A stretch of 64,000 nt of DNA from Candidatus Dadabacteria bacterium CSP1-2 (lineage in GTDB: Bacteria > Desulfobacterota_D > UBA1144 > Nemesobacterales > CSP1-2): assembly GCA_001443445.1 (NCBI GenBank), contig LDXN01000006.1, positions 1-64,000 of the forward strand. Direction: 5' to 3'. A program made the translations under genes and the position numbers. The notes beneath the pieces are model-generated. The model saw nothing but the letters and a program-made list of their open reading frames with translations, was not told where the DNA came from and did not search any database. Below are positions 1 through 64,000 of the stretch, piece after piece (positions within the stretch are counted from its first letter, which is position 1; each line of letters begins with the position of its first letter).

Positions 1-33
1 CACTTTGCTACTCAATTGTAATCATTTAATTTT

Positions 34-798
34 TTATTTTGTGTTCAGCCAGTCCCTTGCATTAAACTCTTTCCCTGTAATACCAACGGACTCATCAGAT
101 GCCAAATACAAAAACACATGTACAATATCCTCAGGAGTAGGTAATGTCATCGGATCTTCACCAGGATATGCTCTTGCTCTCATTTCTGTTCTAGTACCAC
201 CTGGGTTAACAGAGTTTACTCTTACGTTAGCAGAGCTTAGCTCGTCTGCTAGAACCTGTGTTAATCCCTCAAGACCAAACTTAGAAGCAGCATAAGCACC
301 CCATAGCGCTTTACCTCGTCTACCGACACTTGACGAAACATTGATAATCGAACCACTTTTTGATTTAAGCAGAAAAGGGAGAATCGCTTTTATTACAAAA
401 AACTGGCCATTAAGATTTACATTAATCACTTCTTCCCAAATATCCTCAGGGTAATCTAAAATAGAAGCGCGAACACCCAGGATACTTGCGTTATTTACAA
501 GGATATCTAGCTTATTCCATTTTTCCTCCACTCGATTAGCAAGCCTTTTTATATCATCTTTATTTACAACATCAGCTTTTACATATTCTATCTCTCCATG
601 TGGTAGTATTTGATGCGCAGTGTGCATCAAATGGAAATTAAAAGATTTTGAAATCTCTTGGCACGCATCCTTTAAGCTATCTTCATTGCGTCCACAGATT
701 ATTACAGAAGCGCCTTCTTTTACATAAGCCTTCGCGATAGCCTTTCCAATTCCGCCACCTGCACCGGTAATCAGTGCTGTTTTATCTTTTAGCCTCAT
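34..798 (-). CDS. YciK-like short-chain dehydrogenase/reductase
   Basis: This is a cytosolic NAD(P)-dependent oxidoreductase of the classical SDR fold; its substrate is unknown. The N-terminal nucleotide-binding motif TGAGGGIG, the NNAS motif (NNAG in most relatives) and the catalytic YAASK are all visible. The stretch NPGGTRTEMRARAYPGEDP closely resembles the substrate-loop region of E. coli YciK, so I place it in that subgroup. An in-frame TTG lies three codons upstream, but I prefer the ATG that begins MRLKDKTALITG. The protein is 254 residues, normal for the family. No partner gene is adjacent, and the next gene is about 300 bases away. The SDR call is secure; the YciK subgroup is likely. 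Confidence 0.85.
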   Translation of the reverse strand: MRLKDKTALITGAGGGIGKAIAKAYVKEGASVIICGRNEDSLKDACQEISKSFNFHLMHTAHQILPHGEIEYVKADVVNKDDIKRLANRVEEKWNKLDILVNNASILGVRASILDYPEDIWEEVINVNLNGQFFVIKAILPFLLKSKSGSIINVSSSVGRRGKALWGAYAASKFGLEGLTQVLADELSSANVRVNSVNPGGTRTEMRARAYPGEDPMTLPTPEDIVHVFLYLASDESVGITGKEFNARDWLNTK

Positions 799-1107
799 AA
801 AATCCAAAGTATACCAGAATTATATAGGGATGTTTTGTTATTTAGAGGCTTTATTGTTAAGGAATGTTTCTTTCTGTATAAAAAGGATATAAGTAAAACT
901 TTTTAGGTTAATAAGTTAAAAAAAACTATTTGTTTAATTTCTGTTTTCATATCTTCGCTGGTGAGTTCAATAACTTATGCTTCAAAGGAGCATATGTTGA
1001 ACGCTGAGTTGCAAGAAAAGGTTGTTCAGTTTTGCTTACCAACGAACCACTGCTGGCATATATTTGGATGACAAAGAATGTTCCTAGACAAGCTAAAAAA
1101 TAGATCT
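799..1107. other. Intergenic region between SDR and lipoprotein genes
   Basis: No convincing gene is seen. A 25-codon ORF at 993-1070 on the plus strand has a good AAAGGAG ribosome-binding site just before its ATG, but its peptide resembles nothing I know. It may be a leader or chance. Confidence 0.3.
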
Positions 1108-1677
1108 TCAATCGGGGGTAATCACATACCAGATATTGGATATATAGCCGGCAGCATCGGGCTTAGTGATCTCCTTTACTATCGTAGGTTCTTTACCTTT
1201 GCATCTCCATTCATAGATTGTAGCTCGGCCTGACGCATATGCAGGGATAAATTCAGAATCAAGATTGGATTCACACCACTCTACCATTCCCTCATTCGGT
1301 TTATGACTAGTATCTGCCTTCTGATCGCACGGCAGGTTTGCTCCAACGTTACAAGCATATACTTTTCCATCCATGCATCGCCAGAAAGTTCCTCTTATGA
1401 ATACATCAAGAGGTGCGCCTCCAGGTGCTTCAAAAGCTTTCTGTAAACCACGAGCAATTACTTCTGGAATCTTCGGTCCAACATATCTGGAATCAGGAGA
1501 ATCAATATTACTAACGGCACTACAGTAAGTAAATGGATCAGTATAAGTTTGTCCCGTTTCAGAGTCCTTTTTCATTGAGACTGTACCGCTTTGGTCAGAT
1601 TTATCTTTGCACGATATAAGCGATATAGCAAGAAGAAAAACACTGGTTATGATCAAACATGCGCGTAGGTATCTCAT
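1108..1677 (-). CDS. Predicted lipoprotein of unknown function
   Basis: The protein is 189 residues. It starts with a charged N-terminus and a hydrophobic segment ending in LISC followed by KDKS, a good lipobox, so it is probably an outer- or inner-membrane-anchored periplasmic lipoprotein. The mature part has several cysteines (in FWRCMDG, YACNVG, LPCDQK, EWCESN and EWRCKG) that could form disulfides, and a segment RGTFWRCMDGKVYACNVG that I have the impression recurs in uncharacterised proteobacterial proteins. No enzyme motif is visible. It stands alone, with an AT-rich gap of almost 600 bases behind it. Function unknown. Confidence 0.7.
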   Translation of the reverse strand: MRYLRACLIITSVFLLAISLISCKDKSDQSGTVSMKKDSETGQTYTDPFTYCSAVSNIDSPDSRYVGPKIPEVIARGLQKAFEAPGGAPLDVFIRGTFWRCMDGKVYACNVGANLPCDQKADTSHKPNEGMVEWCESNLDSEFIPAYASGRATIYEWRCKGKEPTIVKEITKPDAAGYISNIWYVITPD

Positions 1678-2252
1678 ATCTACACTTCGTTAACTTTCAA
1701 TCCATAACACAAAAAATATTGAGTTACAAATTGATGATTCGAATAAAACCACTGCATAGATATATTTAAATATTATGAGAAAAAGACAGGGCTACTAAAT
1801 TAATCGATTTATAGCTGTGAATTAAATAAGCAACTTACATATTAACTTTAAGTTAGGATAAACTAGATGGAGTATAAAACTTTAAGTTTACTGTTGAGCG
1901 AGCAGAACTCATTGAAAATAGCCAGGGTTTTTATCCTTAATAGTGAATATTAAGTATTGTTAAGTAAATAATTAACGTCCGATAAGATATATTATGTCAA
2001 CTAGAAAAGACTTAATTAGAGCCTTTTTTTAAGACTTTTATACAAATCAAATATTAATAACGCATATACTTCTCAGACAATTACAGGAACTGTTCCTAGT
2101 CCTTTATGACTTTATCTTCGTTTCTATGAAAGAAATAATATGGATAAAACTAACCTTCTCATCAGTTTTTATAAATTAATCCCTTGAATGCTGAGATATT
2201 TATATTATATTAAATTGACTATAATATTGCCAATTCCAAAGGAGCATAAACC
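1678..2252. other. AT-rich intergenic region, no gene seen
   Basis: This 575-base gap between divergent genes is very AT-rich and has no ORF of note on either strand. No structured RNA or clear repeat was recognised. Its 3' end carries the ribosome-binding site AAAGGAG of the FmdB-like gene. Confidence 0.5.
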
Positions 2253-2579
2253 ATGCCGATTTATGAATATGAGTGCGAAAAATGTAAGCGGATAAATGAA
2301 GTGCTACAAGGTTTTAATGACCCGCCCCTAAAAAAATGTAAATATTGCAAGGGAAAGGTACAACGCATAATTTCTTTATCTTCTTTTCAACTTACTGGAA
2401 CGGGATGGTATGCCACAGATTATGCAAAGGGACCTGGAATACCACCAGATGTAGCTAAAGATAACCCTGCCCTTTCTGATTCTAACAACGGTAGTGGTAA
2501 AAAGGATGAGGAGTCGAAGCCTAAGAAACCTAGGAAATCTGGGTTGCCAAATATGGAAAAGAGTGATGTTAAGATATAA
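2253..2579 (+). CDS. FmdB-family zinc ribbon protein
   Basis: A 108-residue cytosolic protein of the putative regulatory protein FmdB family. The N-terminal zinc ribbon is clear: MPIYEYECEKC supplies the first CxxC at residues 8-11 and KKCKYCKG the second, followed by the family segment with TGTGWYATDYA. The C-terminal third is low-complexity, charged and lysine-rich, as in relatives. The start is supported by AAAGGAG at about the right distance. Family members are often annotated as regulators, but their molecular role is not established. It appears monocistronic. Confidence 0.9.
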   Translation: MPIYEYECEKCKRINEVLQGFNDPPLKKCKYCKGKVQRIISLSSFQLTGTGWYATDYAKGPGIPPDVAKDNPALSDSNNGSGKKDEESKPKKPRKSGLPNMEKSDVKI

Positions 2580-2673
2580 CTTTAAGGATTAGCTCTAACT
2601 ATCAGTAATAATTAATAAAGTATTTAACCTATATAAGCCCATAAGTTAATTTATCCTTCGCATATTAACCCTT

Positions 2674-3279
2674 TTATCTAACCGACAATTTAAACACTAT
2701 ATTTAAGGATTCTTGTAGAATGGTTTTTATCGTCTCTAGACTATGATTGAATTCATGATCATTTAATACGGGCCTTGACTCAACAAGGGAAAACTCTTTT
2801 CTCATATTAACCCACGATTTACAACCACTATATTCAGGTATTATCTCGATAGTTTTTGGCTCTAAGAGTCTGTATACCTTTAGAAATAGCATATAAAGTG
2901 GTTTCCTCGGACGCCATTTGAGTCTTTCATACAAATAATCATTATTCCATATATAGTATGGTGATAGTGCATTGATTTGTGCCATTTGGGTTATTTCTGC
3001 TATATGCGAAATAGTAGCCCAATTTCTAATTTTTAGTGTATTAGTATCATTCGAGTCATTAAGAATCGTGTATAGCTGCTTCCTGAATTTATCTTTAAGT
3101 GATTCCTCTCTTTGGTGTTCATATGTTGGATAAAGAAGAAATCTATCATGCTCTATTCTGAATTCCCTACCCTCTTCGTGTATTCCACCTTTTCTAAAGA
3201 GGATTGTCTGTATTCCTTCATCTAGAGCCTTAATAGTAACCGCCCATTCCTTAAGGGCTATGTTGCTCTTAGATATCAT
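2674..3279 (-). CDS. DUF1802 family protein
   Basis: A 201-residue soluble protein whose N-terminal half carries the DUF1802 signature: LKEWAVTIKALDEG, then LFRKGGIHEEG and FRIEHDRFLLYPTYEHQ. The C-terminal half covers the remainder of the domain, including YRLLEPKTIEI. The function of the family is unknown. The ATG has GAGGGA at a good distance upstream. Its 3' end converges on the fmdB-like gene, and upstream lies a palindromic repeat region, so it is probably transcribed alone. Confidence 0.8.
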   Translation of the reverse strand: MISKSNIALKEWAVTIKALDEGIQTILFRKGGIHEEGREFRIEHDRFLLYPTYEHQREESLKDKFRKQLYTILNDSNDTNTLKIRNWATISHIAEITQMAQINALSPYYIWNNDYLYERLKWRPRKPLYMLFLKVYRLLEPKTIEIIPEYSGCKSWVNMRKEFSLVESRPVLNDHEFNHSLETIKTILQESLNIVFKLSVR

Positions 3280-3422
3280 GCATTTCCCTCATTAGATATT
3301 TACAAGATGATTATAGCATCAAAAATGTTTACATACGAAACTGATTTCATATGTATTTGGCTTGACAATTGCCTATAGTTTCTTACAGGATTTCCATTAT
3401 CATCGTTATGACAACACAGGAA

Positions 3423-3495
3423 TGTCATTGCGAGGAGTGAAACGACGAAGCAATCCAAAAAAGACGAGATTGCTTCGCTAACGCTCGCAATGACA
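3423..3495. repeat. Palindromic repeat of the TGTCATTGCGAG type
   Basis: An inverted repeat of 73 bases. TGTCATTGCGAG at the left end pairs with CTCGCAATGACA at the right end, and GAAGCAATC pairs with GATTGCTTC inside. Very similar intergenic palindromes occur in many bacterial genomes. A short ORF read through it (minus strand, to 3500) is an artefact of the repeat. A related, degraded copy lies at 9087-9240. Confidence 0.85.
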
Positions 3496-3520
3496 GGCAA
3501 GCATCGAATTGCTTCATAGA

Positions 3521-3575
3521 GTTTACACTGAGCCCTTCGGCTTCGCTCAGGGTAAACTTCGTCGAAGGGTTCCTC
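3521..3575. repeat. Second palindromic repeat, GAGCCCTTCG type
   Basis: GTTTAC at 3521 pairs with GTAAAC at 3552, with TGAGC and GCTCA as inner arms. An overlapping dyad CCCTTCG/CGAAGGG follows. The same core (GAGCCCTTCG and GCTCAGG) recurs near 9090, so this is a dispersed element and not a simple terminator. Confidence 0.7.
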
Positions 3576-3704
3576 GCAGCCACAGAAGGGAATGTCCGTC
3601 TAAATGCTGATACCCTGCTTACTGCAGGGCTCCTCAGAAAACTTGTTCTCTCTATTTATTAAGTTTATATTGTTTGAAATCAAAAAATTATAAGTTCTAA
3701 AAAT

Positions 3705-4496
3705 ATGGATCTGGGTTTAGAAAAAAAGGTTGCGATAGTAGCTGCATCAAGTAAAGGGCTTGGCAAGGCAATAGCCTTTAGACTTGGGGAAGAAGGAGCA
3801 AAACTAACTATCTTCGCAAGAGGAAAGTCTGACTTAGAGAATACAGCAAAGCAAATTGAGTTAAAAACCGGCGCGGAGGTTTTATCAATAGTAGCGGATG
3901 TCTCTAAGATAGATGACATCAGTAAAATTGTTTCTCAAACAGTCAATAGATATGGAACTGTACATATTCTTGTAAATAACGCTGGTGGCCCTCCTCTTGG
4001 GGATTTTCTCAGTTTCTCTCGTGAGGACTGGCTCAAAGCTTTAGAACTTAATTTACTAAGCACAATTAATTTGACTCGAGAAGTTATCCCATACATGCTA
4101 AGGCAAAAATGGGGAAGGATCGTTAATATCACCTCTTCCGCTGTAAAACAACCTATAGATGGTTTAATTCTCTCTAATACAGCAAGGGCTGGAGTAATAG
4201 GGTTTGCAAAGAGCATCTCAAATGAGTTTGCTAAAGATAATATACTTATAAACAACGTCTGCCCAGGTAGAATTCTTACGGATAGAATTATTCAACTTGC
4301 TGAGGAGAGAGCTAAAAGAAACAATACTGAGGTTGAAGAAGTAATAAGGTCATGGGAGCAAGAAATTCCTGCAAGAAGACTTGGAAAACCGGATGAACTT
4401 GCAAACCTTGTTGCATTTCTTGTTTCTGAGCGAGCAAGCTATATTACAGGGACGACTATCCAAGTAGACGGTGGTTTGGTGAAAGGGATCTTTTAA
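3705..4496 (+). CDS. SDR family protein lacking the usual Tyr-Lys pair
   Basis: A 263-residue FabG-like short-chain dehydrogenase homologue. The cofactor region is present (AIVAASSKGLGKAIA), as are NNAGG and the C-terminal GTTIQVDGG. The catalytic position, normally YxxxK, reads LSNTARAG, so by alignment Tyr becomes Ser and Lys becomes Arg. Divergent SDRs with this kind of replacement are common in bacteria and are often annotated as 3-oxoacyl-ACP reductases, but a canonical hydride transfer is doubtful. The gene is preceded by the repeat cluster and followed 58 bases later by the ComEA-like gene. The family is secure; the activity is not. Confidence 0.85.
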   Translation: MDLGLEKKVAIVAASSKGLGKAIAFRLGEEGAKLTIFARGKSDLENTAKQIELKTGAEVLSIVADVSKIDDISKIVSQTVNRYGTVHILVNNAGGPPLGDFLSFSREDWLKALELNLLSTINLTREVIPYMLRQKWGRIVNITSSAVKQPIDGLILSNTARAGVIGFAKSISNEFAKDNILINNVCPGRILTDRIIQLAEERAKRNNTEVEEVIRSWEQEIPARRLGKPDELANLVAFLVSERASYITGTTIQVDGGLVKGIF

Positions 4497-4554
4497 TGGG
4501 CCATTATAGGTATATATCACCCGCATTTATGTAAAGAACGACAACCAACAATCA

Positions 4555-5085
4555 ATGACAAAAATCAAAACAAGTATCTTATTACTATTTCATAGCCAAC
4601 CGATCTTATGTTTAGCATTTTGCTGCTTAATTTTTTATCTAATTCAAAATTATAGTTTTAAGGATCCGCTTAAGGTTAAAGATAGACCATCGCCCTCTAA
4701 TTTTTATATCGAGTTTGCTAAGGCCGATGAGTTTCCTGTTTTGTATGCTATAGGTAGTTCTCAAGAGCTAGAACGTGTAGTTCCTTCATCTGTTTACACA
4801 AAAATAAAACCTGGTGATAAGATTATAATACATGATAATGGCACTACTTCACTTTCTAGAATAAGTGGTAAAAAGCGCCTCGCTCTTGGTATTCCTATAG
4901 GGCTAAATTCAGCTAGTATAGATGACTTAACGGCGCTCCCGGGCGTCGGAATTAAACTGGCTGAAAGAATCGTTGAATATAAAAAGCTAAACGGTAGTTT
5001 TAAAAGCGTTGATGAGCTAGATAATGTAAAGGGATTTGGTAAGAAAAAGATTGAAGCAATAAAACCCTCTATTAATTTAGATTAG
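4555..5085 (+). CDS. ComEA-like helix-hairpin-helix protein
   Basis: A 176-residue protein with one N-terminal membrane segment (about residues 15-32) and an extracytoplasmic part. The last 60 residues form a double helix-hairpin-helix DNA-binding module: LNSASIDDLTALPGVGIKLA, then ELDNVKGFGKKKIEAI. This is the ComEA arrangement, in which a membrane-tethered HhH domain binds incoming DNA during uptake. The middle part (about 50-115) resembles the SLBB-like segment found in longer ComEA proteins. No other competence gene is in the window, so a role in transformation is an inference. Its stop overlaps the PBP1A stop by 4 bases, with the two genes converging. Confidence 0.8.
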   Translation: MTKIKTSILLLFHSQPILCLAFCCLIFYLIQNYSFKDPLKVKDRPSPSNFYIEFAKADEFPVLYAIGSSQELERVVPSSVYTKIKPGDKIIIHDNGTTSLSRISGKKRLALGIPIGLNSASIDDLTALPGVGIKLAERIVEYKKLNGSFKSVDELDNVKGFGKKKIEAIKPSINLD

Positions 5086-7697
5086 CGGCGTATTAGAAAA
5101 TCAATTTCGCTTCCGGATGAGGATGTTGATGCAGTATCTTCATAGTTGTTCGCCGTTCCCCCAAAATCAATTGTAGTAGGGGATGAATCAAATTTATAAG
5201 GTATAAACCCATAGGGCGTACTTACAAATTGTATTCTATCCGGAACCTTAAAGTTACCGCTTGGGTATTTACTAAGTGCTGCTTTCATAAAATCTATCCA
5301 TATAGGAAGTGCTGCTTTTCCACCAACTTCCCCTTGGCCAATTGATTTGTGATTATCTTTGCCTACCCAGACTCCAGCAATTATCTTTGGACTAAACCCG
5401 ATAAACCAAGCATCGGTAAAATCGTTTGTAGTTCCAGTTTTTCCTGCAATTGGAGCAGTTGAGGTAAGTTCAAGTGCACTTCTCCCTGTTCCTTCACTTA
5501 TAACTGCTTGAAGCATATCTGTCATTATATAGGCTGTTTCAGGACTTATAACATGTTCTCCGGTCTTGGAAGAAGTTAATCCTTTGGAATCACCCTTTTG
5601 TAGAAGGCTCAAAAACTCCTTTTGGGTTAGAAAATCACTTTTTGTATTATCATCCAGGTTATTTTCTGTAAGATTACCTTCTTTAGGTTTGGTTTGTTCT
5701 GTAAAAGCGTTCCTACCAACACTCTTTGCAATTTGATTTAGAATATCAAGCCTTTTACCCTCTCTCTCAGCTTTTTCAGCTTCTTCTGTAGTACTATATT
5801 TCCAAGTTGTGCCTTCTTCTACAAGCTTTCCGTCTCGGTCGTATATACGCACTATAAATTTAGGTTCTACAAGCCTTCCACCTGAGGCAAAGACGTTAAA
5901 TGCCTTTACCATCTCTATAAGCCTTACGTCTGACCCACCAAGGGCAAGTGCTAGGTATGGACTTAGATGAGAGGTGAAGCCAAGCTTCTTTGCGTAATGC
6001 ACTGCATAACTGGGGTTTATATCCATTAGAATCCTTACGCTTGCTAGATTTCTTGATTTTGCTAAAGCTTCTCTCATAGGAATCTCGCCTAGATAGCTAC
6101 CATCGTAGTTCTGAGGAGCCCAATCCTTAATTGTAACTGGCATATCATAGACAAAAGTCGTTTCTGTATAGCCTTTATCTATTGCCGCGGCATAGACAAT
6201 TGGCTTAAAAGAAGAGCCTGGTTGTCTAAGCGCCTGTGTCGCTCTATTGAACTGTGAATCTGTGAAATCGTACCCTCCAATTATTGCTTTAATCTCGCCT
6301 GAGCTTACATCCATAGCTAAGAGTGCCCCCTGAGATTCAGGTATGAAATCAAGGGACATAATATAATTCACTTTCTCCTCCTTGAGAGCTTTTACTTTAA
6401 CTACAACTACATCGCCAACTCGTAACTCGAAGGGGAGTAGATCTATATTATTGTATCCATAAGGTGACGTATATTTGTCAGAAAGTGGATTCTGAGGGCT
6501 CTGTTGTAGATTTGGTAGAAGTGAACTTACTATAAACTTGAGATTCCCTAAGTATTTACCAATCCCGATTACTGCAGTAAAAATATTTGTTGAATTATCT
6601 TTTGTGACACTCAGAACTGTACCTTGATAGGATTTATCCTTCTCTAAGTTGCTGGTATTTTGTGAATCTCTGTATTTATCAATTTCTTTTTGATTATTTA
6701 AATGCTTAATGACAATAGGATTTCCTTCTCTTGACTCCAGTTCCAGAATTCCTTGTTTTAAAGCCCGCCCTCCTGCAAGACTTAAGTCAACGTCGAGTGT
6801 GGTAAATACTGTGTAACCTCCTTCAATGAGAGCTTTTGAACCATATTTGTTTTCTATATATTGTCTAATGAGTTCTACAAAATAGGGAGCTATTTCAAGA
6901 TTAGTATTTCTCCTTGGTGCAATTGCAATCTTGTATTCTTGTGCCTGATTTATTTGCTCTTTATTTGCGAATCCTTCGTCTTCCATTATTTTTAGTATCA
7001 GTTCTTGTCTTTTCTTTGCCCTATCGAAATGCAAGCGCGGATTGTAGTATCCAGGCGCTTTTGGTAATGCAGCGAGAAATGTAGCCTCTGCAAGATTTAT
7101 TTCTGTAGTGGACTTGCCAAAGTAGTTTCTGCTTGCAGCTTCAATTCCATAGGTGCCATCTCCAAAATAAATATGATTAAAGTAGATATAAAGAATCTCT
7201 TCTTTTGAAAGATTCTTCTCCATTTTGTATGCAAGGATTGCCTCTTTTACCTTTCTTGTGATACTCCTTTCAGGAGAAAGAACAAGGTTCTTTACAACCT
7301 GTTGGGTTATTGTGCTCCCACCTTGTACTATCTCGCCTTCCTCTATGTTTTTTAAAAGTGCACCAATGACACGTTTAAGATCAACCCCTTTATGTTCAAA
7401 AAAGCGCTTATCTTCAACCGCAATGAATGCATTTTTTACGAGTGGTGGGATTTCTTCATATGGGATTAGCTTTCTTCTTTCAGTTCCGAACTCTCCAATA
7501 AGTTGGCCATCGGATGAGTAGATTTCTGTCGTAAGATAGGGTTTATAGCCTGTGATTTTTGTGAGGTCTGGCAGGTCATGAGTGAAGTACCAGTACATAC
7601 TGTAAATGAATACAAAGGTAATTATTAAAAGTATAGTAAAAGTAATAATAGTTGATTTAATTTTGCTTCTTTTGCGCAGGTTTATTTGCCGCTTCAT
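5082..7697 (-). CDS. mrcA: Penicillin-binding protein 1A, bifunctional
   Basis: An 871-residue class A PBP that polymerises and cross-links peptidoglycan at the outer face of the inner membrane. A short cytoplasmic N-terminus is followed by a membrane anchor (about 18-37). The GT51 glycosyltransferase domain shows EDKRFFEHKG (catalytic Glu95) and GGSTITQQVVKN. After an OB-like insert comes the transpeptidase domain with GSSFK (catalytic Ser near residue 495), the SRN motif and KTGTT near residue 752. Length and order are those of Gram-negative PBP1A. A low-complexity stretch near 640-700 is a family-variable linker. The gene stands alone and converges with the ComEA-like gene. Confidence 0.95.
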   Translation of the reverse strand: MKRQINLRKRSKIKSTIITFTILLIITFVFIYSMYWYFTHDLPDLTKITGYKPYLTTEIYSSDGQLIGEFGTERRKLIPYEEIPPLVKNAFIAVEDKRFFEHKGVDLKRVIGALLKNIEEGEIVQGGSTITQQVVKNLVLSPERSITRKVKEAILAYKMEKNLSKEEILYIYFNHIYFGDGTYGIEAASRNYFGKSTTEINLAEATFLAALPKAPGYYNPRLHFDRAKKRQELILKIMEDEGFANKEQINQAQEYKIAIAPRRNTNLEIAPYFVELIRQYIENKYGSKALIEGGYTVFTTLDVDLSLAGGRALKQGILELESREGNPIVIKHLNNQKEIDKYRDSQNTSNLEKDKSYQGTVLSVTKDNSTNIFTAVIGIGKYLGNLKFIVSSLLPNLQQSPQNPLSDKYTSPYGYNNIDLLPFELRVGDVVVVKVKALKEEKVNYIMSLDFIPESQGALLAMDVSSGEIKAIIGGYDFTDSQFNRATQALRQPGSSFKPIVYAAAIDKGYTETTFVYDMPVTIKDWAPQNYDGSYLGEIPMREALAKSRNLASVRILMDINPSYAVHYAKKLGFTSHLSPYLALALGGSDVRLIEMVKAFNVFASGGRLVEPKFIVRIYDRDGKLVEEGTTWKYSTTEEAEKAEREGKRLDILNQIAKSVGRNAFTEQTKPKEGNLTENNLDDNTKSDFLTQKEFLSLLQKGDSKGLTSSKTGEHVISPETAYIMTDMLQAVISEGTGRSALELTSTAPIAGKTGTTNDFTDAWFIGFSPKIIAGVWVGKDNHKSIGQGEVGGKAALPIWIDFMKAALSKYPSGNFKVPDRIQFVSTPYGFIPYKFDSSPTTIDFGGTANNYEDTASTSSSGSEIDFLIRR

Positions 7698-7786
7698 TTT
7701 ATTTTTAAGTATATTTAATTTACAGTCATAGCTTCACAATATCAAGTTTTGTCTCTTCCTACTTAGAGTATCTATTAATTATATTA

Positions 7787-8056
7787 ATGAAATGGACTTT
7801 TAAAACTAATAGTAAAATTAATACACAAGAATCTGTTATAATAAAAGCCATGGAGCAAAAGGGTCAAGATATTGATGAATTAGATAGTTACATCCGTGGA
7901 GTAAATGATCAAGAACTTAAAGGAGTATTGCTCAAACTTAAAAACGAGTTAAGAAAACCTGGTGCGTCTTGGGAAATAGTAAGGAAAACACTTTACTCTT
8001 TGTGGAATAAGAATAAAGATGCATTGATCGAGATCCTTCCTTTTATTCTAAAGTAA
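7787..8056 (+). CDS. Small hypothetical protein
   Basis: An 89-residue ORF, mostly helical and charged, divergent from PBP1A. There is no signal peptide and no recognised motif; a central LKGVLLKLKNELRK is amphipathic. No clear ribosome-binding site precedes the ATG. The composition (many Lys, Asp and Glu, hydrophobic C-terminal ILPFIL) is protein-like, so I keep it. Function unknown. Confidence 0.5.
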   Translation: MKWTFKTNSKINTQESVIIKAMEQKGQDIDELDSYIRGVNDQELKGVLLKLKNELRKPGASWEIVRKTLYSLWNKNKDALIEILPFILK

Positions 8057-8105
8057 TTAATAATCACTAACTATAATACAGTTTGCAATTTTGCATATTA
8101 CTAGC

Positions 8106-8894
8106 TTATTTACTTCCTTTAATCTCTACTATTAATTCTTCTGCATCTTTTCTATCCTTCACATACCAATCTGCATAGACCTTTGGTTTTTTTTCTTCTA
8201 AAACCTTGTTTAACTCATTTATTGCTTCTTCATTTCTATGTCTTTTTATAAGCACCCTTGCAAGGTCAACTCTAAGTATAGTCAAATGAGGTTCAAGTTC
8301 TATTGCACTTCTAAGGTAACTTTCAGCGAGTTCTAAGTCACCTCCAAAAAACCTTGGAAGCTCATAGTAAAGAACACCGTAAACATCAAGTGCTGGTACA
8401 TATTCTGGGTTTAATTGAAGAATAAGATTTAGCTCCTCCTTAAGCTTACGAACTAGGAAAAGGGATCTTAAGACTCCTTTTGTTTGACCCCATCTGCCAA
8501 TATTCGCAATATACCAAAAATGTCCATTGGGATTCTTTGGTGAGAGTTCAATCGCCTTTTTGGCTATATCCCTACCCTTTTCATATGCATTAAGTTTTTC
8601 AATTGTGTCTTTTGTGACAACATCTCCATAAATCAACCAGACGTGTGAAAGTAGGATTAGTGCTTCAATATTGTTGGGGGTTTTTTCTAGGATATTATCA
8701 AGTTTTTCGATCGCCCTATTAAGATTTTGATAATCCTTATAGTAGCTAAGATAAATATCTTCGGCCTCTTTAACTTCGATTACCTCAGCGCTCAGTTTAT
8801 TGAAGCCAACGATGAGGGCAAGAAAAGAAATGGAAAGGTAGTAAATCTTATTTGTATGCTTTTTATAATTTCTTCTCGGAATCTTGTAGTTCAT
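8106..8894 (-). CDS. TPR protein, TatT-like, exported
   Basis: A 262-residue protein with an N-terminal hydrophobic segment (about 19-35) that should export or anchor it in the periplasm. The rest is a helical solenoid of tetratricopeptide-type repeats. The motif LPRFFGGDLELAESYLRSAI resembles the TatT-like components found with some TRAP transporters, whose trimers are thought to pass ligands to the periplasmic binding protein. No TRAP genes are nearby, so that role cannot be assigned. Monocistronic. The TPR call is firm; the TatT assignment is moderate. Confidence 0.75.
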   Translation of the reverse strand: MNYKIPRRNYKKHTNKIYYLSISFLALIVGFNKLSAEVIEVKEAEDIYLSYYKDYQNLNRAIEKLDNILEKTPNNIEALILLSHVWLIYGDVVTKDTIEKLNAYEKGRDIAKKAIELSPKNPNGHFWYIANIGRWGQTKGVLRSLFLVRKLKEELNLILQLNPEYVPALDVYGVLYYELPRFFGGDLELAESYLRSAIELEPHLTILRVDLARVLIKRHRNEEAINELNKVLEEKKPKVYADWYVKDRKDAEELIVEIKGSK

Positions 8895-9086
8895 CGTTAA
8901 GTAAAATTTAAGTAAGAGAAAATTTCAATCTATAAATATAACACTTTAGTTATTTATTCCATCTAGATTTAGTTAACGCTAGTTGAAATACGTCTTCCAT
9001 ATGATTAAATTATCATTTCTAATGAAGAACCCTACAGCAAGCTGCAAGGTATCGGCATATAAACAGATGATCCCTTTGGTCATGCG
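8895..9086. other. Intergenic sequence ahead of the 9.1-9.4 kb repeats
   Basis: AT-rich with no ORF. With the two repeats that follow, it forms the 551-base gap before cysK. Confidence 0.4.
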
Positions 9087-9240
9087 AGGAGCCCTTCGTC
9101 TAGCTCAGGATAAGCTCCGCGACAAAGCAATCTGATTGAGATTCCTCCGGAGCCTGTACTGAGCCAATGCGAAGTATTCGGAATCACACTCCGTGCCAGG
9201 CTGCTTCCCCCGAAGACTTCATTGGGGGTCGCAATGACAA
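9087..9240. repeat. Degenerate copy of the palindromic repeats
   Basis: The stretch contains GCGAGGAGCCCTTCG, GCTCAGGATAAGCT, AAGCAATCTGATTGAGATT and a right end TCGCAATGACA. These match parts of the elements at 3423-3495 and 3521-3575 in a rearranged, degraded form. Confidence 0.6.
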
Positions 9241-9246
9241 TAGAAA

Positions 9247-9400
9247 CCCTGCAACAGGGAGGCTGTCCGACAATTATGGATGGTAAGAATTTGACCCCTC
9301 AGAATGCCCCAGGATCAACGATCGGCAACCTGGGAGGGGTTTTGCTACCCCCCAAGAATGCCGATTTTTGCATTTATCGGACAACCTCCAGGCTACAGGG
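9247..9400. repeat. Long imperfect inverted repeat upstream of cysK
   Basis: The left arm CCCTGCAACAGGGAGGCTG runs on into TCCGACA. It pairs imperfectly with a right arm containing TCGGACAACCTCCAGG and ending CTACAGGG. Inside, GACCCCTCAGAATGCCCCAG and CAACCTGGGAGGGGTT form a second dyad. The element is about 150 bases, ends 45 bases before the cysK start and is richer in G+C than its surroundings. It could be a MITE-like element or a structured leader. ORFs read through it look spurious. Confidence 0.55.
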
Positions 9401-9445
9401 AATAGTCGAGTTCAATCAGAACATCAAAAAATACAAGGAATTATA

Positions 9446-10390
9446 ATGAGTAAAAACGTTGTAGATGACATATTAAGTCTAGTTGGTGACACCCCTGTAA
9501 TTAAGTTAAATAAGGTTGTTCCAAAAGGAGTAGCCACGGTTTGGGCGAAGCTCGAAAACCTCAATCCCGCAGGTAGCGTTAAGGATAGAATCTGTCTCAG
9601 TATGATTTATGCGGCTGAGAAAGAAGGAAAAATCAAGCCGGGCAGCAGCATCATCGTCGAACCTACCAGCGGAAACACAGGAATCGGGCTCGCTCTTATT
9701 TGCGCTGTAAAGGGATATAGGTTAATTCTCACGATGCCTGATGATATGAGTTTAGAAAGAAGACTGCTTCTTGCGGCATATGGTGCTGAACTTGTTCTAA
9801 CACCGGCTAATGAGAAAATGGAAGGCGCTGTCAATAAAGCCGAAGGAATCGTGCGGGAAAATAAAAATGCTTTTATGCCCCAGCAATTTAAAAACCCACA
9901 TAATCCTGAGATCCATAGATTAACGACAGGACCTGAAATCTTAAAACAGGTTCCGGGAGAAATTCATGCCTTTGTAGCTGGTGTTGGAACTGGAGGAACG
10001 ATAACTGGGGTAGGAGAAATACTTCGAAAGAAATTTCCAAACATTCACATAGTAGCAGTTGAACCTGCTGAATCGGCTGTACTTTCAGGTGGTAGCGCGA
10101 ACGTCCATGATATTCAAGGAATCGGTGCTGGATTTGTTCCCGAGGTTCTTAATGTAAAGATATATGATGAGGTAATAAAAATAACAGGAGAAGAAGCAAA
10201 AAGGTTTACAAGATTTATCTCCCGTAAAGAGGGGCTTTTAGTTGGTATATCAGCAGGTGCTGCTGCACTTGCGGCTGTGAGGGTTGCTGAAAGGCTAGGT
10301 AGCAATAGGCAAGTTGTAACGATATTCTGCGATACTGGAGAGAGGTATTTAAGTACTAAGATTTTTAGTGAAAACGAATACGATAGCTAA
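9446..10390 (+). CDS. cysK: Cysteine synthase (O-acetylserine sulfhydrylase)
   Basis: A 314-residue PLP enzyme that makes cysteine from O-acetylserine and sulfide. Family hallmarks are visible: LNPAGSVKDR with the PLP lysine, EPTSGNTGIGLA binding the substrate, GVGTGGTITGVG cradling the PLP phosphate, and the C-terminal TIFCDTGERYLST. An open frame continues upstream into the repeat element, but the ATG at 9446 has AAGGAA seven bases before it and gives the usual N-terminus, so I start there. No serine acetyltransferase is adjacent. CysM-type specificity cannot be excluded. Confidence 0.93.
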   Translation: MSKNVVDDILSLVGDTPVIKLNKVVPKGVATVWAKLENLNPAGSVKDRICLSMIYAAEKEGKIKPGSSIIVEPTSGNTGIGLALICAVKGYRLILTMPDDMSLERRLLLAAYGAELVLTPANEKMEGAVNKAEGIVRENKNAFMPQQFKNPHNPEIHRLTTGPEILKQVPGEIHAFVAGVGTGGTITGVGEILRKKFPNIHIVAVEPAESAVLSGGSANVHDIQGIGAGFVPEVLNVKIYDEVIKITGEEAKRFTRFISRKEGLLVGISAGAAALAAVRVAERLGSNRQVVTIFCDTGERYLSTKIFSENEYDS

Positions 10391-10473
10391 GAATCTGGAA
10401 CCGAAAAAATGTTGAAAAGGAGATTTCAGTGTGTTATCTTTTTTATTAAATATACTATTTAAAAGAGGTAAAT

Positions 10474-12357
10474 GTGGGCGGACAGCTTTTTAAAAATCTA
10501 ATACTTTGGCTGGTAATTTTTGTAACTATTATTGCAGTATACCAATTCCTCCATACACCACGAAACAGCTATGTTGAAATCCCATATAGCGAGTTTCTTG
10601 CTAGTTTAGAGCGAGGAGAAATCAAGGAGGTTGTATTTAAAGGGGATGAAATAGAAGCATACAAAGGTAGGAAAGAGGAATCTCCAAAGGGCTTTGACTT
10701 TGAGACCGTAGGGCCAGCAAACGAGGATCTTATCTCAACCCTCAAGACAAAAGGCATAGTATTCAGCTTCAAAGAGCAAAAAGAGGGTTCCCTAATGCAA
10801 ATCCTATTTAACTGGGCACCGCTTATCCTTTTGGTAGTCATTATGGTTCTATTTATGAGACAGCTCCAAGCTGGTGGCACTAAAGCTATGTCGTTTGGAA
10901 GAAGCCGCGCCAGAATGGTTTCAGAAAACCAGAATAAAACCACATTTAAAGACGTCGCAGGAATTGATGAGGCAAAGGAAGAGGTTCAAGAAATCGTAGA
11001 GTTCTTAAAGAACCCAAAGAAATTCACACGCCTTGGGGGTAGAATACCAAAGGGTGTGCTTCTCGTTGGACCCCCAGGTACGGGAAAAACACTCCTTGCA
11101 AAAGCCATAGCAGGAGAAGCGGGTGTGCCATTCTTTATAATTAGTGGTAGCGATTTTGTAGAGATGTTTGTAGGGGTTGGCGCATCCAGGGTGCGCGATC
11201 TTTTTATACAGGCAAAACGTCATGTGCCTTGCATTGTTTTCGTTGATGAGCTTGATGCTGTAGGTCGCCATCGTGGAGCTGGGCTTGGGGGTGGACACGA
11301 TGAAAGGGAACAGACTCTTAATCAACTTCTCGTCGAGATGGATGGGTTTGAGCCAAATGAGGGAATTATAGTTTTATCTGCAACTAACCGCCCTGATGTA
11401 TTAGACCCGGCTCTCCTTCGTCCTGGAAGGTTTGATAGGCAAGTAGTGGTCCCAAGACCAGATGTAAGAGGAAGGGAAGAGATACTTAAGGTTCATACAA
11501 GAGACACTCCGCTTGAGAACGATATTAATCTCACTACAGTCGCACGATCAACACCTGGTTTTACCGGTGCCGACCTTGAAAACTTGGTAAATGAGGCAGC
11601 CCTCCGAGCTGCCCGCATTGGAAGGACAAAGATATCGATGCAGGATTTTGAGTTTGCTAAGGATAAAGTGCTGATGGGAGTTGAGAGAAAAAGCCTTATA
11701 ATTAGTGATGCTGAGAAGAAGATAACAGCGTACCATGAAGGTGGGCACGCGCTTGTTGCTAAGCTCACCCCAGGAACAGATCCAATCCATAAGGTAACTA
11801 TTATCCCAAGAGGACTTGCACTTGGAGTGACTCAACAGATTCCTATAGAAGATAAATATACACTTTCAAAAACTTATCTTAATAATTCAATTACTGTCCT
11901 TCTTGGTGGCAGGGCTGCAGAAGAAATAATATTCGGAGACCAGACTAGTGGTGCGGGAAACGACCTTGAGAGGGCAACAGAGATCGCTCGTAAGATGGTG
12001 TGTGAATGGGGAATGAGTGATAAGGTAGGACCAGTAACATTTGGAAAAAGAGAAGAGCAAATCTTTCTTGGCAAAGACCTTGCGCGGCATAAAGACTATA
12101 GTGAAGCTACGGCGCTGGAGATTGACAAGGAAATAAAGAGAATAGTTACAGAAAACTACAAAAGGGCAAAAATAATCCTTGAAGAGAATGTTGACCTCCT
12201 TCATAAGCTTGCAGAAGTGCTTCTCGAAAGAGAAGTGGTAGATGGTAAAGAGCTAGATGAGCTTGTAAAGCAAAGGCGGCCTGAATACACCTCGTGGGAA
12301 GGTTCACTTAGCGCAAAAGAAGCGGTGGCCCGGCGATCTAACGTTGAGGATTCCTAA
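10474..12357 (+). CDS. ftsH: ATP-dependent zinc metalloprotease FtsH
   Basis: A 627-residue membrane AAA+ protease that extracts and degrades membrane and regulatory proteins. Two N-terminal membrane segments (about 6-26 and 108-128) flank a periplasmic domain. Walker A is GPPGTGKT near residue 200, Walker B is [12 protein letters not shown], and the second region of homology contains [19 protein letters not shown]. The M41 zinc site is HEGGH near residue 421, where most FtsH proteins have HEAGH; the ligands are kept. The start is GTG, with AGAGGT upstream, because the overlapping ATG two bases earlier is in another frame. It begins the run ftsH-folP-cdaA-ybbR-glmM-pdxJ-acpS. Confidence 0.97.
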
Positions 12358-12456
12358 AAGCCAAAGTTGTTTAAGAAAAATCTTATCAAGACTACTTGTC
12401 ATCCTGGTAAAGTTTCAACATGGATAGATCGTGATAAAGATTAAAAAAAGGTTGTA

Positions 12457-13383
12457 ATGAATAAATATAATTCAAATACTAATAGCCACTTTAAATGCGA
12501 AGCATTGAATCGTGAAGAAGGCTACTTTATTCAAAGAAAGCATACTTTTAAATGTAAGGATAAAGAATTACACCTGGGTACAAGAACATTTATCATGGGT
12601 ATTCTAAATGTTACCCCGGATTCATTTTATGATGGCGGGAGGTTTCTTAACTTAGATGATGCACTTATACAGATTGATAAAATGATGAATGAAGGAGCGG
12701 ATATTATAGACATCGGAGCAGAATCAACTAGACCTGGGTCACATGGGGTTACAGAGGAAGAAGAACTCAGGCGTGTAGTTCCAATTATAAAAGAAGCCAT
12801 GAAACGGTTTGATGTAATTCTATCAATAGACACAACTAAGCCTAGAGTAGCCAAAGAGGCTTTGGGAGAAGGAGCGTCAATAATCAACGATATAAGTGGG
12901 CTTAAGTTTAACCCGGAGGTTGCTCAGATAGCAGCAAAATGGGGAGCAGGACTCGTTTTAATGCATACAAGCTCTCATCCCTATGATATGCAGCTTAAGA
13001 CTGAATATAAATCGTTTATTCCTGATGTCATTAATTCTCTTAATAGATCTATTGAAATAGCAGAAAGCAATGGGGTTAACGAGAAAAGCATTATAGTCGA
13101 CCCTGGTTTTGGATTTGGGAAAAAAGTAGAGCATAATTTTACTCTTCTAAAGTACCTTAACGAGTTTCTTGTATTAGATAAGCCAATTCTCATAGGAACG
13201 TCACGTAAGTCCTTTATCGGAAGAGTTCTTGGAGCTTCAGTAGAAGATCGAATAGAGGGAACTGCTGCGACTGTTGCGATAGGCGTTATGAATGGCGCCT
13301 CGATTGTTAGGGTTCACGATGTGCTTTATATGAAGCGAGTAGCTAACATAGTAGATGCAGTTATGAGTGCAAGCTTCAATTAG
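12457..13383 (+). CDS. folP: Dihydropteroate synthase
   Basis: A 308-residue folate-pathway enzyme that condenses p-aminobenzoate with the pterin pyrophosphate. The core shows MGILNVTPDSFYDGG, GAESTRPGS, SIDTTKP and the C-terminal PILIGTSRKSFIG, all characteristic. About 45 residues of poorly conserved N-terminus precede the barrel. Downstream, cdaA begins only 34 bases after the stop, so the two are probably co-transcribed, an arrangement common in bacteria related to Deltaproteobacteria. The other folate gene here is folC at 19.3 kb. Confidence 0.95.
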   Translation: MNKYNSNTNSHFKCEALNREEGYFIQRKHTFKCKDKELHLGTRTFIMGILNVTPDSFYDGGRFLNLDDALIQIDKMMNEGADIIDIGAESTRPGSHGVTEEEELRRVVPIIKEAMKRFDVILSIDTTKPRVAKEALGEGASIINDISGLKFNPEVAQIAAKWGAGLVLMHTSSHPYDMQLKTEYKSFIPDVINSLNRSIEIAESNGVNEKSIIVDPGFGFGKKVEHNFTLLKYLNEFLVLDKPILIGTSRKSFIGRVLGASVEDRIEGTAATVAIGVMNGASIVRVHDVLYMKRVANIVDAVMSASFN

Positions 13384-13417
13384 GGATTTTATAAAGGATT
13401 CAAGAAGGGATTTAACA

Positions 13418-14251
13418 ATGTTAGATGCAATCTCTAATTTCAGATACTTTTGGGACACGATTGATATTATAGTCGTTGCCCTGATTATTTATTATCTTTT
13501 AAGCCTGATTGAGGGAACGCGTGCGGTTCAAATGCTTTTTGGGCTTGCAGCAGTTTTCGTGCTTTATTTTCTTTCACAGAGATGGGAACTCTACACATTA
13601 AACTGGGTACTCGGTCATTTTCTTGGGTCTATAATACTAATTGCAGTAATACTATTCCAACAAGATATTAGAAGGGCTCTAGCCGCTTTTGGCGGAAACC
13701 CACTTGTCTTGAAAATATATCATGGCAAATCAGAGGAGCTTGTTGTTGACGAAATCGTAAAGGCAACAAGCTTTTTATCAAATCGCCAGGTTGGTGCACT
13801 TATCGCAATCGAAAGAAAAAACAGCCTTGCAGACTTTGTTGAAATTGGCATGAGGATTGATGCATGGGTATCAAGAGAACTGATTATAAGCATATTCAAT
13901 CCGACTTCACCACTTCACGATGGTGGGGTGATTATAGGGCGAAATAAGATACTATCTGTAGGCTCTTTTTTCCCACTTGCGACTGATCCAGATTTGGAAA
14001 GGGAACTGGGTACAAGACACCGAGCAGCAATCGGGCTTACAAGAGAGACGGACGCCGTTGTCGTTGTAGTTTCAGAGGAAACAGGGACAATATCTCTTGC
14101 GTTTCAGGGCAATCTTACTAGAGGACTCGATGCGACATCACTCAACAATCGCCTACTTGACTTGCTCGAGATTAAAAGAGGACAAACAGATAGGCAAAGA
14201 ATATTCAGTCGTATTTTACGCAGGAAACAGGCTGGAAAAACAAGTGCCTAG
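13418..14251 (+). CDS. cdaA: Diadenylate cyclase CdaA (c-di-AMP synthase)
   Basis: A 277-residue membrane enzyme that makes cyclic di-AMP from two ATP. Three membrane segments lie in the first 85 residues, followed by a DisA_N catalytic domain with SPLHDGGVIIG (usually DGA) and GTRHRAAIGLT, the two substrate motifs. The frame is open further upstream, overlapping folP, but the ATG at 13418 follows AAGGGA by eight bases and gives the normal CdaA N-terminus. The next gene is its regulator ybbR, and glmM follows, the standard cdaA-cdaR-glmM unit tied to cell-wall and osmotic control. Confidence 0.95.
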   Translation: MLDAISNFRYFWDTIDIIVVALIIYYLLSLIEGTRAVQMLFGLAAVFVLYFLSQRWELYTLNWVLGHFLGSIILIAVILFQQDIRRALAAFGGNPLVLKIYHGKSEELVVDEIVKATSFLSNRQVGALIAIERKNSLADFVEIGMRIDAWVSRELIISIFNPTSPLHDGGVIIGRNKILSVGSFFPLATDPDLERELGTRHRAAIGLTRETDAVVVVVSEETGTISLAFQGNLTRGLDATSLNNRLLDLLEIKRGQTDRQRIFSRILRRKQAGKTSA

Positions 14252-14391
14252 GCAGCATTTATCCTTTTTATTGGGCCATTTATAGATTTTAATAAAGTAG
14301 AGTTACTTAAGCTTCTATATATTTCTCTTTGAGCAATGTAGCCCATTTTAGGGCCTTGGCTATTATTGGGAGAAATAACGATTTAAAAGTC

Positions 14392-15414
14392 ATGGGAAAA
14401 GACGGCTATAATCTAAATGAGTTCTTAGATTGGCTTAAGGTTGAGCTGAACTCATGGGATCTTGTGCATTTAAAGGATTTACTATTTAAAAACCTAGGTA
14501 AAAAGATTCTTGCAGTTGTCTTTGCATTAGCCCTCTGGTTTTCAGCGAACATGGAACAGGATGTAGAAAAAAGCATATCAGTGGATGTACAATACATGAA
14601 TCTGCCTTCCGACCTTGTTATTACGAATGACCCGTCTCATACACTTAACTTAAGGGTTCGTGGATCTAGAACACAGCTATCGTCCCTTTCTCCACGAGAT
14701 ATTGTTTTTGTATTTGACCTAGCTAATGCTTCCCCAGGGGTTTCTAAATTTGAGATTAATACTGATCAAATAAAGCCGCCAAAGGGGATTCAGGTAATTG
14801 GAGTCAGCCCTGCAGAAATTAGAATCGATACAGACAAAGTAATAGAAAAGAAGGTCTCTGTTAAGCCTATAATTGGTCTTCCAGATACTGGATATGAAGT
14901 AGTTGGTGAACCAAAGGTAACACCTTCTGAGGTTACGATTAGTGGTCCAAGGAAGATTGTTTCTCAGATAGAGAGTATATCTACTGATCTTGTATCAACG
15001 GCTGGGGTGAAGTCTAATTTTACAATAGAACTCCCCTTAATGTCATATCAAAAGGTTGATATACTTGGCGGTGGATTTGCTCGAGTTACAGTTAATATTA
15101 AGGAGAGAATTGTAACAAAAGAATTCAAGGGCTTAAACATAAATGTAATTAACGATAACGGAGTTAGATTTGAGCTACGTAGTCCACTCAAAGCTGAAAT
15201 AGTATTTGAGGGTCCTTACAGCATTATTAAGGATCTAAACAGTGATGATATTAATGTATTTGTCAATCTAAATAAAATTAAGCCAAACTCAAAGCAAAAG
15301 ATACAGAAATTAAAAGTAAATGTTGATTATCCTTATAAGGGAAGCCTTGTACTTAAAAAAAAGTCACCTAATGAAATTGAAGTTAAATTAGAAAAAATCG
15401 GAGAACGAGGTTGA
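14392..15414 (+). CDS. cdaR: YbbR-domain protein, CdaA regulator
   Basis: About 340 residues: a short cytoplasmic part, one membrane segment ([15 protein letters not shown]) and several extracytoplasmic YbbR repeats (about residues 70 to the end). In Firmicutes the equivalent CdaR binds CdaA and tunes its activity. An in-frame TTG at 14329 would add 21 residues that look unlike the family, so I use the ATG at 14392; neither start has a good ribosome-binding site, so the true start is uncertain. Its stop overlaps the TTG start of glmM, which suggests translational coupling. Confidence 0.88.
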
Positions 15415-16784
15415 ACGAGTCAAGTAAGCGTCTTTTTGGTACAGACGGAATAAGAGGAATAGCAAATTGCGACCCCATGACTCCTGAGATGAGTCTCAAG
15501 CTTGGTAAGGCTTTAACTTATATACTTAAAATGGAAAAGACAGATTCAAAAAGACCAAGAATAGTTATAGGTAAAGATACAAGACTATCGGGGTACATGT
15601 TTGAACAGGCAATGTCAGCAGGAATTATATCAATGGGAGCAGATGTTCTTCTAGTTGGTCCCCTACCCACACCTGCTATATCATTTCTTACAGTAAGCAT
15701 GCGTGCTGATGCTGGAGTTGTAATATCAGCCTCTCATAACCCATTTGTGGATAATGGAATTAAATTCTTCGACAGATTTGGTTTCAAACTACCTGATAAA
15801 AAAGAATTAGAGATAGAGGAATTGGTCTTAAGCGATAGAATTAACCGTCTGAATGTCCCCCCTTCAGATATAGGAAAGGCTTGGAGACTCGACGATGCTC
15901 AGGGAAGGTATGTTGTATTTGTAAAGAATACATTCCCAAAGGATCTTACCCTTGAAGGACTTAAGATTATTCTTGACTGCGCTAATGGAGCGGCTTATAA
16001 GGTTTCTCCAATTGTTTTTCAAGAACTCGGGGCTGAAGTGATAACAATCGGGGTTAGACCTGATGGCAAGAATATTAATACAGATTGTGGTTCTATTAAC
16101 CCTGAGCTACTTAAACGCAAGGTTAAAGATACTGGAGCAGATTTGGGAATAGCATTAGATGGTGATGCCGATAGGGTTATATTCTGTGATGAAAAAGGTG
16201 AAGAAGTAGACGGGGATATAGTAATTGCAATAACGGCTGACGAAATGATAAGAAACAACAAACTCCAAAAAAACACCGTTGTTACGACGATTATGAGCAA
16301 TATGTCCCTTGAGACCTTCATACGAGAAAAGGGAGGAATAGTTATTAGAACACCTGTAGGGGATAGATACGTCGTAGAGGAGATGAGGATAAGGGGTTGT
16401 AATTTCGGAGGTGAGAAGTCAGGGCATATGATATTTCTTGATCATACTACAACGGGAGATGGTACGCTCGCAGCTCTTCAATTACTAGCAGTAATGAAAC
16501 GAAAGGAAAAAAAACTCTCAGAGCTTGCAAAAATAATTGAACTCTATCCTCAGGTGTTGCTGAATGTAAAGGTTAGAGAGAAAAAACCTTTTCAAGATAT
16601 ACCACAATTGGAGGATTTGCTTTTGCTATCTGAACAAAGACTCAAGGAACGAGGTAGAATAAACCTAAGGTATTCTGGGACAGAATCACTTGCACGTATT
16701 ATGGTGGAAGGTGAGAATGAAGCGTTAGTCTATGAAGTAGCTGAAGAAATAGCGTATAGAATTCAACAAGCTATAGGAGAGTAA
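15411..16784 (+). CDS. glmM: Phosphoglucosamine mutase
   Basis: A 457-residue enzyme that converts glucosamine-6-phosphate to glucosamine-1-phosphate for UDP-GlcNAc synthesis. The N-terminus [14 protein letters not shown], the phosphoserine loop [16 protein letters not shown], the metal loop LDGDADR and the C-terminal phosphate-binding [12 protein letters not shown] are all present. Translation starts at a TTG overlapping the ybbR stop, with GAGG immediately before it. Full length. The position after cdaA and ybbR is conserved across many phyla, where GlmM also interacts with CdaA. Confidence 0.96.
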
Positions 16785-16827
16785 TATAGTTACATCCACA
16801 GTGTGTACTCAATTGAAATAAGTAGAA

Positions 16828-17541
16828 ATGCCGAGATTGAATGTAAACATAGACCATGTAGCTACAGTTAGGCAGGCAAGAGGAGGGATAGAACCAGACC
16901 CTGTTTTTGCTGCCTATTTGGCAGAGCTTGCCGGGGCAAATGGGATAGTTGTTCATCTTAGAGAAGACAGAAGGCATATTCAAGATAGGGATCTAAGAAT
17001 CCTTAGACAAACTGTCAAAACAAAACTCAACTTAGAAATAGCTCCGACCCGAGAGATGATGGAGATCGCATTAGAAGTAAAGCCAGATATGGTAACGCTA
17101 GTGCCTGAAAAAAGACAAGAAATAACAACCGAAGGCGGACTAGATGTCTTAGCTAATACCAAGCAGTTATTGAGAGTTGTAGGAGACCTTAAGGGAAAAG
17201 GCCTGTTTGTAAGTCTTTTCATAGATCCTGATATAAAACAGATTAAATCTGCAAAGGTTACTAAGGCTGACATGCTTGAGATTCATACAGGTGGATATAC
17301 AGAGGCTAAGATTTATGATAAAAGGGAAAAGGAATTTAAAAAAATCGAAGAGGCTGTTAAGACTACACTTGAACAAGGATTGAAGGTTGCTGCTGGACAT
17401 GGCTTGAACTACATAAATGTGAAAAGTATTTCCAGCATAGTAGGAATAGAGGAACTCAATATAGGCCATAGCATCATAGCTCGCTCAGTTTTTGTAGGTG
17501 TTGAAAGAGCTGTAAGGGAGATGCTTGAGCTATGTAAGTGA
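16828..17541 (+). CDS. pdxJ: Pyridoxine 5'-phosphate synthase
   Basis: A 237-residue TIM-barrel enzyme of the DXP-dependent vitamin B6 pathway, joining 1-deoxyxylulose-5-phosphate with 3-amino-2-oxopropyl phosphate. Clear signatures are [41 protein letters not shown] and [16 protein letters not shown]. The length is standard. It lies 43 bases after glmM and 69 before acpS, the usual glmM-pdxJ-acpS order of Deltaproteobacteria. pdxA and dxs are not in this window. Confidence 0.96.
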
Positions 17542-17575
17542 GGGTACGTGGTTTGTGATTCTCGGTTCGATAATA

Positions 17576-17610
17576 CACGATACCCGAGTCACGATACCCG
17601 AATCACGAAT
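17576..17610 (+). repeat. 14-base tandem repeat directly before acpS
   Basis: Two tandem units CACGATACCCGAGT and CACGATACCCGAAT are followed by a partial unit CACGAAT that ends one base before the acpS ATG. The upstream GTGGTTTGTGATTCTCGG is a partial inverted match. Similar CACGATTCACGATTCACG sequence occurs at 38861-38878, so this belongs to a dispersed family. It occupies the place where a ribosome-binding site would be expected. Confidence 0.7.
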
Positions 17611-17988
17611 ATGATCTTAGGTATAGGTGTTGACCTTGTAAATATCCCTAGAATAGAAAGAATTATAAAAAAGTGGGGAGACAAGTTTAAAAAGAGGGCT
17701 TTCTCCGAAAGTGAAATAGAATATTCTGAAGGTTATAATAGAAGCTACGAGCATTTTGCGGCAAACTTCGCAGTAAAAGAGGCCTTTTTTAAAGCCCTAG
17801 GAAAAGGTTTCAAAGGTAATATGCGAATTCATGATGTCGAAGTCCTACGAGATGAAAATGGGAAACCTTATATTAATCTTCACGGAAAAGCGAAGCGATC
17901 AACAGAGCTATTGGGCGTAAACTCAATTCATACTTCAATATCACATGATGTTGAATACTCTGTAGCTGTTGTAATACTTGAAAGATAG
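17611..17988 (+). CDS. acpS: Holo-[acyl-carrier-protein] synthase
   Basis: A 126-residue enzyme that moves phosphopantetheine from CoA onto acyl carrier protein. It shows MILGIGVDLVNIPRIE with the metal-binding Asp, FAVKEAFFKALGKG with the conserved KEA motif, and the ending HTSISHDVEYSVAVVI. The frame is open upstream, but that part is translated repeat; the ATG before ILGIGVD is the family start. No Shine-Dalgarno sequence is present because a tandem repeat abuts the start codon, so translation may depend on coupling or a leaderless mechanism. Confidence 0.93.
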   Translation: MILGIGVDLVNIPRIERIIKKWGDKFKKRAFSESEIEYSEGYNRSYEHFAANFAVKEAFFKALGKGFKGNMRIHDVEVLRDENGKPYINLHGKAKRSTELLGVNSIHTSISHDVEYSVAVVILER

Positions 17989-18181
17989 ATTCGAGTTATA
18001 TTTTCAATCACTCAGGGCTATAACGCCTGTATAATTGAGTTAGATTTATGTAGTCAATATAGAAAAGTAATTCTCATGAAGAAGATCTCGATTTGAATCA
18101 AATAGTGCTAAAGGGTATGCACTTATATAAATATCAGACTCGAGTGTGCTTCGTTTATTACACGATAAATACTGCTTAGAT

Positions 18182-18652
18182 TTATTTGTCCCTTCCTCGT
18201 GTACATGATGAGCAGTAACCATAAAGTTCAAGTTTATGGTTTAATACCTCAAAATCGTTTAACTTTGCAACCCCTCTTGAATATTGCTCAATTCTTAAAT
18301 TGGCAAACTCTATTATCCTTCCACATCCAATGCAAATAAGGTGATCATGGTGTTCGCCTTCAAACTTAACAGGTTCATAACGAGCCCTCCCATCTCCAAA
18401 ATTTCTTTCAAAAGCTAGTCCACACTCTTTAAACAACTTTAGCGTTCTATAAACTGTTGCGTAGCCTATCTTTGGGTTCTGTTTTTTAAGCTTTTCGTAA
18501 AGCTCTTCTACCGTCACATGCTGACCGGGATAATTAAAAAACTCGTCAAAGATAATATCCCTTTGCTTCGTAGATTTGAGGCGTTTTTTTAATATATACT
18601 CATCTAATGCTTTTTTTCTCTCTGACTTTGGTGTTGCCTTCGAAAGCAACAT
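18182..18652 (-). CDS. fur: Fur-family metalloregulator
   Basis: A 156-residue winged-helix regulator that responds to metal or peroxide. The DNA-binding domain covers about residues 25-85 (KQRDIIFDEFF and PKIGYATVYRTLKLF). The regulatory-metal site is EGEHHDHLICIGCGRIIEF, and a second CxxC (YCSSC) near the end completes a structural zinc site. Sequence alone does not separate Fur from PerR or Zur; the HHDHLIC form fits Fur best. It is transcribed away from the acpS operon and faces it end to end. Confidence 0.9.
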   Translation of the reverse strand: MLLSKATPKSERKKALDEYILKKRLKSTKQRDIIFDEFFNYPGQHVTVEELYEKLKKQNPKIGYATVYRTLKLFKECGLAFERNFGDGRARYEPVKFEGEHHDHLICIGCGRIIEFANLRIEQYSRGVAKLNDFEVLNHKLELYGYCSSCTRGRDK

Positions 18653-18886
18653 TTCAATACCCCTTCACAAATTGAAATTCAATATCAATATTACAATAAC
18701 TATGATCTTAAATCAAGAGAATACCATATAGTAATTGCTACCAATAACTTATTAAATTTAAAATTACCTTTATATTATAGGCTTAGGTTTAAATATTAGA
18801 ATTATCGTAAATCCCAGCTATTAATTAAATAACTGATATTTTAGTAAGGCTACTTTTTTCAAATTAACTAGCAGTATTAAGTCTTA

Positions 18887-18895
18887 TGATATAAT
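18887..18895 (+). promoter_or_regulatory. Extended -10 promoter upstream of the HIT gene
   Basis: TGATATAAT is an extended -10 (TGn plus perfect TATAAT), 38 bases before the HIT start. No good -35 is seen at the right spacing, which is normal for extended -10 promoters. Confidence 0.5.
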
Positions 18896-18933
18896 ACAAC
18901 AGAATGAGTATTTATAATACAATAGGATCATAC

Positions 18934-19278
18934 ATGAAAGATTGTATTTTCTGTAAAATCGCTGAGAAAAAGGCACCTGCTTCAATAATTTATGAAGATG
19001 ATCTATCAATTGCATTTAAGGATATAAATCCTCAGGCACCAACACACATCTTGATAATTCCAAAGAAACACCTACGTACAGTTGTTGAAGCAACTGAAGA
19101 AGATAAGGAGCTTCTCGGACATCTCATCTATGTTGCCAATACCATAGCGAACGATCTCAACGTTAGTAACAAGGGATTTAGGCTCGTTATAAACTGTGGG
19201 TCGCAAAGTGGACAGATGGTCTGGCATGTTCATATTCACCTTTTGGGTGGGAGGCACATGACTTGGCCTCCAGGTTGA
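18934..19278 (+). CDS. HIT-family nucleotide hydrolase
   Basis: A 114-residue histidine-triad protein of the HINT branch, which typically hydrolyses purine nucleoside phosphoramidates. It begins MKDCIFCKIAEKKAPASIIY and carries the triad HVHIHLLGG near the C-terminus. A longer frame starts at 18904, but the ATG at 18934 has AGGA at good spacing and matches the family start. FolC follows after 34 bases, so the two are likely co-transcribed. Confidence 0.93.
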   Translation: MKDCIFCKIAEKKAPASIIYEDDLSIAFKDINPQAPTHILIIPKKHLRTVVEATEEDKELLGHLIYVANTIANDLNVSNKGFRLVINCGSQSGQMVWHVHIHLLGGRHMTWPPG

Positions 19279-19312
19279 TGATGCTTCTTGTCGCTTTTTA
19301 TCAAATCCATTA

Positions 19313-20560
19313 ATGAACGACGCTATCGCCTATCTTAATTCTCTTGGGCTTCATAAGGTAAAGCCTGGTCTTGAAAGAACTATAAGGCTTCTTGAGATTC
19401 TTGGTAATCCTCAAGAAGTGGTACCAAGCGTACTAATAGCAGGAACAAATGGCAAAGGTTCTGTGGCTTCAGCCATAGCTTCTGTGCTAGAAACCCAAGG
19501 CTATAAAACCGGGCTTTATACATCTCCTCACCTTATACGAGTTTCAGAGAGAATACGAATAAACAGTAATGAAATCTCTATGAGTGATTTATCTCAACTC
19601 ATCTTAGAAGTTAAACAAGCTTCCTCTACGCTACCAGATGAGCCAAGCTATTTTGAGGTGCTAACTGTTTCTGCATTTTTATATTTTGCTCAGAGAAAAG
19701 TAGATTTCTCAGTGCTTGAAGTAGGACTGGGAGGACGCCTTGATGCAACTAATGTAGTCAAACCAATTTTAACGGTGATAACAAACATTTCAAAAGACCA
19801 TACCGAATATCTAGGTGATAGCATTAGAGAAATAGCCTTTGAAAAGGCAGGAATAATAAAAAGAAGAGTTCTCGTTCTAACAGCTGCAAAAGAAGAGGCA
19901 CTAACTGTAATAGAGGCCGTAGCCTCTGAAAATTTAGCTCCAATCAGTATATTCGGAAAGGATTTTAATGTTGAAGGTGAGAGTACCGAGGATTTTAGTT
20001 ATATTGGAAGTCCATGGAATTTGGAGCACCTTGAGTTCGGACTTCATGGGTTGTATCAATTAGAAAATGCATCGCTCGCCATTGCCGCGCTTGAATCTTT
20101 TTCTAAGCTTTATGAGGTTAGTATAAATGAAGAAAGCTTAAGAAATGGACTCTCTTCTGTGAGATGGGAAGGAAGGATGGAGATTGTAAGAAGGGATCCC
20201 CCTCTTATTCTAGATGGTGCGCATAATCCTAGCGCGGCCGAGGCACTAAGAGAATCAATTGAAAAGATGTTTCCAAGCATGAAGTTTGTTATTTTAATAG
20301 GCATGCTTTCTGATAAAGACCATGAGGGCTTTATGAGAGCAATCTATCCGATTGCTGAATATATGATAGTAACTGACGTGCCATCTGAGAGGACTATAAA
20401 GGCGAAAGGGCTTGCTGATGTAGGTAGGCGATATGTAAGTAAGACTAAGGTTATAGGTGATTTTAAAGAGGCTTATAAAGAAATACTTTCCCTCCACAAG
20501 CCGGTATGTGTTACTGGCTCTCTCTATTTAATTGGAGCTATAAAACAATTTTTTCCTTAA
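19313..20560 (+). CDS. folC: Dihydrofolate/folylpolyglutamate synthase
   Basis: A 415-residue Mur-ligase-type enzyme that adds glutamate to dihydropteroate or folate. The P-loop is IAGTNGKGSVASAIA, followed by GLYTSPHLIRVSERI, EVGLGGRLDATNV with the metal ligand region, and LDGAHNP at the start of the C-terminal domain. Length and order are normal. It probably shares the HIT promoter. Together with folP it covers two folate steps in this window. Confidence 0.95.
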   Translation: MNDAIAYLNSLGLHKVKPGLERTIRLLEILGNPQEVVPSVLIAGTNGKGSVASAIASVLETQGYKTGLYTSPHLIRVSERIRINSNEISMSDLSQLILEVKQASSTLPDEPSYFEVLTVSAFLYFAQRKVDFSVLEVGLGGRLDATNVVKPILTVITNISKDHTEYLGDSIREIAFEKAGIIKRRVLVLTAAKEEALTVIEAVASENLAPISIFGKDFNVEGESTEDFSYIGSPWNLEHLEFGLHGLYQLENASLAIAALESFSKLYEVSINEESLRNGLSSVRWEGRMEIVRRDPPLILDGAHNPSAAEALRESIEKMFPSMKFVILIGMLSDKDHEGFMRAIYPIAEYMIVTDVPSERTIKAKGLADVGRRYVSKTKVIGDFKEAYKEILSLHKPVCVTGSLYLIGAIKQFFP

Positions 20561-20756
20561 AATCAATTGTTCAAATGCTTTAGTCCCACTAATAGCAAAC
20601 GTTTAGAGAATACACTCGTAATTAAAAATCATAAAAATTAAATTATAAGGCAGAAAATAGCATATTAATATTAGAAAGGGTCTCATTATTATACTTATTA
20701 AGCGTTGATCCCTACGATTACGTGTGCTACTATCATTTAACAAGAGTTAAATATAA

Positions 20757-21791
20757 GTGACTAAACTTGGAATAGTTCTTGATAAGCTTTATTTTGACCA
20801 TGATAATGGAATGGGACATCCAGAGTCTCAGGAAAGATTATTCGCTATTGTTGACATGCTGAGAGAAACAAGGCTTCTCGAAGAAGTAGTAAGAATTGAG
20901 CCCCGAGATGCAACTAAAGAAGAAATTACACTTGTTCATGACCCTAAGTATTTTGATCTAATTCAATCAACAAAAGGTAAAATCAGAGTCTTCTTAGATC
21001 CTGATACCTCTACCTGTCCTGTTTCATTTAACGCCGCAGTTAGAGCAGTGGGGGGGATGCTTGATGCAACTGATAAGGTGATGAAAGGCGAAGTTGATAT
21101 TGCATTTCCCCTCGTTCGTCCGCCCGGACATCATGCTGAGAGAAATAGGGCTATGGGATTCTGCTTATTTAATAATGTCGCTGTTGGCGCGGCTTATGCT
21201 TCTAAGGTTTATGGGGTTAAACGTATTTTAATTGTTGATTGGGATCTTCATCATGGAAATGGTACTCAGAATATGTTTTATGATTCCTCAGAGGTTCTCT
21301 ATTTTTCTACACACCAATATCCCTACTATCCAGGAACAGGATCAGTTAACGAAGTCGGCGTACAAAATGGATTTGGATATACAATCAATGTTCCGATCCA
21401 CCCAGGTATGGGAGATAAAGAATATATTAAAATCTTTTTTGAGATCTTGAAACCAGTTATAGAACAGTATAAACCTGAACTTATTCTAATATCAGCCGGG
21501 TTTGATACCTACTTTGGTGATCCTCTTGGCGGAATGAGCGTTAGTCCTAAGGGCTTTGCTCAGATGACTAGATTTTTAAAAGAAATGGCGGAGTCATATT
21601 GCAGTGGCAAATTGGTTTTGATACTAGAAGGCGGATATAACCTAGAGGGACTTTGGGAATCAACTAAAGCCGTTATAGAAGAGCTGTTAGAAAAAAATAA
21701 AACTGATTACGGGGACTTGACTGTAGAAACTAAGGTAGACCCAATTATTGAAAGAGTAAAAAAGGTGCAATCAGTCTTCTGGACATTCTAG
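20757..21791 (+). CDS. Histone deacetylase-like amidohydrolase
   Basis: A 344-residue zinc hydrolase of the arginase/HDAC fold (AcuC/HdaH-like), expected to deacylate acetyl-lysine or acetylpolyamines. Key elements are RPPGHHAERNRAMGFCLFNN with the catalytic His pair, VDWDLHHGNGTQ giving zinc ligands Asp and His, SAGFDTYFGDPLGG giving the third ligand Asp, and LEGGYNLEGL. It starts at GTG with a weak ribosome-binding site. Its 3' end overlaps the converging DnaC-like gene by 4 bases. Substrate unknown. Confidence 0.9.
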   Translation: MTKLGIVLDKLYFDHDNGMGHPESQERLFAIVDMLRETRLLEEVVRIEPRDATKEEITLVHDPKYFDLIQSTKGKIRVFLDPDTSTCPVSFNAAVRAVGGMLDATDKVMKGEVDIAFPLVRPPGHHAERNRAMGFCLFNNVAVGAAYASKVYGVKRILIVDWDLHHGNGTQNMFYDSSEVLYFSTHQYPYYPGTGSVNEVGVQNGFGYTINVPIHPGMGDKEYIKIFFEILKPVIEQYKPELILISAGFDTYFGDPLGGMSVSPKGFAQMTRFLKEMAESYCSGKLVLILEGGYNLEGLWESTKAVIEELLEKNKTDYGDLTVETKVDPIIERVKKVQSVFWTF

Positions 21792-22624
21792 ACACTCTTT
21801 TGAAATGTTCTTCTATAGTCATCCCCTTCGATAGGAATAAACTCACACATCTCACGCAACCTTGAGGCTATTCTTGACCCAACTCTATTTTCGAGTGTTT
21901 CTTGGTCCTCATTTTGACTAGAATGTCCAGAACCCTTTTTTTGCTTGTTATCTTCGGAAACATAATTTGTTGTTATTAGTGTAATTTTAGATGCGTTGTA
22001 TCTTTTTGAAATTAATTGGTCTAATATATTTAGCTCCCATTCGCTGCTCCTTCCCTTACCCAATTCATCAATAACGAGAACTTCCGTTTCTATAAGAGGA
22101 AGAAGCACTTCATTCTCTGGAGTACCTTGCGAATAAGCTTCCTTAAGCTCTGAAAGAAGATGGAAGAAATCTTTAAATACACATCTTATCCCTTTTTCTA
22201 AAGTTAGTTCAGATATTGCACCAATCGCAAGGTGGGTTTTGCCAAGCCCTGCTTTTCCCATAAAAAGAAAACCTTTCTTATTAGGATATTTCTTCACAAA
22301 ATCCTTTGCATAGCTAAGGGCATATTGTTGGGATTCGTTCTTGGCTTTTGGCCTGAACGTGTCCACTTGAAGTACAGTCGAATATTTTGCAGGTACACCC
22401 GCTAGATTGTAAAGCTTTACGTTTCTCCTTCTTACTCCGCATACCTTACAGTTACTTATGTAAATATATGCTTTCTCATTCTTTGATAAAACCGAGCCTG
22501 ATCCATTACACTCTCGGCACCTTAAAACACAATCGCAAATCCTTGCGAAGGAAAGGTCTCCCTTCTTTTCAATCATGTATCCCATTCGATAGCAATTATC
22601 ACATCCAATAGTTTTCTTTGTCAT
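21788..22624 (-). CDS. DnaC/DnaI-like ATPase with a zinc finger
   Basis: A 278-residue AAA+ ATPase related to helicase loaders and IstB. The first 75 residues form a cysteine-rich zinc module: a CxxC pair at residue 8, then CRECNGSGSV, which looks like a DnaJ-type CxxCxGxG repeat, then CKVCG. The ATPase has Walker A GKAGLGKTHLA, Walker B VLVIDELGKG and sensor-1 LITTNY, and a C-terminal RIASRLREMCEFIPI. It lies 3 bases downstream of a helical partner gene, and no transposase is present, so I favour a chromosomal helicase-loading role over an IS function. Confidence 0.85.
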   Translation of the reverse strand: MTKKTIGCDNCYRMGYMIEKKGDLSFARICDCVLRCRECNGSGSVLSKNEKAYIYISNCKVCGVRRRNVKLYNLAGVPAKYSTVLQVDTFRPKAKNESQQYALSYAKDFVKKYPNKKGFLFMGKAGLGKTHLAIGAISELTLEKGIRCVFKDFFHLLSELKEAYSQGTPENEVLLPLIETEVLVIDELGKGRSSEWELNILDQLISKRYNASKITLITTNYVSEDNKQKKGSGHSSQNEDQETLENRVGSRIASRLREMCEFIPIEGDDYRRTFQKSV

Positions 22625-22627
22625 GTT

Positions 22628-23278
22628 TTAATTATATGAGATTATACTCTTTAATTCATAATCCCTCGCCAATATTTCATTACGAAAAGCTAAAACACTT
22701 TCACGACGAGCCCTCTCAGTCATAAAACGGCTCCTTTTACTAATCATTTCTTCTGCTTTTGATATGATTCTTTCTTGTTCAGATTCTGGTAAGCTTTGAA
22801 AAAAAGACTCATAAAATTCCTCTTCTATCTCTTCTAGCATTTTAAAAATTCCTTCATCGTTTAAATTTATTAAATCCGAAACCTTTTTTCTTGCTTCTAT
22901 ATAATGCCTTCTTATCATTTCTCTTTTTTCAGAAGCAATTAAGTTGGCTAGTCTATTTACAACCCTTTTTATAAAATCGTTTGGTTTCAACTCTATCATA
23001 GCAGATTCGGTTTGACTCCTATAACTGTAATTTTTTATTTCCTCCTCTATAAACGAGGCACAGTATATAAGACTCCGTGGGAATCCACTTCTTTCTATCT
23101 TCTTCCTGTAGTTATCAATAGCCCTACTTATCCCTTTAAAAACCACCTCTTTAGGAACCCCCCTACTCTTCCATTTCATAATAAGTTCATATTCTTTTGG
23201 AGAAAGCATAATTCCTTTTCCAACATGGAAAAGAAAGTAACTTTCTACATCTTTTGCATAGGTGTTTTTGTAGGTCAT
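22628..23278 (-). CDS. Helical protein in operon with the DnaC-like ATPase
   Basis: About 216 residues, almost entirely helical and charged, with no signal peptide. The N-terminal part (VGKGIMLSPKEYELIMKW, then a basic helix) suggests a DNA-binding or helicase-docking fold like those of primosomal initiators. I do not recognise a named family. The ATG at 23278 is used, with a TTG five codons further upstream as an alternative; neither has a strong ribosome-binding site. The 3-base gap to the ATPase gene indicates co-translation and a shared function, probably replication restart or helicase loading (inference). Confidence 0.75.
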   Translation of the reverse strand: MTYKNTYAKDVESYFLFHVGKGIMLSPKEYELIMKWKSRGVPKEVVFKGISRAIDNYRKKIERSGFPRSLIYCASFIEEEIKNYSYRSQTESAMIELKPNDFIKRVVNRLANLIASEKREMIRRHYIEARKKVSDLINLNDEGIFKMLEEIEEEFYESFFQSLPESEQERIISKAEEMISKRSRFMTERARRESVLAFRNEILARDYELKSIISYN

Positions 23279-23351
23279 TACTATAGATTTCAATTAGAGT
23301 GAAAATATAATATAGCTATAAAAATTATGTGCTAAAAATTATATTTTTCCA

Positions 23352-23388
23352 GTAAATAACCCCATGGCTCTGCCACGGGGTTATTTAC
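23352..23388. terminator. Strong hairpin overlapping the rpe stop
   Basis: GTAAATAACCCC pairs with GGGGTTATTTAC, with CATGG/CCACG-type bases extending the stem around a short loop. It overlaps the rpe stop codon and lies just upstream of the dnaC-partner operon. No long T-run follows on either strand, so it may be a weak or factor-assisted terminator. Confidence 0.6.
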
Positions 23389-24052
23389 TTTCTATCTCTT
23401 TTCTCATTGTCTGAATTGTTAAAGCGTAGTCTTCTGTTTTAAATATGCCAGAACCTGAAACAAAAACATCGGCTCCCGCTTGTGCAACCTCTCTAATATT
23501 ATCAAGTTTAATACCGCCATCAACCTCAATAAGGGGCTTATAAGCTGAATTATTTGTTTCACACCTCAAGCGTTTTATTTTAGGAATCATCGAATTAATG
23601 AATTTTTGTTCTGCGAATCCTGGTTCTACTGTCATTATAAGAATCAAGTCCACGTAGGGAAGAATCTCTTCAATGCTAGAAATCGGTGTGCCGGGACTTA
23701 GAGCAACCCCTGCCATAACCCCATAAGATTTAATGGCTGTTACAGTGCTATAAAGGAGTCTACAAGCTTCTACCTGAACAGTAATAACCTTTACAAATGG
23801 TTTTCCTGCCTCAATGAAGGCACTGACGAATTTCTCAGGGCTATCAATCATAAGGTGAATATCCATCATTGGGGGATTTAAGTTTTTAAGTGACTTCACT
23901 ATCGGAGTTCCTATACTAATATTTGGGACAAAATGACCATCCATTACATCTACATGGATCCAATCTGCTCCTGATCTTTGGACTGCCCTAACCTCTTCTT
24001 CTAACTTTGTAAAATCTGCGGAGAGTATTGAGGGAGCTATTAGTTTTTTCAT
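23381..24052 (-). CDS. rpe: Ribulose-phosphate 3-epimerase
   Basis: A 223-residue TIM-barrel enzyme of the pentose phosphate and Calvin pathways. The metal ligands and catalytic acids are present: SGADWIHVDVMDGHFVPN, MDIHLMID and the C-terminal EVDGGI. The phosphate-side loop is unusual: VEPGFAEQKFI instead of the common VNPGFGGQxFI, and ITVQVEA instead of ITVHxEA. The enzyme should still be an epimerase, but its substrate contacts may differ. It stands alone on the minus strand. Confidence 0.92.
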   Translation of the reverse strand: MKKLIAPSILSADFTKLEEEVRAVQRSGADWIHVDVMDGHFVPNISIGTPIVKSLKNLNPPMMDIHLMIDSPEKFVSAFIEAGKPFVKVITVQVEACRLLYSTVTAIKSYGVMAGVALSPGTPISSIEEILPYVDLILIMTVEPGFAEQKFINSMIPKIKRLRCETNNSAYKPLIEVDGGIKLDNIREVAQAGADVFVSGSGIFKTEDYALTIQTMRKEIESK

Positions 24053-24315
24053 CTCGCTTTCCTGATATCATAAGTTGTTAAATTAGATATAGAATTATAC
24101 ATATAGCTTTTACGCTATTTACGATAGAAATAAAATTCTAAACCGATTCTCATAAAGTTCAAGTTCACCTCAAAAACCATTTTAATTTCGCATCTTGTTA
24201 ATCAAATATCTTATGCTTTTATGTTATTATTTAATGAAGCTATATGAGAGATAACTGCATTATTGTATCATTACATTATCCAGTGTTTATAATTACTTTG
24301 ATTATAGCGTGTCAC
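24053..24315. other. Intergenic region between rpe and metK
   Basis: AT-rich, without an ORF. With the promoter and leader that follow, it makes up a 378-base gap. I looked for a SAM or SAH riboswitch in the metK leader and saw no recognisable conserved core. Confidence 0.4.
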
Positions 24316-24343
24316 TTGACATACTAAGTTAAAGGTATATAGT
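24316..24343 (+). promoter_or_regulatory. Sigma-70-type promoter for metK-ahcY
   Basis: A perfect -35 TTGACA (24316-24321) is followed after 16 bases by a -10 TATAGT (24338-24343). The predicted leader is about 80 bases, ending in the ribosome-binding site AGGAGG at 24417-24422, eight bases before the metK ATG. This is the best vegetative promoter I found in the window. Confidence 0.7.
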
Positions 24344-24430
24344 TTTCCGCTTTTATACGAAGTAAACTAGGTATAATCAAAATTGAAATAAATACTATTT
24401 AAGAAATGGCAAGTATAGGAGGCATGTTAT

Positions 24431-25591
24431 ATGGCATTAAGCGATTTTGTATTTACCTCTGAATCTGTTACTGAAGGCCATCCTGATAAGATGGCAGACC
24501 AGATTTCTGATGCGGTTCTAGATGCAATAATTGTTAAGGACCCTCCGGCAAGGGTTGCCTGTGAATCTCTTCTTACAACTGGACTTATTGTTATTGCAGG
24601 AGAAATTACAACCAACGCTAATATAGACTTTCCAAGTGTTGTTAGACGTACTGTAAGAGACATTGGCTATACAGATAGCTCTATGGGATTGGATGCCGAC
24701 AGTTGCGGCGTCATAGTTGCGATTGGAAAGCAGTCTCCTGACATTGCTATTGGAGTAAACCCCTCGGAAGAAAAGGAACAGGGTGCTGGAGACCAGGGGC
24801 TTATGTTCGGCTACGCAATAGACGAAACGCCTGAGCTCATGCCTGCACCTATAATGTATTCGCATAAGCTTGCAAAACGGCTTTCAGAGGTAAGAAAAAA
24901 AGGAACTCTTCCGTTTCTTAGGCCTGATGGAAAAACTCAGGTGACGATTAGGTATAAAGACCAAAAACCGGTAAGCGTTGATGCTATTGTTATCTCTGCT
25001 CAACACTCCCCTGAAGTTGGCAATCATACTATTTATGAAGGGATAATAGAAGAAGTAATAAAACCTGTAATTCCTGGAGACCTTCTATCTACAAAGACAA
25101 AAATCTATATTAACCCTACGGGAAGGTTTGTAATTGGTGGGCCTAGAGGTGATACAGGTTTAACTGGGCGAAAAATTATAATAGATACGTATGGTGGATG
25201 GGGGAGACATGGGGGTGGTGCATTTTCTGGAAAGGACCCGTCAAAGGTAGATAGAAGCGTCAGCTACATGGTACGCTATATAGCAAAGAATATTGTTGCT
25301 GCAGGGATTGCAAAAAGGTGTGAGGTTCAAATCGCTTACGCTATCGGCATTGCAGAACCTGTATCTATAATGGTAGATACTTTTGATACTGGAGTAGTTC
25401 CAGACGATAAAATTTCAAAAGCCATAAGAGAGGTATTTGAGCTAAAACCTGCCGAGGTTATAAAATCGTTAAACCTTCTAAGGCCGATTTATCAAAAAAC
25501 CGCTGCGTATGGGCATTTTGGAAGAGAAGAACAAGAATTCACATGGGAAAGGACAGACAAAGTTGAGCAACTTCTATCTGCAGTCGAGTAA
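24431..25591 (+). CDS. metK: S-adenosylmethionine synthetase
   Basis: A 386-residue enzyme that makes SAM from methionine and ATP. Signatures are [32 protein letters not shown] and [16 protein letters not shown], and the ending [13 protein letters not shown] is typical. Perfect AGGAGG precedes the ATG, so it is probably well expressed. It is followed 68 bases later by ahcY; with metH at 53 kb, these three form the full activated-methyl cycle. Confidence 0.97.
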
Positions 25592-25641
25592 GCCAGATCA
25601 TATATATTAGATATTACCCAATACTCATCAGCAATACATAA

Positions 25642-26916
<1,275 letters not shown>

Positions 26917-26931
26917 TTTAGTGTCATACAT

Positions 26932-26981
26932 ATTAGTCGTTAGTCATTCGACAATGTAAAGACAAATAACGATCGACTAAT
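26932..26981. repeat. Short inverted repeat before xerD
   Basis: ATTAGTCG at 26932-26939 pairs with CGACTAAT at 26974-26981, separated by 34 bases that include further TTAGTC and GACAA pieces. The right arm overlaps the first xerD start codon. Confidence 0.4.
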
Positions 26982-27879
26982 GAAAGATTTTATGGACCAA
27001 TTTATAGACTCGTTTCTTACTTACCTTATAGTTGTCAAAGGGCTTTCTAAGAATACCGTAGAATCTTATCAAAGGGATATACAAAAACTCTCTTTGTTTT
27101 TTGAAAAGAAGGGTATCAGTAATATTGAACAAGTGGAATATAAACACATACTTGACTTTCTTTCCGATTTGAAAGAAAAAGACTTAGGAGCTAGGTCTGT
27201 AGTAAGGGCTTTAGTATCTATAAGACAGTTCTTTAAGTATCTTCTTATCGAAAATATTATTAAGAATGATCCTACGTTTCTAATTCGTACACCTAAGACG
27301 AAGAGGACTCTCCCTCAGGTACTTTCAATAGAAGAGGTGGAGATGCTTCTCGCTTCTCCGGATGAAACGACTCTTAAAGGCCTAAGGGATAAAGCTATGA
27401 TAGAGATTCTTTATGCAACAGGCATTAGGGTTTCAGAGCTTGTAGGACTAGGGCTTAATGATGTAAACTTTGAGTTAGCCTACATTGTAGCTTACGGAAA
27501 GGGCTCAAAAGAGAGGATGGTTCCTATTGGAGAAAAGGCTAAGAATAAATTGAGGGAGTACTTAGACACAGGAAGACCAAATCTTCTTAAATCCAGAACT
27601 TCGGTTAATCTCTTTATCACTAGATTAGGCAAAAAGATGACACGTCAGGGTTTCTGGAAGATAATCAAGAACCATACAATAAGATCAGGCATAACGAAGA
27701 AAATAAGCCCACATACCCTCAGACATTCATTTGCAACTCATCTACTCGAACGAGGCGCAGATTTACGGGCTATACAGATAATGCTAGGCCATTCAGATAT
27801 ATCCACAACACAAATTTACACCCATATTGATAGGGAAAGGCTCAAAGAGGTGCATAAAAAATATCATCCCAGATCATAA
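26980..27879 (+). CDS. xerD: Tyrosine recombinase XerC/XerD
   Basis: A 299-residue site-specific recombinase that resolves chromosome dimers at dif. The N-terminal SAM-like domain covers about residues 8-92, and the catalytic domain has ATGIRVSELVGL with the first Arg, SPHTLRHSFATHLLERGAD with HxxR, GHSDISTTQIYTHI with the late His and the nucleophilic Tyr. An ATG at 26992 would give a slightly shorter protein and avoids overlapping the inverted repeat. XerD seems likelier than XerC, but the sequence alone does not decide it. No attachment sites flank it, so an integrase role is unlikely. Confidence 0.92.
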   Translation: MKDFMDQFIDSFLTYLIVVKGLSKNTVESYQRDIQKLSLFFEKKGISNIEQVEYKHILDFLSDLKEKDLGARSVVRALVSIRQFFKYLLIENIIKNDPTFLIRTPKTKRTLPQVLSIEEVEMLLASPDETTLKGLRDKAMIEILYATGIRVSELVGLGLNDVNFELAYIVAYGKGSKERMVPIGEKAKNKLREYLDTGRPNLLKSRTSVNLFITRLGKKMTRQGFWKIIKNHTIRSGITKKISPHTLRHSFATHLLERGADLRAIQIMLGHSDISTTQIYTHIDRERLKEVHKKYHPRS

Positions 27880-27995
27880 AATATTGGTATCTGATAATTT
27901 GGCTAATTCAAAAGTCAATATCAAAAAGCCTAAACTTGGATATCAGACGCTAGGTAGTGTTAATTTGAGAGCGTACATAATAAGATAATAAATAT

Positions 27996-28667
27996 ATGGA
28001 TTCTAATTATTTTAAACTTTTATTAATTCAAGTTCCTGTTATCCTCTTTGCTCTTACTGTGCATGAGTTCTGTCACGCTTGGGTTGCACATTTGCTTGGT
28101 GATGATACTGCAAAGAGACAAGGTCGATTGACCTTAAATCCTATCGCGCACTTAGATGTACTTGGAACAATACTAATGTTCATAGCAAGGTTCGGATGGG
28201 CTAAACCCGTCCCAGTTAATCCTCTAAATTTTAAGAACCCTAGAAAGGGAATGCTTTTAGTAGCCCTTGCTGGTCCACTATCCAACTTAATCATGGCTAT
28301 TGCCGCGGGAGTAGTAATTAGGTTTATAATTCCTGGTTTAAACCTCCCACTATCTGGAGCAATGTCCGTGTCACTTGTGCTCCTGATACTAACACTCCAA
28401 TTCGGCCTTGCTCTCGCTATATTTAATATGATTCCAATAGCCCCACTTGACGGTTCTAGGGTTCTATATGGTCTTCTACCTGAAAAACAGGCTTATGAAT
28501 ATAGACGATTTGAGCCTTATGGCATATTAATCCTGTTTGCTCTTTTTATCTTTGGTGATCGAATTTTTTCATATATTCTCTGGTATCCAGTCTCAGTTCT
28601 TACCGAGGTATTGTCAGGGTATAATTACTTCCAACTCACACATCTTTGGAGGTCACTCGCTTTATGA
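27996..28667 (+). CDS. Site-2 protease family membrane metalloprotease
   Basis: A 223-residue, multi-spanning M50 peptidase. Zinc-site residues HEFCH (residues 23-27) sit in the first membrane segment, and NMIPIAPLDGSR carries the third ligand Asp in a later segment. The short form without a PDZ domain matches the YwhC-type group often encoded next to trpS in these lineages. Its substrate is unknown. The stop overlaps the trpS ATG, so the genes are translationally coupled. Confidence 0.9.
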   Translation: MDSNYFKLLLIQVPVILFALTVHEFCHAWVAHLLGDDTAKRQGRLTLNPIAHLDVLGTILMFIARFGWAKPVPVNPLNFKNPRKGMLLVALAGPLSNLIMAIAAGVVIRFIIPGLNLPLSGAMSVSLVLLILTLQFGLALAIFNMIPIAPLDGSRVLYGLLPEKQAYEYRRFEPYGILILFALFIFGDRIFSYILWYPVSVLTEVLSGYNYFQLTHLWRSLAL

Positions 28668-29686
28668 AAACCGTAGTATCTGATGTGCAGTATACATCAG
28701 ATAGGAATAAAAGAATTCTTAGCGGGATGCGACCTACGGGGAAACTACATCTTGGTCACCTCCACGGTGCCTTAGAGAATTGGCGTGAGCTTCAGAATAG
28801 GTATGACTGCTTTTATTTTATCGCTGATTGGCACGCTCTTACCACTGATTACGCTGATCCATCTGGGATAAGGGAATCTACCTTTGAGATGCTTGCTGAT
28901 TGGATAGCGTGTGGCGTTGACCCAAACAAAGCCACTATTTTCATTCAATCACATGTAATAGAGCATGCTGAGCTAGCCTTGCTCCTCGCAATGATAACCC
29001 CACTAAGCTGGCTAGAGCGAGTTCCCACTTACAAAGAGATGAAGGAAGAGCTTCGAGATAAAGACCTTGCCACTTATGGTTTTCTCGGCTATCCACTACT
29101 TCAGACAGCGGATATAATAGCTTATAAAGCCAATTACGTACCTGTTGGAGAGGATCAGGTACCACACCTAGAGCTTGGGAGAGAAATCGTAAGGCGGTTC
29201 AATTATCTATATGGTGATACTTTTCCAGAGCCCCAACCCCTTCTTACAAGGGTTCCAAAGATCCTTGGGACTGATGGAAGAAAGATGAGTAAGAGTTATG
29301 GTAATGCTATATATCTAAGTGACACCCCTGCCGAAATAACAGAAAAGATAATGAGGATGTATACGGATCCCAGAAGGCTTAGGAGGACTGATCCCGGAAA
29401 TCCAGATGTCTGTGGTATTTTTTACCTCCATAAGTTCCACAGCTCTGAAGATGATATATCTATGGTTAACAGAGAATGTCGAACTGCTGGGATTGGTTGT
29501 GTTGATTGTAAAAAGCTACTTCTGCCTAGTCTAATTAGTGAACTTGCACCTATACGGGAGAAACGAGAAGGGCTTATGAGGAAAAAGCATGAATTAGAAG
29601 AAATAATTCAAGAGGGTGATAAAAAGGCAAGAGAAGTAGCTCAAGAAACCCTCGAGGAGGTAAGGAAAAAGGTTGGTCTCAACTGA
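28664..29686 (+). CDS. trpS: Tryptophanyl-tRNA synthetase
   Basis: A 340-residue class I synthetase. It shows RPTGKLHLGHLHGAL with the HIGH-type motif, the substrate-pocket segment PLLQTADIIAYKANYVPVG and KMSKSYGN, the KMSKS loop. The ATG at 28664 follows GGAGGT and overlaps the stop of the protease gene; an upstream in-frame TTG is less likely. A segment DCKKLLLPSLISELAPIREK near the end is the usual trpS C-terminal helix. ScpA starts within its last codons. Confidence 0.96.
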   Translation: MKTVVSDVQYTSDRNKRILSGMRPTGKLHLGHLHGALENWRELQNRYDCFYFIADWHALTTDYADPSGIRESTFEMLADWIACGVDPNKATIFIQSHVIEHAELALLLAMITPLSWLERVPTYKEMKEELRDKDLATYGFLGYPLLQTADIIAYKANYVPVGEDQVPHLELGREIVRRFNYLYGDTFPEPQPLLTRVPKILGTDGRKMSKSYGNAIYLSDTPAEITEKIMRMYTDPRRLRRTDPGNPDVCGIFYLHKFHSSEDDISMVNRECRTAGIGCVDCKKLLLPSLISELAPIREKREGLMRKKHELEEIIQEGDKKAREVAQETLEEVRKKVGLN

Positions 29687-30434
29687 ACCCTGTTTAATAA
29701 AATTACATGCATTTGAAGGACCACTTGATCTTCTTCTTTACCTCATAAAAAAGAACGAGGTTAATATTTATGATATTCCGATAGCAGTCATAACTGAGCA
29801 GTATCTTATGTACCTAGAGGTAATGCGCGAGCTTAACCTCGAGATCGTAGGGGATTATCTTATGATTGCCGCTGAGCTGGGGCTTATAAAATCAAAGATG
29901 CTTCTTCCAAAACCCGAAGTAGAGGAAGAAGAGGGGGATCCAAGGGCTGAACTAGTAAGAAGGCTGCTCGAATATCAAAGATATAAGGAGGCTGCAGGGG
30001 CGCTTCTAGCCTTTGATATATTAGAACGAGATGTATTTACAAGAATCATTCAAGATGAAGATGATTCTGATGAAATAAATCAACCAGTTAGAACAGATTT
30101 GTGGTCATTGATTGAAGCCTTTCGAGCGATTTGGAATCGAAAGGATTTTAGTTCGATCAGTGATATTAAGTTGGAGTTAGAGTTAATAACCCTTGAGCAG
30201 ACGGTATCAGAGTTGATTACAAAGCTTAAAACACATAAAAATGTCTTATTTGAAGCACTTTTTAGTGAAAACCCAACAAGGTTCGAAATTATAATTACAT
30301 TTCTTGCAGTCTTAGAGCTTATAAAATCTGGATTGCTAATAGCATATCAGGATTTCTCCTATTCTCCTATACAAATATTGTATGTAGGAGATAACCCACC
30401 ATATTACTCAAAAGTCGTAGATGAAATAAAATAG
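29673..30434 (+). CDS. scpA: Segregation and condensation protein A
   Basis: A 253-residue kleisin-type subunit that bridges the SMC heads in the condensin complex. The family signature LHAFEGPLDLLLYLIKKNEV lies at the N-terminus, followed by acidic linkers and a C-terminal winged-helix part. A TTG start overlapping the trpS end is the only in-frame choice that keeps the signature, with AGGAGG about 12 bases before it. ScpB follows after 5 bases. The smc gene itself is not in the window. Confidence 0.93.
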   Translation: MVSTEPCLIKLHAFEGPLDLLLYLIKKNEVNIYDIPIAVITEQYLMYLEVMRELNLEIVGDYLMIAAELGLIKSKMLLPKPEVEEEEGDPRAELVRRLLEYQRYKEAAGALLAFDILERDVFTRIIQDEDDSDEINQPVRTDLWSLIEAFRAIWNRKDFSSISDIKLELELITLEQTVSELITKLKTHKNVLFEALFSENPTRFEIIITFLAVLELIKSGLLIAYQDFSYSPIQILYVGDNPPYYSKVVDEIK

Positions 30435-30439
30435 CGACT

Positions 30440-30994
30440 ATGGAAACAAACAATATTAAAAAGGCGATAGAAACTATAATCTTCATCTCGGAACGACCTG
30501 TATCTTCCAAGAGGCTTCTTCAGGTTTTTCAAGATTTAAAAAAGGAAGAAATACAAAAATACCTAGATGAATTAGTAAACGAATGGAATGCTCTTGATCG
30601 TGGGTTCAAATTGCACGAGGTTGCAGATGGTTACCAATTTAGAACAAATCCTGAATATAGTGAAATTATAATACGATTTAAGCAATCAAAGCCATTTCGC
30701 TTAAGTCGAGCTGCATTAGAGGTACTTGCTATAACCGCCTATAGACAGCCTGTTACAAGGATTGAAATAGATGAGATAAGAGGAGTAGACTCTTCTGGCG
30801 TTATAGGATTACTACTTGAAAAACGTCTTACAGAAATAAAGGGTAGAAAAGAAGTAATTGGAAGACCATTCCTTTATGGGACTACTGAGGTATTTCTTGA
30901 GGCATTTGGACTTAAAAGTCTCGCGGATCTTCCAACTCTTAAAGAGCTTGTAGAAATAGAAAAATCACTTGAAGAGTCAGTTAAGGTTTATTAG
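30440..30994 (+). CDS. scpB: Segregation and condensation protein B
   Basis: A 184-residue protein with two winged-helix domains, the partner of ScpA in the SMC complex. Typical stretches are ALEVLAITAYRQPVTRIEID and the EIRGVDSSGVIGLLLEK that follows it, then the GRPFLYGTT loop. Five bases separate it from scpA. Its 3' end overlaps the converging ybeY gene by 18 bases. Confidence 0.95.
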   Translation: METNNIKKAIETIIFISERPVSSKRLLQVFQDLKKEEIQKYLDELVNEWNALDRGFKLHEVADGYQFRTNPEYSEIIIRFKQSKPFRLSRAALEVLAITAYRQPVTRIEIDEIRGVDSSGVIGLLLEKRLTEIKGRKEVIGRPFLYGTTEVFLEAFGLKSLADLPTLKELVEIEKSLEESVKVY

Positions 30995-31405
30995 GTGTAC
31001 TAGTTCCTTTTCTTTTTTTTTCATTTTACTAGCATCATTCTTTTTCTTATGGTCATAACCTAAAATATGAAGGATTCCATGAATGATAAGTTTCATTATC
31101 TCTCTTTGTAGGCTGATTTTATAAAATCGTGCGTGTCTTTTTGCCGTATCAATAGAGATGATTATGTCGCCAAGTGATTGTGTATCTGGACCATCCTGTG
31201 GAAAAGATAGTACATCTGTCGTTCTCTTTATTCCCCGGTAGGTCGAATTAAGTTTTCTCATACCCTTGTCATCTATAAAAGTTATACAGAGGTCTTTATT
31301 ACTAGAAAGTCTTAAATACTTAAGAATCAGTTTAATACGGTTTATTAATTTCCTTTGTTTTTGCTTGCTAAGAAAATCAACATAATCAACTATGTGCGCT
31401 TTCAT
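30977..31405 (-). CDS. ybeY: Endoribonuclease YbeY
   Basis: A 142-residue zinc-dependent RNase that acts in 16S rRNA 3' maturation and ribosome quality control. The metal site HGILHILGYDH is intact, and RGIKRTTDVLSFPQD is the conserved strand-loop before it. Length is standard. It stands apart from phoH, its usual neighbour, and converges on scpB. Confidence 0.93.
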   Translation of the reverse strand: MKAHIVDYVDFLSKQKQRKLINRIKLILKYLRLSSNKDLCITFIDDKGMRKLNSTYRGIKRTTDVLSFPQDGPDTQSLGDIIISIDTAKRHARFYKISLQREIMKLIIHGILHILGYDHKKKNDASKMKKKEKELVHLINLN

Positions 31406-31636
31406 CTTTCCTTTATTTTAAAATATGGAAGTCATGCTATTTTGGCGTCTTTATTATCATGGATTAATAAATAAGCCAACTTATACAGATTAAATAGAAC
31501 TTAGAGATAGTAATCATAATAAACTACAGCTACAATAAAACATAGTTCGTAACTCCATTCATAGAACATAGATCAATTAAGAGCTAAATCTGAGTTCAGG
31601 ATAAAGATTAAAATATATTGTTAGAAGCTTACAATA

Positions 31637-32977
31637 ATGTTTACCAATACAAATAAAATGCCCCTAGTTGCAATTGTTGGAAGGCCAAACGTTGGAAAAT
31701 CAACTCTTTTCAACCGAATAATCGGATGGCAAAAAGCAATTGTAGAAGAAACCCCAGGTGTGACAAGAGATAGAATTTATGCAGTTGCTGAGTGGTCGGG
31801 TGTCACATTTAGAATAGTAGATACGGGTGGATTTGAGCCTGTTTCAGAAGACTTGTATCTATCATTAATAAGAAATCAAGTTCAGAAAGCAGTAGAAGAA
31901 GCTGATTTGATACTTTTTCTTCTCGATGCAAAAACAGGATTGATGCCCCAAGATATCGAAATCTCAAAGCTGCTAAGAAAGGCAAGAAAACCCGTACTAT
32001 ATGTCGTAAATAAAGTTGATCATGAAAAACAAGAAACCAATACAATGGAAATGCATGCCTTGGGAATAGAAACCTTTATCCCTATATCTTCTTTACACGG
32101 AAGGAGAATAAATGAGCTTTTAGACGTGATAGTTGAAAAGTTGCCAGAAGCCAAGTATGAAGCCGAAAGCCAAGATGAAAGCATCATAAAAGTCGCTGTA
32201 ACAGGAAAACCCAATGTTGGGAAATCAACCTTTGTTAACAGAATACTAGGTGAAGAAAGGATGCTTACTTGCCCTATACCTGGCACGACTAGGGATTCAA
32301 TAGATACTTTAATAGAAAGAGATGGCAAAAAGTATATTTTTATTGACACTGCTGGCATAAGAAAAAAGTCAAAAGTAGCTTTGCCGGTAGAAAGATATAG
32401 CATTTTAAGAGCTATAAAGACAATCGAGAGAGCTGATATAGTTCTACTTATGCTGGATGCAAGCGAAGGCCCCACCCATCAAGACGCACGTCTTGCGGAG
32501 CTTATAAATGAGAGGAATAAGGGGTGTGTTATTCTTGTAAACAAATGGGATCTTGTTCCCAAAGAAATCGCACAAAAGAAAGGCATTCAGGATATAATTA
32601 GAAGTAAACTAAAAGCATTAGATTTTGCCCCAGTAATGTTGATATCTGCACTTACTGGGAAACGAGTCATAAAGGTTTTTGATTACATTGATCTAGTTCA
32701 TAAGAATTTCTCTTGTAGAATCTCTACAAAATCACTTAATAAACTACTTGAGAATATACTTAGAACAAACCCTCCTCACCTTTACAAAGGGGCTGAGATC
32801 AAATTCTATTACATCTCTCAGCCATTAACGAAACCTCCTACCTTTGTAATATTTACAAATTCCCTAAAGGGTGTACAAGAAAGTTATAAGAGGTACTTGG
32901 AAAATAGACTTAGAGAGGAATTCGAATTACAAGGAACTGCTATAAAAGTTATTTTTAGAGGTAGGCGAAAGAGCTAA
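31637..32977 (+). CDS. der: Ribosome-assembly GTPase Der
   Basis: A 446-residue tandem GTPase needed for 50S subunit assembly. Two P-loops are visible, GRPNVGKSTLFN near residue 15 and GKPNVGKSTFVN near residue 190, each followed by its own DTGG or DTAG switch and NKxD motif (NKVD, NKWD). A KH-like C-terminal domain follows. The likely start is 31637; an in-frame ATG seven codons later is an alternative, and neither has an obvious ribosome-binding site. Confidence 0.96.
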   Translation: MFTNTNKMPLVAIVGRPNVGKSTLFNRIIGWQKAIVEETPGVTRDRIYAVAEWSGVTFRIVDTGGFEPVSEDLYLSLIRNQVQKAVEEADLILFLLDAKTGLMPQDIEISKLLRKARKPVLYVVNKVDHEKQETNTMEMHALGIETFIPISSLHGRRINELLDVIVEKLPEAKYEAESQDESIIKVAVTGKPNVGKSTFVNRILGEERMLTCPIPGTTRDSIDTLIERDGKKYIFIDTAGIRKKSKVALPVERYSILRAIKTIERADIVLLMLDASEGPTHQDARLAELINERNKGCVILVNKWDLVPKEIAQKKGIQDIIRSKLKALDFAPVMLISALTGKRVIKVFDYIDLVHKNFSCRISTKSLNKLLENILRTNPPHLYKGAEIKFYYISQPLTKPPTFVIFTNSLKGVQESYKRYLENRLREEFELQGTAIKVIFRGRRKS

Positions 32978-32995
32978 GACCTTTATTAATTAGTT

Positions 32996-34276
32996 CTATT
33001 TTAACTCCATTATTATATTTTCAATATCGTTTGTCCTTGTTTTCGCGGAGTAAAGTCTTTTCGCCCTCTCCCTGCCGGCAACTCCCATTGAGTGTCTAAG
33101 TGATTTATCGAGTATTAGTTTAAGAATAGATTCACCCATTTGGTGAGTGTTACCGGATTCACTCAGTATTCCTGTTACTCCTTGTTCCACAGCTTCAGCA
33201 ATCCCCCCTACCCTAAAACCTATAACAGGAAGTGAGAATGCCATCGCCTCTATAACAACCCTAGGAAATGGGTCTTCGTAGCTCGAAGGTATAACAAATA
33301 TGTCAAAATCCTTGAGATAAGACTTAACGTCTCTTTGGTATCCAGTGAAGATAAAAATATCTTCGAGTTTATACTCTTTTATTAATACCTTTAAATTTTG
33401 CAGATGATTATCTTGAAAAAAATGTGGTGTGTCCCCAACAATCACAAACCTTATTTTATTGATCTCTCCTTCTCCAAGTTCCTTACAGACAGTCAAGGCG
33501 GCCTCTATTAGGTTCTTATAACCCTTTCTAGGAACAATTCTCCCGGTACTGCCTATAACAATTACACCTTCAGGAATGTCATGCTTAAGTCGTAATACGC
33601 TAGATGTTTTGTCAGGATTAAATTCCTCAATATCAACTCCATTGTAAATTACCGATATTTTATTTCGCATAAAACGAAACTGCTTCGTTGTTGCCTTTGA
33701 AACACAGATAATCCTTTTTACAGCAGGTAACAATGAGAGAACATTCATAGTAAATCTAAGTGGTTTTGTCTGCTGGATATTTCTCACATGCCAAATGACA
33801 GGACGGAAGTTTAGAGATCCTATTAAAGCCCCGACTATCTTTGCAAGAGTACCGTTACAGTAAATTACATCTATATTCCATTTCTTTAATAGAAAAGGAG
33901 ACTTAAGAATAAGCAAAAGGATATCAAACACATTCAATGATATTGATATAATCTGAACAGTCATTGAAATTACGTGACGCGGGGTGTTATTTGGTTTTGG
34001 AGATGAGGCTTGACCCTCTAACCATGATGCTTGACTAAGCCAGTTTGCGTTGAACCTAGGTCTAAGTATGTTTTCAGGAAACCTTTTCTCAACGATAATT
34101 CTATCTCCTAAACCTTCTTTTTTAACTAGCTCAGTGAAAACGTCCTCTCTCGGAACAAGAACAAAAGGTGTGATTTTAGCCTTATCAATATACTTCAGGA
34201 TATAAAAAAGGCTTCTTCCTGGCCCTCCGTCCCTGACTGAATGGTTTATAAAAAGGGTTCTAAGTGGAGTTGTCAT
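32996..34276 (-). CDS. GT4-family glycosyltransferase
   Basis: A 426-residue GT-B enzyme that uses an activated sugar, probably for a surface polysaccharide or glycolipid. The N-terminal domain opens with INHSVRDGGPGRSLFYI. The C-terminal domain has GSTGRIVPRKGYKNLIEAA and the EX7E-type EDPFPRVVIEAMAFSLPVIG. A stretch near residues 78-110 (with SQASWLEGQASS) is unlike neighbouring sequence and looks like an insertion. The acceptor and sugar cannot be told, and no polysaccharide cluster surrounds it. Confidence 0.88.
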   Translation of the reverse strand: MTTPLRTLFINHSVRDGGPGRSLFYILKYIDKAKITPFVLVPREDVFTELVKKEGLGDRIIVEKRFPENILRPRFNANWLSQASWLEGQASSPKPNNTPRHVISMTVQIISISLNVFDILLLILKSPFLLKKWNIDVIYCNGTLAKIVGALIGSLNFRPVIWHVRNIQQTKPLRFTMNVLSLLPAVKRIICVSKATTKQFRFMRNKISVIYNGVDIEEFNPDKTSSVLRLKHDIPEGVIVIGSTGRIVPRKGYKNLIEAALTVCKELGEGEINKIRFVIVGDTPHFFQDNHLQNLKVLIKEYKLEDIFIFTGYQRDVKSYLKDFDIFVIPSSYEDPFPRVVIEAMAFSLPVIGFRVGGIAEAVEQGVTGILSESGNTHQMGESILKLILDKSLRHSMGVAGRERAKRLYSAKTRTNDIENIIMELK

Positions 34277-34520
34277 TACGAGTCCTCATAATGGAAATTA
34301 TTAAAAAAGAATTGCAGATTCGTATTTCTAAACCTATGTTTGATTCCGTAATCACAAGCCTTAAATCTGAACCTGGGAATGAGTTCGTATTTATTGATAT
34401 GGGATGATCTATAGTTAACCACAACTAGCAATTTACCATGAGATTAAAAGTTAATGAAAATTTAATTTATCGGGGTATACTGTTACAAACCTTAGATGTT
34501 CAAAAACGCGGGAGGTAAAA

Positions 34521-35198
34521 ATGGGAATTAAAAATATTATAGCCATATCAATTTTTATCATCTGCATAATAACTATTTCCTTACTTTCATCGGGGGGATG
34601 TGACCTGGATTTTGGTGGTGGTGGGGATGGTGACGGAGGTAATTTAGTATCAATTGTTCAGGGAACTATTATCAGCACTCCAAATAGTGGGATAACTGTA
34701 GTGCTAATAAATAATAATAATGGAACTGTTTTTGAATCAAATCCAACAGATAATAGTGGAAATTTTTTTATCACAGGAGATTTTAATGGCTGTTTAACAC
34801 TAAGACTTGAGTTTCAAGATAGTAGTGAAAACGTTTTAGCTTTTACCAATGTTACTGTTTTTCCCAAAACAAATGTTGATTTAGGAAATATAATGCTAGA
34901 AAATGGAAACGTTATCCTTGACGATCCGAATAATATAAGTGTAAATTTCGATGGGAATATTGATTTTACAGATTCTCCAGAGACTTGCGATGGGGGTGTA
35001 GGTGATAGCGAAGGGACTATAGTAGTAACAAGAGCTAATACGGATATTACAGTTCAAATTGTTCCGACCACGAATATAGAAGATACAAATAATAACCCTA
35101 TTGGGTGTGATAGTTTAATTGCTGATGCAGAGGTTGAGGTGACTGGAACACTTCAAGTACATGATACAGTGTTAGCTGATATAATTACACTCAAGTAG
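34521..35198 (+). CDS. Exported, glycine/asparagine-rich protein
   Basis: A 225-residue protein with a hydrophobic leader (about 5-24) ending in SSGGC, an imperfect lipobox, so it is exported and possibly lipidated. A glycine-aspartate run follows. The first half (GTIISTPNSGITVVL onward) resembles a carboxypeptidase-regulatory-like beta sandwich, and the last 35 residues (ADAEVEVTGTLQVHDTVLA) resemble a DUF5666-type strand pair. GGGAGGT gives a strong start. The function is unknown; a surface or periplasmic adhesion-like role is a guess. Confidence 0.75.
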   Translation: MGIKNIIAISIFIICIITISLLSSGGCDLDFGGGGDGDGGNLVSIVQGTIISTPNSGITVVLINNNNGTVFESNPTDNSGNFFITGDFNGCLTLRLEFQDSSENVLAFTNVTVFPKTNVDLGNIMLENGNVILDDPNNISVNFDGNIDFTDSPETCDGGVGDSEGTIVVTRANTDITVQIVPTTNIEDTNNNPIGCDSLIADAEVEVTGTLQVHDTVLADIITLK

Positions 35199-35365
35199 TA
35201 ATGCTCAGTGATTGAGAAATAAGTGAGTTTATAAATCTAATTAATGCTTTATCTTGAGTATAAGGGATATTTAGAAGCAGGTATAGGTACAAGGCATGTG
35301 AAGAGTTATTAGATTTACTTGATAGGGTTCTATTTCATTTCAAATTAATTATGTAATGAGGATTT

Positions 35366-35959
35366 CTACTCCGTAACTTTTTCCTTCCCTCTGTTGCTTC
35401 TTTTAGGTTTATCCATTGATTTAACCTTCTCTTCAAGCTCTTTAACCTTTTCCATAAGGAGTTCTAATTCTGGAGATGGAGGGGTGTGAGAAGATTCTTT
35501 AGATCCCCCGTCTTTCTCAATATTATTTGGTTTTTCAGAATGTCCTGAAAGGGTTTCAAAGGGGTTCCCTATTACAGGATATCTAATCCCGGGGGGGCCC
35601 CACCCTGTTTCCTGCCACAACTGAAGATTCTTTTTCATTCCCTCCTGAATAGAAAGGTAAGGCTGGAACATTATTGTGAAATAATTTTCAAAAAAATCTC
35701 GAGCCATTCTATTACCATATTTGATAAGCATGTGTAGAAAGGATGTAGGTAGTATATCTTCTTTATTCTTTTCGCTCTCTAAAACAACCTGCATTAGTAC
35801 AATTTTAGTAATATCCTCGTCTGTCTGAGAATCTAAGACCTTAATCTCACTCCCATCTTTAATAAGGTTAGATATTTCATCAAGTGTGACATATTTCTTA
35901 TGTGTGGTATCATATAACCTTCTGTTGCTATACTTTTTTATAATTATTTGGTCAGGCAA
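35366..35959 (-). CDS. phaR: PhaR-type polyhydroxyalkanoate synthesis regulator
   Basis: A 197-residue DNA-binding repressor of the PhaR family. The N-terminal domain begins IIIKKYSNRRLYDTTHKKYV, the hallmark of this family, which senses PHA granules and represses phasin genes. The C-terminal part is a proline-rich linker and a coiled coil (about 165-190). Translation starts at TTG with AAGGAG before it. No PHA synthase, thiolase or phasin is in the window, so a link to PHA storage is inferred from the family only. Confidence 0.9.
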   Translation of the reverse strand: MPDQIIIKKYSNRRLYDTTHKKYVTLDEISNLIKDGSEIKVLDSQTDEDITKIVLMQVVLESEKNKEDILPTSFLHMLIKYGNRMARDFFENYFTIMFQPYLSIQEGMKKNLQLWQETGWGPPGIRYPVIGNPFETLSGHSEKPNNIEKDGGSKESSHTPPSPELELLMEKVKELEEKVKSMDKPKRSNRGKEKVTE

Positions 35960-35985
35960 ATTTATCTCCTTAATTTTTCTAATAT

Positions 35986-36014
35986 ATTATTTGATGAAAA
36001 AACCATTTAGTCAA
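35986..36014 (-). promoter_or_regulatory. Sigma-70-type promoter for the phaR gene
   Basis: On the minus strand, TTGACT (36009-36014) is followed after 17 bases by AATAAT (35986-35991). Each box has one mismatch to consensus. The leader would be short, about 20-25 bases, and contains the AAGGAG site. Confidence 0.6.
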
Positions 36015-36179
36015 GGAATAATACCGGTGTATACTTGACAACTTACTGTAAAATAAGGAAAATCTATAATTCTTTATTAGGAAATTCGATTAACGTATTA
36101 TAGGAGATTTAGATGTCTTCTAAGCCATATAATCTGGTTTGATGGAAAGCTTGTTCCGTGGAATGAAGCTAAGGTCCAT

Positions 36180-37031
36180 GTGCTTACGCATACACTTCAT
36201 TACGGGCTAGGAGTATTTGAAGGTGTCAGAGCCTATGAATGTCATGACGGCCGTGCTGCGGCATTTAGGCTGACAGATCATATTAATAGGCTTTATTCCT
36301 CAGCCAGAATTGCCCAAATAAACATACCCTTCTCAAAAGAGGAAATGAGAAAGGCTATCTTTGATCTTCTTATCGTAAATAGGTTTAAGGAGGCATATAT
36401 CAGACCTATCGCCTTTATAGGGGATGGTGCAATGGGTGTTCATCCAAGAAATAATCCTATTCGAGTGGCAATCGCCGCATATCCATGGGGTGCATATCTC
36501 GGTGATGAAGCCGTGACAAAAGGGATAAGGGCAAAAATTGCTTCCTATACGAGGATGCATGTAAATACTTTTATGACTAAAGCAAAAATTTCAGGTAACT
36601 ATGTAAACTCCGTAATGGCAAAGCTTGAGGTTACCTCTCTTGGATTTGATGAAGCTATTATGCTTGACACTGAAGGATATGTCTCTGAAGGCAGTGGAGA
36701 AAACATTTTTATAGTTAGGAATGGAACATTGAAAACCCCATCTCTTACATCAATCCTAGAAGGTATTACAAGAAACAGTACAATGGAGATTGCACTCGAC
36801 GAGGGACTTCAGGTTGTAACAGAACGTTTTACTAGAGATGAACTTTACATTGCTGATGAAGCCTTTCTCACCGGGACTGCAGCAGAAATCACTCCTATTC
36901 GGGAGGTAGATGGAAGAACAATTGGTGACGGAGTACCTGGACCTGTGACAAGAAGGCTTCAAGAAAGGTTCTTCGATGTAGTAAGAGGGAAGGATGAAAA
37001 ATTCATAAATTGGCTTGACTTTGTTCCCTAG
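36180..37031 (+). CDS. ilvE: Branched-chain amino acid aminotransferase, start frameshifted
   Basis: A class IV PLP transaminase that interconverts branched-chain amino acids and their keto acids. [37 protein letters not shown] with the PLP lysine, and [10 protein letters not shown] are present. The GTG at 36180 is the first in-frame start, but family homology extends upstream to 36132 in the same frame ([17 protein letters not shown]). The real start appears to be an ATG at 36113, with GGAG six bases before it. That ATG is out of frame and hits a stop at 36140, so a one-base insertion or two-base deletion near 36127-36133 separates them. The body is complete; the gene may be functional if this is an assembly error. 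Confidence 0.9.
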
Positions 37032-37112
37032 TTATTTTACCTAGTAAAACCTTATACAAGATACAAGATTGCAAACATATTTTTGATGTAATATGGGATT
37101 ATATTGAATACA

Positions 37113-38759
37113 CTAGTTAATATCAATCCAAAAAGGCATTAAAGTAAGAATTGCCTCATTCTTTAAGGATTTTATATTTTCTATAAGATAATCAAGTTTT
37201 CCACCAAATATTATGTTCCTATCTCGAAGGTAAAATTGAATTCCTTTCGGTTTTGAAAAAAACTTAATAAAAGGAGATATATCATCAGGAATCCCTGCTT
37301 CTTTTTTAGCAATTTGTATTGATTCTTTTATCCCGCCTAACTCATCAATCAGCCCGTTGTCTTTTGCCTGTCTTCCTGTCCATACCCTACCCCTCGCCAA
37401 CCCCTCTGCGGCTTTGAAATCCATTCCCCTTGCCATAGCTACCTTCTTTACAAAATCCTCATAAAATGATTTCATGATTTGATTAAGTTTTTCTTCTTCA
37501 TCCTCGGTGAACCCTCTATAACTAGAAAACATCAATGCTCTAGTACCACGCTTTACCGCTTCTTTAGTCACGCCTAATTTCGCTAAGAAATCCTTTATAA
37601 TAAATTTCCCCGATATAATCCCTATTGAACCAGTAAGGGTCAATGGCTCAGCAACAATCTTTCTTGCTCCAATCGCTATTAGATAACCACCGGAAGCCGC
37701 TACATCAGACATTGAAACGATTACCGGCTTCTTTTCCGATATTATCTTTAACTGGTTTGAAATTATATCTGATGCAATGCCCGACCCACCTGGGCTAGAT
37801 ATTCTTAAAACTATAGCTTTTATGTTTTTATCACCTTCTACTTTTCTAAGCACCTTTAATAATGTTTGAGAGCCTAATGTTTTTGTCCCTCCGCTTCCTT
37901 TACTCTCGCCAAGCGTTACCATGCCAGAATCTGAGATTAGAGCAATTATCCCAGCATCTCTTTTAATTTTCTCCTTGATAAAGCGAAATATTTCTTTGAC
38001 ATTTATAAATCTGATGAAGCTCTTGGCTTGGATTTTCTTTAGCTGATAACCAAGTGTTTCGTTGATTTTTTTTTCAAAATCGGATTCATAACCAAGCCCG
38101 TCAACTAACCCAAATTTGAGAGCCTCTTCTGGAGTAAATGGACCTGAATCTATCAAACACTTAGTTTTTTCTTCGTCAATCCCCCTCGCTTGAGAAATGC
38201 GCTTTACAAACTGGATATACAAATCATCCATAATCGAATCTATCATATTTCTATGAGGCTCAGACATGGACTTTCTTGTAAACGTCTCAGCAGCACTTTT
38301 ATATTCACCGAGCCCCTTGATTTGAGCCTCTATCCCTATTTTATCCAAAGCATCTTTTAAAAAAGTTACCTCAGCTTTAAGTCCAATAAGATTTAACAAT
38401 GACCAAGGAGGAATAAATACTATATCCCCAGCTGAGCCTATCATATACTCAATGTTTCCTGGGTTTTCGAGGTAAACGAAAACCTTTTTTCCTTTTTCTC
38501 TGAGCTCTAAAATACCCCTTCTTATCGCCTCTCCTCTTGCAAGACCGATATTAAGCTCTCTAATTTTTAGTAGAATCCCTTTAATAGACGGAGCAGACGA
38601 TGCATGTAAAAAAATCTTTTCCAAATCCCAAAGTGTCAGTTTTCTCCTAATTGGAAAAAAGGGTATAACAAACCTCTCCTCTTCTTCTGAGATTTCGCCG
38701 TGGAGTTCAATCTCAAGAAAATTGTATCGTCGAATAGGGTCAATGATTTTTAGTGGCAT
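37113..38759 (-). CDS. sppA: Signal peptide peptidase SppA, 67-kDa type
   Basis: A 548-residue serine-lysine protease with the tandem domain layout of E. coli SppA. The catalytic Lys lies in GEYKSAAE (about residue 153) in the first half and the catalytic Ser in SDVAASGGYLIAIGA (about residue 358) in the second half. GSIGIISGKF is also typical. No clear membrane anchor exists at the N-terminus, so the enzyme may be cytosolic or peripheral, unlike the anchored E. coli protein. pepA lies just upstream on the same strand. Confidence 0.9.
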   Translation of the reverse strand: MPLKIIDPIRRYNFLEIELHGEISEEEERFVIPFFPIRRKLTLWDLEKIFLHASSAPSIKGILLKIRELNIGLARGEAIRRGILELREKGKKVFVYLENPGNIEYMIGSAGDIVFIPPWSLLNLIGLKAEVTFLKDALDKIGIEAQIKGLGEYKSAAETFTRKSMSEPHRNMIDSIMDDLYIQFVKRISQARGIDEEKTKCLIDSGPFTPEEALKFGLVDGLGYESDFEKKINETLGYQLKKIQAKSFIRFINVKEIFRFIKEKIKRDAGIIALISDSGMVTLGESKGSGGTKTLGSQTLLKVLRKVEGDKNIKAIVLRISSPGGSGIASDIISNQLKIISEKKPVIVSMSDVAASGGYLIAIGARKIVAEPLTLTGSIGIISGKFIIKDFLAKLGVTKEAVKRGTRALMFSSYRGFTEDEEEKLNQIMKSFYEDFVKKVAMARGMDFKAAEGLARGRVWTGRQAKDNGLIDELGGIKESIQIAKKEAGIPDDISPFIKFFSKPKGIQFYLRDRNIIFGGKLDYLIENIKSLKNEAILTLMPFWIDIN

Positions 38760-38774
38760 TGTATAATCTATTCC

Positions 38775-38880
38775 GTGGTTCGTGTTTCGGTTATCGTGTA
38801 TCTTACATCGTGTATCGAAACGTTCGACTGAGCTTACTGCGAAGTCACGAAGTCACGAACCACGATTCACGATTCACGAA
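38775..38880. repeat. CACGA-rich inverted and tandem repeat
   Basis: GTGGTTCGTG (38775-38784) pairs with CACGAACCAC (38854-38863). Direct copies of CACGATT and TCACGAA fill the right side (38842-38880), and ATCGTGTAT occurs twice in the middle. The right end runs into the pepA stop region. It is related in sequence to the tandem repeat before acpS. Confidence 0.65.
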
Positions 38881-40340
38881 AGAAGGTATCTAATTATTGT
38901 TCTAACTCCAAAGCCTGTAGCGCCCTTTGGATACCATTCACCGCCCTTCTCAATGAATGCTGGACCAGCGATATCGAGATGTGCCCAAGGGGTATCTCCT
39001 ACAAATTTCTCAAGAAACATTGCAGCTGTAATAGCCCCACCGAAGCGGCTACCAACGTTTTTTACATCTGCTACGTCGCTTTCTATCTCTTTTCTTAGCT
39101 CATCGTCCATGGGTAGTTGCCATACCTTTTCTCCTGCAAGTTTTGCTGCCTTTATAATCCTATTTATCAGTCGCTCATTATTTCCCATTACACCCGCTGT
39201 ATAATCCCCTAAAGCAACAACACAAGCTCCAGTTAGTGTTGCCAGGTCAACTATTTCATCTACTTTTAGTTCCATAGCATAAGAAAGAGCATCAGAGAGC
39301 ACGATTCTCCCCTCAGCATCTGTATCTATAACCTCTATGGTCTTTCCGTTTAATGCACGAATTATATCGTCAGGTTTATAGGCTCTTGCTCCGGGCATAT
39401 TTTCAGTTGCAGAAATAAGGCCATGAACCTTGATAGGAGGTTTTAGCCTTGAAATAACCTTCATAACCCCGAGAACACAAGCTGCTCCTGCCATATCACC
39501 CTTCATTGTACGCATACTGTCCCTTGGTTTTATACATAGCCCGCCACTGTCAAATGTTATTCCTTTTCCAACGACTGCTACTGCTTTTTTGATACTACCT
39601 TTTGGCTTATACGTAAGATGGATAAATTTGGGAGGCTCATCACTTCCTCTGGACACAGCAAGGAGCCCACCCATGCCCTTTTTTTCCATTTCTTCCTTGC
39701 CAAAGATTTTACATTCAAGTTTTTCTTTTAGCGCAATCTCTTTTGCTGTTTCTGAAAGTTTTGTTGGGGTTAAAACTACAGGAGGTTCGTTTATCAAATC
39801 ACGGGCAAAATTGGTGGCTTCTGAGATAATGCTTGCATATTCTAGATCTTCTTTAAAGTTTCTTTCTCTGATACCGCTTGAGACAAATTTAACGTTTTTA
39901 ATGCCCTCCCACTTTTTATCATTTGTTTTATATTTGTTGAATTCATAACCTCCAAGCATTATGCCTTCGATAAGGGCTGAAGCGTTTTCTTTTTTTCCAT
40001 CAACTGCAAAACCAAACGCTATGCTCTCAGAAAATGGTTTAGCTCTCTTTGCTGTAAATATTCCTGCTTTTCTTAACACATCAGAAGAAAATTTCTGTTT
40101 TTTTCCTAAACCAATAAGTAAAACCCTTTCAGCACGGATTTTGCCAAGTGTATTTATCATCACGCCTTTCCCAATTTCGCCGTTAAACTTCTCCTCCTGA
40201 GATATCCTGCTAAGAGCTCCTCCTAATGCCTCATCCACCCTTTTAACCGGGCCCTTAATAACCTCTCCTTCAAATCTTCCGAGAACCAAAAGATTGCACT
40301 TTACTTGTAATAGGTCTTCTCCACTGAGTTTAAAGTCCAC
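38874..40340 (-). CDS. pepA: Leucyl aminopeptidase (M17)
   Basis: A 488-residue hexameric, two-metal cytosolic aminopeptidase. The metal and catalytic regions are clear: VGKGITFDSGGLCIKP, MKGDMAGAACV and NTDAEGRIVLSDAL. A variable N-terminal domain covers about residues 1-160. The sequence ends GATGFGVRTI, as usual. Its stop lies inside the CACGA repeat. With sppA it forms a likely peptidase pair that degrades signal peptides and small peptides. Confidence 0.95.
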   Translation of the reverse strand: MDFKLSGEDLLQVKCNLLVLGRFEGEVIKGPVKRVDEALGGALSRISQEEKFNGEIGKGVMINTLGKIRAERVLLIGLGKKQKFSSDVLRKAGIFTAKRAKPFSESIAFGFAVDGKKENASALIEGIMLGGYEFNKYKTNDKKWEGIKNVKFVSSGIRERNFKEDLEYASIISEATNFARDLINEPPVVLTPTKLSETAKEIALKEKLECKIFGKEEMEKKGMGGLLAVSRGSDEPPKFIHLTYKPKGSIKKAVAVVGKGITFDSGGLCIKPRDSMRTMKGDMAGAACVLGVMKVISRLKPPIKVHGLISATENMPGARAYKPDDIIRALNGKTIEVIDTDAEGRIVLSDALSYAMELKVDEIVDLATLTGACVVALGDYTAGVMGNNERLINRIIKAAKLAGEKVWQLPMDDELRKEIESDVADVKNVGSRFGGAITAAMFLEKFVGDTPWAHLDIAGPAFIEKGGEWYPKGATGFGVRTIIRYLLS

Positions 40341-40583
40341 GTTGTCACTCCTCCTCTTATCAAAATAAGTTTTTTATTCATGAATTATTAATATTAAAAC
40401 TTAAGATAGTTCTCTATGAAAATAAAAAACTATTATAGTAGATTTATCAGAATAAAATAGTTTACCATATTAAACAAGTTTATTAGTGGTTATAATTATA
40501 TCTGGCATAAGAAACTTACTTGGTAAAAACATTATGAGAGCATAAAATATTAACAAAATGATTCAAAAAGGAGTGCTAATGAA

Positions 40584-41003
40584 ATGAAATATGTTTCTAA
40601 ATCTCTATTTTGTGTATTCACATATTGTTTTATGTCTTTTGTGACTTTTGCTGCTCAAGAAGAATCCAAACCATTTGAAGCTAAACTCTCAGAAGATGGC
40701 ATTCAAAGGGTAGAGGTTATAGTAGATAGCTACTCGTTTGATCCCAATCAAATAATAGTAGTTGTAAATAAACCTGTAGAAATTACATTAAAGAGTGTAA
40801 CAAAGATTGTCCCTCACAATTTTACTCTCAATTATCCTGAAGCAGGATTAAATATAGACCAAGATATTGTACCAGGGGAAGAAATCAAAATAACTTTTAC
40901 ACCGACAAAGACCGGTAGCTTTGAATTCTACTGTAATAAAAAAGGTCTATTTGGCAGTCATCTGAAAAAGGGAATGAAAGCCGTTCTGGAAGTAAGAGGA
41001 TAG
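40584..41003 (+). CDS. Periplasmic cupredoxin-like protein
   Basis: A 139-residue protein with a signal peptide (about 1-23, ending FAAQEE). The mature part is a cupredoxin beta sandwich. Copper-ligand candidates are in order: His in VPHNFTL, Cys in FEFYCNKKG, His in GSHLKKGM and the Met that follows, the pattern of mononuclear blue copper proteins. AAGGAG is 12 bases before the chosen ATG because an ATG five bases upstream is followed by an immediate stop. It may carry electrons or buffer copper; no oxidase is adjacent. Confidence 0.85.
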   Translation: MKYVSKSLFCVFTYCFMSFVTFAAQEESKPFEAKLSEDGIQRVEVIVDSYSFDPNQIIVVVNKPVEITLKSVTKIVPHNFTLNYPEAGLNIDQDIVPGEEIKITFTPTKTGSFEFYCNKKGLFGSHLKKGMKAVLEVRG

Positions 41004-41169
41004 GATAAGATAAGTTATTTAGTATCTATCAAACATAAGATAATTACTTTTCACGTCGTAGGAATCAAATTCTATCTAAAACCATCAAATATGTAGACAG
41101 TATATTTCCTGTATATTAAACCAATGTTAGAAAGTGATTGTTAATAAAGATTTTGAGTGGGCGTAAAGA

Positions 41170-42231
41170 ATGTCAAAAGTAGTTTCTGTTGGTATATCGG
41201 ATGCTCCTTATAAGATATATCAAAATGAAGTAAAGGATTTTGTGTATCAACTGTTCCATCAAGGGCGAGAGGATATTGATAGATTAATCAATGTATTTGA
41301 TAACTCTATGATACAACAACGGCATTTCGCTCAACCAAAGGAATGGGCTAGCCAACAACACAGTTTTAAAGAGCGTAACGAATTATACGTTAAGAATGCG
41401 TGTAATCTTTCTGCTGCAGCCACAAATGATTGTATGAAAAGAATAAACGCAGAGCTTTCTGATTTTGACCATATCATATTTATTTCAAGCACAGGTATCT
41501 CAACACCAAGTATAGACGCCTTACTGATTAATGAACTTAAATTAAATCAGCACGTAAAAAGAACCCCTATCTGGGGATTGGGATGTGTAGGAGGTGCTGT
41601 TGGCCTAAGTCGTGCATTTGAATACACTCGCGCCTTTCCAAAGGGCGCAGCAATTGTTATAGCAGTTGAATTATGCAGTTTAACATTCCAGAGAGATGAT
41701 GACTCTAAAAGTAATATCATAGCCACTGCAATTTTCTCTGACGGAGCCGCAGCAGCGCTTGTAGTTGGGAGAGAAAACAAGCTTTTTCACAATAAGGGGA
41801 TAAACTTAATAGATTCACTCTCAACAACCTATTATGATTCGCTAGATGTAATGGGTTGGAAAGTAGTGGATAATGGCTTAAAGGTGATCTTTAGTAAGGA
41901 TATTCCTACAATAGTACGAAAGTGCGTAAGACCGAATATTTCTGAACTAACACAAAAACACAATCTATTAATTGAAGATATAAAGCATTTTGTTACACAT
42001 CCAGGCGGTCCGAAGGTTATAAATGCATATGAAGAATCTCTTAACCTAACCAACGGCTCGCTAGAGCTTTCAAGAAAGGTTCTACGTGAACACGGAAACA
42101 TGTCGTCACCTAGTGTGCTGTATGTATTAAATGAATTTCTTAGCGATGGAACATACAATCCTGGTGATTATGGTTTGATCTCTGCCCTTGGCCCAGGGTT
42201 TAGCTCTGAGTTAATTTTGTTTAAAGCCTGA
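41170..42231 (+). CDS. Type III polyketide synthase (chalcone synthase-like)
   Basis: A 353-residue homodimeric ketosynthase that extends an acyl-CoA starter with malonyl-CoA, without a carrier protein. The catalytic triad is intact: Cys139 in WGLGCVGGA, His277 in FVTHPGGPK and Asn310 in HGNMSSPS. FISSTGISTPSID is typical of bacterial alkylpyrone and alkylresorcinol synthases such as BpsA. The following gene overlaps its stop by one base and encodes a carboxyl methyltransferase-like membrane protein, as in Bacillus bpsA-bpsB. The likely product is a long-chain alkylpyrone, but starter and chain length cannot be read from sequence. Confidence 0.92.
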   Translation: MSKVVSVGISDAPYKIYQNEVKDFVYQLFHQGREDIDRLINVFDNSMIQQRHFAQPKEWASQQHSFKERNELYVKNACNLSAAATNDCMKRINAELSDFDHIIFISSTGISTPSIDALLINELKLNQHVKRTPIWGLGCVGGAVGLSRAFEYTRAFPKGAAIVIAVELCSLTFQRDDDSKSNIIATAIFSDGAAAALVVGRENKLFHNKGINLIDSLSTTYYDSLDVMGWKVVDNGLKVIFSKDIPTIVRKCVRPNISELTQKHNLLIEDIKHFVTHPGGPKVINAYEESLNLTNGSLELSRKVLREHGNMSSPSVLYVLNEFLSDGTYNPGDYGLISALGPGFSSELILFKA

Positions 42232-42758
42232 TGATAGCCTTTTGGTTATTTTTGCTTTTCGTAATTTTACAACGTCTAACCGAACTTCTCATTGCAAAGC
42301 GAAACGAAAAGATTCTTAAAGCCCAAGGAGCAATTGAGTTTGATAAGAATGGATATAAAGCGATTGCGGTGATGCATGTGGCTTTTTTTATTTCGCTTAT
42401 CTCTGAAAAGGTTTTTCTCCAGAGAACTTTAAATACATACTGGATTGCTTTTGCTGTTCTCTTTGCAGGAGCACAGGTTTTACGATACTGGGCAATTAAA
42501 AGCCTGGGTGTATACTGGAACACAAAAATTTTAGTCCTTCCAAATCATCAGTTAATTAACAGAGGTCCTTACAAACACCTCCGACATCCAAATTATATTG
42601 CAGTTGTAATAGAATTTGCTGTTATCCCTCTAATCTTTTCATGTTATCTAACAGCATTTGTATTTAGTCTAATTAACTTAATTTTGCTTAGGAGAAGAAT
42701 AAAGATTGAGGAGAGTGCAATAAGAAAAGCCTCAATAGGTTTTGCAACATTGCTATAG
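42231..42758 (+). CDS. Isoprenylcysteine carboxyl methyltransferase-like protein
   Basis: A 175-residue membrane protein with four to five hydrophobic segments and the ICMT core NRGPYKHLRHPNYIAVVIEF, the SAM-binding signature of the family. In Bacillus the equivalent BpsB methylates alkylpyrones made by BpsA. The ATG overlaps the stop of the polyketide synthase gene (TGATG arrangement), so the two are translated together. The C-terminus is slightly shorter and less conserved than usual. Confidence 0.85.
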   Translation: MIAFWLFLLFVILQRLTELLIAKRNEKILKAQGAIEFDKNGYKAIAVMHVAFFISLISEKVFLQRTLNTYWIAFAVLFAGAQVLRYWAIKSLGVYWNTKILVLPNHQLINRGPYKHLRHPNYIAVVIEFAVIPLIFSCYLTAFVFSLINLILLRRRIKIEESAIRKASIGFATLL

Positions 42759-42800
42759 CAGAAACGGAACTGAACTTATTTAAAAGATACACCTGGCTTG

Positions 42801-42809
42801 TGTTATAAT
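42801..42809 (+). promoter_or_regulatory. Extended -10 promoter
   Basis: TGTTATAAT is a perfect extended -10 element, 58 bases before the start of the interrupted gene at 42868. No convincing -35 is seen. Confidence 0.45.
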
Positions 42810-42867
42810 CTCATAAGTTAAATCGGCTTATTCATTTATAAGCACCGATTATCTTGAAGTATAACTA

Positions 42868-43359
42868 ATGGACATTTTGAATTTTATAATAAACCTATTT
42901 GTAAAAGGCCCCTTAGAAAGCATATTTTATTTGGTTTCAGTTATCGCTATCATTTTTCCCATTTTGACCTATCGACGTAACACATAATTATAACGTGCTA
43001 AGTGGCTCAATTCACTATACGGGAAATTCTACGAACAAGATCAATACAAAAACATGCGTCGAATAATCGATTATGAAACTGAAAAGCTTGACGAAGTTCA
43101 AAAAGCTACAGAAAAAAGTTTACTAGAAGGTCGAGAAGAATCTATCGAGCTTAGAGATGAACTTGATGATTACCTCAATTTTTTCGAGTTCATTGCTAGC
43201 CTTTGGAAGATGGAACAACTCTCTTTAGATCAGGTCAAAATGATCTTTGAGTATTACATTAACCGTATAGCTGACCATAAATTTCTATTAGATTACATTA
43301 CGGATCAAGGGTTTGAGAATTTGAACGCCCTGCTTTCTCAATTTAAATCCAAAAAATAA
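42868..43359 (+). pseudogene. Interrupted membrane-anchored helical protein gene
   Basis: One reading frame runs from the ATG at 42868 to the stop at 43359, but is broken by two TAA codons at 42988-42990 and 42994-42996. The first part encodes a membrane segment ending FPILTYRRNT. After the stops the frame continues RAKWLNSLYGKFYEQDQYKN and then the helical body (MRRIIDYETEKL, DYLNFFEFIASLWKM, INRIADHKFLLDYI). I recognise the pattern as an uncharacterised family in which the part before the break joins the part after it through a basic linker, so AAA-to-TAA changes in the linker would explain both stops. The 101-residue downstream ORF (43054-43359) could still be translated alone. Confidence 0.65.
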
Positions 43360-43370
43360 TATATAATGCA

Positions 43371-43799
43371 ATGGCTTCTTTAATAAGAAATCGAGACTAT
43401 ATCTTTGTATATGGAACATTACGTAAAGACTCAAAAAACCAAATGTATCATATTTTGGCTCGATATGCTGACTTCGTAGGAGTAGGAACATTCATGGGGA
43501 AGCTATATAATATTGGTGAATACCCCGGAACTGTCCCTTCAGACAATCCGGATGATGTTGTTAGAGGCGAGGTATATGCCTTACGTGACCCAAATCGTGT
43601 TCTCAAAGTGCTTGATGATTATGAGGGTTGTGGACAAGATGATCCTTCTCCAACAGAATTTCGTCGCCAAAAAGTCAATATTTCTCTAGAGAGCGGGAGA
43701 AATATTAACGCCTGGATTTACATTTATAATCGCTCTACAGACGGATTAAAAGTTATTCCTTCAGGAGATTACACGCAGTTCATTGAACTTAAGCAGTGA
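43371..43799 (+). CDS. Gamma-glutamylcyclotransferase-like protein
   Basis: A 142-residue protein of the GGCT/AIG2 fold. The substrate loop FVYGTLRKDS lies near the N-terminus, the catalytic acid is in VLDDYEGCG, and NAWIYIYN is the usual late strand. Members cleave gamma-glutamyl amino acids or gamma-glutamylamines to 5-oxoproline; the exact substrate is unknown. It lies 11 bases after the interrupted gene and may depend on its promoter. Confidence 0.88.
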   Translation: MASLIRNRDYIFVYGTLRKDSKNQMYHILARYADFVGVGTFMGKLYNIGEYPGTVPSDNPDDVVRGEVYALRDPNRVLKVLDDYEGCGQDDPSPTEFRRQKVNISLESGRNINAWIYIYNRSTDGLKVIPSGDYTQFIELKQ

Positions 43800-43870
43800 C
43801 TATTTTTAAGCAGATAAGTAATTTGTAGTTAGGTTATGTTCTATAATTGCTAGAAAAGTTGCTTACAAAC

Positions 43871-46800
43871 TCAACTCTTGGGTGTAAGACGAAGAATTAG
43901 GTCCCCTGCCTCAACACTCCCTCCTTCAGATGCAAAGATCTTCGATACTATGCCGTCCTCGGAGGCCTTGATATTAGTCTGCATCTTCATTGCCTCAATC
44001 ACAGCAAGTGGTTGATCAAGATTGACCTTATCCCCTTCTTTAACGAAGAACCTAACAATCTTACCGCTAAGTGGCGCTCCTACCTCCTCAGGATTTGCTA
44101 AATCAGCTTTTGGCCTTATCTTGACCACAGTCGGAACAGATTTATCAGGGATCCTTACAGGGCGTGGTTGACCATTTAGCTCAAATAGCAGGGGCCGCCG
44201 ACCATCTGATTCAATTTCACCAATAGCAAATAGTTTTATAAGTAAGGTTTTACCCTCTTCAATTTCAACTGTTATTTCGTCTCCGGGTTGCATACCGTAG
44301 AAAAAGGCTGGTGTTGGTATAAGAGAAATATCTCCGTAAATTGTGCGATGCTGATCAAACTCCTCAAAAACGCGAGGATAAAGAAGAGCAGATATAATGT
44401 CTTGGTTACTCAATGAGTGACCAAGTTGTTTTTCTAATCGTTTGGCTGTAGCGTCAAAGTCGGCTGGAGGGATAAGCTCACCAGGACGAACCTTAATAGG
44501 CTCTTCACTTTTGAGGATAGCCCTTTGTACCTCTAATGGAAATCCACCTGGAGGTTGACCTAAATTGCCCCGCACCATATCAATCACGGATTCTGGAAAG
44601 TTCAACTGATCTGACCTTTTTATTACGTCCTCAGTGGTGAGGTTATTTTGAATCAGATATAATGCAAGGTCACCAACTACCTTAGAGGATGGTGTAACCT
44701 TGATAATATCACCAAAGAGTTTATTTACCTCTGAAAACATATGCTTTACCTCTTCCCATCGCTCTCTAAGGCCGAGTGCGCGTGCCTGAGCCCTTAAGTT
44801 AGTGTATTGTCCTCCAGGAATCTCATTCAAGTAAACATCAGCGTTTGTTGATTTCATATCGCCTTCAAAGGGAGCATAATACTCCCTAACAGCCTCCCAA
44901 TAAGCAGATAGTTTATGTAAACCTAGCACATCAAGTCCGGTGTCACGCTCCCCCCCTTCCAAAGCAGCCACAATAGCGTTTAAGCTTGGTTGAGCGGTAA
45001 GTCCTGACAAGGTACTTATAGCCAAATCAACTATATCTGCACCAGCCTCTGCTGCCTTTAGTACCGTAGCTTCTCCGTTACCACTTGTAGCATGGGTATG
45101 AAAGTGAAGTGGCAATCCAGTTTCCTCTTTTATAGCCCGTACTAGTTTCTCAGCGGCATAAGGTTTGCAAAGACCTGCCATGTCCTTGATTGCAATAAAA
45201 TGAGCGCCTATGTTTGCAAGTTCTTTCGCTAAGCCCACATAGTAACGAAGAGAATATTTGTCACGCCTTGGATCAGTAATGTCACCAGTGTAACAAATAG
45301 CAGTCTCAACCACCTTACCAGTATCAAGAGCAGTCTCGATCACCACCTTCATACTTGGGATCCAGTTAAAACAATCAAAGATTCTGAAGATGTCTATTCC
45401 AGAAGCGGCAGCCTCTTTTACAAATTCACGCACTACATTGTCAGGGTAATTTGTATATCCTACAGCGTTTGCTCCTCGAATAAGCATCTGAAACATTGCA
45501 TGTGGCATAGCCTTTCTAAGTTGTGTAAGACGTTCCCATGGACACTCCTTAAGAAAACGTAAGCACACATCAAATGTAGCACCCCCCCACATTTCGAAAG
45601 AAAATATGTCTTTACCAAACTGAGCTGTAGCCCTAGCGATACTAAGCATGTCATATGTTCTCATACGTGTAGTAAGGAGTGATTGATGCGCATCTCGAAA
45701 CGTAGTATCTGTTATCAGGAGACGTTTTTGCTTAAGAACCCATTCAGCTAGACCCTTGGGTCCCTTAGTTTCAAAAATGCGGCGATGTTCAGGAATTTGT
45801 TTTAGATTGCCATCTGTTTCAGGAAGAGGTGGTGTAAGAGGAGGTCTTTCCACCCAAGAAGAAGGTCTTGCAAGTACCTGATTAACACTTAAGTCTCCTA
45901 TAAAATTTAGAAACCTTGTAGCTCTATCACGAGGCTCTCGAATCTCAAAAAGTTCCGGGTGTTTTTCAAGAAACGATGTGTCACAACCACCCATACGGAA
46001 AACAGGATGGCGAATAACATTTAGAAGAAATGGGATGTTATTCTTTACACCTCGTATCCTAAACTCCCTTAATGCACGATCCATTTTACTTATACACTGT
46101 TCGAATGTAAGCCCCCAGGATGTAACTTTAACCAGCATTGAATCATAGTATGGCGTTATTATGGCACCAACGTAGGCACTTGCTGCATCAAGCCTTATTC
46201 CAAATCCTCCTGGTGAGCGGTAAGCAATCAGGCGTCCTATATCAGGTCGGAAACTATTTGTTGGGTCTTCTGTTGTGATACGACACTGAAGCGCATAGCC
46301 ATGACACTTTATTTGAGATTGCTTGGTAATTCCGATCTCACGATCAGATAGTCTGTAGCCCTCAGCTATACGAATCTGGGATTGTACAAGATCAACCCCT
46401 GTAATGAGTTCAGTAACTGTATGTTCTACTTGTATACGGGTGTTCATTTCTATAAAATAGAAATTTCCTTCTTCATCTACTAGAAATTCAGCAGTGCCAG
46501 CACTTGTATAGTTTGCGGCACGAGCAACGCTTAGTGCTGCATTGTAAATCTTCTCTTTTAATCTGTTATCAATGGAAATAGACGGTGCTAATTCTGTAAC
46601 CTTCTGATGCCTTCTTTGTACTGAGCAGTCACGCTCAAATAAGTGAACTATATTGCCATACCGGTCACCCAAGATCTGTACTTCGATATGCTTCGGATTT
46701 TGAACATATTTCTCAAGTATTAATGCATCGCTTCCAAATGCGCTTTTGGCCTCGGAGCGCGCCTGTGCGAGATTCTCAAGTAGTGACTTACGATCTACAG

Positions 46801-47353
46801 CAACACGGATACCGCGCCCTCCTCCACCATGGGCAGCCTTTATAAGAACTGGATATCCATGTACACCTGCAAACTCGATAGCCTCATTATCACTCGTTAT
46901 AAATCCTTCCGTGCCCGGCACAATAGGCACCCCAACACTTTCTGCAAGGCGCCTTGCCTCTGCTTTATCACCCATAAGCGATATGATTTCAGGAGAAGGA
47001 CCTATGAACACTATTCCAGCCTCTTCACAAGCACGAGAAAACTCAGAATTTTCAGATAGAAACCCATAGCCTGGATGTATTGCATCCACCTTCTTATCCA
47101 GAGCCAACTTAATAATGCCTTCAATATCTAAATATGCCTCAACAGGACCCTTACCCTTTCCTATGAGATAGGCTTCATCGGCTTTATTTCTGTGTAGAGA
47201 AAATGCATCCTCCTCAGAATAGATAGCGATTGTGGTAATTCCGAGTTCTGTACACGCACGAAAGACACGGATTGCAATCTCCCCACGATTTGCAACCAAA
47301 ACTCTACGAAAGGGTTTGACACTAATCCTTTTTTTATAAGTACGTCGGTTCAA
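43871..47353 (-). CDS. pyc: Pyruvate carboxylase
   Basis: An 1160-residue single-chain biotin enzyme that makes oxaloacetate from pyruvate and bicarbonate. The biotin carboxylase domain is first (RVLVANRGEIAIRVFRACTE, KAAHGGGGRGIR, FIEMNTRIQVEHTVTE). The carboxyltransferase domain follows (TTFRDAHQSLLTTRMRT, RIFDCFNW, the metal-site HFHTHATSGNGEA), and the biotinyl domain has VIEAMKMQ. A GTG six codons upstream is possible, but an AGGAGGT lies just before the TTG at 47353, which I prefer, although the spacing is short. It stands alone and would supply anaplerosis or gluconeogenesis. Confidence 0.96.
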   Translation of the reverse strand: MNRRTYKKRISVKPFRRVLVANRGEIAIRVFRACTELGITTIAIYSEEDAFSLHRNKADEAYLIGKGKGPVEAYLDIEGIIKLALDKKVDAIHPGYGFLSENSEFSRACEEAGIVFIGPSPEIISLMGDKAEARRLAESVGVPIVPGTEGFITSDNEAIEFAGVHGYPVLIKAAHGGGGRGIRVAVDRKSLLENLAQARSEAKSAFGSDALILEKYVQNPKHIEVQILGDRYGNIVHLFERDCSVQRRHQKVTELAPSISIDNRLKEKIYNAALSVARAANYTSAGTAEFLVDEEGNFYFIEMNTRIQVEHTVTELITGVDLVQSQIRIAEGYRLSDREIGITKQSQIKCHGYALQCRITTEDPTNSFRPDIGRLIAYRSPGGFGIRLDAASAYVGAIITPYYDSMLVKVTSWGLTFEQCISKMDRALREFRIRGVKNNIPFLLNVIRHPVFRMGGCDTSFLEKHPELFEIREPRDRATRFLNFIGDLSVNQVLARPSSWVERPPLTPPLPETDGNLKQIPEHRRIFETKGPKGLAEWVLKQKRLLITDTTFRDAHQSLLTTRMRTYDMLSIARATAQFGKDIFSFEMWGGATFDVCLRFLKECPWERLTQLRKAMPHAMFQMLIRGANAVGYTNYPDNVVREFVKEAAASGIDIFRIFDCFNWIPSMKVVIETALDTGKVVETAICYTGDITDPRRDKYSLRYYVGLAKELANIGAHFIAIKDMAGLCKPYAAEKLVRAIKEETGLPLHFHTHATSGNGEATVLKAAEAGADIVDLAISTLSGLTAQPSLNAIVAALEGGERDTGLDVLGLHKLSAYWEAVREYYAPFEGDMKSTNADVYLNEIPGGQYTNLRAQARALGLRERWEEVKHMFSEVNKLFGDIIKVTPSSKVVGDLALYLIQNNLTTEDVIKRSDQLNFPESVIDMVRGNLGQPPGGFPLEVQRAILKSEEPIKVRPGELIPPADFDATAKRLEKQLGHSLSNQDIISALLYPRVFEEFDQHRTIYGDISLIPTPAFFYGMQPGDEITVEIEEGKTLLIKLFAIGEIESDGRRPLLFELNGQPRPVRIPDKSVPTVVKIRPKADLANPEEVGAPLSGKIVRFFVKEGDKVNLDQPLAVIEAMKMQTNIKASEDGIVSKIFASEGGSVEAGDLILRLTPKS

Positions 47354-47715
47354 TTTACCTCCTTTTTCCACCTATGAAGAGTTTATTCGAGCCGATATAT
47401 TGTTCGAGATATACCATTATTACCTTCAATTGCATACATATCTATAAACCTGCTTGATTATATGTTTTCGAGGAATCGAAATGTCATAGTTAATCAATTT
47501 TATTATACAATTATTAATTACTGTTTTGAAGTTTCTCATCAAAAGTTTCAAAGAAGTAGGACGATCTTATACATATTAAATGGGTTAATGACGATTCATA
47601 CATTTGATATCTTCAAAACCGATTGTATATAAAGGTATAATATGGTTAAAACCAATTTATAAATATAAAATATCTAAATTCAACTAATATATAAAATAAA
47701 AAGATAGTTGAAAAA
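47354..47715. other. AT-rich intergenic region upstream of pyc
   Basis: A 362-base gap between divergent genes without an ORF or RNA gene. It must hold the promoters of pyc and of the membrane protein gene, but none is clear enough to mark. Confidence 0.4.
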
Positions 47716-48384
47716 ATGATAGAAAAAAGATTTTCTAAAGGGGAAGCCGTAAAATTTGGATGGAGCATGGTAAAAAACAATCTCATTTTTTTTGTAGGTC
47801 TATTCATTGCAGATGGACTAATTTATCAAGCTCTTGAGATCATTAGCAAGTCAACCAAAGAAAATATTCCTGCCCTTTCGTTTGTTTCTGATATTGTTTA
47901 TCTCTTTATACAAATAATAGTTCAGATGGGATTAATAAAAATCTCCTTAAGGATTTGTGATAATATGAAGTGCGAGTTAGCTGATTTTTTTTCTGATTTG
48001 CTATCTTGTTTGCCGCTTTTCTTTAAGTATTTACTCGGTACGATTTTATACCTCTTGATCGTTCTTAGTGGCATAATTCTTCTCATTATCCCAGGCGTCA
48101 TATGGAGCGTTAAATATAGTTTCTTTGGTTATTTTATTATAGACAAGGGTCTCGGTCCAATCGAAGCTTTAAAAGAAAGCTCATTAATTACAAAAGGTGC
48201 CAAACAGGATTTGTTTCTATTTTGGTTACTAATTTCAGCTGTTAATTTTCTTGGTGTACTAGCATTTTTTATAGGTCTCTTTGTTACAATTCCTATAACG
48301 GTAGTGGCTATAGGATTTGTATACAGAAAACTACTAAATAAAACTGGAGCTGCGCAAACCACAGTTTTATTAATTGGTCCTTGA
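47716..48384 (+). CDS. Multi-spanning membrane protein, function unknown
   Basis: A 222-residue integral membrane protein with about five hydrophobic segments. The stretch IPGVIWSVKYSFFGYFIIDK and the GPIEALKESSLITKG after it resemble the DUF975 or GlpQ-membrane-domain type of protein, in which an amphipathic helix follows a proline-containing segment. No catalytic residues are seen. It appears monocistronic, with hemB starting 227 bases later. Confidence 0.75.
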   Translation: MIEKRFSKGEAVKFGWSMVKNNLIFFVGLFIADGLIYQALEIISKSTKENIPALSFVSDIVYLFIQIIVQMGLIKISLRICDNMKCELADFFSDLLSCLPLFFKYLLGTILYLLIVLSGIILLIIPGVIWSVKYSFFGYFIIDKGLGPIEALKESSLITKGAKQDLFLFWLLISAVNFLGVLAFFIGLFVTIPITVVAIGFVYRKLLNKTGAAQTTVLLIGP

Positions 48385-48611
48385 TCTAATTGGGTGTGGT
48401 TTTATTCCTGTGTTTTTGGGTGGTTGGCGTGTGAAATTTGTTTATCTATACAATAGCGGAAATTGAATATTGAGTTAATTTTCTTAATTTATCAACAATG
48501 CTAGAGCCCTACTGAACCAAAACAACATTGAGATAGATGTACTAGAATTAATAAAAAGCATAGAATTTAATATTGACTATGAGATACTATAACAATTAAA
48601 CTTTAGTTTAA

Positions 48612-49595
48612 ATGCTTTTTCCATCTTATCGTCCCAGAAGACTAAGAAAAACAAAGAGTATTCGTAAGATTATACAAGAAACGGATCTCTCTGTAAGCGA
48701 TTTTATATATCCAATGTTTGTTATCCCAGGCAACGGAGTTAAGGAAGAGATAACGTCTATGCCTGGAATTTTTAGATACTCGATTGACAACACGATTAAA
48801 GAGATAAAAGAAATAAAAGAGCTTGGGATTCAGGCAGTACTTCTTTTTGGTATTCCTGAGAAGAAAGATGAGCATGGCTCCGAGGGCTACAATGAAAATG
48901 GGATCATACAAAAGGCTCTAAGGAAGATTAAAGAAGAAATAAAAGACATTCTTCTAATTACAGATGTCTGTATGTGCGAATATACAAGCCACGGTCACTG
49001 TGGAATTGTAAAAGATGGTGAGGTGGAAAATGATGAGACACTTCAGTATCTAGGGAGGATGGCACTCTCCCATGCAAAAGCAGGGGCAGACATAGTAGCT
49101 CCATCTGATATGATGGATGGGCGTGTCGGTGTAATAAGAGAGGTACTCGATGAAAACGGGTTTCAAAATGTAGCTATAATGTCTTACTCCGCAAAATACG
49201 CCTCGGCCTTTTATGGACCATTTCGAGAAGCCGCTCATTCGACACCACTATTTGGAGATAGGCATGGATACCAGATGGACCCACCCAATATAAGGGAGGC
49301 ATTACGGGAGATCTCCCTTGATATTCAGGAGGGTGCAGATATTGTGATGATAAAACCTGCCCTTTCTTATCTCGATGTAATAAAAGCGGCAAAGGAGGAA
49401 TTTGATTACCCGATTGCAGCATATAGCGTTAGTGGTGAGTATTCAATGGTAAAAGCTGCTGGAAGGCTTGGATGGGTTGATGAAACTAAGCTCATGATGG
49501 AGATTCTTACGAGTATAAAACGCGCAGGTGCAGATATTATAATTACTTATTTTGCTAAAGATGCTGCAAGTATTCTGAACCCATCAAAAAGATAA
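48612..49595 (+). CDS. hemB: Porphobilinogen synthase
   Basis: A 327-residue enzyme that condenses two 5-aminolevulinates in heme, cobalamin and siroheme synthesis. It is the zinc type: the cysteine cluster [14 protein letters not shown] is intact. Schiff-base lysines are in [19 protein letters not shown] and [11 protein letters not shown]. Length is standard. A cobalamin-dependent MetH in the same window fits a cell that uses tetrapyrroles. Confidence 0.96.
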
Positions 49596-49717
49596 CGTCA
49601 AATTTTGTTATGGAGATATATGAGTATAATGGCCACGTGGAAGACTTCTGATCTACCCTTAGCAATGTGATAATTTTAATTTGTTAAGCGAATAAGCATA
49701 ATACCTATTCTTCCTCA

Positions 49718-49737
49718 CGGAAACATAAAGGTTTCCG
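49718..49737. repeat. Small hairpin
   Basis: CGGAAAC (49718-49724) pairs with GTTTCCG (49731-49737) around a six-base loop, between hemB and the DUF4177 gene. It may be a weak terminator for hemB, but no T-run follows. Confidence 0.3.
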
Positions 49738-49823
49738 CTACAATTTATCAAAGGAAGATCACTAGTATTGCTGCCGGATTTATATTTGATTTCTATACGT
49801 CTAGTATTTCAATAGGAAAACAG

Positions 49824-50006
49824 ATGAAAAATACCCTTTATAAAGTCGTTGAAGTCACAACAGTTACAGACGAAGAGTTAGAGAGAGTGATAAATGAGTG
49901 GGTTCAAAAGGGTTGGTCTTTAGACACGATTCAATTTGCAATGAGGGATGCTTCAAAAAGACCAGCTATGGCTTTTGTAATTTTTACGATGAGCGAAGAG
50001 GGTTGA
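49824..50006 (+). CDS. DUF4177-like small protein
   Basis: A 60-residue soluble protein: KVVEVTTVTDEELERVINEW and GWSLDTIQFAMRDASKRPAM, then a beta strand. I recognise this as a DUF4177-type domain, common as a stand-alone small gene; its function is unknown. The end AFVIFTMSEEG is intact. A strong hairpin follows. Confidence 0.8.
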   Translation: MKNTLYKVVEVTTVTDEELERVINEWVQKGWSLDTIQFAMRDASKRPAMAFVIFTMSEEG

Positions 50007-50031
50007 GAAATCAAGTACCATATTTTGGAGT

Positions 50032-50060
50032 GTAGAGACGACCCGCTGGGTCGTCTCTAC
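50032..50060. terminator. Perfect hairpin between convergent genes
   Basis: GTAGAGACGACCC (50032-50044) pairs with GGGTCGTCTCTAC (50048-50060), 13 bases per arm around a 3-base loop. It lies between the converging DUF4177 and EamA genes and overlaps the EamA stop, so it probably terminates both directions. No T-run is present. Confidence 0.65.
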
Positions 50061-50500
50061 TCAACCGGGCCGCTGACACTGTTCCAATTAACAAGGATTA
50101 ATCCGAGCACTATGAGCACTATGCCCATAATCCGCTGAATAGATAGGGATTCGTGAAGGAAAATAAAGGCATATAGAGCTGTAAAAAGCGGGAATGTAGC
50201 AGTAATTGGAACTATCCTTGTAGTAAGGTCTTGTTTAAGCGCGACGAAATAAATAAATAACCCAACAATACCACCCAAGAGCCCTGCAAGGCATGTCCAT
50301 AGGAGAGTTTTTCCATCTATAGTGCCTATATCTCTATACTTACCGGTCACTAGAGATATAACAACAACAAATGTAGCTGTAAATACAAATCGCACTGTCA
50401 TAACAGTAAAAGGAGATGCTTTTACTAAACTTAGTTTTTCAAGTATAGGTGTAATTCCCCAAATTGATGCCACAAATAAGGCTAATGCTGCAGCTTTCAT
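50057..50500 (-). CDS. EamA/EmrE-type transporter, single domain
   Basis: A 147-residue membrane protein with four to five segments, one EamA unit (drug/metabolite transporter superfamily). Single-unit members must dimerise to transport. IWGITPILEKLSLVKASP at the N-terminus, TARIVPITATFPLFTALYAF-like sequence in the third quarter and IMGIVLIVLGLILVNW at the end are typical. The substrate is unknown. The HAD gene lies upstream on the same strand. Confidence 0.88.
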   Translation of the reverse strand: MKAAALALFVASIWGITPILEKLSLVKASPFTVMTVRFVFTATFVVVISLVTGKYRDIGTIDGKTLLWTCLAGLLGGIVGLFIYFVALKQDLTTRIVPITATFPLFTALYAFIFLHESLSIQRIMGIVLIVLGLILVNWNSVSGPVE

Positions 50501-50649
50501 GATGTACCTCCATTAAACATTTACTTTAATGATTATTTTGAGGAGCAGAAAGATAAAGAGATCTTATTTTAAAGCTTTTCATGAATTTTAAAATATAAGA
50601 CCACTTCTATATGCTGATAACTAACATTAAGTGTCTGATGTAAGCAATC

Positions 50650-51366
50650 TCAATCATGATCTATAATGCTGATAATCTGATTCAAGTTTTCTATCCTATC
50701 TACATCATTTATATCTTTATATCTTCCGCTTTTATCAATTAACAGTGCTCTAATACCAACTGACCTTGCTCCATAAAAATCAAGCTGAAGGCTATCTCCT
50801 AGATGTATAGATTCTGACGCAGAAACACTACTTCTTTCAAGCGCTAATTTGAAAATCTCTCGAGCAGGTTTTGCAAAACCCACCTCGCTAGAGATCATAA
50901 ATGAATCAAAGTAGGTATTAATCCCAAGATGAGAGCAGACATCATATATTCTGGAATCGAAATTTGATATTATCCCAAGCATTAGCCCCTTCGCTTTGAG
51001 TGTAGTTAAAACACCTTTTGTTTCTGGGAACAGCTCCCATGCCCTACTTCTAAAGGTTTCAAATAGTTCGTCAAAATAATCGTCGAATTTCGCAAACATG
51101 CCAACTTCTGAAAATACTTTCCTTACAACCTCATACCACCATTTCTTCTCATAGACCTTTCTATCATCTGGAGAAACGCCAGGGAAAGCCAAAGGGGGAG
51201 CAGATTTAAAAGCCTTAGTAAAGGCTTTCTCGATTTGCTCAGGTGTAGAATCAGCGCCGTACTTTCTTGAAACACTCCAGTATACATTCCCTACCCCACC
51301 CTTTACACGAAATAGTGTGTCGGCAGCATCAAAAAAAACAGCTTTAATTTGGATATTTTCTTTCAT
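50650..51366 (-). CDS. HAD hydrolase, HDHD3/DREG-2-like
   Basis: About 238 residues. The subfamily IA cap lies between FFDAADTL at the start and IISNFDSRIYD, GFAKPAREIF and HLGDSLQLDFYGARSVG. Motif I reads D-A-A-D-T where most HADs have DxDxT, so the second catalytic Asp is missing, as is common in the DREG-2/HDHD3 group. The ATG at 51366 has GTAGGT upstream; a TTG seven codons further is less likely. The substrate is unknown, and phosphatase activity may be weak. Confidence 0.85.
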   Translation of the reverse strand: MKENIQIKAVFFDAADTLFRVKGGVGNVYWSVSRKYGADSTPEQIEKAFTKAFKSAPPLAFPGVSPDDRKVYEKKWWYEVVRKVFSEVGMFAKFDDYFDELFETFRSRAWELFPETKGVLTTLKAKGLMLGIISNFDSRIYDVCSHLGINTYFDSFMISSEVGFAKPAREIFKLALERSSVSASESIHLGDSLQLDFYGARSVGIRALLIDKSGRYKDINDVDRIENLNQIISIIDHD

Positions 51367-51422
51367 GTATATACCTACTTTAAGCAAATATTTATTGGGT
51401 AGGTCACGATTCTGACTTATAA

Positions 51423-51578
51423 CTGACCACCGGCAAGCCTGTCCTGAGATTGATCCCCGATTTAATCGGGGAAGGAACTGGTGGCCTACCCGCTCTATTT
51501 TTATAATTGACCATCTGTACTAGCTAGATCACGAGTCCCCTCGAACTAAGCTCGGGGCAGGCTTGCTCGTGACCGTTT
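51423..51578. repeat. Compound palindromic repeat region
   Basis: Several overlapping dyads are visible. CCCCGAT (51455) pairs with ATCGGGG (51465). CCACCGGCAAGCC is followed by GGTGGCC. GATCACGAG pairs with CTCGTGACC across CCCCTCGAACTAAGCTCGGGG. Related G+C-rich, CACGA-containing repeats occur before acpS and pepA. It separates the HAD gene from the receiver-like gene. Confidence 0.6.
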
Positions 51579-51603
51579 ATACTGAATATGCTTTATTTCA
51601 GAA

Positions 51604-51612
51604 TGGTATAAT
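51604..51612 (+). promoter_or_regulatory. Extended -10 promoter of the receiver-like gene
   Basis: TGGTATAAT is an extended -10 with perfect TATAAT, 28 bases before the ATG at 51641. No strong -35 is visible. Confidence 0.5.
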
Positions 51613-51640
51613 ATACACTTTAAATAAAGAGTAAAGCAAA

Positions 51641-52042
51641 ATGGCTGGAACGAATCAGTACCCAAAAATAATTGTTGTATTAGATGACCTATTTTTTTCC
51701 TCTAAAATAAAAGAAGCCGCAAAATCACTTGACTTAAACTTAGAATTTACAAAAAACACCAATGGTTTAATCCAGAAACTAAAATCCGAAAAGCCTTCCC
51801 TTATCATCTTTGATCTTAACTCAAAAGCCTGTAATCCACTTGAATCAATAAAGGAAATAAAATCATTACCTGATCTAAATAACATACCTATTCTCGGCTA
51901 CTTATCCCACATTCAAACCGACTTAAAAGACGAAGCGGTTAAAGCAGGTTGTGACCTTGTGCTCCCTAGATCAAAGTTTTCTAAAGACTTGAAAGAGATT
52001 CTAACGAAGTATTTAACACAAAAGGGACAGTATTCCACATGA
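51641..52042 (+). CDS. Receiver-domain-like protein
   Basis: A 133-residue stand-alone domain with the response-regulator fold. VVLDD supplies the acidic pair, LIIFDLN the putative phospho-Asp (about residue 58) and LGYLSH the Ser/Thr position. The conserved Lys in strand 5 is replaced: DLVLPRSKF reads Pro-Arg where KP is expected. This PRSKF form is common in some Deltaproteobacterial receiver-like proteins, and phosphorylation may be impaired. It overlaps the start of the broken gene downstream by 4 bases. Confidence 0.8.
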   Translation: MAGTNQYPKIIVVLDDLFFSSKIKEAAKSLDLNLEFTKNTNGLIQKLKSEKPSLIIFDLNSKACNPLESIKEIKSLPDLNNIPILGYLSHIQTDLKDEAVKAGCDLVLPRSKFSKDLKEILTKYLTQKGQYST

Positions 52043-52831
52043 GCGGGATGGATGCAGTAAAAAAGAAGAGACTCCACGATAAACTGACCGAGTGTTTTCA
52101 AGTCGTCAATACTTGTCTTCGTACCTATTATAAGGGCGAAACACACATGTACCTTCCCTTGGCAGGACAGCTTCGAATCCTCTTCTGTGATACCAATCAA
52201 GGAAAGGAAATTGCCCTTCTCGGGCGAGTGTTCAGCGGTTTCGCACTTGAGCCTTTAGATGAAATTCGCTGGATTGAGCCTGGTTCAGTAACTGTGTCTT
52301 ATGGTTATCCGTATGCGATTAACTGGGATTCGCCGCCCGGGCAGGAATGGCGAATAGCCGAAATGCCTTTCAGAATCACTCGATATTCCAACTGACTCCA
52401 AGTAGCCGATCTAGTCCGCGCCGAAGGTAAGCCACTTCTTCCGCTCTCGAAATGGAGTGATCAGACCGTTACAGTCTACCCCATAGAACTCTCTATCAGG
52501 CAAATCATCCGGTCGATCACTGATAAGGACGGGGGGTGCCCATGTCGATGACGAGGAGAATACAGAGTTGAGGGCGATGAAGTGTCTTGGCCCTGCGGGA
52601 CTTGAAGTTCACGTGCTTTATATCATCGCATTGGCCCGATTTGCCCAAGCGGTCAGCCTCTACTACAGAGAATTCCGAAGGCGTTTCGAATACAAAGGCT
52701 TACTCGACAATTTAATTACTAACTGGGTGCTAGATGAAGAGGCTCTTGCTGCGATACCTCGTGAACCTGAGGAACTAAGATTGGGGAAAAGAGAGGAGTT
52801 TAGACTTTCGGTCTTAAAGCGAGTCAAGTAG
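52039..52831 (+). pseudogene. Broken gene: premature stop and frameshift
   Basis: A 118-residue ORF ends in TGA at 52393-52395, but the same frame continues with good protein sequence (LQVADLVRAEGKPLLPLSKW, then YPIELSIRQIIRSI). At the six-G run 52531-52536 the frame moves to that of a second ORF: after DKDGG it reads AHVDDEENTELRAMKCLGP and goes on to the stop at 52831. Joined, the three pieces give about 264 residues with no further stops. The gene is richer in G+C than its neighbours. I do not recognise the family. The TGA could come from TGG, and the G-run shift could be an assembly error. Confidence 0.7.
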
Positions 52832-52955
52832 CACGTCTCATTGAGATTGCATGACAACCGCTTGAAGCTGACGAGCACAGTCGAAGCTGTAATTACGCAG
52901 GTGACGTTCTCAAAGAATCTGTCGATTGCTCAATGGGTTTAGGAGCAACAACACG

Positions 52956-55900
52956 TTAATAACCCAAATTTGGACGAAGCCATTTCTCAACGACTTCGAC
53001 GGACATATTCTTTCGCCTGGCGTAGTCATCAACCTGGTCGCGGTCTATTTGGCCTACATGGAAATATTTTGCTTCTGGATGGGCGAAGTAGAAACCTGAA
53101 ACAGAGCTTGGAGGGTTCATAGCGAAATTTTCTGTGAGGGTTATTCCGACGTTCTTCTCAGCATCGAGCAAACTCCAGAGAAGGCCCTTTTCTGTGTGAT
53201 CTGGACAGGCTGGATAACCAGGTGCTGGACGGATTCCTCTGTATTTCTCATTGATCAAGCCTTCGAATGAAAGATTCTCATCTTTGCCAAATCCCCAAAT
53301 TATTCGTGCTTTCTTATGCATCATTTCTGCAAGTGCCTCAGCAAATCTGTCGCCAAGCGCCTTAACCATTATGGCAGAATAGTCATCGTTCTTAGCTTTT
53401 AAGGTTTTGGCGAAATCTTCCACCTCCTCTCCAGCAGTCACTGCGAATCCACCGATGTAATCCTTACGACCAGACTCCTTAGGTGCAACAAAATCTGCCA
53501 AACAGTAGTAAATACCATTCTCATCTTTTACCTTTTGCTGACGGAGGAAGTGGGATGTTCCCAAAACTTCTTTACGCGATTCGTCCGTATAAACCTCAAT
53601 ATCATCGCCAACACTGTTGGCAGGCCAGAGAGCTATAACAGCACGGGCTCTGAAGCGTTTGTTTGCAATAATTTCCTTAAGTAGTCTTTGTGCATCCTGA
53701 TAAAGCTCGCGTGCTTGGGCTCCATAATCCTTATGTTTAAAAATTTTTGGATAAACTCCTTTAAGTTCCCACGCCCAGAATAGAGGCGACCAGTCTATAT
53801 AAGGGGCAATCTCTTCAAGAGGAATGTCTTGAAAAACCTGCAAGCCTAACTTGGCAGGGGTATCAATGCGTATGTTTTCCCAATCAGTCTTAAACACATT
53901 AGCACGAGCTTCTTCTATAGGAACAAAGTTTCTTTTTTTCTTACCTGCGGCATGTTGTTGTCTTCGCTTTTCCTGCTCGATTCGGAGATCAGCGACATAC
54001 CTATCCATCTTTTCCGGATTCAGTAGATTGTTACAGACACCGACAATCAGGGAGGCATCAAGAACATGTTCGGCTACACCACTATACTGAGGGGCGATCT
54101 TAATAGCAGTATGGGCTTTGCTAGTCGTTGCTCCCCCAATAAGAAGGGGTATCTTAAAACCCTGTCGCTCCATTTCAGAGGCATTATGGATCATTTCATC
54201 AAGTGAAGGTGTAATAAGCCCACTTAAGCCGATAATATCAGCGTTTATCTCTCTAGCTGTATTTAATATTTTTTCACAGGGAACCATCACACCAAGGTCA
54301 ACAACTTCATAGTTGTTACATGCAAGAACCACAGCAACGATATTTTTTCCAATGTCGTGTACATCACCCTTCACCGTAGCAATAACAAACTTCCCCCGAT
54401 TTCGCGCGTTTTGGGTCTTGGCTTTTTCTGCCTCCATAAATGGTTCGAGATAAACAACGGCTTTTTTCATAACACGAGCACTCTTAACAACCTGGGGAAG
54501 AAACATCTTGCCCGCTCCAAAAAGGTCTCCAACTACCTTCATGCCATCCATAAGTGGACCTTCAATTACATCAAGAGGCATTGCGTATTGCTGGCGGGCT
54601 TCTTCAGCGTCCTCTTCAATATAATCCATGATTCCGTTAACAAGAGCATGTGTGAGTCGCTCATTTACGGTACCTCTTCGCCAGAGGTTTTCATCCTTTG
54701 CTTTAGCTTTTCCCTTGTTTTTGACCCTCTCTGCATATTCGATAAGGCGTTCGGTTGCATCTGGTCGCCGATTGAGAAGGACATCCTCAACTAATTCAAG
54801 TAATTCTTTATCAATTTCTTCGTATACAGCAAGCATGCCAGCATTAACAATAGCCATATCAAGTCCTGCATTGATGGCGTGGTATAGAAATGCGCTGTGC
54901 ATTGCTTCCCGCACTATATTGTTGCCGCGAAAAGAGAAGGATATGTTGCTTATCCCCCCGCTTGTGCGTGCACCTGGACATGTGGCTTTGATTTCACTTA
55001 CAGCCTCTATAAAGTCCACTGCATAATTGCTATGCTCATCTATACCTGTAGCCACAGTCAGAATGTTAGGATCAAAAATGATATCCGTCGGATCCATACC
55101 AACCTTTTCGGTCAAGAGTTTATATGCCAGCTTGCAGATTCGGACTTTATCAGCTTTACTGACAGCTTGTCCATGTTCATCAAAAGCCATTACTATGACG
55201 GTAGCACCATAGCGCATAATAAGCCTTGCCTGCTCAAGGAACTTTTCCTCGCCTTCTTTTAAGCTGATAGAATTCACTATACATTTGCCTTGAACAGAAC
55301 GAAGACCCGCTTCAATAACCGACCACTTAGAGCTGTCAATCATGATAGGAACACGTGCGATATCGGGTTCAGAGCCAATTAAATTCAAAAAGCGCGCCAT
55401 GCATGCTTCACTATCTAGCAGAGCCTCGTCGAAATTGACGTCAAGTATGTTGGCACCGTTTTCCACCTGCTGCCTGGCTATTGCTAAAGCACCCTCAAAA
55501 TCATCTGCTTTAATAAGTTGTGCAAATTGAGGCGACCCAGTTACGTTAGTTCTTTCACCAATCATAACAAATGGAGCGTTGTCACCCTCTATTTTCAAAG
55601 GTTCAAGACCGCTAAGACGAGTCGCAGGAGTAACCTTTGGAATCTTACGTGGTAGAATTCTTCTCAATCTTTCCTTAATAGCACATATATGCTCAGGCGT
55701 TGTCCCACAACAACCACCGACGATGTTCAAAAATCCGCTACGAGCAAAATCTTCCAGTAAACTTGAAGTTATATCAGGGGTTTCATCATACCCGGTTTCG
55801 CTCAAAGGATTAGGGAGACCGGCATTAGGGTAACAACTGATGTAACAATCGGCAATTTTGGAGAGTTCTTCCATATGTGGACGCATCTCTTTGGCACCTA

Positions 55901-56660
55901 AAGCACAATTAATACCAACACTTAATGGCTTAGCGTGCTGAACGGAGTACAAGAAGGCCTCTATAGTCTGGCCGGATAGTGTGCGGCCAGAGGCGTCCGT
56001 GACCGTTACAGAAAGCATGATAGGCAGGCGTACACGATGCTCATCAAAAAATTTTTCGATAGCAAAAATGGCAGCTTTCAGGTTTAGAGTATCAAAAGCA
56101 GTCTCTGGCAATAATATATCCACTCCGCCATCAACTAGACCTTTAACCTGCTCATAGTAGGCATCAACCAGCTCCTGGAATGTAATGGAGCGGAATGAAG
56201 GGCGGTTAATATCAGGAGATAACGATGCTGTTCTGTTAGTTGGTCCAATAGCACCTGCAACAAAGCATTGACGATTAGGGTTCCTTGCCATGAATTCATG
56301 TACTACATTGCGAGCAATTTGAGCACCTTTTCTGTTAAGTTCATAAACAATGTTGTCTAGACCATAATCAGCCTGGGCGATCCTCGTACTGTTGAAGGTA
56401 TTGGTTTCAATAATATCCGCACCTGCCTCTAAATACTGACGGTGTATAGCAGTAATTATCTCAGGACAAGTTAGATTTAAAATGTCGTTATCCCCTTTAA
56501 TATCCTTGTGATGATTCTTAAAGCGCACTCCCCTAAATTCAGCTTCTCCCAATTTATGGCTCTGAATCATAGTGCCCATAGCGCCATCTAAAATAAGTAT
56601 GCGCTCTTTAAGTAATTCTTGGAGGAGTTTATATTTTTCGCTTTCAGGTTTTATTAACAT
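52956..56660 (-). CDS. metH: Methionine synthase, cobalamin-dependent
   Basis: A 1234-residue, four-module enzyme that transfers a methyl group from methyl-tetrahydrofolate to homocysteine. The homocysteine domain is first ([23 protein letters not shown] and [10 protein letters not shown] giving the zinc Cys residues). The pterin domain follows ([18 protein letters not shown]). The cobalamin domain has [10 protein letters not shown], with the lower-ligand His, and [13 protein letters not shown]. The reactivation domain ends with [18 protein letters not shown]. No cobalamin riboswitch is visible upstream. Two small genes precede it closely on the same strand. Confidence 0.97.
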
Positions 56661-56686
56661 ATTAGTAAAGTATATCTAAAAGACTC

Positions 56687-56860
56687 TTAATCCTCCTCTG
56701 ACTCCAGAATCTCTAGTGCTTGTTTTACCTTATTTATTATCATAACAATAGCTTTTCCGGCTTCCTCAGGCAAACCGTCTATATCAACCTCAGTAGTTAG
56801 ATCAAGCATCAAGCCATCTATCTTACGCAAATATTTCTTTGCTGTATCAATTTCAGTCAT
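56687..56860 (-). CDS. Small acidic protein upstream of metH
   Basis: A 57-residue ORF: MTEIDTAKKYLRKIDGLMLD at the start, then a helix and KVKQALEILESEED at the end. AGGAGG lies a few bases before its ATG, and metH starts 26 bases after its stop. It is helical and acidic with no recognised domain. The strong ribosome-binding site and operon position argue that it is real. Confidence 0.6.
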   Translation of the reverse strand: MTEIDTAKKYLRKIDGLMLDLTTEVDIDGLPEEAGKAIVMIINKVKQALEILESEED

Positions 56861-56928
56861 GTTTAGGCCTCCTTCGAATTTCGAGATTAATCGGTTTTAT
56901 TCCTTAACAAGAAATATGAGTGGTAAAA

Positions 56929-57204
56929 TTATGCACTTCTAATAAGCTTTCTACACCCGTCAAATATACTACATGGGAACTGTAAATTCTTTAACAAAGC
57001 TTCTAAATCTATAAAGCTTCCTGAAAGCATAAGCTTTATACTCAATCTTCTTCCATGAACAAGAACATATAGTTCTTCTATCTCAGAGAATTTAGCAAAT
57101 TCATTGTTTACTGCTTCAAGTATTCCCTTGAGAACAATGCTTGAATCCATAATCGCCACTTCTATAGGAACTCCAATAAACTGCATTAAGTCATCCTGCT
57201 TCAT
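56929..57204 (-). CDS. Hypothetical protein upstream of metH
   Basis: A 91-residue soluble protein with alternating strands and helices. MQFIGVPIEVAIMDSSIVLK and IEELYVLVHGRRLSIKLMLS suggest a small beta-barrel like an Sm- or HPF-type fold, but I do not recognise a family. AGGAGG precedes the ATG at good spacing. It starts the likely operon 57204-52956 with the 57-residue gene and metH. Confidence 0.6.
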   Translation of the reverse strand: MKQDDLMQFIGVPIEVAIMDSSIVLKGILEAVNNEFAKFSEIEELYVLVHGRRLSIKLMLSGSFIDLEALLKNLQFPCSIFDGCRKLIRSA

Positions 57205-57227
57205 ATGGTTCCTCCTAAATAGCCATT

Positions 57228-57296
57228 AGCTATCAGTGGTCAGCTATCAGTTTTTAAGGTATTTAGCTGATTACTGACGGCTGATAACCGATAGCT
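57228..57296. repeat. AGCTATCAG-type imperfect inverted repeat
   Basis: A left arm of two AGCTATCAGT copies (57228-57251) pairs imperfectly with the right arm (57273-57296, containing CTGATAACCGATAGCT). Between them are AATTTAGCTGATTA-like bases. It sits just upstream of the 91-residue gene and may contain or block its promoter. Confidence 0.55.
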
Positions 57297-57382
57297 CTTC
57301 GTACTATTATGCCATAAATTCCATTTGACTCTTATTGTAGAAAGGATTTAATATATACCTAAAAGAATTTGGGGATTTAAAT

Positions 57383-57820
57383 ATGATTAAAGAACTAATA
57401 AAGACGCATGCAAAAGTAAAAGAACGTCAGAACATATCTTTATGCACATTATTTTTAGTCGTTTTAGTAATTTTGATTATTGGTTGTGGTAAAAAGGAAA
57501 ATGAAATTCCAGCAGTGCATATACCTGGAATAAGGGCGCCAATTACGAAAATACTCATCTCTCCCCTAGCCTTCGACGGCGCAATAGTAGCTGTCGAAGG
57601 AATAGCCCATGATGTCAAGCAAGAGAAATCCGATGGACAGGATAAAACATCAACTATATTTAAGTTATCTGACCTTCAAGGGAATTATATAAACGTATCA
57701 ACACCAGGAAAAAGGGAGATTTTCGAATACGATTATCTCGTTGTTGGAGGGATATATCGACGAGCTCAAAACTTAATAGAGGCACAACAAATAGAGATAA
57801 TAGTATTAGAAGAAAAATAG
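57383..57820 (+). CDS. Predicted lipoprotein with an OB-like domain
   Basis: A 145-residue protein. A charged N-terminus and a hydrophobic stretch (about 22-33) end in LIIGC with a following GKKEN, a good lipobox. The mature part is beta-rich: AIVAVEGIAHDV, FKLSDLQGNYINVSTPGK and YLVVGGIYRRAQNL suggest a small OB-fold or nucleic-acid-binding-like domain outside the membrane. The function is unknown. A strong hairpin follows its stop. Confidence 0.75.
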   Translation: MIKELIKTHAKVKERQNISLCTLFLVVLVILIIGCGKKENEIPAVHIPGIRAPITKILISPLAFDGAIVAVEGIAHDVKQEKSDGQDKTSTIFKLSDLQGNYINVSTPGKREIFEYDYLVVGGIYRRAQNLIEAQQIEIIVLEEK

Positions 57821-57895
57821 TATCACTTATTATGTTACATTCAGATCTCCATTTGTATTTACTAAGTGAAATCTAGATTAAAGCCCGTTGTTTTC

Positions 57896-57935
57896 CAATT
57901 AAGCTCCCTGGGGCAACCCACAGGGAGCTTAATTG
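57896..57935. terminator. Perfect 15-base inverted repeat
   Basis: CAATTAAGCTCCCTG (57896-57910) pairs exactly with CAGGGAGCTTAATTG (57921-57935) around a 10-base loop. It lies after the lipoprotein gene and before the RNase P-ligase operon. No T-run follows, so its terminator function is likely but not classical. Confidence 0.65.
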
Positions 57936-58003
57936 CTAATAATAATTGCCAAATCAATAATATTGAATATGCGCTTATTAACCGATAACCTTAAATAATT
58001 AGT

Positions 58004-58675
58004 ATGGCTGAACAAAAAACCACGCTTCCAAATAACGAATTGTCTGAAAGAATTTCACATAAAGAAGTTAAAACAGAGCATACACAGTCTAACAATGAGG
58101 CACATATACCACCACCAGCGGTATTACGTCCGCGTCTCGTACTTGACACAAGCCTATTTGTTAATCCCGATGCCCAACATCAATTCGGTGAAAATGTGGA
58201 TAAAGCAGTCGACAGATTTCTTAAAATTACGCGAGAGAATAACATCGAGATCTATATGCCTCTCTCTGTTTTTCGTGAGCTCTCGAACTTCACATCATCA
58301 GAAGCACTGATATCTTTTCGCCGAGATGCAATTGTGAGAGCACCTGACCTTTATAACTTGCAGGTACCTGCTGCCATTTTTCACATCTTCATAGGTGAAC
58401 TGCGTAACCGCATAAACAAAGGGCTACGAATCGCAGAAGAAGCGATTCACAAAGAACCAACTGCTGACAACTTACGTAGACTAAGACAAGAATACCGCGA
58501 GGCTCTACGCAGTGGTATGGTAGATAGCGTAGAAGACCTAGACGTGGTCTTACTTGCAAAAGAAATTGGAGGTGCCGTTCTATCAGCTGATGAGGGCATC
58601 GCCAATATGGCGGAAGCACTCGGCATAGAGGTTTTGTCAGCTACTTATTTTATCCACAGATATGGAGCAGAATAA
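58004..58675 (+). CDS. RNA-free RNase P (HARP), PIN-like nuclease
   Basis: A 223-residue protein of the HARP family (homologues of Aquifex RNase P; formerly UPF0278, also known as RNA ligase partner, MJ_0950 family). The PIN-like core shows LVLDTSLFVNPD with catalytic Asp48, then MPLSVFREL, LRNRINKGLRIAEE in the helical arm, YREALRSGMVDSVEDLDVVL with Asp178 and Asp180, and LSADEGIANMAEALGIEVL with Asp196. The known role is removal of tRNA 5' leaders by protein alone. A 40-residue hydrophilic N-terminal extension is unusual. It is followed 18 bases later by an RNA ligase in a clear operon. Confidence 0.9.
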   Translation: MAEQKTTLPNNELSERISHKEVKTEHTQSNNEAHIPPPAVLRPRLVLDTSLFVNPDAQHQFGENVDKAVDRFLKITRENNIEIYMPLSVFRELSNFTSSEALISFRRDAIVRAPDLYNLQVPAAIFHIFIGELRNRINKGLRIAEEAIHKEPTADNLRRLRQEYREALRSGMVDSVEDLDVVLLAKEIGGAVLSADEGIANMAEALGIEVLSATYFIHRYGAE

Positions 58676-58693
58676 AACCGAGAGTGAAGGAAT

Positions 58694-59782
58694 ATGCCTG
58701 ATGTAGAACGTGGGGTTGAGCAAAGAGAATATAATGGGCTCAAATACTGGCGTTATACAGATGATATAGGCACTACTCTAAGAGGAACTGTCATCTTATT
58801 TGACCCAAGTGGGCAAAGACCAGTTCGTACCATACCGGGATTTCCTCACATAAAGCGAGTTTATCGCTTGCGACCCGGCGTGCAACGTTTTTTCCATACA
58901 AATCCATTTTTTGTAGAAGAAAAACTCGATGGTTATAATGTCAGACTCTTAGTCCATCAGGGTCAACTTTTAGCCCTGACGCGTGGTGGTTTTGTGTGTC
59001 CTTTCACCTCAGAGTGGGCAGAAATCTGGTGGCAACGATACAAGCTTGGACGCTTTTTTGTAACCTATCCAGACTATGTTTTATTTGGTGAGGTACTCGG
59101 AGATAACCCCTATAATTCGCAAAGAGATCCAACTATTCCACCTGGCTTATATTTCTTCATATTTGAGATAATGAGATCAGATGGGGAATTCCTACGCGTT
59201 CATGATCGCTATGAACTGGTTGAGAGCTATGAATTGCCCACAGTGCCACTTTTAGGACAATTTACTTCTGACCGTATTGATGAGCTATTTGAGATTTTAC
59301 GTGATCTCAACAATAAGGAACGAGAAGGAGTAGTATTTAAAGCCAACACAAGCAAAAAAACCATGAAATTTGTAACCCCACGCACAGATTTACGAGATAT
59401 TAGAGATAATCTGATCCTGGAATTTGATCTGGAACCCGGTTTTATTACTAATCGTCTTTTGAGAATCTCTCTTTTTGTAAGGGAACTTAGTTTAAAAGAG
59501 GACGAATTCGCCTCTCGACTCGGTAGAGCGTTTCTCGATGGTTATTCTGCCCTAGAGACTTTTGAGTCCTCAAACGAGAAATATAACATTTATGTCAAGC
59601 TTCCTAAAACTTGGAACTCACTTCGCACCTTACTTAGCGGTTATGTCCCTATTAAAACCGACCGCGTCGAACCGGTTGTACTAGATGGCCTAGAGATGTT
59701 GCGTGTAGAATTCCGTCGAGTTTTTCGTAAAAGTACCCGACGATACCGTGAAATCCTCCGAGGCTATGGTCATATTGATTAA
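58694..59782 (+). CDS. ATP-dependent RNA ligase, Pab1020/Rnl3 family
   Basis: A 362-residue nucleotidyltransferase that seals or circularises RNA. The ligase motifs are in order: EEKLDGYNVR with adenylated Lys77, LTRGG at 96-100, FGEVLG at 131-136, EREGVVFKA at 209-217 and KTMKFV at 222-227. A C-terminal dimerisation-type domain follows. The Pab1020 family is mainly archaeal with scattered bacterial members and is almost always paired with the HARP gene, as here. The start follows GAAGGA. Arg codons are often CGN, unlike many neighbours, which fits transfer. Confidence 0.92.
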   Translation: MPDVERGVEQREYNGLKYWRYTDDIGTTLRGTVILFDPSGQRPVRTIPGFPHIKRVYRLRPGVQRFFHTNPFFVEEKLDGYNVRLLVHQGQLLALTRGGFVCPFTSEWAEIWWQRYKLGRFFVTYPDYVLFGEVLGDNPYNSQRDPTIPPGLYFFIFEIMRSDGEFLRVHDRYELVESYELPTVPLLGQFTSDRIDELFEILRDLNNKEREGVVFKANTSKKTMKFVTPRTDLRDIRDNLILEFDLEPGFITNRLLRISLFVRELSLKEDEFASRLGRAFLDGYSALETFESSNEKYNIYVKLPKTWNSLRTLLSGYVPIKTDRVEPVVLDGLEMLRVEFRRVFRKSTRRYREILRGYGHID

Positions 59783-60007
59783 TTAAATGAATTATATGAA
59801 ATTGAAGAAAGGTTATAAGCCAATACCAATAACAGAATTAATTTATAGACCTGCTCCCAGGCTCACATTTCTATAAAACTTTATTATTAAAATATAGAAG
59901 TGCCATTACATGCCATTACGAAAAGATATTCTCAAGCTCCTCAATCAATGTTCTAATTAATTAGATAAAATAATATTAACTGTTTGTAATAAATAATGGG
60001 GGTTGAA

Positions 60008-60718
60008 ATGATACTTAAAGATAAAGTTGCCATTATTACTGGCGGTACAGGGGCTTTAGGGAGAGCAGTCGTATCAGCATTTTTAAATGAAGGAGCAAAG
60101 GTTGCCTGTACATACATAGTGGATGAAGAACTGAAAGGGCTTTCCTCTATTATCGAGCATCATAAGTCAAACATCTTGTTTATAAAAGCAAATGTCACAA
60201 AAGAAAAAGAGACTGTTAAAACTATTCAAGAGACATTAGAAAGATTTGGACGAATCGATATTTTGGTAAATATAGTTGGCGGGTTTGCCTATGCAAAAAT
60301 CTTAGATACAGATGAGAAAACCTGGGATTCAATGATGAATATGAATTTAAAATCGACATTCCTCTGCTCAAAAGCTGTTCTACCACATATGATTAAGCAA
60401 AATTATGGAAAGATTGTTAACATATCATCCCGTCCAGCATTAAAGGGCTCGACAGGTGTCGGAGCCTACTCCGCTTCAAAAGCCGGTGTACTGAACCTTA
60501 CAGAAACTATCGCAGATGAAGTAAAGAACTATGATATTAACGTGAATGCAATCCTACCCAGTACAATTGACACACCTGCAAACAGAAGGGATATGCCTAA
60601 TGCAGATTTCTCGAAATGGGTAAAACCAGAAGAGATTGCAAGAGTGATTGTTTTTCTTGCATCTGATAATTCAAAACCAATAAGTGGTGCAGCAATTCCT
60701 GTGTACGGAAAGGCTTAA
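60008..60718 (+). CDS. Short-chain dehydrogenase/reductase
   Basis: A 236-residue classical SDR. It has IITGGTGALGRAV for cofactor binding, LVNIVGG in place of NNAG, ISSRPALKGSTGVGAYSAS with the catalytic Tyr-Lys, and ISGAAIPVYG at the C-terminus. An ATG four codons upstream is possible, but GGGGGTT before the ATG at 60008 supports the shorter form. Substrate unknown. It converges with the ATPase-GNAT gene and has no obvious functional partner. Confidence 0.85.
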   Translation: MILKDKVAIITGGTGALGRAVVSAFLNEGAKVACTYIVDEELKGLSSIIEHHKSNILFIKANVTKEKETVKTIQETLERFGRIDILVNIVGGFAYAKILDTDEKTWDSMMNMNLKSTFLCSKAVLPHMIKQNYGKIVNISSRPALKGSTGVGAYSASKAGVLNLTETIADEVKNYDINVNAILPSTIDTPANRRDMPNADFSKWVKPEEIARVIVFLASDNSKPISGAAIPVYGKA

Positions 60719-60733
60719 ACCTCCACGCCCTAA

Positions 60734-62245
60734 TCATGCTGTGACATCAGATTTATCTTGAAGAATGAAATCCAGAAGCGCTCTGCCGAAGTCCGAGGCG
60801 ACGGCGATGTCTTCAGGAGAGATTTCAACGTTATTTAAGTACTGGAGCCTGAGAACGTCTACATCTCTTAGTTGTGGTATAACACCGCCAAAAAAGAAAC
60901 CAAGCTTCCGTAGTTGTGTTCCAAGCACTCCTGTCTGATCATTTGAAAGTGGAAGGTCTACATAGATACATTCAAAATGATTTAGGCAAAGCTGCTTTAG
61001 ATGGAACCTGATCTCATCAAATGTGCTTTGGCCAATCGCTTCCACATTGAGTAAAGCCTGATTGTGATCCGGTCGTATTGATATTTTGATACGTCCGGTT
61101 TGTTGAGGGCGTTCGTTAGTTCGATCCACTTTCACCTCAACGATCTCCCTCTCAATCCCTAAAACGACGTAAATCTGCGCCAAGATCGAGCGATATTCAC
61201 TAGGAGGAAAGATTGAAGCAGAAGCACTCTTGAGAGTAGAGGTGTACATAAGTGCTACAGACTGGCGCGTAGGCCTTTTTTGATCTGTAATGCTTCTAAA
61301 CGAAACTGTACCAGGACTGTAACCAACTAGAAAGCCGACCTCATGAGCCCCTAGCGCCAGATTTCCCTTCTGGCTATAAGGATGGACAGTCACCGCCTCA
61401 CCGTAAATCCCGATGATCTGATTTGTAACTGCATAGTCAAGAAGAAAGTGCTTCATTCGTTCAAAGAGTTTATGCCCGCGGTAGCGAGGATCAACTATTG
61501 CTTGACCCGACTCTGCAACTTTAGCACTAGGACCATCAAAAGTAAGTGCGATGTGACCTATCATTTCACCTCGACTATTATAGACAGCAAAGGATTTCAT
61601 CAGTCCAGCTCGCTGTTTAGCTTCGACCTGCTGAGGGTAGTACACGAATTCCGATGGGTATGTGTAGCCATAGCATCGGTAAACCAGGCGTGCTAAGTCA
61701 ACCGCCTCCTCCGGCCGCATTATACGCGTTGTAAGAGCCTCTTCAGGATGTGCCTCTGCTATATCTAGGGCTTTCGGATGCTCTGCAGGATCTGACTGAT
61801 ACCGAACTTCAGCAGAAGGAAGCTCTTTAACAAGCTCAACGCGGTTACCAGACGGGCCTAGGTTTACGAAATGAACCTGGTCAGCATAGCCCTTTGAGAG
61901 GAAAGAGGAAAACCGTGGATCTCCACCTTGCTCTATTGTCAAGTAGTCAAAGGGAAGTCCTTTATCTTCGATTCCAACGACAAGTGAATGAGCCCGTCTG
62001 GATACAACGACGTGAACTGATTGTGTAGTGTCTCCTTCATATCCATACTCAAAAACTTTCTGAAGGACCTCATCTATAATAGCATCAAGTTTTCTGGCGC
62101 TTTCTTCATCTAAACCGGTAACTTTAGCAATATCAGCAATCAGATCTGTAACAGCATCAAGGTAGCGGTCATCTGCTAAGACCGTAAGCCGGGCGATTTG
62201 GATCTCTGATGCTTCTGTCTGACTGTAAATTGAATTCTCAGTCAT
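60734..62245 (-). CDS. HATPase-GNAT fusion protein
   Basis: A 503-residue cytosolic protein with three parts. Residues 15-145 form a RsbW/SpoIIAB-like GHKL domain: IIDEVLQKVFEYGYEG is the N-box region, but the usual Asn is Gln or Lys, and VVGIEDKGLPFDY is a good G1 box. Residues 150-320 are a GNAT acetyltransferase with AIVDPRYRGHKLFERM as the CoA loop. The last 180 residues include a beta-alpha region (IYVDLPLSNDQTGVL and PQLRDVDVLRLQYL). The fusion suggests anti-sigma or switch control coupled to protein acetylation; this is inference. Confidence 0.8.
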   Translation of the reverse strand: MTENSIYSQTEASEIQIARLTVLADDRYLDAVTDLIADIAKVTGLDEESARKLDAIIDEVLQKVFEYGYEGDTTQSVHVVVSRRAHSLVVGIEDKGLPFDYLTIEQGGDPRFSSFLSKGYADQVHFVNLGPSGNRVELVKELPSAEVRYQSDPAEHPKALDIAEAHPEEALTTRIMRPEEAVDLARLVYRCYGYTYPSEFVYYPQQVEAKQRAGLMKSFAVYNSRGEMIGHIALTFDGPSAKVAESGQAIVDPRYRGHKLFERMKHFLLDYAVTNQIIGIYGEAVTVHPYSQKGNLALGAHEVGFLVGYSPGTVSFRSITDQKRPTRQSVALMYTSTLKSASASIFPPSEYRSILAQIYVVLGIEREIVEVKVDRTNERPQQTGRIKISIRPDHNQALLNVEAIGQSTFDEIRFHLKQLCLNHFECIYVDLPLSNDQTGVLGTQLRKLGFFFGGVIPQLRDVDVLRLQYLNNVEISPEDIAVASDFGRALLDFILQDKSDVTA

Positions 62246-62552
62246 AAGTATTTACCTGTGAATATTTAGATTTTAAATATTATATAAAAAGATATTTCAG
62301 TTCAATAAAAATTATATGCCAAAGTTATTAAATTTGTGTCAATAATTATTTACTTACAATTCATATCTATAATCAATCACGTTGACATATATTTGATGAT
62401 TTCATAGCTGTTGTCCTAAGTTATACTGTTTCTTCCGAACCAAAATTCTTGAAGCTAAGCTAGGGATTAGCATGAAATAATTCTTGCCTATAATTGGTAT
62501 GTTATCAATTACTTCATAATATTTTAGAGAACATCATTAATAGAAGCTCAGG
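62246..62552. other. AT-rich intergenic region, no gene seen
   Basis: A 307-base gap on the 5' side of the fusion gene. It contains no ORF or RNA gene that I recognise; it must hold the fusion-gene promoter. Confidence 0.4.
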
Positions 62553-62976
62553 TTATTTCTTCCCTTTGTTAGAAAGTATATACAACATTGCCTCTAGGGC
62601 GAGTATATAACCATACAAACCAAAACCATAAATAACACCGTTTGAAACTTCAGATAAAACGCAGTGAATATTACGCTTGGCAATATTGCTAATGTGTACT
62701 TCTACATAAGGTAAGCCAACGCCTTTGATACAATCCTTGAGCGCATATCCAGCGTATGTAAAACCAGCAGGGTTCATTACTAAGCCATCTACTCCATAAT
62801 CCGCAGCCTTATAAATACGATTTATCACTTCTCCTTCGTTATTTGTATAAAAGATCTCTAATCCATATTTTTTGGCTTTAGCATGTTCCTGTAGCATCAA
62901 GCTCTTTTGCAGTTGTTTTACCGTATATCTCAGGCTCTCTTTTGCCCAGATAATTAAGATTTGCACCTTGAACCAA
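62553..62976 (-). pseudogene. aroQ: Broken 3-dehydroquinate dehydratase (type II)
   Basis: Two frames together make a type II dehydroquinase. The 5' part in one frame reads VQGANLNYLGKREPEIYGKT with the catalytic Tyr motif, then ends in a stop. The 3' part in another frame continues with EHAKAKKYGLEIFYTNNEGE, GLVMNPAGFTYAGYALKD and VEVHISNI to YGFGLYGYILALEAM. The shift lies at about 62885-62905. The typical late-loop residues are partly changed. No good ATG precedes the first part (a TTG at 62976 is the best candidate), and the homology ends where a luciferase-like fragment begins. The copy is probably inactive. Confidence 0.75.
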
Positions 62977-62980
62977 AAGA

Positions 62981-63145
62981 ATTGTTGGGACTCCTGAGGA
63001 CTGTGCTGAGCAGCTTTTGCTCGCGTCAAGGGCTGGAGTGAAGGGTATTATAATTCGCCCTCAGGCTGACGATCGGCATATTTTTTTGAGACGATGGCAT
63101 GATGAAGTAATTCCAGCCTTTGAGAAACTACTAAAATCAGAATAA
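62981..63145 (+). pseudogene. C-terminal fragment of a luciferase-like monooxygenase
   Basis: A 54-codon open frame on the plus strand reads IVGTPEDCAEQLLLASRAGV, then KGIIIRP and RRWHDEVIPAFEKLLKSE, and stops at 63145. The GTPEDCAEQL and EVIPAF motifs are typical of the C-terminus of LLM-class flavin-dependent oxidoreductases. No start or upstream part is present: its left end abuts the broken aroQ, so an LLM gene has lost its front at this junction. Confidence 0.55.
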
Positions 63146-63151
63146 CAAAAC

Positions 63152-64000
63152 TTACCAGGAATATCGTGTGATGTAGCTTTTTGGGAGTTCCCAAAACTTT
63201 ACACGTGGAGAAAACCACATGCTATCCTGGATAAAACAAACATGTGTGCAGAAACACTTATCCTGTGCAATGGATTTTACTTCGTCTTCTCTAATCTTAG
63301 AATCCCATAATGCTTGGAAGTCGCAATCATAATCTCTCAGATTCCCAAGAGGACCCCGGAGTTCACATGCTCTAACAGTTCCATCATAATCAATAACTAC
63401 AGACGTTTCACCAGCAGTACAAGACATTGGCCATGGTTCATTGTCAGTATAATTATTAAACTGTGTTTTATGGTGGAAATTAAAAACTGCAGAATACAAC
63501 GATTTTCTTATCCACCTGTTTATTGCACCACCGTTATCTCCCTGTCTTGAAGCATATACCTGTTGTATCTTTGTAATTTCTTTATAAAGACTCCTTAAAT
63601 CCTCTTTAGGCACCTTTTTTAAACTTTTATCGAGCGGGTCTCCGCGAATTATTTGAAAGTAATGATAACCAAGCCGCTCATTGTCGAGGAAAAACCTGCC
63701 AAGTTCTACAAGCTCGTTATAGTTTTCAGCGCATATCACAGAATTCACATTTATTTGAAGTCTAGACCCAAACCTAGGCTTCAAAGTCTGGGCAAGCTTT
63801 ATGGTTTCAAGAGACTTATTAAAATTTCCTGGAACACTACGAATCCTATCATTTGTCTCAGGAAGTCCGTCAACTGAATTATTAAGATAGACTTCTAGTA
63901 GCTCGTTTTCTTCTAAGATTCTCTCAACAAGCTCTTTTATCCGAATGGGCTTAAGACCGTTTGTAGGAAAATAGATTCTTCTTATCCCATTATTTCTGTA
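63152..64000 (-). CDS. Radical SAM/SPASM protein, 5' end outside window
   Basis: The frame is open from the window edge to the stop at 63152 (282 residues shown). The visible part covers the second half of the radical SAM barrel (IYFPTNGLKPIRIKELVERI, YLNNSVDGLPETNDRIRSVP) and a C-terminal SPASM-like cysteine region (SCTAGETSVVIDYDGTVRAC, GPLGNLRDYDCDFQALW, DKCFCTHVCF) that should bind an extra iron-sulfur cluster. The CxxxCxxC cluster of the first half is beyond the window. Such proteins modify peptides, sugars or cofactors; the substrate is unknown. The fragment is not broken. Confidence 0.85.
   Translation of the reverse strand, partial: YRNNGIRRIYFPTNGLKPIRIKELVERILEENELLEVYLNNSVDGLPETNDRIRSVPGNFNKSLETIKLAQTLKPRFGSRLQINVNSVICAENYNELVELGRFFLDNERLGYHYFQIIRGDPLDKSLKKVPKEDLRSLYKEITKIQQVYASRQGDNGGAINRWIRKSLYSAVFNFHHKTQFNNYTDNEPWPMSCTAGETSVVIDYDGTVRACELRGPLGNLRDYDCDFQALWDSKIREDEVKSIAQDKCFCTHVCFIQDSMWFSPRVKFWELPKSYITRYSW

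Follow-up and report, generated by a model that had tools for sequence, protein, structure and literature searches.

A type III polyketide synthase (PKS) gene that runs straight into a gene for an isoprenylcysteine carboxyl methyltransferase (ICMT)-like protein raises the question of what the two enzymes make together. The pair studied here lies in a 64,000-nucleotide stretch of DNA from Candidatus Dadabacteria bacterium CSP1-2 (contig LDXN01000006.1), which was analysed as a whole and is called the window below. We put the probability at about 0.78 that the pair is a module of the BpsA-BpsB kind, probably translationally coupled, that makes and methylates an alkylpyrone and/or an alkylresorcinol. 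Such a reading would mean that the BpsA-BpsB lipid module also occurs in a phylum without cultured members, where the pair looks vertically inherited. For bacteria from which hardly any natural products are known, the reading supplies a specific prediction, an alkylpyrone or alkylresorcinol in methylated form; it leaves the understanding of how type III PKS and methyltransferase enzymes work unchanged. According to PMC12795557, type III PKS clusters are common in Dadabacteria associated with organic carbon and have not been found in their pelagic relatives; the paper credits this statement to PMC8115339, whose main text contains no such words. When the sequence-only reading of this locus called the polyketide of the lineage unstudied, it was thus right about the product, while the presence of the genes had already been reported (PMC12795557). 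Our literature search, which was of partial coverage, returned no earlier report of the PKS-methyltransferase pairing or of a BpsA placement in Dadabacteria.

Both reading frames are open and intact (Table 1). The two chalcone/stilbene synthase domains of the PKS score over their Pfam cut-offs (PF00195, 2e-21; PF02797, 5e-19), its catalytic Cys, His and Asn are invariant across the aligned homologues, and its AlphaFold2 model (pLDDT 80, pTM 0.86) matches the thiolase fold, with M. tuberculosis Pks11 as the best hit (TM 0.88, E 3e-36) and CylI next. Triad, domains and fold together place the protein among the type III PKSs of the chalcone synthase superfamily, and the earlier description of an intact Cys-His-Asn enzyme of chalcone-synthase type is borne out. 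The gene is present in one copy in its genome; the closest record, at 93% identity, is from a Candidatus Dadabacteria metagenome-assembled genome, and the nearest sequence in the PDB is again Pks11 (36% identity, E 4e-64). Its partner shares with other such methyltransferases the invariant residues H119-P-N-Y122, E128, R156 and E160. A short C-terminus had raised the suspicion that this protein is truncated, which is ruled out by its length, since the Bacillus and Lysinibacillus partners have 168-180 residues; its structural model is poor (pLDDT 61) and was set aside. Judged by dN/dS against a genome of the same genus (0.09 for the PKS, 0.21 for the methyltransferase), both genes are under purifying selection.

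Table 1. Features of the PKS-methyltransferase locus, in window coordinates
Feature	Position	Strand	Remarks
Type III polyketide synthase, BpsA-type	41170-42231	+	353 aa; PF00195/PF02797; Cys139/His277/Asn310; Trp230
ICMT-family (BpsB-type) integral-membrane O-methyltransferase (predicted)	42231-42758	+	175 aa; PF04140 1.1e-26
Cupredoxin, small	40584-41003		directly 5' of PKS; kept in four other f1 genomes, 51-84% identity

The relationships of the PKS point to Bacillus. In a midpoint-rooted tree, the Dadabacteria orthologues form one clade (100/99) that is sister to the BpsA-type rows of Bacillus and Lysinibacillus (99/95) and stands apart from Pks11, CylI and the THNS enzymes; alphaproteobacterial pairs follow further out, then Pks11 and CylI together with a Streptomyces pair, and the THNS and PhlD-like rows are distant. 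Of the phylogenetic check proposed beforehand, the BpsA part came out as predicted, and ArsB, ArsC and germicidin synthase, which are not among the rows, lie outside the scope of the tree. The PKS is about 43-49% and the methyltransferase 42-46% identical to the Bacillus and Lysinibacillus rows, of which the B. velezensis one is a partial, unannotated copy, and the two-gene order and near-zero spacing are the same. An ICMT-family gene lies directly 3' of the PKS gene, as expected of a BpsB-type partner, in Bacillota (Lysinibacillus, Bacillus), Alphaproteobacteria (Azospirillum, Nitrobacter, Phyllobacterium, Marinovum, Sphingomonas), Streptomyces and Dadabacteria, and the best methyltransferase matches among plasmid records, which also include Rhizobium and Sulfitobacter, mostly adjoin a type III PKS. 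Over 33 loci, the pairwise identities of the PKS rise and fall with those of the methyltransferase (Spearman 0.92); such values are non-independent, and this and the following coefficients are descriptive. With sister placement, gene order and correlated divergence in agreement, the likeness to bpsA-bpsB seen earlier stands. What differs is the host, an uncultured candidate phylum, and the neighbourhood, which comprises genes for the aminopeptidase LAP, SppA and an aminotransferase and not those of Bacillus. Within Dadabacteria, the correlations (PKS-ICMT 0.75, PKS-LAP 0.80, ICMT-LAP 0.72) are as expected for shared vertical descent, and a recent horizontal acquisition, considered at the level of the order, is rejected in view of the single clade, the conserved locus and a divergence that tracks LAP. 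The comparison rows also held a plasmid labelled Stenotrophomonas rhizophila whose PKS is nearly identical to that of Lysinibacillus fusiformis (branch lengths 0 and 0.03; the records concerned are L034, CP065518.1, and CP031730.1); the Stenotrophomonas-labelled plasmid carries a FosB-like gene and may in fact be mislabelled Lysinibacillus DNA.

Changes at a few residues can be enough to shift the product specificity of a type III PKS, and the residue in question here is Trp230. It occurs in the BpsA-type rows of Bacillus and Lysinibacillus and in all 26 Dadabacteria orthologues. In the alignment it shares a column with Trp230 of Pks11, which corresponds to Trp230 of MMAR_2474 and is equated with Trp281 of ArsB. 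The PKS model is poor over residues 222-245, a stretch that includes this tryptophan, so the pocket was judged from the alignment alone. In ArsB, Trp281 is needed for resorcinol formation, and its change to Gly leads to a pyrone (PMC6274091, PMC5916927). The invariance of the residue makes an alkylresorcinol as possible as an alkylpyrone, and we put the chances of either ring being that of the main product at roughly even. The parallel that the sequence-only reading drew with the methylated alkylpyrones of Bacillus keeps the backing of the BpsA-type clade, while the ring type here is not fixed by a sequence in which Trp230 is invariant.

A stronger version of the resorcinol argument would make the PKS chiefly an alkylresorcinol synthase (ArsB/SrsA-like) that forms an aldol-cyclised tetraketide, which the methyltransferase would turn into a methoxy-phenolic lipid that might be a quinone precursor. 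The tryptophan at the ArsB position speaks for it. The same tryptophan, however, is found in pyrone-forming enzymes and is hence not diagnostic: Pks11, an alkylpyrone/alkylresorcinol synthase whose structure is the nearest solved one in both sequence and fold, and which lies in the tree with CylI and the Streptomyces row, off the branch that unites BpsA and Dadabacteria, converts C16/C18 acyl-CoA to methylated alkylpyrones (PMC6274091), and overexpression of bpsA-bpsB, whose BpsA-type rows carry it too, gave chiefly triketide pyrones with resorcinols in small amounts only (PMC5686519). No ring oxygenase adjoins the pair in the locus. We regard a chiefly resorcinol-forming enzyme as a tentative alternative. 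ArsB and ArsC of Azotobacter are themselves described as using long-chain acyl starters, as proposed here (PMC6274091); they receive them from a dedicated fatty acid synthase (ArsA), of which no counterpart adjoins the pair.

For the module of the BpsA-BpsB kind, we infer starter, ring type, methylation site, location and role as follows. The PKS would load a long-chain fatty acyl thioester onto Cys139 (a long acyl starter is very probable), add two or three malonyl or possibly methylmalonyl units, and close the chain into an alkyl-alpha-pyrone, an alkylresorcinol (in view of Trp230) or both. A ring hydroxyl would then be O-methylated with SAM by the membrane methyltransferase; that this enzyme acts on the PKS product is, in our judgement, highly likely. 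The resulting methyl ether would be neutral and lipid-like, and would probably stay in the envelope or leave as a signal; a membrane location is plausible.

How closely the two genes belong together bears on whether the methyltransferase acts on that product at all, since the ICMT family is broad, and its substrate could be a protein or another lipid, the genes being mere neighbours. The PKS stop and the methyltransferase start have the A at 42231 in common (TGATG), which together with the PF04140 match upholds the one-base overlap with an ICMT-like gene noted at the outset. Among 24 Dadabacteria loci, the overlap is 4 bp in 19 and 1 bp in the window and its sister G001, which suggests that translation of PKS and ICMT is coupled; three loci have no overlap, a point for separate functions. 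Promoter and terminator scans gave signals at chance level only. Orthologues of the PKS (at least 52% identity to the query) occur in 26 of the 44 genomes of the order, always in single copy, and every one of the 26 also has a methyltransferase match, although the G012 match is fragmentary and lies at a contig end on the opposite strand, and the G039 match is split across contig ends. One genome (L083, G009:C27:3500-5669) has the methyltransferase with no PKS detected upstream before a contig end close by, which again would suit an independent substrate. The pair recurs across the order, which excludes chance, and the overlap in most loci, the joint absence in small-genome relatives, the correlated divergence across phyla and the Bacillus precedent make mere neighbourhood improbable.

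Equally improbable is a short-chain or unusual starter (germicidin-, THNS- or DpgA-like) leading to a different product, for which there is an NCBIfam match to DpgA, since the tree sets the PKS apart from THNS, Pks11 is its best structural and sequence match, and identity with DpgA (dihydroxyphenylacetyl-CoA synthase) itself is rejected by a score far under the cut-off (190.7 against 425 bits) and by the presence of Cys139, DpgA working without a catalytic Cys (PMC6274091).

The surroundings of the pair vary. The usual locus in the order reads aminotransferase (+), SppA (-), LAP (-), a variable gene, PKS (+) and ICMT (+). At the variable position, several genomes from the family of the window have a cupredoxin gene, most f7 genomes have one for an ArsR-type regulator (there, DoxX lies 3' of the methyltransferase, for example in L048 and L053), and G008 and G013 have one for a protein with CBS domains. 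None of these changing neighbours is constant, and the module is thus PKS and ICMT alone.

The orthologue is absent from genus g12 (genomes of 1.3-1.9 Mb), from family f4 and from family f8 (about 1 Mb). Neither gene of the pair is present in small-genome relatives of the pelagic type, which nevertheless keep the neighbouring genes: in three g12 genomes that were inspected, aminotransferase and LAP genes remain close together and the pair is missing. Such a locus fits loss, with absence by ancestry as the alternative, and g12 presumably corresponds to the streamlined pelagic lineage described in PMC8115339. Missing where its neighbours are retained, the pair is a small marker of genome streamlining. 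It is conceivable, if rather unlikely, that the pair makes a structurally distinct O-methylated alkyl-polyketide lipid that served non-pelagic Dadabacteria ancestrally in the envelope or as a respiratory carrier and was lost on pelagic streamlining. Separately, one small-genome g12 bin contains, on a 4.4-kb contig (L064, G023:C129:1-4411), a tandem of divergent type III PKS genes (33-35% identity), one of the two without Trp230; both branch with alphaproteobacterial PKSs and may represent contaminating DNA or a further type of PKS.

Follow-up and report, generated by a model that had tools for sequence, protein, structure and literature searches.

A HARP, that is, a PIN nuclease of the protein-only RNase P family, and an Rnl3/Pab1020-type ATP-dependent RNA ligase are encoded in tandem on the forward strand of the 64,000-nucleotide stretch of DNA that was analysed (the window), and we propose, at a probability of roughly 0.45, that this putatively co-transcribed unit forms a cut-and-seal module for RNA that is accessory to the housekeeping ribonucleoprotein (RNP) RNase P. 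Why an RNase P-like nuclease and an RNA ligase should be paired has been posed as a question in the literature. Seshadri and Gopalan (mBio 2025; PMC12153264) have described the HARP–Rnl3 association, so that a preliminary description of this DNA was right in calling the linkage known and its purpose open, and its suggestion of an undescribed system is superseded by that report. What is added here to the known linkage is a Dadabacteria-type host and a rare, conserved operon form. The features concerned, namely the two ORFs, separated by 18 bases exactly as first described, and the elements around them, are the following:

57896-57935, strand not assigned: 40-nt hairpin between a lipoprotein-like gene (57383-57820) and the operon, with a fold of −29.4 kcal/mol (z −8.0)

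57963-57996, + strand: putative operon promoter, TTGAAT-17 nt-TAACCT, in a conserved block ending TAACCGATAACCTTAAAT, 7 nt upstream of the HARP start codon

58004-58675, + strand: HARP, protein-only RNase P family PIN nuclease, 223 aa, TIGR03875/PF08745

58004-58132, + strand: N-terminal extension of HARP, 43 residues, disordered and fast-evolving

58694-59782, + strand: Rnl3/Pab1020-type ATP-dependent RNA ligase, 362 aa, TIGR01209

Profile searches placed both proteins in the families to which they had first been assigned by reading alone. HARP scored 171.1 bits against TIGR03875 (cut-off 95.3) and 166.5 bits against PF08745, the PIN_5 domain (cut-off 27), and a sequence search aligned it with the Aquifex aeolicus RNase P (8kd9) at an E-value of 3e-36, the HARPs of Halorhodospira, Aquifex and Hydrogenobacter being its closest solved relatives. 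When nine diverse homologues from several bacterial lineages were aligned, D48, D174, D178 and D196 were invariant. These are the four catalytic aspartates, which the preliminary description had likewise regarded as intact, and they correspond to D7, D138, D142 and the SADEG Asp of the A. aeolicus enzyme (Aq880), where they are indispensable (PMC8266387). Also invariant were R161 and R165, which align with R125 and R129 of Aq880, and the R129A exchange abolishes the activity of the latter (PMC8266387). The predicted structure (mean pLDDT 77.5) comprises a PIN core, two spike helices (residues 123-149 and 154-169) and a C-terminal helix (213-220) reaching the position aligned with about residue 187 of Aq880, an enzyme that tolerates the removal of residues 184-191 (PMC8266387). 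Its top Foldseek match was the Aquifex HARP with pre-tRNA (8kd9; E-value 8.5e-16, TM 0.85 by target, 41% identity), and VapC structures were found among the weaker matches. The window HARP and Aq880 (8kd9, 7f3e) have the fold, the four catalytic aspartates, the spike helices (predicted in the window protein) and the two key arginines in common, whereas the former has a shorter inter-helix loop, the added disordered extension of 43 residues, and acidic residues at two of the five mutated basic spike positions. In the pairwise alignment D155 and E163 take the places of Aq880 K119 and K127, which would render the tRNA-binding patch less basic; R159 is kept in the basic tRNA-elbow patch of the spike helices. 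Judged from this alignment, the patch appears to be partly lost and tRNA cleavage may be weak.

The ligase scored 262.7 bits against TIGR01209 (cut-off 136.9), 90 bits against PF09414 and 23.1 bits, just under the cut-off of 25, against PF18330, which represents the C-terminal dimerisation region of Pab1020. Pab1020 of Pyrococcus abyssi (2vug) aligned with it over the whole length, up to the end of Pab1020 (phmmer, E-value 1.5e-61). Motifs I, III, IIIa, IV and V are intact in the alignment, with the nucleotidyl-lysine K77 lying within EEKLDGYNVR and K225 representing motif V, in agreement with what had been read from the sequence before; invariant residues are E75-E76-K77-x-D79-G80, R97, E133, F157, E211-G212 and K225. 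Compared with the Rnl3 proteins of P. abyssi, Palaeococcus (8uce) and Aquifex (3qwu), with which it shares the full-length alignment and motifs I to V, the window ligase has a shorter N-terminus, and the ligases of the window's family form a long separate branch of the tree. Against the sister species, the HARP core gave dN 0.012, dS 0.146 and dN/dS 0.08, and the ligase dN 0.016, dS 0.151 and dN/dS 0.10; on the strength of these ratios both are real, constrained genes under purifying selection.

HARP comes first and the ligase second, on one strand, in each of the five pair-bearing genomes of the family, the spacing being +18 nt in the window genome (G000), +6 nt in G001, +12 nt in G002, −4 nt in G003 and +6 nt in G006, and the flanking genes vary between genera. 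This short spacing suggests an operon, as had been supposed for the window locus alone. A purine-rich, ribosome-binding-like stretch (AAGG, GAGG) lies ahead of the ligase start in the family loci, with AAGGA preceding the ATG in the window, and the window HARP start is without such a stretch. Scans for consensus promoters and terminators gave counts at about chance level, and the upstream element was found by comparison of relatives instead. Ahead of HARP, G000, G001 and G006, which represent two genera with differing upstream genes, share the 18-nt block TAACCGATAACCTTAAAT without a single mismatch; it is missing in G002 and G003 and has no other occurrence in the loci compared. Local similarity of the upstream regions of G000 and G006 scored 31, as against a shuffle maximum of 19, and 0 chance occurrences of the element pattern are expected in the window. 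The element at 57963-57996 would accordingly be a candidate for the operon promoter, in which case the message would be near-leaderless. The arm motif of the hairpin at 57896-57935 has no second copy in the window, and none of the other four pair-bearing genomes of the family has a counterpart of the hairpin ahead of HARP; it possibly separates the upstream gene from the operon as a terminator, though one without a proper T run.

Within our sample, only the window's family has the pair in tandem. The comparison set consisted of 24 further bacterial genomes from at least three other phyla, with HARP and ligase genes adjacent or near-adjacent, and the two genes were convergent in every one of them (24 of 24; L038-L041, L071-L092), their 3′ ends overlapping by 4 to 39 nt in 19; overlapping ends of this kind could permit antisense control. 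In three more genomes the partner gene was not found within the stretch examined. The pair was divergent on two haloarchaeal plasmids, and two other such plasmids (L098 and L099) carried a HARP gene without a nearby ligase, at a short distance from HalOD1 output domain genes. Seshadri and Gopalan found the pair to be typically bidirectional and likewise describe co-linear pairs as rare, reporting ten of them, from Sulfolobales and Desulfonatronospira, with no naming of Dadabacteria in the main text (PMC12153264). The published linkage and that of the window's family agree in the two protein families, the adjacent genes, the co-occurrence and the presence of HARP beside an RNP RNase P, and differ in that the former is typically bidirectional whereas the latter is tandem in five of five pairs. 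The Pfam accession of HARP is printed in that paper as PF09745, the matching family here being PF08745. As the genes are adjacent in all three layouts, tandem, convergent and divergent, the arrangement points to a real functional bond, and the convergent and divergent pairs imply that the two genes do not generally require an operon. Clustering of the neighbours in the other phyla gave no partner that both recurred and seemed linked in function; these neighbours were mainly housekeeping genes (LapA-like, NadD, GlnS and DnaK/DnaJ, named by eye).

Among the seven genomes of the family both genes were present in the five named above and neither in G004 and G005, and profile searches of the 50 remaining genomes from the order and class yielded no full-length HARP and no ligase above cut-off. 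Weak PF08745 matches elsewhere in the class were rejected as HARP, being partial only (20-29 bits, profile positions 157-201, in frames of 330-350 aa), and are taken to be other PIN-domain proteins. It is this all-or-none phyletic pattern, and not codon usage, that supports a joint gain or loss of HARP and ligase. Acquisition by transfer, as put forward in the preliminary description, fits the patchy presence, but the two observations on which it was based do not serve as evidence. The N-terminal extension, 31-43 aa long among the five family members, is disordered (pLDDT below 50 over residues 1-38) and barely conserved in sequence, and such a fast-evolving segment is uninformative on transfer. 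The codon usage of the two genes is indeed mildly unusual (z −2.6 and −3.3), but nearby genes deviate more, with z −5.4 for metH (52956-56660) and −4.7 for the gene at 60734-62245. In both gene trees the five family sequences formed one fully supported clade with a long stem, which grouped with the HARPs of Aquifex, Halorhodospira and G197 in the HARP tree (97/97) and whose deeper placement was not settled in the ligase tree; the tree labels of PDB entries 7e8j and 7e8k were swapped, which left the placement of the window sequences unaffected. In a one-sequence search that returned two loci, the nearest named record, a Candidatus Dadabacteria MAG, held a ligase 96% identical to that of the window, and the second relative, 78% identical, is filed as Deltaproteobacteria. 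A phage or viral origin of the pair was rejected, since the ligase had no match in phage records and neither protein had one in viral contigs, and a defence-system reading was rejected as well, PADLOC having returned no significant match and only one of 13 bits.

The host genome encodes an RNP RNase P. A full-length rnpB was detected at G000:C8:32237-32638 (315 bits) and rnpA at G000:C65:1637-1945 (95 bits), which disposes of the scenario, raised at the outset, of HARP as the sole RNase P in the manner of the Aquificaceae. Aquifex is without the RNP enzyme whereas the window genome possesses it; HARP is therefore accessory here, and the pair probably does something extra beside the RNA-based RNase P. 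One alternative to the cut-and-seal module assigns to HARP the part of a back-up RNase P and to the ligase that of a general RNA-repair enzyme, the two having been gained and retained jointly for similar conditions and acting on different RNAs. The RNP enzyme in the genome is in line with such a division, HARPs of two-enzyme bacteria often retain some RNase P activity (PMC10941002), and knockouts are without phenotype (PMC12153264). The all-or-none co-occurrence in the family, however, argues for a functional bond, and the constant tandem order at −4 to +18 nt, together with the 24 convergent adjacent pairs of other bacteria, tells in the same direction, so that we regard independent roles as somewhat unlikely.

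The genes around the pair hint at stress and RNA repair, although they vary within the family. Both G002 and G006 have a universal stress protein gene about 130 nt ahead of HARP and an rtcA gene facing the ligase, and genes for a ribosome hibernation factor, a phosphoribosyltransferase and a protein with a tRNA-editing domain are found no more than about 5 kb away; next to rtcA, G002 also has a sigma factor gene. The rtcA gene is also found in a family member without the pair (G005). Two copies are present in the window genome (G000:C5:10986-11930 and G000:C11:15968-16911), of which one is intact whereas a stop interrupts the other, and rtcA of G003 reads with two stops. RNA end repair is common to the RtcA/RtcB system, whose rtcA adjoins the pair in two genera of the family, and to the reading proposed here, but RtcA and RtcB act on 3′-phosphate or cyclic phosphate whereas HARP and Rnl3 are concerned with 5′-phosphate and 3′-OH ends.

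Metal-dependent PIN nucleases such as HARP yield 5′-phosphate and 3′-OH ends. Rnl3 joins a 5′-phosphate to a 3′-OH, preferably inside one structured molecule, and archaeal Rnl3 circularises structured RNAs (PMC9014305). If the chemistry established for these relatives holds for the window proteins, a HARP oligomer would cut pre-tRNA or tRNA-like RNA at its metal-dependent PIN site, leaving 5′-phosphate and 3′-hydroxyl ends, and Rnl3 would adenylate the 5′-phosphate and join it to the 3′-hydroxyl of the same molecule, giving a circularised or re-sealed structured RNA. A single message, with translation of the ligase probably coupled to that of HARP, would keep the two proteins in step, and routine tRNA maturation would be left to the RNP enzyme; under stress, the pair would most likely serve to process or repair tRNA-like RNA that has been damaged or misprocessed. 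We favour the cut-and-seal module because both families are confirmed, the active sites are intact and R161 and R165 of HARP are invariant, because the genes are jointly present or absent in a constant tandem order with a conserved upstream element and a dN/dS of about 0.1, and because of the stress and RNA-repair neighbours in two genera and the circularising activity of archaeal Rnl3 (PMC9014305). Counted against it are the restriction of the stress-gene surroundings to two of the five genomes, the occurrence of rtcA without the pair and the partial loss of the HARP basic patch, as well as the inactivity of four other bacterial HARPs on pre-tRNA (cited in PMC12153264) and the lack of a growth defect in a T. 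kodakarensis ligase knockout (PMC12153264, PMC9014305) and in two archaeal HARP knockouts (PMC12153264). The narrower proposition that HARP and Rnl3 act sequentially on the same tRNA-like RNAs, producing circular or repaired RNAs in stress, is doubtful at present; if true, HARP would serve bacteria with an RNP RNase P by repairing or circularising RNA and not by maturing the 5′ ends of tRNA. The Dadabacteria-type lineage makes testing easier, as it offers one operon that begins with HARP and has a conserved element ahead of it, in a genome with both rnpA and rnpB but no fibrillarin.

Further explanations assign the two activities differently. In a toxin–antidote arrangement HARP would cut tRNA and halt growth, and the ligase would re-seal the damage. 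The placement of HARP in the VapC-like PIN group (PMC10941002), the VapC structures among its weaker fold matches, the two-gene, short-spaced layout and the all-or-none inheritance are compatible with this idea, which is mentioned as a possibility in PMC12153264; yet the HARP-bearing T. kodakarensis shows normal growth without the ligase (PMC12153264, PMC9014305), the core genes of the pair evolve slowly, and neither the phage records searched with the ligase nor the viral contigs searched with both proteins gave any sign of mobility, all of which makes such an arrangement clearly unlikely. Alternatively, the ligase might mainly serve to adenylate 5′ ends, which would give them a protective cap, and the capped leaders might be removed by HARP after stress, given that the Palaeococcus Rnl3 is reported to be a strong adenylator and a weak ligase (cited in PMC12153264). 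The window ligase retains all motifs of the full reaction, however, and we found no report of capped leaders in any pair-bearing bacterium, so that we allow this only a slender chance. C/D box RNPs are known from archaea and eukaryotes, and fibrillarin (PF01269) was missing in G000, G001, G002, G003 and G006, four further pair-bearing bacteria giving one weak, partial match of 22 bits in a 457-aa frame. The leading specific published hypothesis, in which C/D box guide RNAs lose their 5′ extension to HARP and are then closed into circles by Rnl3 (Seshadri and Gopalan), draws on the circularisation of C/D box sRNAs by Rnl3 in Thermococcus and Pyrococcus (PMC9014305, PMC12153264), but the genome content speaks against it for these bacteria, and for want of fibrillarin in the five genomes it is a poor fit to a Dadabacteria-type lineage and very unlikely here.

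With regard to the remaining neighbours, an SDR gene lies downstream of the ligase in G000, G001 and G003, which represent two genera, at about 213, 213 and 20 nt, respectively. One subunit of human mitochondrial RNase P is an SDR; the window gene (59996-60718) has the sequence of an ordinary FabG-like SDR and was given no weight as an RNase P-linked subunit. On the other side of the pair, the sister genome (L036 6114-7760) has a FAD monooxygenase-like gene between the upstream gene and HARP where the window has none, which identifies the upstream flank as a site of gene turnover. The gene at 60734-62245 encodes a 503-aa protein with a HATPase_c_2 histidine-kinase-like ATPase domain and a weak GNAT match, has a codon usage that ranks among the window's most deviant, and is kept in the sister genome.
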